A stretch of 31,800 bases of DNA from Chromera velia (taxonomy: Eukaryota > Sar > Chromeraceae), in assembly GCA_018398765.1 (NCBI GenBank), contig JAHBMJ010001124.1, forward strand, positions 4,567-36,366, in the 5' to 3' direction. Every line of letters begins with the position of its first letter. The first letter of the stretch is position 1. The notes under the pieces were generated by a model that saw only the letters and a program-made list of their open reading frames with translations, was not told the DNA's origin and ran no database searches. Both the position numbers and the translations under genes were made by a program. Below, in pieces: positions 1 to 31,800 of this stretch.

Positions 1-1189
1 ATCAAAGATGTTGCCTGAGCAGGGCATCCCGTAGAGTCCTTTTTCCACCAATCGAAGCTCCCCCGGCTTGATTTCGAGGGCTGCTTTTCTGAGGGTCTCG
101 TAGTCCCTGTCGTTCATGTCTTCATATGGGTTCTTGGCTGGAATGTGCGGCAGCCAATCGGGAATGATGACTGCGGCTCTCTTCTCGTTCTTGTCAGGGG
201 CAGTGAGGAACGCTCCAAAGATGTCCCCCGCAAAACGAGAGAGACAGAAAGTTAAAGAGAAAATGCAGAATATAAGAATTGCCCAGACAGAAGGTGTGCT
301 GACATAAGTGTCAACCGCTCTTTTGTCTGTGAAACCCTTTCCAAAGCATCTTGCTTTTGGCTTTCTATTCTTTGGCCTTGCCTGTTTTAGTTTATTCTTT
401 TTCATCCTTCCTTTCCTGCCCTTATACTTGCGAGGCTGTTGCGCCTCTCTGTCTCCCTAAGAACCGTCTGCCTATCGTCCTGACTGCCAATCAATTCCTG
501 CCTTCCCTTCCTTCTACCTGTTCTCTTTCTTTTCTTTCTCTGCCTGCTTGGTTTCTTTCTCTTTCCAAGTGAGTCTCCAACCCATGCGCATGATAGAGTC
601 TACTTCCTTTCTGTCGACCACCCTACCCAGAACCCCCTTACCTACAATGTTTTTCAGCCACTCGTCTCTGCATGCCTCATCGAAGTCTCCCCTCTCGACC
701 TCTTTCGGGAGCGCAGGGGTTTGCGTGGATCCCTGCTTGAAGTCGTCAGGGACTGTGAGAGGATGCTCGGGATCCAGTCCTAGGTAGAAGCAGTCGTGGG
801 GAGGAGCAAGGAAGAAGACGTTGTCTGCAGGAGGCTCATCTCCAAGGTCTGCCCCCGGAGGCCCCCCCCCCTGTGCATGTTTGTTGTTGTCCACCCAACT
901 GCCCTCTTATCAGGGCATCGGGTGCGAGGAAGTTCTCTCCGAAGAGAGAATCCTCATCATCACTGTGTTTTGGTTCGTGGTCTCTCCCATCAGGTGACTC
1001 GTCCCTTCCCTCTCTATCTCCATCTCCCTCTCCCTGAGCAGGTGCTTGATTGTTCAGACACCCCCCCACCTGTAATGAGAGAGGGGGTGAGATCTGTGCT
1101 TCGATTGCAGAAGGAATGCGACCCCCTACAATCTCGAAATAACGCAGCACATCTGCTTTGCGCACATTCGAGGAGATGCCAGAAAAATT
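1..1189 (-). pseudogene. Copia-type reverse transcriptase (RVT_2), N-terminal part, frameshifted
   Basis: Two frames share this stretch. From 1189 to about 870 the integrase frame continues through an acidic linker. After a run of ten C (862-871 on the plus strand) the coding character moves to the frame whose codon starts are divisible by 3, down to base 1. In that frame an EACRDEW segment matches the start of copia reverse transcriptase. A KARCFGKGFTDK block matches the conserved KARLVAKG motif, DIFGAFL carries the first catalytic aspartate, and KGLYGMP matches the KSLYGLK motif. TAG stops lie at 516-514 and shortly after. The YxDD box and RNase H lie off the left edge. Confidence 0.8.
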
Positions 1190-3154
1190 TCAGGTGCCAT
1201 CGGGCTGCTTTGACAGTGAGGAGACGGGGACGGTCCGTTTGAATGCCTTTCCAATTATGGCCATGGGGAACAGCTGGTTGTTCTTTCCCTGCACAAGGAT
1301 GCCTGTGTAGCATTCCTGTGAAGCTGGTGGCACATCAGCCCCATGCTGCTCTGGGACTGCTGCCTGTCCATCGGCTTGCTGCACCCCCTCACCGGAGGCG
1401 TGACCATGCACCCCCTCATTGGATGCCTCTCCTTGGACAGGGGGGGCGGGAAGAAAATCATTCTGGGAGGACTCTTCAGAAGAAGGGGGAATGGCGTAGG
1501 GCTGCTGCTGTTGCGATTCGTTGCTCTCGGGGACCCATTCAGGCCCCCTCCAACATGCCACAATACCCCTCTTCACTGGCTTGACGTAGTGGGGATGCGT
1601 GTGAATGATGTCCCACACGTCACGGTTTGGTTGCTTTCGAGTCACGACAGCAAGGTTTTTGTTCTCCTCATAGAGCCACACAACCTCGCTGCGTAGAAGT
1701 TCGATTCCACTCTCTGCAATTCGCAACACACCCATATCTCCGCAGAGAAAATGGTAGGGAGGGTCAGAGCCGAAGGTTTTCTTCCATTGGGAGGTGCGAA
1801 GCACCTTGCTGTATGTTTTGGCTCTGGTGATGCTGATCCCTCTGGCCATATGACCCCAGAGGGATTTAGGGCATGAACCAAACCGGTGCTTCCATTCAGC
1901 CCGGAAGGCACCAAGCTCTGCTCTTGCATACCTGTTTTTCCCCTCTACAAAACCCAGAGCTCCTTTGATTCCAGATGGATAGTCCAAAAATCTCATTCCC
2001 CTTCGCTCTGCAAACGCTCCAAACTCCCCCCCTCGGAATTCAGGTGCATCGTCGCAACGGATGCGTGCTGCTACTGCCTTCAGCCCTTCCTTTTGGAATT
2101 GTACTCCCCCAAACGACTCAATAAAGTCGATATGCTCTTTGAACCCCTCGACGGACTGGTTTCGTGACCTGAGGGGGTAGTCAAGGTCAAGTCCCCCCCG
2201 TTCATCAATCACCCGCATGCAGCATTTGTGAGGCCCTGCCACCTCATCATCATTGGGAAACCAGTGATCAATCTGCATGATGTCGAAGGGCCCACCCGCA
2301 TCCTCATGTCGGGTGGGTACTGGAGCTAGAGTGGGCCCCGGGATGGTTGCGTTTTTGAGGGGACACAGTCGGCACTCTGTCTCAAGCCTCTTCCAGTCTT
2401 CACTCCTTGCCTGCATCCCCCTGCAGGCCAGTGTGGGCTCTAGCTTGTCTCTGCCCACGTGCCCGAATCTCCTATGTTCTGCCCTCAGTTCCTCAAACCC
2501 GATGGTGCGCAACCCCATAGCCCACACGCTCCCCTCATCTCTCATTGCTGCTGTTACTTCGTCAGTATGGGGAACAATGACGTCTGTGAACGGAAGGTTT
2601 GTTGTGCGGCCGTCTCCCCTTGGATTGTTAACGAGGATCTCCGCTAAGAACCCCCTGGCGTCCCTCACGACTACATATGATTCCTTCCCCTCTTTTCACA
2701 AAATCGTCTCCCCCTCAGCATCATCCTGTCTCATCAGATATGGCACTGGGTCGTGCGTCAGATAGACCATGACAAAAATGACTTGCCAGCCTACCCCTCT
2801 AACTTTGTATTTCTATGCAATGCATGCGAAACGGGAGATTCGGATCTTCTTTTCTGCCTTCTTGTGCATAAGCCCAAAAGACATGTCAGACGGCCTACTC
2901 TAGACAACCATTCCTCCCAGCTCTCTCTCCCATCCTATGGGTGCCGTGGTGTATGAGTCGATGTGCATCTGACAGCGTGCAGCAGGTCTGTATTGACTGA
3001 CCGATACTGACTTGTCTAGGGGTCTCGCGTCGTCTCCAGTGGAGTCCATCATGCAGGCATGGTGCTCCTTCACATCGACAAAGAATGGTTGGGGCGCACC
3101 ATCCCTCATCCGGAATGTCATGTGTGATGTCTGTCGAATTCCTCCCTCCACACC
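1190..3154 (-). pseudogene. Copia-type Pol: protease/linker region and integrase, with in-frame stops
   Basis: Integrase inserts the cDNA copy into host DNA. From the internal ATG at 2668 the frame is open for 492 codons. It starts with a gag-pre-integrase zinc site (His65, His70, Cys99, Cys102), followed by the catalytic core with Asp134, Asp206 and Glu242. The last two are separated by 35 residues, as expected of the DDE family. The C-terminal part is proline- and glutamine-rich. The same frame continues upstream through three stops (TGA 2698-2696, TAG 2815-2813, TAG 2902-2900) into sequence that still looks coding. It ends at another TGA, 1192-1190, beyond which the frame again looks coding. 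Tandem decay by point mutation is the simplest reading. Confidence 0.85.
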
Positions 3155-3418
3155 CTGCCAATGCCAGAGAGACAGAGAGAAGGGAGATGAGTGAAGAAGC
3201 ACAGACATGCACATATTATTTCGAAAACACTCAAGAAGATGGCCTACCTTCTAAGAACCTTTTCCAGACTGGGAACGATGTCCTGCAAGTCTGCTGACTT
3301 CATATTAGTCAGGTGTGCACCCTTGACCATTCTTCTCATGTTGAGCGTAGTAGGCTGCCTTGCCATCGAATCGTCCGGGGCCACTACCTCGAGCAGCTTG
3401 CATCCCTCCATGTCCCCT
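3155..3418 (-). other. Gag-Pol junction with a frame change and an intron-like segment
   Basis: After the Gag stop, the protein-like frame shifts by one base (codon starts equal to 0 modulo 3, ATG at 3411) and runs to about 3259. From 3154 the protein-like frame is again that of Gag and integrase. The 104 bases between (3258-3155) begin GTTCTTAG and end in a long CT tract plus TTGGCAG. Removing them as an intron would join the two frames at phase 0. The other reading is a pair of compensating indels in a decayed element. A protease is expected in this part of a copia polyprotein, but I see no clear DSGA or DTGA motif. Confidence 0.4.
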
Positions 3419-4465
3419 CTATGAATGGGGGCCTCCTCTGCCTCTGGAGTTGGATGTGGATGCTAGAGGGGTGTTTGCAGTGTCCCCCTTCTTCCTGCAC
3501 ACGCGTGGCCTGTGTCCGTATTTCCTACAGATCTCGCACGTGTATGTCTTCCCCGGACAATCATTCTTCTCAAGCCATTCTGGGTCATGCCCCCCTGCCT
3601 TGCTACACTTTAGGCAATCGTTTGGGTTCATTTCTTGGCCTCTCTCTTGCCCCCCATGACCTCCTCCTCGACCTGCCCCTGAACTGCCTCTTCCCCGCCC
3701 TCTGCCTCTATTCCCCCCCCTCGGAGGGAACCCAGCGCCACCGACAAAGGCAGCCTCCTGCTTGACGACTGCGGCTTTCTTCGTCTGAGTGATATTGTTG
3801 GTGGTGGCGGTCTGCCAGGCAGGCGGACCTCCTGCTGGTTCCGTGATGATGTTGGTTTGGGTCTTGGCTGCGAGCTTCTTTGCCTCTACAATCAATTTCC
3901 CGTAGTCGGACAGATCATCTTCATCCCAATCTGTCCCCAACATCCTCTGGTTGTAGGCAGAGAAACAGGCAAACACAGCTTCCCCTCTCAAGGAATCAGG
4001 CACGTCCTTTTCTCCCTTTGAGTCCTTCATCTCCTTCTCCAGTACCTCGAAGAAGTCGACAAGAAGTTGAAACGATGCGAAATCTCGGCCGTTATCCGCA
4101 AGCATGCGCCATTCATGCGCATTCTTTTTGGATTTGGCCTTCGCAGTTTCTTCAAGGAGCTGTTTGATTTTATCTAAAAGGGCATCCCTGTACTTGATCC
4201 AATCTATCTTCAGGGTGCCAGCATGTCAGAATGTCGTGTCATGGGAGTCATTCTTTGGATCGAAAAGATGTTGGATGGACTTTCCAACAATTGGATGCTT
4301 ATGAGTTGCCGAGTAGATTCTGCTTGCCTGCCATTGTGCAATATTTTCATCAGAGGCACCGAAGAGCTTTTCTGCCTCTTCTGTTTTCGATACGCACTGA
4401 TCCCACCAGGGTTTGAAGACCTGATCATTCTGTAGAACCGGAAACGTCGATCCCGACTCACTCAT
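3419..4465 (-). pseudogene. Copia-type Gag with two zinc knuckles, interrupted by a TGA
   Basis: Gag packages element RNA in cytoplasmic particles. The frame starts with ATG at 4465 and reads into a stop TGA at 4228-4226. It continues in the same frame through a helical capsid-like part to a TAG at 3421-3419. Counting from the internal ATG at 4105, an Arg/Gly-rich stretch lies near residues 125-155. A classical CX2CX4HX4C knuckle follows (Cys190, Cys193, His198, Cys203), with a looser Cys-rich motif just before it (Cys164, Cys167, then His173). Frame and protein character are the same on both sides of the TGA, so the stop looks like a point mutation rather than a gene boundary. Confidence 0.8.
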
Positions 4466-4797
4466 TCTCTTGCTAGGTTATTATCAGAAAGAGCTAGACA
4501 CTGCTTGTCTAGGGGCGCCTTTGCCCGTGAGCGCACACAGCATTTATACGTGTTCGTTATCAGAAGGTGTGTGAAGCAAGGCTACTTCACTTCCAACCAT
4601 CAATCAAGTCTCTGACTTATCTGACTCCATCATTCTGTATTGCCGAATTACTGTTTACATGCATTTACGTACATGCAATTAATTCTGCATGCATTGATCT
4701 GCAAGATGCGTACGTGCTCGGTCATGGCTCTCTGGAGGCGCGCTGTGCGGCGGGACCGGTTGGCCGGTGCCGGCCCGCTTGCACGTTCTGCTTTTCT
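4466..4797. other. Presumed 5' untranslated/LTR side of the copia element
   Basis: No gene is visible. The segment holds a GC-rich core around 4735-4785 and several ATGCAT-type words (4655-4695). Its position immediately upstream of the Gag ATG makes it the expected place for the leader and 5' LTR. I found neither a convincing primer-binding site nor a matching second LTR, because the 3' LTR is outside the window. Confidence 0.35.
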
Positions 4798-5077
4798 GTT
4801 TTATACTAGGTGTGATTTGTAAAGTTTTAAAGCGAAATAAAGTTTAAAGTCTGGTTTGAGTCTGTGGACTCTAAAATATAACTTTTGAAACGCACTTTAA
4901 ATTTTTTTTGATATACATTGAAAAATGTTTTAAAAGGCTCAACAATCCTAAACAACACATCAATGTATTCAAACTTTTTATTCTTAAAGTTTTAAAATCA
5001 AAGAAGTTTTAAAATCTAAAGTCTGTGGTCACACTTTATTATAAAAATAACTTTACAGATCATACCTAGGTTTTATA
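4798..5077. mobile_element. MITE-like DNA transposon with 21-bp TIRs and 8-bp target-site duplication
   Basis: The left terminal repeat at 4806-4826 (CTAGGTGTGATTTGTAAAGT plus T) and the inverted right repeat at 5049-5069 match at 19 of 21 positions. Immediately outside both lies the same 8-base word, GTTTTATA (4798-4805 and 5070-5077), as a direct repeat. The interior is AT-rich with further loose inverted symmetry and has no open reading frame. Perfect 8-bp duplications are typical of hAT-like superfamilies, but the terminal bases are not a textbook hAT end, so the superfamily is left open. The element is about 264 bp and must depend on a transposase made elsewhere. Confidence 0.8.
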
Positions 5078-5394
5078 ATAAGTTCGATTCCTATAACGAC
5101 TGTTGAGATATCTGTAATATCTTGTTTCTATTCCTATTTTAAAGAATGAAGATCATTCACTATCGATAATGATTCTTTAAATTGTTTGTAATTGTTTGCG
5201 TGCGTCAGATAGTCAATTCATTCGTCTACATGCTTGAGAATGCAATCTGCGTCCACCTCGAAGTCAGCAGTCAGCATCTAGAAGTAGAAGTACAAGAACA
5301 GACTCTCTATATTAGATACTCTGCAGTCGTATACGAACACCAACAAGTAGGCGTAATGCTGAATGGCTCTTCTTTCGCGTTGCACGCCACGGAC
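5078..5394. other. AT-rich spacer between the MITE and the pirin 3' end
   Basis: No gene or RNA is supported. The stretch lies downstream of the inferred pirin stop and probably includes its 3' untranslated region. A B-box-like GTTCGATTCC at about 5084 has no matching A box and does not fold as a tRNA. Confidence 0.4.
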
Positions 5395-5832
5395 TCAATA
5401 GTTGACAGCAGGCGCAGCAATGACGAAGATGTCTGAAATTCCTGGAAGGGACTCCAACTCCTTGAATCCATCATCGGCAGCAGACAGCGCATGCGAATGC
5501 CCCTCTTCCCTTTCCTCTCCCTCTTTACCGAAGAAGGGGAGCCAGAACGGTGAGATGTCCGTCGGCCTGATCGAAGGGGACATTGAGAGGAGCGCGGAAT
5601 CGATCAATCGTTCAAAGGGGACAGTGAGAGCGCGGAATCGATCGATCGTTCAAAGGGGACAGTGAGAGCGCGGAATCGATCGATCGTTCAAAGGGGACAG
5701 TGAGAGCGCAGAATCGATCGATCCTTCAAAGGGGGGGACCAGTGGAAAGAAATGCTCACACACACGCGTACACAGGACGAGGCTACTGGCACGCAGACAT
5801 GCCGACCCTCTCTCTCTCTCTCTCTCACGCAT

Positions 5833-5868
<36 letters not shown>

Positions 5869-8800
5869 GGAGGGAGGGAGGGAGGGAGAGGGAGAGAGGG
5901 AGGGAGGGAGGGAGGGAGGGAGAGAGAGCGAGGCAGAGAAGACCGGGAGACGGAGCGGGAAAGGGAGAAGACAGAGGTGGAGACACAGAAAGAGAGTTAC
6001 TCCCTCGCTTTCTTCCTAATTGCATGAGAATCAATCCTGCTCACCTACCCACCTACCTGCCCGAAGATCGCTCTGTATTTCTCACAGAGAGCACGGCAGC
6101 CCCTTCCCTTTCCTTTTGCAGAGTGACCAGCCGGAAGGGCTGCACCTTCACGGCCTTGGCAGGCTCTCCTTTATTTGCTTTTTCCAGGCGTTCCACGCTT
6201 CCTCGCCTGAGGGGAAGAACAGAAAGATTATTACTGCCTTTTGTTATCATTGCATATAGAAGGAACCGAGCACCACCAGCGCTCCCCGACAAATACCCTC
6301 GAGAGCTCCGTGCGGAAGGAGCAGTCGCTGGGAGGGCACCACAGTTGGACCGTGCGTGCGACAACAGCGACGTCAAGGCAAAAACACAGAAGGAAAAGAA
6401 GGGAAGGCGAAGCAGAAACGAATAGGCTTTCAAAGCAAGAGGGCAGAGAACAAAGACAGACAGACAGACAGACAGACAAACAAACGGACCGAGAGACCAA
6501 CAAACAAAGAAAAAAAGAGGGAACGAACGAAGGATGCAAAGAAAGGAGGGAGGGACGAAAGGGAGAGAGAAAGAAAGAGTTGAAGGGGGGGCAGAAGGAA
6601 GGAAGCTTGAAAGGTGAGAGAGAGAAGGGGCACGCAAAAGCGAAAGGTAAGAATGCAACGAGAAAGAACATGCCGGCAAGCAAGCAAGAAAGCCAGCAAG
6701 GAAGGAACGGAAGAAGACCTAGAGGACGCAAGGAGGAGCGAAGAAGGAGAACAAACAGTCAGAGAAATCCAGAGGGGGAGACAGAGAAAGACAAAGAAAT
6801 CAAAGAGACAAACTGACCAAGAGTACATGTGAGACTCCCATCGCGGAGGAATTTCCATCTCAAACCGCTCTCCTGCTTTTTTGTCATGTGTGAGCGCACA
6901 AATCCACCCACAAGCATGTGACAGGCAATCGAGATTATGGATGAACGTGCAAAAACTGACAACAGCAAGCTGTAGCTCAAAAGAGAACTTTCAAAAAAAC
7001 GAAAAGACTAAAGCATCAGTCAAATTTTCCCTAGTATCAGGTTTGGAGTCTTGCAGTTTCCCGGTCACTGTATATGTTTGTGTTTCCGTGCGTAAATCCA
7101 AGAGATGGGTATGTCGATCAATATCCCCCTGCGGCTTTTCTGCGTGGTGGAATATTCCAAAAAGAAAACGTGATTTCGTGTATCTATGCCATGTACAGAA
7201 AGAATCGTGCGGAATGGCACGAAATGTGTATCAAACGGGGGCAGCAGACAGTCGGAGCACTGTCACGGCAAATCAACAAAATCACAACTGCGGGAACACC
7301 AATACATGAGCAGTGACAGAAACAAAGGCGATGTTCCTCCCAAAGAAAAGAAAAGAAAAGAAGCAGAAAGACAAACCAACCTGGCGGCAAACGAACGTGC
7401 AGCATGACGACATCCTGCTCTGTCTGGATTGTAGACTGAACCCCAGCGTACTCGCCCAACAGCACCCTCACCTTTCCCTTTGTACTCCTTACCCTACTCC
7501 CCCTTTCTCTTTCGCTTTCGCTTTCCACCCCTTCTGTAGACCCAGACCACTCGCCGCCTTTCGAAGTCCCCGAGGAGACCAAACGGCAGTCAGTGACAGG
7601 CAGCGTGGGTCCGAAGCCTTCACCTGCTATCTGAGCGCAAGCAGCCCGCCCACACGACTCATGACACACATGCACCAAGACGACAAGATACGGACGGAAC
7701 TGCAGAGAGAGCCGGAGGAAGCTGCGTCGTCTCCCCTCTGGCTGTCACGCTTTCTCTCGGTCTTACACCTCTCGCCCTCCATCTGCCCTTCCACACTTCA
7801 TTTCATCTGTCCTGGCCTCTCTTCTTCTCTTCTCCCTCTCCTCTCCTGCGTCTGTCTGTCTGTCTGTCTTCCTGCAGCTTGACTTTTTCGGTCGAAGCTT
7901 TTGATTGAGGGCAGTTGTAACAGCAAGCAGCTTGCATATGGGGGCGAACCAACGCTTACACCAAGCATGATCGAATCTCTCGGTGCTCTGCCTGCCTGCC
8001 TACCTGCACACGTGGAGTGTCATGACGATGCGAGGGCGGTTGAAGGACCCAAATTTGAAACAACTCCACGTGGGCGTCTTTGTCAGGAAACGTCTCAAAC
8101 ATCTCCTCGTGCTCTATCCCCCTGCCAGCAGACATCCTGAAAGAATAAACAGGAGGCATGCATGGAAGTGCATGCAGTGAAAAGGAGGGAGCGAGCGAAA
8201 TTAAAGGAGAGGGAAGAATGCGAGCAAGAGAGAAAAAGTTCCCTTTTTACTCCATCGTCGCTGCATGCGATTTTATTCTCTATCAATCAAAACAAGTCGA
8301 GAAGAAGAGGTGCAACAGAAACTGACCCCATTCACCTCAAATCTCTCGTCTCTTCCACCATCCCATCTCCCTAGGTTACCCGCCGATTCTCTCTCTCTCT
8401 GGCAAGGAAGGAGGAAGCGTTCTGCATCCGTTGCTTGGGTTTTTGATGCGTTGATATCAACCTCTTGTCAGCTTGCTCACTGTCACGCTGACACCTGACT
8501 AACTAGACAAAGAACCCACCCAAATCCTTTATTATGTAGAGAAGAACCCGACGAAAAAAAAGGACACACACAAGAAGCAATCCTTCTGTCCAACCAACCA
8601 CACAGACAGAAAGGAGGTCGGACCCCTCCCCCCCCTACAAGATGACTTCGCCTTCCTTCCTGCCTTCCTCCTACCCTGCCCCCTTTCCCTTCCCTGTTCC
8701 CTCTTTTTGTCCACTTTTTTGTCAGCAGCTGAATAAAGAGACAAAACTCCTCCAATGACTTGCCCCGCTTGTCTCAGGGGTCGCCCCCTCCCGGGATGAA

Positions 8801-10577
8801 TACACCACGCGACCAACCACTGAACGCATCCCTTCCTGTACGTGTATCTGTTCCGGCCCGTAGTGTCGTCGTGCACAAACCCCCCGTCGAGCATGTATGT
8901 CATCGTCTGCAAACACCGGAGAGTAAGGGGGATGGGGAAAAGAGAAAGAAAGAAAGAAAGAAAGAAAGAAATAGCTGTTTGAATCCAGGTTGTATCATGT
9001 TTCTTTTTTTTTGTCCGTAAAGCTGGGCACAGCTAGGTTGAGCGGGAATGAATGATTTGTCAGGGCAGGGCAGGGTGCCCGCCTGCCTTGTCTCGAGCGG
9101 GAGCTAGAAGGAGGAACGCAAAGACAGAAAAAACCGAGAAAGAGAAGAAAGAGCTAGGCAGAGGGGAGACTGATTCCAGAGAGAAACACGGGACTCCTAC
9201 TGATCAGATGACAGCAAAACAGCTAGACGGCTGAGGAAAATCAGGAAGAGAGCACATCTTTGACTTGACTGTATCTGCTTGCGTTGTTTCCCATTCACGA
9301 ACCTGAAAACCTCGGTGCGGGTGCATAGGGAATCCTGAAACGAACAAACGGAGTACAGAAAGCAACACAGAGTTATAGAAATGCACAAATCAGCAAGCAA
9401 ACATACACAGCTGTCGGTAGAAGAATTCGACGATGCAAAGAAGAAAGAGAAAAAAAAACATGAATCGTAAGTTCTGGGCCCTTTTTCTGAAACCCCATTT
9501 CTGCTGATCCAAACAAATCTCCGCCATGCAGATTCACCTTCTCCTTCGTTCCGCACCGGCTGACCGACGGACCTTCTTCCATAAAGAATCTGCAGAACGA
9601 CCGCACAGGGTCAAACCTCCGAAAGTTGTGGTCGTGATGGGCCCACATCATGAAGGGGTCACCCTCCCCCCTGCAAAATGTCCTCCATATCAAATGAGTC
9701 AGAAGACGCAGACCGACCAACGCAGGACGGCGCACGTCGAGCAGAAAAGGTGCCACAAACAGGCGAACGTGAACAGATAAACGCATTCGGTCCGCAGGCA
9801 AAAAATCGGAGATGGATGAAGTGAACGTACTGAATCAAAAAGAGTCCATGTCCGTGCGTTACTGGCAAAAGCTGCTGTTCAGAATTCACTGCCGGAGATT
9901 CCTTGGACTCAGTGTTCTTTCAAAACGATGTGCCACAAGGAAACACTGAGAGAAACTCCAGACTGAGAGGATCGGATAAAGAAGATCAATCATGCACTTT
10001 ATTCTTCGGTATCAAGAACTGAAACCTTCTTTCTGCTCCTCCTCACTTTCGTATTATACTTCTCACATCATTGAGGCGCTACGGAGAAGACTCCCAATAG
10101 GTTTTCCTCTCGTACGATTTTCTTGTTGCGCGTCTACTGAACTGTGCGGACACAGTCCCGAAGCTTCAGAAGTCGGAAAATGCAAAACCATGCAGAAAGT
10201 CGAACTTACACTCCTCCGAAGACGCGCACCAGCCCTGACCACCAAGGGATCGTGAAAGGGGCTGTGATGTTTCGCACTGCTGCAAACTCCCCTGCGTTTC
10301 CCCTCTGAGCCTTCTCCAAGGTTTCATCCGCCACCGACAACGAAACAGACTCTGCCGCGAGCCGAAAGCCTCGAGCACGTGGCAGTGAGGCTCTGGCCAC
10401 ACTCGAGAGGACAGGCCTGCGTGAGCGTACTCTACTTGATTCATTTCCAATCGGCCTCAACGCCAAGAAGAGACTGCACCTTTCCCTGTCTCTCGGGGCG
10501 TTTGACCCTGCACGCCATGCAAGCACGAGTGCCAACCAGAACAGGCCAGGCGACATGAGAAGGAGACGTCTTTGCAT
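5395..10577 (-). CDS. PIR: Pirin (cupin-fold metalloprotein), nine exons, probable plastid presequence
   Basis: Pirins are Fe(II) bicupins; some oxidise quercetin and others act as nuclear cofactors. Exons (high to low): 10577-10210, 9670-9573, 9334-9303, 8906-8818, 8136-8004, 7630-7381, 6872-6818, 6206-6057, 5566-5395. All are GT-AG and phase-matched, giving 448 residues. The 32-base third exon encodes FPMHPHRGFQ. Metal ligands by family alignment are His160, His162, His205 and Glu207, with the same spacing as human His56, His58, His101 and Glu103. The conserved VQWMSAGRGIEHEEM block spans the exon 4/5 junction. Residues 1-27 look like a signal peptide, followed by an Arg/Ser/Ala-rich transit-like stretch to about 95. 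A charged insert lies near residues 258-275. The last exon (56 residues) does not resemble the usual pirin C-terminus and is the least certain. An upstream in-frame ATG exists at 10733; 10577 was chosen because the signal peptide starts there. Confidence 0.87.
5573..5742. repeat. 38-bp minisatellite, about four copies
   Basis: The word TTCAAAGGGG recurs at 5611, 5649, 5687 and 5725, exactly 38 bases apart, with a diverged copy before 5611. Each unit carries an ATCGATCGATC core. The array lies in the last pirin intron, just upstream (in the sense direction) of the final acceptor. Confidence 0.9.
5808..5945. repeat. Compound (TC)n-(CA)n-(GA)n/(GGGA)n microsatellite
   Basis: TC repeats (5808-5827), CA repeats (about 5832-5849), then a long GA and GGGA tract to about 5930. 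It sits in pirin intron 8 and reads as pyrimidine-rich on the transcribed sense strand. Confidence 0.9.
6370..6810. repeat. Purine-rich low-complexity tract within pirin intron 7
   Basis: About 440 bases almost free of pyrimidines on the plus strand, including (ACAG)n at 6454-6478. It lies within the 611-base intron between pirin exons 7 and 8. Long open frames here on both strands are composition artefacts. Confidence 0.8.
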
Positions 10578-10965
10578 CTCACTGCACCTCCGTCTCCTTT
10601 CAATCTTGAGTTCAGTCTTTCCGTCGATCGTATAGTATTTAAGACAAACTGGCACCGCCAAGTGAATGATGAATGACCGATGAGCTGGCCTTCTTGGCAT
10701 CACTGGAAGGCGTCGGAATGCCTCAGGCAGCATCGGACAGCTTCATTGCATTGCCGGATATTGGCCGAAGAGTTGCACAATGTTGCACACGGAGACGCCA
10801 AAAACATGCAATGCGGCCCCGGCATATGGCCCGCGTGCTTAATTCCGGCCAGCGCGAGAGCATCGCGCGGCCGGGGCATGCCGTGGCCGCTGTCGAGTGA
10901 GGAGAAAAATGGCACAAAACCCTCAATGATGATTGAGAGTTTTTTCATGCATGCCGCTCTCAATC
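10578..10965 (-). promoter_or_regulatory. Upstream region of pirin with a GC-rich palindromic island
   Basis: A GC-rich block (about 10808-10890) contains nested GGCC/GCGC symmetry and GCATGC near 10875, inside an AT-rich setting. GAGACG (CGTCTC on the sense strand) lies at 10792-10797. A TTAAATAC sequence near 10640 could act as a TATA-like element for the minus-strand gene. A 9-bp perfect inverted repeat (10931-10939 with 10957-10965) flanks a second GCATGC. Promoter function is inferred from position only. Confidence 0.4.
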
Positions 10966-11602
10966 AATTCAAATGTTTTTCAAAAAAAAAAATCAAAAGT
11001 GGTATGATTCCGGCAGTAATTGGTCATGTTTTCGGTTTTCCTGGAACTTTTTTTTTTTAATTCCCCTTCGGGGAAAAAAAAATCTATTCTATTCTTGATT
11101 TTTTTAGGGGGGGGGGGGAAATTGAAAACTTATTTTCTAAAACATGGTTAATAGTGTTAGGCTAGGTGTCAAGGGAGTATACTACATTGATTGATTCATT
11201 GATTGATTGATATAGATTGATACCAAACCCTAGGATAATATATTGAAAGAAAAAAACATACGGAAACAGAACATTCTACGGAAATGCTTAGGAAACTAGT
11301 TAAGGAAATTAACATAATACGCAAAGTACGATTTTGTTTTGTTTGTATTAATTAGTATTAGTTTATAATGTCTCATTCTAATAGACGATTGTGGCAAAGG
11401 GTCTTCTGGCATGTCCTGTGCACTGAACCAAAACCTGTATCTTTTTTTTTCGAATTTTTTTTTGCTTTTAACCTGTCCCGCGTGTTGTTCTTTCGTCTCT
11501 TGTCGACTCTCTTTTGAAAGCCACCATGAAACTGTCCTCATCGGATTTCTGCTTCCTCTCTCTCAAATTTCTTCTTCTCCCCCTCGCCCCCTTCCGATCT
11601 CA

Positions 11603-11785
11603 ATGAAGGAACAAATCTTCATTCTTTTCTCCTGTTCATGGCTGTGCCTGCTTGGTCTGCTCGAGTGCCTGGAACTTGATCAAGATTTCTGGCCCTCCAT
11701 ACAAAAGAGGAACTTGCTAACGGAGGAAAGACACTGTCCCCACATGAGTGCGTCGAGAGGACAGAGTTTCCGTCGCTCTTCATAA
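11603..11785 (+). CDS. Candidate small ORF with a signal-peptide-like N-terminus
   Basis: A 60-residue frame begins with a hydrophobic stretch (MKEQIFILFSCSWLCLLGLL) like a signal peptide, then a polar tail. I could not find a downstream exon that joins in phase: the strong acceptor near 12062 would bring an immediate stop with the available phase-1 donors. It may be a first exon, a small secreted peptide or chance. Confidence 0.2.
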   Translation: MKEQIFILFSCSWLCLLGLLECLELDQDFWPSIQKRNLLTEERHCPHMSASRGQSFRRSS

Positions 11786-11981
11786 CAACCTGCGTCAAGA
11801 AAGACAATAATGAGTCGATTGGAGAGTCCATTTTGTTGCATAAGGACGAAACTCATACGGAGCACCAGAGAAGTACTTGCATGAAATGAGAACAAGGCAA
11901 AAAACAGGGTGGAAGAGAAGAAGGGAATCTCGGCTGCATGTAGCTCCTGTACAGCTGTGGCACAACAATTCAAGGAAAAAT

Positions 11982-11983
<2 letters not shown>

Positions 11984-12014
<31 letters not shown>
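11984..12014. repeat. (CA)n microsatellite
   Basis: About fifteen CA units with no interruption. Confidence 0.95.
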
Positions 12015-12015
<1 letters not shown>

Positions 12016-12682
12016 TGCAATTGTCGTTAAATTTTCTGACTCGCTTTGTTGTCGTTCTTCAGTTTGAAGCACAAGGTTTCTTAAGTCAACAGAAGCACAC
12101 AACAAGAAATAATGATAGAGATTTCAGTGTCTCTTCATAGAGATTTCAGTGTCTCTTCCAGTCCAACACATGTTGGATCTACCTGAGAGATTTTTGCGAA
12201 GACGCCACTCTCTTTCAGTTAGTCCTGGCTTTTTAATTTTCTGAGGTCGGCCACAGCATTCCGGCGCTGCACATCCATAATTCATAAACAGCTAGGTCAG
12301 TCTGACACACAGGCCGGTGCCAATATTTTTTTCTGGCATAAATATATTAGAGCGGGAAAATGGACTCTGCTTGAAGTTCCTCTGACTCTCTCTGTAAGAC
12401 CCAATACAAGCGACGGGGGACCACCGAGGCAAGAAAAGAACTCCTCGCCGTCAAAGGAGCAGACAGAAAGAAAGGTATGAGTCGGAATGGCACTGTCTTC
12501 TCTCTTCTCTTCTCTTCTCTTCTCTTCTCACCATGCTGTCAGTCACAGTCAGTCTCAGTCGATGCGAGTTAAAATTCTCTCCACATTGAACGAATCGATG
12601 AGATCTGATTCCACCGCCACTGCAAGCCGCCCTCTTTGTACTTCATTCTGCTTCTCTTTTTTTTCTTTCTTCCCTCGTGCCT

Positions 12683-14618
12683 TCATAGAATGCTCTTGTC
12701 TGTCGATTCCTTTCGGTACAACGACCAACGCTGTGAAGACTCAAAATCATGCAGCACGGGTCCCGTCAAGCCCTGGATAGGCCGAGCTCACTTTTTGTCT
12801 CCCAGCTTCCGTCTTTTCGCTTCCTTTCCTCTTTGATTCATTCGTTCATCCATCCATGCATCCTCCCATCAAGGCAGCCAGCCAGCCAGCAAGCCAGCCA
12901 GCCAATCAACCGTTTTTTTATCCGCAAACCCCCTTCCCTTCCTCTCTCCTGACCTTCAGAAGCTTTGGGTGCTTCTCGAACATGTCCTCTGGCTGCATGC
13001 AAGAGGAAGGGAGCACGAAGGGGAGGGAGGAGGAAGACAGACAGAAAAAGAACAACTTGCATTTCCACACACAGAGCGAGACATTGAATTACTTTTTCCT
13101 TCGCAGACGAACATGCATACATGAGACCTAGACGGGAAGAGAGGGAGGAAGGGACAGAAAACAGACTGAAAACATCACCCAGAAAGCGGAGACAGAGACA
13201 TGGAGTCGAGGGATAAGCCAAGCGAACGGAAGACAAAGGCCTTGATATGTAATCGCGACGTCTCGTTATCTCACTGATTCGAGACTGCATGGCTTTTTGG
13301 GTTCGGAGAGGGGGCAGAGAGCCAGAAAACAATCACGGTGTCTGTCCAAGTCACACTTCGCCCTGTGTACAAATTTGTTCTCCTGTCAGTGCTCATCCAA
13401 GAAAGTCTCGAGGGCAAAAAAAAAGCGTCATTTGTCGAAACAGCGAAGGGAAGGAGCGATACAGAAAAGTGGTGGGTCAAGATTTAGAACAAACGGCCTA
13501 CCTGCATACTCCTGATCCATTTTCTTCTCTTGCTACCCTCTTCCCAATCTCTTCAGCTCTGACCCATGCCCCCAACACGAAGACCAAACAACATAGATTG
13601 ATTTTCTCTGTTCAGTGTACCCCTGACCTCGTCTGAATTTATCTTCTTCACGTCATCATCGGATAAAATCACAGCATTGCGACGCTGCAAAGGAGATGGG
13701 AGGGGGGGGGCAATGAGAAAACCAGTATAAATGCTGAGCCGTGCAGCAAAATCTAATTCGATTTAGTAAGATCAAAAGACGCACACCGAGGGATGATTCT
13801 CAATTCTCTGCGTTTCATTTTCAGGCAAAGACGGAACGCAATATGGCTGCTGATACATCACAGCCCGACCAAGCAAATCTGTATCCGGCAGGGCTCTTGA
13901 ACATCGGACACTACGGAGCTCTCGATAGATTGAGGATTTCAGTTCCAACCAGGTGTATCTTCTCTCTCTTCTTCCGACCCCCAGCGGATCTTTTGCCTGT
14001 GCCCGCTTCCTTTTCTGCAAAGAGATCCAAAGAACGAATCCGACCCAAAACTCTGCTGAAAAAAGTAAAAAAGTCAAAGACGAGCACACCTGCCTACCTG
14101 CTTGTCTGCCTACCTCTGTATGACCACAGCTAGTGGAGACGTCAAAGAGGGAGTTGACCTACCTTCAGTTCCCTCTTGGGTTGCACTCCCGCAAAGGCCT
14201 GCACGATCACATGCCCATGGACGTATGCATGCATGCATACATTAATAGATGCCGGACCCCGTGCGTAATGTTGCGTCTCGACTTGTGACCACTACATTCA
14301 TCAGTCGTTGAACCGTGGGAAAAACAATTCAGATTGAGACTGACAGAAAAATGAGAGTTGAGATGTGCACGTGTGTGCTTATGTATACACCATGTTCGTA
14401 TAGATATTTTCGAGTCAGATTTGGTGAGCACGAGTGTATGGTCTCGGACAGCTGTTGTACTGCACAATTTTTCATTCAGATTCCTCGATCAGAATCTCCT
14501 CTGAATGCATGCATGGAAAATTCGCAGGGAGAGAAACTTCAGGTTGAAGCAAAGACTCACTGACATTTTCAGTCAAGACACAGAGTACCACCAGTGCAAA
14601 GAGGCAGAGTCGAACCAT
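12683..14618 (-). CDS. Small cysteine-containing secretory-pathway protein, seven exons, unrecognised
   Basis: I do not recognise the family. Exons (high to low): 14618-14565, 14198-14163, 13684-13628, 13548-13502, 13362-13275, 12992-12954, 12772-12683. Phases match throughout and give 136 residues. Residues 1-21 form a signal peptide ending in AFA just before GVQPK, a good cleavage site whose AFA comes from exon 2. The mature part is charged, with five cysteines spaced CX3CX7CX4CX8C in exons 4-5, and no further membrane segment. Acceptors of exons 3 and 6 are very strong (long CT tracts plus CAG); those of exons 2, 4 and 7 are weaker. It is transcribed away from folD across a shared 780-base upstream region. 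A competing plus-strand reading across 13824-14213 exists but does not explain the minus-strand exon series. The protein could be secreted, lumenal or plastid-bound. Confidence 0.65.
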
Positions 14619-15397
14619 GTTGATTGACGAACTGTCACAGTCAACTGCTTGGAGAGGATGCGAGTCTTTTCTGCTCCCTCGCCGCGCTTTTTACAAACAG
14701 TGGCGGGCTCTCTTCGTCAAACAAATTCCGTGCTGACACAAGACACTGCGTGAGTGAATCAGTCATACAAGGAAAGGATCGAGACTCAAAAACCTATGGT
14801 CATAGACGTCAATTATTTGCTGATACAGGCAATGTGGCCTACGTATGGAGACGGAAAATGGTGATCTGCTTTTTGCATGCATGCGCCAACGATTTTTTTT
14901 TTCTTCATGCATGCATGAAGATTTTTTTTTCTTCAAATGAAATTAAGAGAAGAAGAGAAAATTTTAGTCACATGCAGAGAAAAGCGCGCGTTTTGCGCGC
15001 GCGTGGAGTGTCAATTGCTGGAGCTATATAGGATGCTATAGGAGCGTCGCGATCATGGTGCGCCGCGGCCGTCTCCAATTCGTCTCCTCAAGTGCCGTCT
15101 CTGCCACTAGTTAAGGTCGATCGAGAGGCTGGACATGCATGGCATGACATGCTCATGACTGCGTGACTGTTAACGAGCGAAAAGTTGTGGCAATGTGCCA
15201 GAGTGCAGCATACTTTGCATGCCAACTCCTGCGTGTCCAGACCGACACCATTTGGCTGCAGTGGGACCAGGGGATCCGTTTGTCTCATGCGACCACCTCT
15301 TACCTGGTTTTGCGTCTTCTTTTCTCTTTTCCTACTGTGGCCTTCTGCTTACACGTCCTGGGTGGATCCACTTTCGCTTGATTGAGTCAAGAACTGG
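14619..15397. promoter_or_regulatory. Shared divergent promoter region, secretory-protein gene and folD
   Basis: It holds GCATGC words near 14876, an 18-bp perfect palindrome CTTCATGCATGCATGAAG (14903-14920) flanked by two copies of A(T)10CTTC, and a GCGCGC hairpin (about 14984-15003). Further on are TATATA and CTATAG words at about 15024-15040, then three CGTCTC words within 32 bases (15070, 15081, 15096). The GC-rich part stands out from the surroundings. Function is inferred from the head-to-head gene arrangement. Confidence 0.5.
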
Positions 15398-18300
15398 ATG
15401 ACCCATGCAGACGTTACGTCAGTGAGACGGTTAACTTTGCTGTCGATAATCGTGTGTGCTCTTTCTTTTTTCGGCCATCGGCGTCAGCATCAAATGTCGG
15501 TTGGTGAAAAGGCAAAATTCGTCAAAAATGGTAACGTTCTCGACGGGTCCTCTATTGCGAAGGCGATCCGGTCTGAGACGAAGGAGGCTGTGCAACACCT
15601 GACCCGCAAACACCTCCGACCTCCTTGTCTGGTGATCTTTCTTGTGGGGTCTCGGGAGGACAGCGCCACTTACGTCAAACACAAGAAGAAGACGTGCGAA
15701 GAATGCGGAATCCTTTGTGAGATTGTCAGACTGGGCGATGATGTCAGCCTTCAAGAGGTCGGTTTCTTCCAATCAACGGCCACTGCTATATCTCAACAGT
15801 CTCCTTCTCTGAATGTCTAATCGCTGTTGTAGGCACGTGCACATGTTGATGCTCTTTCATTGCTCGTTGCACATGAGTGTGTGCCGTACTCCTTCTTCGC
15901 GTCCTTCTGATTTTGACAATCTGGCAGAATCAAATACCCTTGAAGGCTCTGCATGCACCGTTGCATCTCCTTCCTTCAAGTTGTGTCTCTTGTTCTCTTC
16001 TCTTCTCTCTTCATGAACGCGTGGATATGGATGCTTAGATGGACCGATGCATGGATGGATGGATGGATGGGTGGATGGATGGAAGGACAGACATGTGGAA
16101 GGATGGAACCATACAAATGGATGCAGTTGACGCATGCGATCGAGGAGAGATGTCGGAGCCCATTCGTCGATGCAATGCTCGTCCAGATGCCTCTGCCTCC
16201 AGCCCTCCAGTCGCACACGAACAAGGTCATGTCTTTGATCTGCCCTCCCAAGGAGATAGACGGGCTGCACCCTCTGAACATTTCGGCATTGACAGGCACA
16301 TGGACCCCCTACTCGTCCTTCCCTGGCACGACAAGGGGCGAAATGGGCACAAAACTCCTCGACCCCCTTTCCCGTCTCCTTCCGGTGCCGTCTTCCATGC
16401 TCCCGTTTTTTGTTCCCGTCGGTGCAGAAGCAGCCCTGGAGATGCTGTGGAGAGCCGGGTTGGGTCCTTCAGAGTTGTCCGAAAAGACGGTAGTCATTCT
16501 AGGGGACTCAAACCTGATTGCTCGACCTCTCTCGCTATGTCTCTCTGCTCTGGGTACGTGCGTGACTGTAGTTCCCTCAAGGGGCTGCATGGAGGCAGAG
16601 AGGGAAGAGAGGGAGAGACAGTCCAATTGTAGATTAGAAACGGAGAAAAGAGGGGATGACGGACTAATTCTCCCGTGTCAGTCCTGGGGCGGCCCATCCT
16701 CTGTCTCTTTTAGCTCGGAACGGTGGTTGGAGAAAATTCGCAGGCTGTGCAGGAAAGCCGACGTGATCTGTGCGGCATGTGACATTCCGAATTTCGTGAA
16801 CAATGAGATGCTGGGGGGTGTTGTGGGTATGGGTGATGAAGTGAAGGAGGAGGAAGAAGGCTCTGATTCGACTCGGAGGCTTCCCGTCCTTTTGGATCTC
16901 GGGATGAATTTTCTTGAGGTTGGTGCGTTGGCGGGGGNNNNNNNNNNNNNNNNNNNNNNNNNNNNNNNNNNNNNNNNNNNNNNNNNNNNNNNNNNNNNNN
17001 NNNNNNNNNNNNNNNNNNNNNNNNNNNNNNNNNNNNNNNNNNNNNNNNNNNNNNNNNNNNNNNNNNNNNNNNNNNNNNNNNNNNNNNNNNNNNNNNNNNN
17101 NNNNNNNNNNNNNNNNNNNNNNNNNNNNNNNNNNNNNNNNNNNNNNNNNNNNNNNNNNNNNNNNNNNNNNNNNNNNNNNNNNNNNNNNNNNNNNNNNNNN
17201 NNNNNNNNNNNNNNNNNNNNNNNNNNNNGGGGGGGGGGGGGGGATGTGGTGGGACTGTCATGCTGTCTTAGCGTATTTCTTCTTATGGTGGTATGCACTC
17301 TTGGGCTATTCAGAATCCCGATTCTCTCCGGTGACCATTTCCCACCCCTCTACTTTGGCCTGTCCGTGGCTTCTTTCTTACGCGCTGGTTGTGTGCTCGG
17401 CTTCTTGGCTGTGGTTTCTTCCTTGTGGGTGCTCGTGAAAGAGTGTATGGCAGAATTTCTTTGCTCGACTCTTCGTTGCTTTTTTCGCCTCTCCCGGCTG
17501 CCTGTCTGCCTGCCTGCCTGCCTGCCTGCCCGGGTGCCTGCCTGCTTGCCTGCCTGCGTGGGTGCGCGGGATTGCGTGCAGACGGACAAAAGAAAGGTGT
17601 TGGGAGAAAACCCACTGACGAGCAGTGATTGACTGACTGAATGAATGAGTGAATGGACGAATGAATGATTGAATGAGTGAATCAATGAACAAATGAATGA
17701 TGAGAAATCGACGGATGAATACAACGGAGGAGCAACGACACCCAGATTTTTTTTTCACTTTCACCGAAAGATGCCCATCTCTCATCTGAGCATGCAGGTA
17801 GATCTCGAGTGCATGCTCCACAGTCGCATGCATCCATCAGAGCCTTCGCAGACGGAGGCGGAGAAGCAAAGGGAGAGAGACATACGATCCACTCCTTTTC
17901 CCCCCTCTTCCCCCCTTCTGTCGGACTTTGAGATTTCGTCTCTCTGCAAGGCTCTAATGGCAGAGAGCAGAGAGTGTGCTGGAGCTGCCACAGCCGCTTC
18001 CGCCTCCTCCCCAAACCTCACGTCCCAAGCAGCTCCCCCCCTCCCCTCAAGGAAGCACTCTCTCAAAGCACCCCTCGCACCCCTTCATGAGCATGAGAGA
18101 CCTGCGCAGGCGGACCGTCCTCTGACTAGCAATGGACCCGGTCCCTCTTCATCATGCGATAATTCTAGACCCCGACCGCACGGGTTGTCTCTGGGGACCC
18201 AGCCCCAGTCGCCCTCTTGTCCTAGCAGGCTATGTGAAGGTCTGGTCATCCCCCCCTTCTCGGCCTCCCCCCTTCCCCTGACTGAGCACGAAAGGAAGGA

Positions 18301-18478
18301 AGCGTGCGACTGGGCTCGGGTGGAGGAGACGGGGAAAGGGAAAGGGGCAGGGGAAGAGCAAATGGGAAACGAGGGAGGGGGAGCGGGGGATCAGCTTGGC
18401 GCGTGGCAGGTCCAGCAGACGGGGATGTGCTCGTCTCGGTCTGCCTCCCCTTCTCCGGCACCGATGGCAATTCTCAGA

Positions 18479-18529
<51 letters not shown>

Positions 18530-18557
18530 TGTTGTATGTGCACGAGTGTATGCGTAT

Positions 18558-18593
<36 letters not shown>

Positions 18594-20337
18594 ATGCACC
18601 TGGGTGTTTCTGTATGAATGCATGGCTGTCTTCTTAGACTCATGAAGGTTTATCTGTCAGCATCCGTGCGTGTACTGTCATACGTATCTATGCTTGCGTA
18701 TGTGTGTCAATGGATGTGTTTCGAATGAATGTGTTTGTGCTTGTGTGTGAGAAAGAGAAGCGCTGCCCTTCCCCGCCTCTCATATTCGTTGGTCTATGTG
18801 CATATACAACAACAAAAAGAAACGTCCGTCTGCTTCCTATGTGGAGTCATTGCACTGCTGTCTGCTCGCTCGCTCACATGCTGCAGGTACAGCCGCTCGA
18901 ACGACGGCCGCCACTCCTTCAGCTACACGCTCTTTGACCGGTACGCTGCTCTCCCGTAGATGAATTTGCCTTATTTTCTCACATCGTTTTTCGCTTGTTT
19001 GCCCAGGCATTTTGATTTGATTGTCTTCGATCAACATGCGGAAGAAAAGAGAGGAAACCGAGGCTGACTGATTGTTTGAAACCGAGCTGCCCGATTGATC
19101 TATGCGTCTCTTGCACGAACTTGCGCACGCGCTTATGTCCGTTTTTCTGGGGGGAGGGCGGAACAGAACCGAGATATTAATATTGTGGGGACGGCAAGTG
19201 TGTGTATCACGGACTGCTTGAGTTGGACCTTCTGTCCCACCCATCCACCGTTCTGTCCCTCGCTGTTCATTCGTTACTTGAATGCCTGCATGCAGACGGG
19301 TGTCCGGAGGGTTCTGGCGTCGCAGCCGCGAGGCTGACGCTGAGTACCTTCGTGCTGAGTCGGGTGGTCGTTCGGGCTTTGTGGGGGAGATGGAGATTGT
19401 GCAGGGGACTTCATCGCGTGTCCCTTCGTCCTCTGTTTCGTTCTTCTCTTCTGAGTCTGTCTCCATCTCTGCCTGTTCCTCTGCGAGGGCCCCGCTCGTG
19501 TCGAGACAGAACCCCCGTCTCCGTCAGCAACAAGACGAGGCCGCAGCAAATTGGAGTCCTATGGGGGGAAATGGGGAAGGAGACGGAGAGAAGGAAGGAT
19601 TTCAAGAAACACAGACAGAGGGGGCAGGAGGAGGAGGTAGAAATGTTACCACCCTTGCCGGCAGATGCAGTGAAGATTCCTCGCGGCCTGTCTCCGTCTC
19701 GGGAGAAGAGTGGATAGAGACATCGGGAGCATGGTATATGGGTGGGTGTGCATCTCTGCCCGAGAGTCCCTCGGAAACGTCTTTGAAGAGCGCAAAAAAA
19801 GACAGCAACAACGCGACAGCTGACGATACAGCAGGTTTGAGAAGGCGGCTGAGTACATCTGCCACTGCTGTGTCGGTGAATGAGAGAGAGAATTCGAATT
19901 TAAATGCCGGGGGTGGGCTGGAGGGAGAGAGGTCCCCCCCCAGCGGAGCAAATGGTGAGGGGGGCACAGGCACAAGGACTCCGCAGGCTTCTTCTGTCCC
20001 CTCCCCCTTCAATACCGCAACAACCGTGGAGGGGCCTCCGTGTACTCAAAATGCCCCCGCTCTGCTGGCTTCGCCTATTTCTTCTACCGCGGGGGCTGGG
20101 GCCCCTGCCGCAATCGTTTCCCTTCCTTCGGGAATTTCGGTTCCTCCTGGTGGGTTGGCTGTGGAGAGGAGAACTTCGCACTCACACACAGTAGTGGGGG
20201 ATGTGGCGTTCTCCCAAGTGAAACCGCTGTGCAAACTCATCAGCCCCGTCCCCGGAGGGGCTGGGCCTGTGACGATTGCCCTGCTAGCTCGGAATGTGCT
20301 CAGGGCCCGGTGGCGGAGTCTGGGGCTCCTCCGATAA
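15398..20337 (+). CDS. folD: Methylenetetrahydrofolate dehydrogenase/cyclohydrolase (FolD) with a huge insertion
   Basis: FolD interconverts 5,10-methylene- and 10-formyl-tetrahydrofolate. Proposed exons: 15398-15757, 15833-15865, 16127 into the gap at 16938, 17798-18480, 18887-18940, 19296-20337; phases match wherever they can be tested. Counting from the second ATG (15494), catalytic Tyr60 and Lys64 lie in YVKHK, Gln119 in LVQMPLP and Asp144 in KEIDGLHPLN. The Rossmann motif reads LGDSNLIARP, then DLGMNF. The C-terminus has VVGDV and PVPGGAGPVT. Between DLGMNF and VVGDV the model inserts about 540 or more Ser/Pro/Gly-rich residues where relatives have about 20. The Arg of the usual GRSN loop is Asp. 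Starting at 15398 adds a hydrophobic leader that could direct import. Exons 4 and 5 and most of exon 6 have no homology support and could be partly intronic. Confidence 0.8.
16052..16085. repeat. (GGAT)n microsatellite in folD intron 2
   Basis: Degenerate GGAT tetranucleotide repeat just before the exon 3 acceptor. It creates spurious open frames. Confidence 0.9.
16938..17228. other. Assembly gap (291 N) bordered by G runs
   Basis: The N run interrupts folD directly after its third long exon. Six G precede it and about fifteen G follow it, so a G homopolymer or G-rich repeat probably stopped the assembly. The end of exon 3 and any exon in the gap cannot be seen. Confidence 0.98.
17505..17705. 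repeat. (GCCT)n and (TGAA)n repeats
   Basis: GCCT units around 17505-17560, then TGAA/TGAG units to about 17705, in the presumed folD intron after the gap. Confidence 0.8.
18482..18592. repeat. (TC)n-(TG)n microsatellites at a folD splice donor
   Basis: TC repeats start right at the inferred donor after 18480 and pass into TG repeats, with a second TG block to 18592. Confidence 0.95.
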
Positions 20338-22465
20338 ATTGGAGAAGAAGGAAACTCAGAATTGCACTTATTTCATCATGCATGCTGTGGGAGAGAGGGG
20401 GGAAAGCGGAAGTGAATCATGAGTTCGTGCAAGGGAGTTACTAGGAAAAAGAGAGAGAGAGAAACAGCTGAAGCTGCCCACCTTGTTGGTTTCTGTGATG
20501 AATGGAGGGCGGGGTCTCGGGAGGGCTGTGCTGCTGGCGAGAGGAGACCTTTCTGGGAAAAATACTTAGGTCTCGTCTCAGTTTCTCTCCCTCAGCATTG
20601 TAAGTGGAATGACTTGACACGCAGTGAAGTATTTGATCTGTGTGCCCGGTGCATCCCTGCCTTGACACGGCATAGTTTTTTCTTTTTCATTTCCATGCAT
20701 GCACTCTCTCGTTCTTTTTCTTATTATTAGTAAAGCAATGATTCCTGACAGCGACAGCGGAGACGCATCATGAAGAAAGACAAGACAAGACGTGTCCTTT
20801 CTCACTCAATCGTTAAGGAAGACAATTAAGGATGCCGTTTTTCTTAAAGTTAGTATAAAGAAAGATCGGGACACTTTTCTACATGAACTTTTCGGCTACA
20901 TCCCCGCCTGGGTTGGCTTTGAACATCTGTCAGGGTCTGTGGTCATTCTTTTCTTCCGCGGGAGCTCTAAAGAAAAGTGCGAGCGTGGGACCACTCGGAG
21001 CCTGTTAGAGCCTGTAGAGTCGGAGGGTGAGTCCCTTCGGGAGAGGCATCAGATGAGAGGATGATCTGAAGATCGACTCTGATCGAGTGCATTCATTCAA
21101 TGTAGCATTGAATCCTAGATTGAATAAATCAATGTTAGAATCAATCTTATTCCCTCTAGCTATTTTTCTTAAAGTCTTGATCTAAGCTAGGATCTAGGCT
21201 AGTGTTTAACTCCAGCTTAAGAGTGCGTTTCTCCTTAGGTTAGTCCTTATACGTTTCTCTATGTTTCTCTCTTGTTTCATAAATTTTTTATTCGGTTGTT
21301 TAGTTAATCAATGTCCATCCTAGTGTTTATCATCATCTGATGTTTTATGCCACAACTTGTGCACCCGCGGCCCCGCCCGCGCATGCACCACGCCTATGGC
21401 GCCCGACACAAGCCCTGCCGCGCCCTGCCGATCTGATTGAACACATTGGACTTAGAGATGCCCACATAGAACAAATCAGTCTGAATTCGTCTGCTGATCG
21501 AGTGGAAAAGTCTATGAACAAACCTCTTACATACTCCTACGAGTGAGTAGAATAGACCCGTGAATGCTGCTTCACTGTGGTTTACATCATCATCATATGC
21601 CGTCGGCATCACTGCTGCATCAGTAACAAGTCTATTTCTAGCCATCTAGCATAGTAATTAGTACTAAGCGTTTCGTAACAACGCATAAGGCAGCCACCCC
21701 CGCAAATGCTATAGCGTAAACGGTAGAGGAACGGGCAGAGGGATCCCCGCGTTTATTAGACAAAACGGTGACAGTGCTCTAGAGCACCACTAAATCTAAC
21801 TGAATCACTTATATCACCTAAGTTGTATATCATATATTTGATTTCGAATGAAACGATCTTCAGATAATTAATTTCTGGGTCCGGACTCCGGAATCTAGAA
21901 TCGATTTTTCTTGCACGTAGCGCATGCACTGTCATACAGGTATCTATGCTAGCCATTGCTAGCCGAACTAGTAGCAGAATATTTCTTGTTGCTCATGTAA
22001 TTCACTCATCTTAGCACTCATCTCGATCTGGTTCCTAGTCTGGTTCATGAAAAGCGACAAAAGGAAGCGACAAATTTGAAGTTTCAGTGGGGTTCTTAGG
22101 TCCAGACCGCAACTGTACGTGCGTGCTTTCAACTGTGAAAGCACCAACAAAACCACTATCGCGTGCGAGCGGAAAATTTCCTCAATCCAGTTCCAGACGA
22201 GCCCAGGGACCAACGGCACCAGCTTCTCAAGTTTTTTCTGGGGGTGATAAATGAAGGAAAACGGGCACATTACTTATCAATTTGGTGCAGGACGGACGGA
22301 CGGACGGACGGACGAGGCAAAATCCCCCTTCAACCCTTGCTTGAACACGAACTGTTATGGACAGAGACTAGCGAGACGAACGGCAGGAGGAATGAAGGCG
22401 GATGGTAATGCATTAGAGTTCTCAAATATCGATGCACACACTGCGGACGTCCGGAAAGGCGCATT
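20338..22465. other. Spacer between convergent folD and bestrophin genes
   Basis: It should contain both 3' untranslated regions. The middle (about 21060-22260) is AT-rich with a GC-rich core near 21360-21430 like those in the promoters. Open frames at 20792-21064 and 21340-21546 have no recognisable domain. A GCTAGC inverted pair lies near 21950, and a (GGAC)n repeat at about 22292-22312. A degenerate or solo LTR is possible but not shown. Confidence 0.5.
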
Positions 22466-25400
22466 TCATGAAGAATCAGGCTTAACCTTCCCCCCCTTTG
22501 CCTGCTCCTTTTGCTGCTGCTCTTGCTGCTGTACTGCGGAGCTCGTAAGAGCGCAACGCTCCTTGTTCGGAGGTGGGAGGGACGGCAGGGGTGCTGTGAG
22601 GGTTTTGTGGTCGTCCCCTTGTTGCTGGTGAGTGCCCTGCTGCTGCTGCTGGTGCTGGTGAGAGGTCTTCAAACCTTGGGGGCTTGAGCTTTTTTGGCTG
22701 TTCGTCAATGCACACTCATCTTTCTGCTTCTCTTTCTGCTGAGGGGAAAAGTTTCCGCAAGAGTCGACTCCCATTCCGCCGCCTGCTGTGCCCCCCACTC
22801 CATTCTCACTCCCCTCTGCGACCCCTGGAAGGCGTTCCCTCTCCTTCTGCCTCTCTTTCTCTTCAGAGGGGTGAGGAAAGTCACTCAGACCGCTGCTCAC
22901 TTTCTGGATGGGGGCAGAGTGCCAGGGACGAAATCCGGAGATGGCGAAGAAGGCCTCGCACTCGTGTTGCATGTACTCGTACCATGCCGCTGCAGGCAGG
23001 AAAGTGAGAGAATGCACAGCTGAAAAAGAAGGGAGAGAGACACAGAAACAGAGAGAAGAGCGAAAAGACGATCTCCTCAATGCGTTGATTGACAGAACAG
23101 CACCTCTTCAGCAGTCATGCCTCTTATCGTCTGTCCAAAAATCAATTGCGTCCATGCACACCCCAAATGGAGGGGATGGATACAAAAAAAGAGAGGACAG
23201 CGAAGGAAACGTCCAAGCTTCGAACGGGAGGAGCAGAGAGGTGCTGCAGGGTACCAGAAGAACCAACCCTGACTAAGACCTGCATTCCTTCATGCCTGCG
23301 TGGATGATGGTTCTCTCTCTCTCAGTCAAAGACTTCGATTCTTCACTTGATTGCACGAAAGGAAACGTAAGCAACACTCACTCACTCACTTACTCACTCA
23401 CTTGCAGGGAAATCGGCAGCCCCCCGAGCTCTCAGAGGGTTCAGCAGGCGTTCACACAGGTATAGGAGAGCAAAGTAGACGGCCGGGATGGCACAACAGA
23501 AGACGATCTCGATTGTCACATGCATCACGTCGGCGTCCGCTCTCCAGTGACTCGCGAAAACCAAACCCGTCATTGTTGCCTGTGCAACCCCCAAGGCCCA
23601 CACCACGACGGAAATCATATGGAAGTACGCGAAGGGCAGCTGCGTGTCGGTGTAGCAGAAGGCAGTTCCGATTCCGTCCCTTGCCCTCAGGCAGAGGTTG
23701 TGCAGGGTGACCAACTCGATGTCCGAGGGCACCCTCCCAGCAGCCCGCCACTCGGAGGCCATCGCGGCAATCCATTCCCATATCACCTGTAGGGAGGGGA
23801 TGGGATGAAACGAGAAGAAGGAGGGGGGAACGATAACAGGCCGGCTGAAATGCTATTCTAAGAACGGACAGCTTGAGGAAGGAGGCTGAAGGCATTCTTC
23901 CTCCAAAGCCCTGGCAGTGCCTCGTTTCCTTCCCTTCCTCCCTGCACGTGTTGTTCTTCCGAGAGCAGCATGTGGGGGCAGGAATCAACCACAGAGAAAT
24001 GCCTGCCTCTCTCTCACACACACACTCATACTCACACACACACACACACACACATACACACACTCACACACACACACACACACACACTCACTCACTTACT
24101 CACACACACATACACACACGCAAACACACACCAGAAGGGAGAGAGAACGAGGAGGGGAGAGGGAGCGGAAGGAAGACAAACAAACAAAGAGCTGGGCAGC
24201 CTCGGACGAGGGAGACACAGACGCAGAACCCAGTAGAGAGGAGACAGCAAGAAATTTGACCAGAGGACAGTGCAGTATGGGTGCAGAAGACATGCAGAAT
24301 TTCTCATGATTTTCCCTCCCTCTTCTTTGTCTTATTGCGAAGACAAACAATCAAATAGGTGTACGCACACATCCGTCCAGGTTGTCCTACAGACCCCCAC
24401 CCTTGTCCTACTTCTTTGCGTTATTCTTCTTGTCAAATCGCCATCCCCATGAGGCAGAAAGAACAGGAAGGACAAGACCAACATACTCACTGTCTCGTCT
24501 TCCTGCTTCTTTTCTTCCCTACCTGATGCTTTGAGGGGAGGGGGTCCAAGATCGACAGTTCCTCCTCTGTGATCATTCCTGCCTCCTGGAGATCTGACAT
24601 CGTCCACTCTTCACTCGCCTGCTTATACACAAGGGCGTGAGAAAGAAGACAGTACCTGCACGCAGCACAGCATAATGCAGTGCAGTGAAAATGCATCATC
24701 ATGGACAAAAGAATTGCTTGAAAGCATAGGCCGCACTGGGAATGAAAACAGACACCAGCAAATCGTCGCCGACAGGGGTGGGTCGGGTCACCGTGTGCCT
24801 AGTGATGCAGAGAGTCTCACCCACCCAAATGTTCCGTGTCCACTCCATTTTTCTTCAATTTACCTGGAAAATGCCAGGCCGAGCAAATGCGATCCAGCAA
24901 CAGTGAGCAAGGAAAAGCATGCGATGCGCACATGAAGGCGGACACAGAAAGCGAGACAGACAGACAGACAGACTATATGTTTCTTCTTCTCCCTTCTTTT
25001 CTTCATGAACACAACAGACAAAAAGAAAGAAAGCAACAAAGACAAAAGAACATCACGACAACTCAGACAAAGTGGGGGGGGGGGGCGAAAGGTGAGAGTT
25101 AAGCGCCCCTTGCCTCTCCACCTCCCGACAGACTTTCACGTGATCACTGGTTTCACACGCTACTCCTCTGCTGCTTCCAGTCAAGACAAGGAAGAGAAAC
25201 AGCCAGCCAGACAGACAAACAGACAGACCTGAGTACCGTATGCCTGGTGTGTTTGTCTTCCTCACTGTTTTGGTTGATGTACAGCGACATCATCATGCAG
25301 AAATTGTCAATTGCTCCCCAGAGCCCGCCAATGCCGTCCGTCCGAATGGTCCACCATCTGTTCACACAAACCGAAACGTACAGGCCCAGCAGAAACGGAG

Positions 25401-25974
25401 TAAAGCTGTGCAAGAACGTCACCACACCCCTGAATGTTTCCGTGTTGCGTTTGTAATTTTCGACCTCTGCAACTGGTTGAAATATGGCAGCAAAGAAAAC
25501 CAGCCCGCTTATGGAGACCAAAAAGAGTATGCTGAGAAGCAGTCGTTTGGAGTAGAACGCGGAGGCGGGATTGAAAATTCCGTCAATCACACCCCAGAGG
25601 AGGAAGCGCTTCGGCTCATAGTTCATCATTTGACCATCACAGAATTTGACCCCCCGAATAATTTTAATTCTTTCTAGCGGCATGCCCACTCGCGTGCCTT
25701 CATGTCCCGTCTTCCCGTATGCCCTCATCTCATGCTCCACTCCCAGAGGGTTGGGTATCGGCATCGGGGGCAGGACTGTGCCCCCGGTGTTGCATCTTCC
25801 GCTGCGCCTCTTAAGCTCTCCGCTTTCCAGCAAAGACTCGCGACTTGTGCTGCCGTACTGAGCCAGAGAGGGGCCCAGCACGGGGCTGCCCTTCAAGAGG
25901 GCATGAATACTCGGGGAGCTGTGGAGGTTGCCCATGGAGCGAAAGCGGAGAAGCGGCTCGTCTCCGTCGGTCAT
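22466..25974 (-). CDS. BEST: Bestrophin-type anion channel, four exons
   Basis: Bestrophins are pentameric chloride/bicarbonate channels of plasma, ER or thylakoid membranes. Exons: 25974-25229, 24655-24523, 23786-23402, 22989-22466, all GT-AG and in phase, 595 residues. Residues 1-110 are a disordered, Ser/Arg-rich tail. Membrane segments lie near 141-165, 181-205, 343-365 and 383-408. Family landmarks are LLGLYVSVCVNRWW, a RYCLLSHALV block across the exon 1/2 junction, the QEAGMITEEE segment and a VIWEWI block. An ERLLNP motif corresponds to EQLINP of animal bestrophins. The acidic Ca2+ clasp that follows in animals (EDDDDFE) is here RARGAADF. The C-terminal 170 residues are low-complexity and Gln-rich. 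An in-frame ATG at 26148 would add 58 residues; 25974 was preferred as the first ATG within protein-like sequence, but this is not proven. No plastid leader is evident. Confidence 0.88.
24012..24122. repeat. (CA)n microsatellite in bestrophin intron 2
   Basis: About 110 bases of CA repeats with TACA and CTCA interruptions on the plus strand. On the sense strand it is a GT tract. Confidence 0.95.
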
Positions 25975-26769
25975 TTTTTCTTTGTGAATTTCAGTGCACT
26001 GGTACAGTGGAACACAGTCTGACGGAATAGGCGTGGGGGGAGGGGAGGGGAAGGTCAGCAAGCAGAGAGTCTCCGCTCGTTCGTCTCTCCCCGTCTCCTG
26101 TATCCTTTCTTCTTGCTTTAATCCGTTTGCTTCTGTACAGTTTCTCAAATAATTTCTTCTGTCCTCATCCGATCTTCATGGTCTCATTCCCTTTTCCTTC
26201 CGGAGTTTGACTGTGTCTATTGACCTCCAATGGCCCGAACATGCCCGAACAGATGGTGAATGTCGATACTTTGCAGACATTTTGCAGACGTACGTGCATA
26301 ACAACTGGCGGCGGGCGCGCGGGTCGCCGGGCCGGGCGCATGCATGGGTCCGCGCGTCGCCGCGCGCCCGCCGCCATGATGCCGGCCGTCTCCCATCGTC
26401 TCCAAGCTGAGTCTGCAGATCTTTGATGAAGCTAGTCTCCTCAGTAGTTTCGGTCCGAGTCTGGCCTCGATCGTCATTGAGTCGTCAATGAATTCAGGGT
26501 CATGCCTCGTCGATTAAGAACTCGTGCAGTCCAACCGGCACTTTTCGTCTGCTCCCGTTGTTGCCAAGATGCCGTCGTGCAGTCTCTTTTTAACAACGGT
26601 TGGTGTTTATGTAGGCGCATCCTCATGATGGGGCTTCTGTCTGCATGACTGCGGGTCGAAGCCTGTGAGCGGCATTTGTACAGATCGAAGGACGTCCTTG
26701 TGAAGGCACGGTCGAAACTCTAGAGATTCCCGCACCAGAAAGTCAGAAAGAACGCGAACAGAAAAGCGG
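25975..26769. promoter_or_regulatory. Shared divergent promoter region, bestrophin and membrane-protein genes
   Basis: A very GC-rich block (about 26308-26390) of GCGC/CCGG symmetry contains GCATGCAT at 26338. It ends in GGCCGTCTCC and a second CGTCTC (26387-26392 and 26397-26402). This double CGTCTCC arrangement also occurs upstream of folD at 15070-15086. Two more CGTCTC words lie near 26080-26098, nearer the bestrophin start. Regulatory function is inferred from position and recurrence. Confidence 0.45.
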
Positions 26770-27789
26770 ATGGCGGAGGTGACAGGATTTGAGGGAGTCG
26801 AGGGGTGCAAAGTTGCCGAGAATACAGTTGCGTTTGGCATTGCCAGGCTGATTGGCCCCTCTTCCCCCGAGATCATTTTCTGGAAGGCGCCGAGGCCACA
26901 TCTTCTCGACCCTGACGACGCTCTACAGAGTGTCATCGGCTTAGCGCGTAAGTACCACCAGCAGATCGATGAAGAAGGGGTGCACCGGTGCTTTGAAGCA
27001 CCGCGGGAATGGGAATTGAGTTTGCAGGGGGGGGAAGGTTACCAGGCGTTTGCTCAGACGCAACAGCCACGAGAGAATGGAGGTCCTCCAACCGTGCACG
27101 TGCTGATTGCAGAGCGAGCGTTAGATTCAGAAATCGCTTTTGAAATTCTGAAGGAGACGATCGACGAGTTTGAAGAGTTTCTCTCAGTACGTTTTTCAGA
27201 TGACGACGTGCAGATGGTCATTTCGGACATGGGATTCAACAAATTAGGGAAGTTTATGCGTCAGAACATTGACAACATTCTCCACAGACACCTAACCAGG
27301 TGGGTTCATTCGAGGTCCACAGTGCAAGAGGAACAACAACAGAAAAAGGTAGCCAGGGAGGAGGAGAAGCGTGAGAAGGAGCACCAGGAATCGCTTCGGA
27401 AAGAGGCAGAAGAGCAAAAGGAAAGAGAGCAGAAAAAAGAGGAGAGAAGAAAAAGTGGTTTATCAGTGGCGATTGTGTTGGCCATTGTGTTCCTTTTTCT
27501 TGCGGCTGCTTGGATGACCTGGCGCGTCATTCAACAAAATAAAGAGACTTTGAAGTGTTTCTTTTCGGACGTTTTCAATTGGTTGGTGAAGGCGTGGGAA
27601 GAGTTTCAGGTCTGGTTGTCGGGTGTGCGGGAGAGTTTGAAAGATCGGTGGGCTGGGGGGAAGGGTGGGGGAGAAAAAGGGGGAGGCCAGCAGGAGACAG
27701 CCGAAGAGGAGGACGATGACGAGGAGGAAGCCAAAACGATGCAGAGGGTTGCGGGAAGCTTCAGGGCGACGCGAAAGCTGCTCAGGTGA
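26770..27789 (+). CDS. Single-pass membrane protein with possible longin-like N-terminus and coiled coil
   Basis: The frame encodes 339 residues without introns. Residues 1-140 form a mixed alpha/beta-like globular part. Its end (VHVLIAERALDSEIAFEILK) faintly resembles the last strand and helix of longin domains of R-SNAREs. Residues about 184-229 are a Glu/Lys/Gln-rich coiled-coil stretch, 231-251 a membrane helix, and 255-339 an amphipathic then Glu/Asp-rich tail. A tail-anchored SNARE would end after the helix, so this is not a standard one, and no zero-layer Arg is clear. A strong donor (CTCAG then GTGAGA at 27786) overlaps the last codons, so the true C-terminus may lie in a later exon near 28784-28841. 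Function unknown. Confidence 0.75.
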   Translation: MAEVTGFEGVEGCKVAENTVAFGIARLIGPSSPEIIFWKAPRPHLLDPDDALQSVIGLARKYHQQIDEEGVHRCFEAPREWELSLQGGEGYQAFAQTQQPRENGGPPTVHVLIAERALDSEIAFEILKETIDEFEEFLSVRFSDDDVQMVISDMGFNKLGKFMRQNIDNILHRHLTRWVHSRSTVQEEQQQKKVAREEEKREKEHQESLRKEAEEQKEREQKKEERRKSGLSVAIVLAIVFLFLAAAWMTWRVIQQNKETLKCFFSDVFNWLVKAWEEFQVWLSGVRESLKDRWAGGKGGGEKGGGQQETAEEEDDDEEEAKTMQRVAGSFRATRKLLR

Positions 27790-27883
27790 GAGAAAGGAAC
27801 CTGTCTCGCTGAGAAGGAGCTACGGGAATTCTGGGGTGGGGATCTGGACCCGCGAAGGAAAAGGAAGAAAACCGAAACAGAAC

Positions 27884-28221
27884 AAGGAAGGAAGGAAGGA
27901 AGGAAGGAAGGAAAGAAAGAAAGAAAGAAAGAAAGAAAAGAAAGAAAGAAAGAAAGAAAGAAAGGAAGGAAGGAAGGAAGGAAGAAAGGGAGGGAGGGAG
28001 GGAGGGAGGGAAGGAAAGAAGGAAGGAAGGAAGGAAGGAAGGAAGGGAAGGAAGGAAGGAAGGAAGGAAGGAAGGAGGGAAGGGAGGGAAGGAAGGAAGG
28101 AAGGAAGGGAAGGAAGGAAGGAAAGAAGGAAGGAAGCAAGGAAGGAAGGAAGGAGGGAAGGGAAGGAAGGAAGGAAGGAAGGAAAGGAAAGGAAAGGAAG
28201 GAAGGAAGGAAGGAAGGAAGG
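27884..28221. repeat. (GGAA)n/(GAAA)n purine tract, about 340 bp
   Basis: Nearly pure GGAA and GAAA tetranucleotides with GGGA patches, starting about 95 bases after the membrane-protein stop. Open frames of over 140 residues on both strands are artefacts of the repeat. Confidence 0.97.
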
Positions 28222-28732
28222 ACGCGGCGAATCAAGTAGGCAAAACACACCCAAAAGCAGTGTCCCATCCTAGGTATCACAGGGGACTTCGATTCTGAGC
28301 TCCACTGTCGTGTACGAGCTTCTTCATGATACTTGCCAAAAGGGCCGGAAAGAGAACGGGGCGTTGTCGCAGGTTACATGAATTGCCCACAGACGAGCCC
28401 ACACGCATCGTATATGGGGGGTAATGATGGCTATTGAAAGAAAGAAAGAAAGAGTGCAGCCAGGACGCAACGGAGGGAACGGAGGCGTTGGTTTCAGAGA
28501 AAAGGGGAGCAGGCTAGACGAGACGACAGTCAGAGTTATGCTGAGTGCAGGGAGAATGACAGGTACAAAATTGAAAACAAAACGGGAAAAGAGGAATTCA
28601 AGGAGGACAGCAGAAGCTAGGGCAGACGAAACAAAGCGAGAAAGCGGAAGAGAAGAGAAGACAGTGCATGCAGACGGAATGCTTTTTTGTCTGACAGTTT
28701 TTCTGTTCCTTTCTCTTCTCTCTCTCTTTCTC

Positions 28733-28767
<35 letters not shown>

Positions 28768-28841
28768 TCTTCTGTGTGTGCAGGGCCTGGCTTCATTCCC
28801 ACGAGTTCCATGGGGTCCTCGCTCCAGGGGAGAGATTTTAG
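28733..28841 (+). other. (TG)n tract and candidate 3' exon of the membrane-protein gene
   Basis: A TG repeat (about 28733-28766) precedes a TGTGCAG acceptor at 28783. Joining from the donor after 27785 (phase 2) would add RAWLHSHEFHGVLAPGERF and a TAG at 28839-28841. The intron would be 998 bases and include the purine tract. Splice consensus is the only support. Confidence 0.3.
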
Positions 28842-30261
28842 CTCATGGATCTGAGGGGTGCATGAGGTGTGAGGCCCTCGTGGTCTTCCACTCCTTTTTT
28901 TTTTTTTGTGCGTGGGAGGGGATCAGAGGGGCCTCGGAGGGATGAGTGTTGTACCCATCGTTTCTTCCTGCGATTTGGGGGTCGCTTTCTTTCTCACTGT
29001 GACTGGCTGGCTGGCTCACTGGCCGGCCTATTGTAGTCAGACTTATCTCTGGATCGAGTCGTTGCCCTTGCTTTCTTGCTCTTTTTCTTTCTTCCTTTGT
29101 TGCGTTTGGTTCTTGAGACGGGGGGTGGGGTGGGGTCGGGTGGGGGGAGGAATTGATGAGATTGAACCAGAGTCGGTTACTGGGCTCAGTAGCATCCAGG
29201 AAAGTCTGTGTGGCGAGATGGACAGAGGCAGCCCCCCTCTCTCGGAAGAATAGCCGTAACGGCTCGATCCGGGAGGTGAGAGGATTTGTGAGACGTGGGC
29301 TGGCTTGGCCTAGGGCCTGGCTTGATCCACAGGACCTCAGAGGCGAACCTTGCGTAATCGTTGGGACTTAACTTGAGTGGAGAGTCCCAGTTTGAGTATT
29401 GCCCGGACAATGGAAACAGAAATCTGTGGATGATTGCTGTTTGAAGCGCCGACGTGAGCTATGCAGGCTTTCAGCGTAGCACTCAGCACAGGAAAACCAG
29501 ACCCTGGCTGGCGTAATGAAGCCTTTTTAGCAGTGGAGCAGGCTCATGCAGGCCGAAGAAATAATGCGTTTTGCTGATTTTGTAGATTGAGTTGCGTGCT
29601 CTCAGTCACATACTACTAATGGCGAATTCTTTGTACGGCAATGCACGCCAACTTGTACAGGGCAACACAACGGATCAAGTCTCATTAAAAGTCGGATTCC
29701 GGCCGTGATTGCAATCTATAGCTTGTAAATTACTATGTTGTAACTCATGTATAGACGGTATAATGGACCTCGATAATTCTGATTTTTTCTTCGATTATAA
29801 TGTGCATGCACGATTTATATTTCAAAAGTTATTGTGAATCAATGAAAATCATAGTATCATACTAAGAATCATATCAAATGATCTCTCTAGGGACTGCATC
29901 TAGGACTGCACTAATTTCTAGGCTCGGCGTAGTATTGTGAGGCGAGGCACGGGGCCGGCCAACCCCGGGCTGAGCCGAACTGGCGCGCCCTACCGCCGTT
30001 GGGACCCACACGGCTCACAGCACACGTACGCAGGCTCATGGAGGCGCCGCCATGGCAGTCTGTATTGGAAGAGAAATAATATACAGACGGGAGTAATTAA
30101 CGTACGACAAATAGAATTAAATAGAAAAGCATGCATTTGTCCTATCAGACGTTGACTGTAAGCAAGCAACCGCACTGTCAGTTCTTCCGTAAGTAGGATG
30201 AGTCAAGTCTCTGAACTAAGCTAGAACTAGCTTAGGAGGTGGGGAACCAAGCTTCCCTACG
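28842..30261. other. Spacer and presumed 5' LTR side of the gypsy-like element
   Basis: No gene is firmly supported. Open frames at 28906-29253 (plus) and 29186-29410 (minus) overlap and show no domain. From about 29560 the sequence is AT-rich, with a GC-rich island at about 29940-30050 that includes GGCCGGCC and GGCGCGCC. This may belong to an LTR, but its boundaries could not be fixed because the partner LTR is off the right edge. Confidence 0.45.
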
Positions 30262-30279
30262 TGGTAGGACAGAGCCTGG
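30262..30279 (+). other. Candidate tRNA primer-binding site
   Basis: TGGTAGGACAGAGCCTGG starts with the TGGTA that pairs with a tRNA CCA end. It continues into AGAGCC..GGTTCGATC, similar to the complement of initiator-methionine tRNA 3' ends, with a 4-base disagreement. It lies 57 bases before the Gag ATG. No LTR end (CA) sits directly before it. Confidence 0.3.
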
Positions 30280-30335
30280 TTCGATCGGTATTTCAAACAA
30301 CAGCCGTCTCGTCTCTCTTTCTGTTCTTCCTTGAG

Positions 30336-31800
30336 ATGGCTGACTGGGCGCAGGACCCGCTGCAGCAAATGGCAATGCAGCAGCAACAGTTCCAGCAGCA
30401 AATGATCGAGCAGCAGCAGCAGTTTCAACAGCAGGTGCTACAGCAGCAGCAGCAAGTCCTCAACCAGATCCTCGGGCAGCCACCTGCACAGCAGCAAATG
30501 CAGCAACAGATGCAGGCAGCAGACCAGCCTCCTTCTCCGGGGGCGGGCAGGTCAAACTTCAAAGCGAAGGAACCGGAAGTCTTCAAGGGAAGCCGGCGGA
30601 TCCTGAATGATTGGGTCAACGACATGAGGAAATTCCTCGATCTCTCCCGAGTCCATCACGCCGAGAGGTGTGACACCGTGCGTCAGTATCTCCATCGCCC
30701 CCTGAGGCGCTGGTATGACAAGATCCAGAAGCCAGACAGCAACCAGCAGTTCGAGAATGTAGATGATCTGTTTGCCCGTCTGAAGCAGCGCTTCAGAGAC
30801 CCAAATAAGCAGTCAGACCTTCGGGGGGACATTCGGTCAATCAGGTGCGCAAAGGGGGAGTCAATTCAGGACTACAATGATCGGTTTGCAGAGATAGCAG
30901 AGGGAGTGGAGAACTCAACAGAATGTGACAAATTGTACGACTACCTCAGGGGCCTTCCTGAAGACATCAGGAGGGCAGTGAAGAAGGAAAAGCCCGGGAC
31001 CGTAGATCAAGCAATGGAATTGGCTGATGAAGAGGAGCAGTTGCTGAAGGATGCGAGAGGTAGGGGGGGCGAACGTGATCGATCCGACGCACCCCGCCGT
31101 CCGTCCGCCCCTGGACAGGCACCTGGGGATGGCCCGGTGCCTATGGATTTGAACCGTATGTCCCGTGTCTACTCTCTCTCTCGAGAGGAGGTCCAGAGAC
31201 ACATCCGGGAAAATCGGTGCTTCAATTGTCATGCCGTCGGCCACAGTGCGAGGAATTGTCAGAGGCCTCGACAGAATCACCCTCAGCAGCAGCAGCAGCA
31301 GGCGTACCATAGGAACCAAGGCGGTCAGAGGAACAGTTTCCACGGGGGGCAGAACCGAATGAATCACATGTCCTCTTCTGGGTGGCAAGGGGGGAATCAG
31401 GGACAGACTCAGTGGGGGAGTCCGGTCGTACCGCAGGGCCTTGCACCGCCCCCTGGACTGTGCCCGCCACCACAGTACCAGGCGAACCCCCCCCAGTGGC
31501 AGCAACAGCAGCAAGGGCCTGCTCTGCGGCACGTGAACGCAGCGAGCAGCGCCGACCCTGAGGACCCCGAGAAGGCAAAGCTGATGGTCCTCCACGGGAC
31601 CGCGAACGGAGTGGCCGTTCGTTGCCTTTTCGATCCGGGTGCAGACTCGCTCTACATCAACAAGAGAGTGACTGACCAGGGGGGTTTTGATCTCTTTGAG
31701 GTGCAGAGACCCACGTCCTTGAAGGGGGCTGTGAAGGCCGAGGGGGGCTCCGTTGCTCAGAGCACAGTGCGTCATGTTGCGCACGCAGTTGACTTGCACA
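30336..31800 (+). CDS. Gag-protease polyprotein of a gypsy-like element, open at the right edge
   Basis: The frame starts at ATG 30336 and is open for 488 codons to the window end. Residues 1-65 are Gln-rich, with CAG/CAA runs. About 70-240 is a helical retrotransposon gag domain, including the conserved Trp and RRW-type positions and a LYDYLRGLP segment. Zinc knuckle CX2CX4HX4C: Cys295, Cys298, His303, Cys308 (31218-31261). A Gln/Gly/Pro-rich linker follows. The protease active-site loop reads CLFDPGADSLYI with Asp433; the usual DSGA or DTGA is here DPGA. Gag forms cytoplasmic particles and the protease would mature them. The minus-strand frame at 30915-31799 is only the antisense shadow. 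Confidence 0.88.
   Translation, partial: MADWAQDPLQQMAMQQQQFQQQMIEQQQQFQQQVLQQQQQVLNQILGQPPAQQQMQQQMQAADQPPSPGAGRSNFKAKEPEVFKGSRRILNDWVNDMRKFLDLSRVHHAERCDTVRQYLHRPLRRWYDKIQKPDSNQQFENVDDLFARLKQRFRDPNKQSDLRGDIRSIRCAKGESIQDYNDRFAEIAEGVENSTECDKLYDYLRGLPEDIRRAVKKEKPGTVDQAMELADEEEQLLKDARGRGGERDRSDAPRRPSAPGQAPGDGPVPMDLNRMSRVYSLSREEVQRHIRENRCFNCHAVGHSARNCQRPRQNHPQQQQQQAYHRNQGGQRNSFHGGQNRMNHMSSSGWQGGNQGQTQWGSPVVPQGLAPPPGLCPPPQYQANPPQWQQQQQGPALRHVNAASSADPEDPEKAKLMVLHGTANGVAVRCLFDPGADSLYINKRVTDQGGFDLFEVQRPTSLKGAVKAEGGSVAQSTVRHVAHAVDLH

Follow-up and report, generated by a model that had tools for sequence, protein, structure and literature searches.

A short segment bounded by inverted ends and identical flanks raises two questions in the window, by which we mean the whole stretch of 31,800 nucleotides of Chromera velia DNA that was analysed: what kind of element it is, and which transposase moved it. 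The segment is 264 bp long and carries the 8-bp sequence GTTTTATA, perfect, on both sides, and its left end CTAGGTGTGATTTGTAAAGTT is identical at 19 of 21 bases to the reverse-complemented right end CTAGGTATGATCTGTAAAGTT. The inverted ends and the identical flanks had been claimed in a sequence-only reading, and direct reading reproduced both. The element is a MITE: it is short, has no coding capacity, ends in 21-bp terminal inverted repeats (TIRs) and is present in many copies with target-site duplications. Its single-strand fold is better than that of dinucleotide shuffles, with a z of -4.9. The features of the locus are as follows.

4806..5069, plus strand: the whole MITE, 264 bp, non-autonomous (same ends in many dispersed copies; single-strand fold)
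4806..4826, plus strand: left terminal inverted repeat CTAGGTGTGATTTGTAAAGTT (read directly; family pattern at 106 genome sites, 0 in the control)
5049..5069, minus strand: right terminal inverted repeat, CTAGGTATGATCTGTAAAGTT in the minus-strand reading (read directly; the same 106 sites, 0 in the control)
4798..4805, no strand: left 8-bp target-site duplication GTTTTATA (direct reading and the duplications of the family)
5070..5077, no strand: right 8-bp target-site duplication GTTTTATA (direct reading and the duplications of the family)
3419-4225, minus strand: copia Gag-like frame (our own reading of the frames)
1190-2695, minus strand: copia integrase-like frame (our own reading of the frames)

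The family, its duplications and its surroundings

The ends and flanks had been called hard to get by chance, and the counts across the genome bear this out. The exact end CTAGGTRTGATCTGTAAAGTT occurs at 54 + 52 = 106 sites in the 178-Mb genome (100 of them were listed), and the reversed pattern used as a control occurs at 0. The existence of a multicopy family with constant ends and varied 8-bp duplications had also been predicted, and such a family was found in the genome search. A DNA search with the MITE (178 Mb, 4040 contigs) gave 194 candidates, and the 40 copies scored among them were 85-100% identical, 29 of them spanning base 1 to base 264. Copies extending past the proposed ends had been named as the contrary outcome; in the 30 fetched loci, the flanks of which differ by eye, all 30 share one left terminal base and 27 share the right one, the right end being absent or interrupted in L005, L010 and L018. 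Pooling of the similarity search and the exact-end search gave at least 92 clustered loci, in which two long copies (C774 and C836) were each counted twice, and the copy and locus counts given here are lower bounds.

The Kimura distance to the family majority, calculated for 39 copies no longer than 320 bp, ranged from 0.027 to 0.311 with a median of 0.063, and was 0.043 for the copy in the window. The family is not very recent. The outlier copies L040 and L108 may form a subfamily. No exact copy of the MITE TIR was found in viral contigs. In or beside two of the MITE copies there is a 135-bp repeat (L018 1743-1877 and L010 1738-1872, 95% identical), which is perhaps another small element family.

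Target-site duplications were scanned in L001-L060, L082, L083 and L086-L117 by using pairs of ends that had up to 4 mismatches apiece; a locus was dropped if it lacked two such ends, as were ends too near the edge of a locus and repeats of one copy. In the 49 two-ended copies, the 8-bp flanks were perfect in 18, had one mismatch in 15, two in 4 and three or more in 12, giving 33 of 49 copies with a duplication of at most one mismatch. When the flanks were taken from different copies as a control, 2352 left/right pairs yielded 0 perfect matches and 2 with one mismatch. The length of the duplication is 8 bp, because the ninth flank base agrees in only 9 of the 33 copies, which is the chance level. 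Their base composition is 66% A+T, and they show neither a strong motif nor a clear one of the Ac type or the Buster type.

The sequence-only reading had placed the insertion directly upstream of a copia Gag. The position of the MITE agrees with this description, but an LTR-like repeat intervenes. From 4500 to about 4792, the window matches the end of a repeat that occurs in pairs; the two members are 5.8-6.0 kb apart on each of 14 contigs and 4.1 kb apart on a fifteenth (C2082); the copies of this stretch have 91-99% identity, 40 of the 73 candidates in the flank search being scored. The repeat is presumed to be the end of a copia LTR, and the LTR pairs on 14 contigs indicate that the copia family is abundant. 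The duplication of the MITE begins about 5 bp beyond this presumed LTR. Since what looks like the LTR separates the MITE from the Gag, the MITE seems to be outside the copia element. The left flank is the repeat, and the right flank matched itself alone among the 40 of 73 candidates scored. In an empty-site search with the joined flanks, no match elsewhere spanned the junction (again 40 of 73 candidates scored). Near the MITE, tandem 38-bp units with the sequence GAGCGCGGAATCGATC... occupy positions 5590-5734 of the window.

Long and lone-ended copies

An autonomous relative carrying a transposase had been suggested as another possible confirmation of the family. No such relative with the family's ends was found among the long and lone-ended copies examined; nor was any element with CTAGGTRTGATCTG ends and a recognisable transposase present among the loci that were read. 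Two long copies with the same ends, C774 (2227 bp) and C836 (4756 bp), might be taken as autonomous parents, as they have the family TIRs at both ends and 8-bp duplications matching at 8/8 and 7/8, respectively. However, MITE sequence flanks the insert on both sides in these copies, with the MITE split internally at about 108 and about 59, and the C836 insert has inverted ends of its own, CCCTAT(A/G)AAACTTTTA. No Pfam domain was found in 10 open frames tested from the two copies, and neither copy matched the pieces of the genome's hAT proteins. It is extremely improbable that they are the parents, and we rejected them as such; they are MITEs split by nested inserts at different positions. These ends bound the insert of about 4.5 kb that is nested in the MITE copy at L082 (446-4928), with an apparent 2-bp duplication, AC. 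There was no Pfam match in seven of its open frames, and it is another transposon family, without a class.

Some TIRs stand alone. Among the first 30 TIR sites, 7 had no partner in 1.5 kb and were outside the 40 scored copies. One lone TIR, C875, has an inner part like the hAT-domain locus C3770 (75% over 960 columns), and it was dropped as a parent: the family TIR, with up to 6 mismatches allowed, is absent from the 9.4 kb fetched around the hAT domain of C3770. Another 32 exact-TIR loci had no listed partner; 12 of these were two-ended at up to 6 mismatches, and 6 of the remaining 20 match the MITE over just 26-74 bp at the end (L086, L099, L101, L102, L109 and the second site of L113).

Seven pieces of this genome's hAT proteins were compared by tblastn with 50,850 bases from 42 loci that were long or had a lone end, the 12 that proved two-ended included, and none matched at E 0.01. 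Likewise, a Pfam scan of 20 open frames from the lone-ended loci and the two long copies found no transposase. No match was obtained for 18 of the frames, and the weak, unrelated matches below the cut-off were Glyco_transf_34 at L058 and DUF4964 at L085. With one exception, the frames scanned were of at least 100 aa, some others being left out, and most of the fetched lone-end pieces extend just 0.5-1.5 kb or so inward. The test was therefore partial and may have overlooked an autonomous element.

hAT elements in this genome and the probable mover of the MITE

The hAT dimerisation domain (PF05699) has 21 matches in the genome, 14 of them above the cut-off. Comparison of copies separated group A from groups B, C and E, the ends of which are CAGGGTTGC, CATAGTTGCC and CAGTGCATTG, respectively; group C at L067 has the 8-bp duplication AATTAAGG in our own reading. 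Group A, hereafter hAT-A, has a DUF659 at C3246 (E 2.2e-22, and 1.8e-23 in the repeat scan) and a dimerisation domain (E 5.7e-9), and it starts with CCTAGGTG(C/T)ATCCTGGTAACTT. Its 5' end CTAGGTGNATCCTGGTAACTT, at up to 2 mismatches, was found at 59 sites including C3246, 6 of which have the rarer T form by our own count, and its 3' end CTAGTTGCATGATGG, at up to 3 mismatches, at 53 sites; the control was 0 for each end. Of 49 transposase matches, 44 have the 5' end upstream on their own strand at a distance of no more than 1.5 kb, most commonly exactly 255 bp. The ends form 41 pairings (at C304, C37, C62 and others) with a spacing of 350 to 2803 bp, and 40 of the 41 are within 1938 bp. At C3246, about 2.6 kb separate the contig start from the 5' end, and because these 40 pairings are shorter than this, the copies of hAT-A are mostly internally deleted.

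Both ends were fetched for 10 of these 41, and in them the 8 bp that adjoin CTAG on the outside differ at 4-8 bases. Counting one more terminal base at either end as part of the element gives perfect duplications in 9 copies and a 7/8 match in 1, the additional base being C before the element in 9/10 and G after it in 10/10. We conclude from these shifted duplications that hAT-A is a true hAT with 8-bp duplications and with ends CCTAG. L063, the one fetched locus that contains both ends of a group A copy, has no matching duplication by eye.

When the MITE TIR was aligned to the 5' end of hAT-A, CTAGGTG(T), AT, CTG, AA and TT were common to both. When each sequence in turn was shuffled 20000 times, 12 shuffles reached the score with the common form of this end, and 2 and 0 reached that with the rarer T form. 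In comparison, 823 and 848 of 20000 shuffles reached the score with the 3' end of hAT-A, and at least 11% of shuffles did so with the ends of groups B, C and E. Eight hAT ends were compared in all, and the best values are still small after multiplication by 8.

The sequence-only reading could name no superfamily with confidence. The superfamily can now be narrowed, short of proof, to hAT, because one hAT family of this genome resembles the MITE at its 5' end and makes 8-bp duplications. We consider it likely that the MITE was moved in trans by a transposase of the hAT superfamily. Such a transposase would bind the 21-bp inverted ends, excise the MITE and join it to target cuts staggered by 8 bp, and fill-in of these cuts would leave the 8-bp duplications. 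The observations on which we build this reading are the family, its ends, its duplications, a hAT family of the genome with a similar 5' end and 8-bp duplications, and the failure to detect a transposase in the copies that were read.

As a special case, hAT-A itself might have mobilised the MITE directly, by cross-mobilisation. The bases in common with its 5' end would agree with this, and among the hAT groups with visible ends that of hAT-A is the most MITE-like. However, there is a one-base offset between the hAT-A end CCTAG and the MITE end CTAG, the 3' end of hAT-A is a weak match to the MITE, and no similarity was seen beyond the TIR, in subterminal or in internal sequence. Direct mobilisation by hAT-A is thus unlikely in our opinion. 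The offset and the lack of likeness past the TIR point to a sister family, and the transposase of such a hAT relative, not that of hAT-A, was probably the mover; we infer both the superfamily and the sister relation from sequence.

The terminal consensus of hAT elements is YARNG. In the MITE, which begins CTAGG, the G at position 5 agrees with this consensus and the T at position 2 departs from it. The hAT ends of this host deviate from the consensus too, because hAT-A itself begins CCTAG. It could be argued that the mover belonged to another superfamily with duplications of about 8 bp, such as P, KDZ/Zisupton, Merlin or Mutator-like elements, and that the CTAGGTG likeness is a convergence. 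The length of the duplication does not by itself separate these superfamilies from hAT, and the MITE is unusual for a hAT in its second base T and in its offset from hAT-A. However, the MULE transposase domain (PF10551) has 0 matches in the genome and is positive in 4 of 14 control genomes; the KDZ and P transposase domains also have 0 matches, though 0 control genomes were positive for them either. Moreover, hAT domains are present in the genome and the likeness of the TIR to the 5' end of hAT-A beats nearly all shuffles. We regard a mover from these other superfamilies as quite unlikely, and a hAT transposase acting in trans is preferred.

Junctions, genome context and known systems

Some junctions are more complex than a simple duplication. 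At least two flank mismatches were present in 16 copies, and half of these reach 7/8 or better after a short offset (L003, L015, L017, L024, L038, L104, L105 and L110); with the offset allowed, 1.45% of pairs of flanks from different copies match as well as this. Even with an offset, the flanks of L005, L014, L018, L027, L031, L043, L106 and L108 have no duplication that explains them. The extra junction bases resemble repeats of the terminus in 7 of the 8 offset copies, the exception being L105, in our own reading. In seven copies other than the two described next, 2-10 extra bases in total, mostly such repeats, stand between the element and the target duplication.

In two copies the target duplication appears three times, in the order target-CTAG-target-MITE-target (L008 1481-1500) and target-CTTA-target-MITE-target (L028 1481-1500), such that a tandem 12-bp unit made of the target duplication and CTAG or CTTA directly precedes the MITE. 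The right side of L049 is partly similar to this structure. A third target copy within 16 bp was also seen at L011, L021, L029, L045 and L116, several of which are low-complexity or A+T-rich. A control on upstream positions 30-400 gave 24 matches in 12210; it was slightly stricter, using the left duplication only, than the test, which used the better of the two duplications on both sides.

These junction features are few, and replication slippage could be their cause. A 4-base stagger at the MITE end, with self-annealing via CTAG, could also be the source of many of the junction duplications. It is very unlikely, in our estimate, that the family's transposase, or the repair that follows it, has an unusual way of processing the CTAG palindrome at the terminus. 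To our knowledge, such a stagger would be new for a hAT-like element, and the junction duplications, if confirmed, would provide insight into the cutting and repair of hAT-like ends.

The genome has 28 matches to light-harvesting proteins, which suggests a photosynthetic host; two of these proteins had no more than distant relatives among the solved structures listed. A size of 193.66 Mb in 5953 scaffolds was reported for the Chromera velia genome (PMC4501334). Class II elements are named once in passages of that paper, and 'MITE', 'hAT' and 'DNA transposon' are absent from its main text as whole words; because the supplementary tables are outside this text, the family may be listed there. Our literature searches matched other transposons only. 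The MITE forms a new family, ordinary in type and probably related to hAT. The genome of Chromera velia thereby gains a MITE family with clear boundaries, along with several hAT families, and since the candidate movers form a narrow set, the parent element can be sought.

Non-autonomous hAT elements include the Ds-like elements and hATN. The MITE differs from these and from other hAT MITEs in that it ends in CTAGG instead of the consensus and that an autonomous partner with identical ends was not found, but it is like them in being short and gene-free, with TIRs, 8-bp duplications and many copies, and in having a similar-ended hAT transposon in its own genome. Compared to the MITE, hAT-A has one extra terminal base, a dissimilar 3' end, and a DUF659 with a hAT dimerisation domain. 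Nevertheless, its 5' end, (C)CTAGGTG(C/T)ATCCTGGTAACTT, resembles the TIR of the MITE, and 8-bp duplications are found in both.
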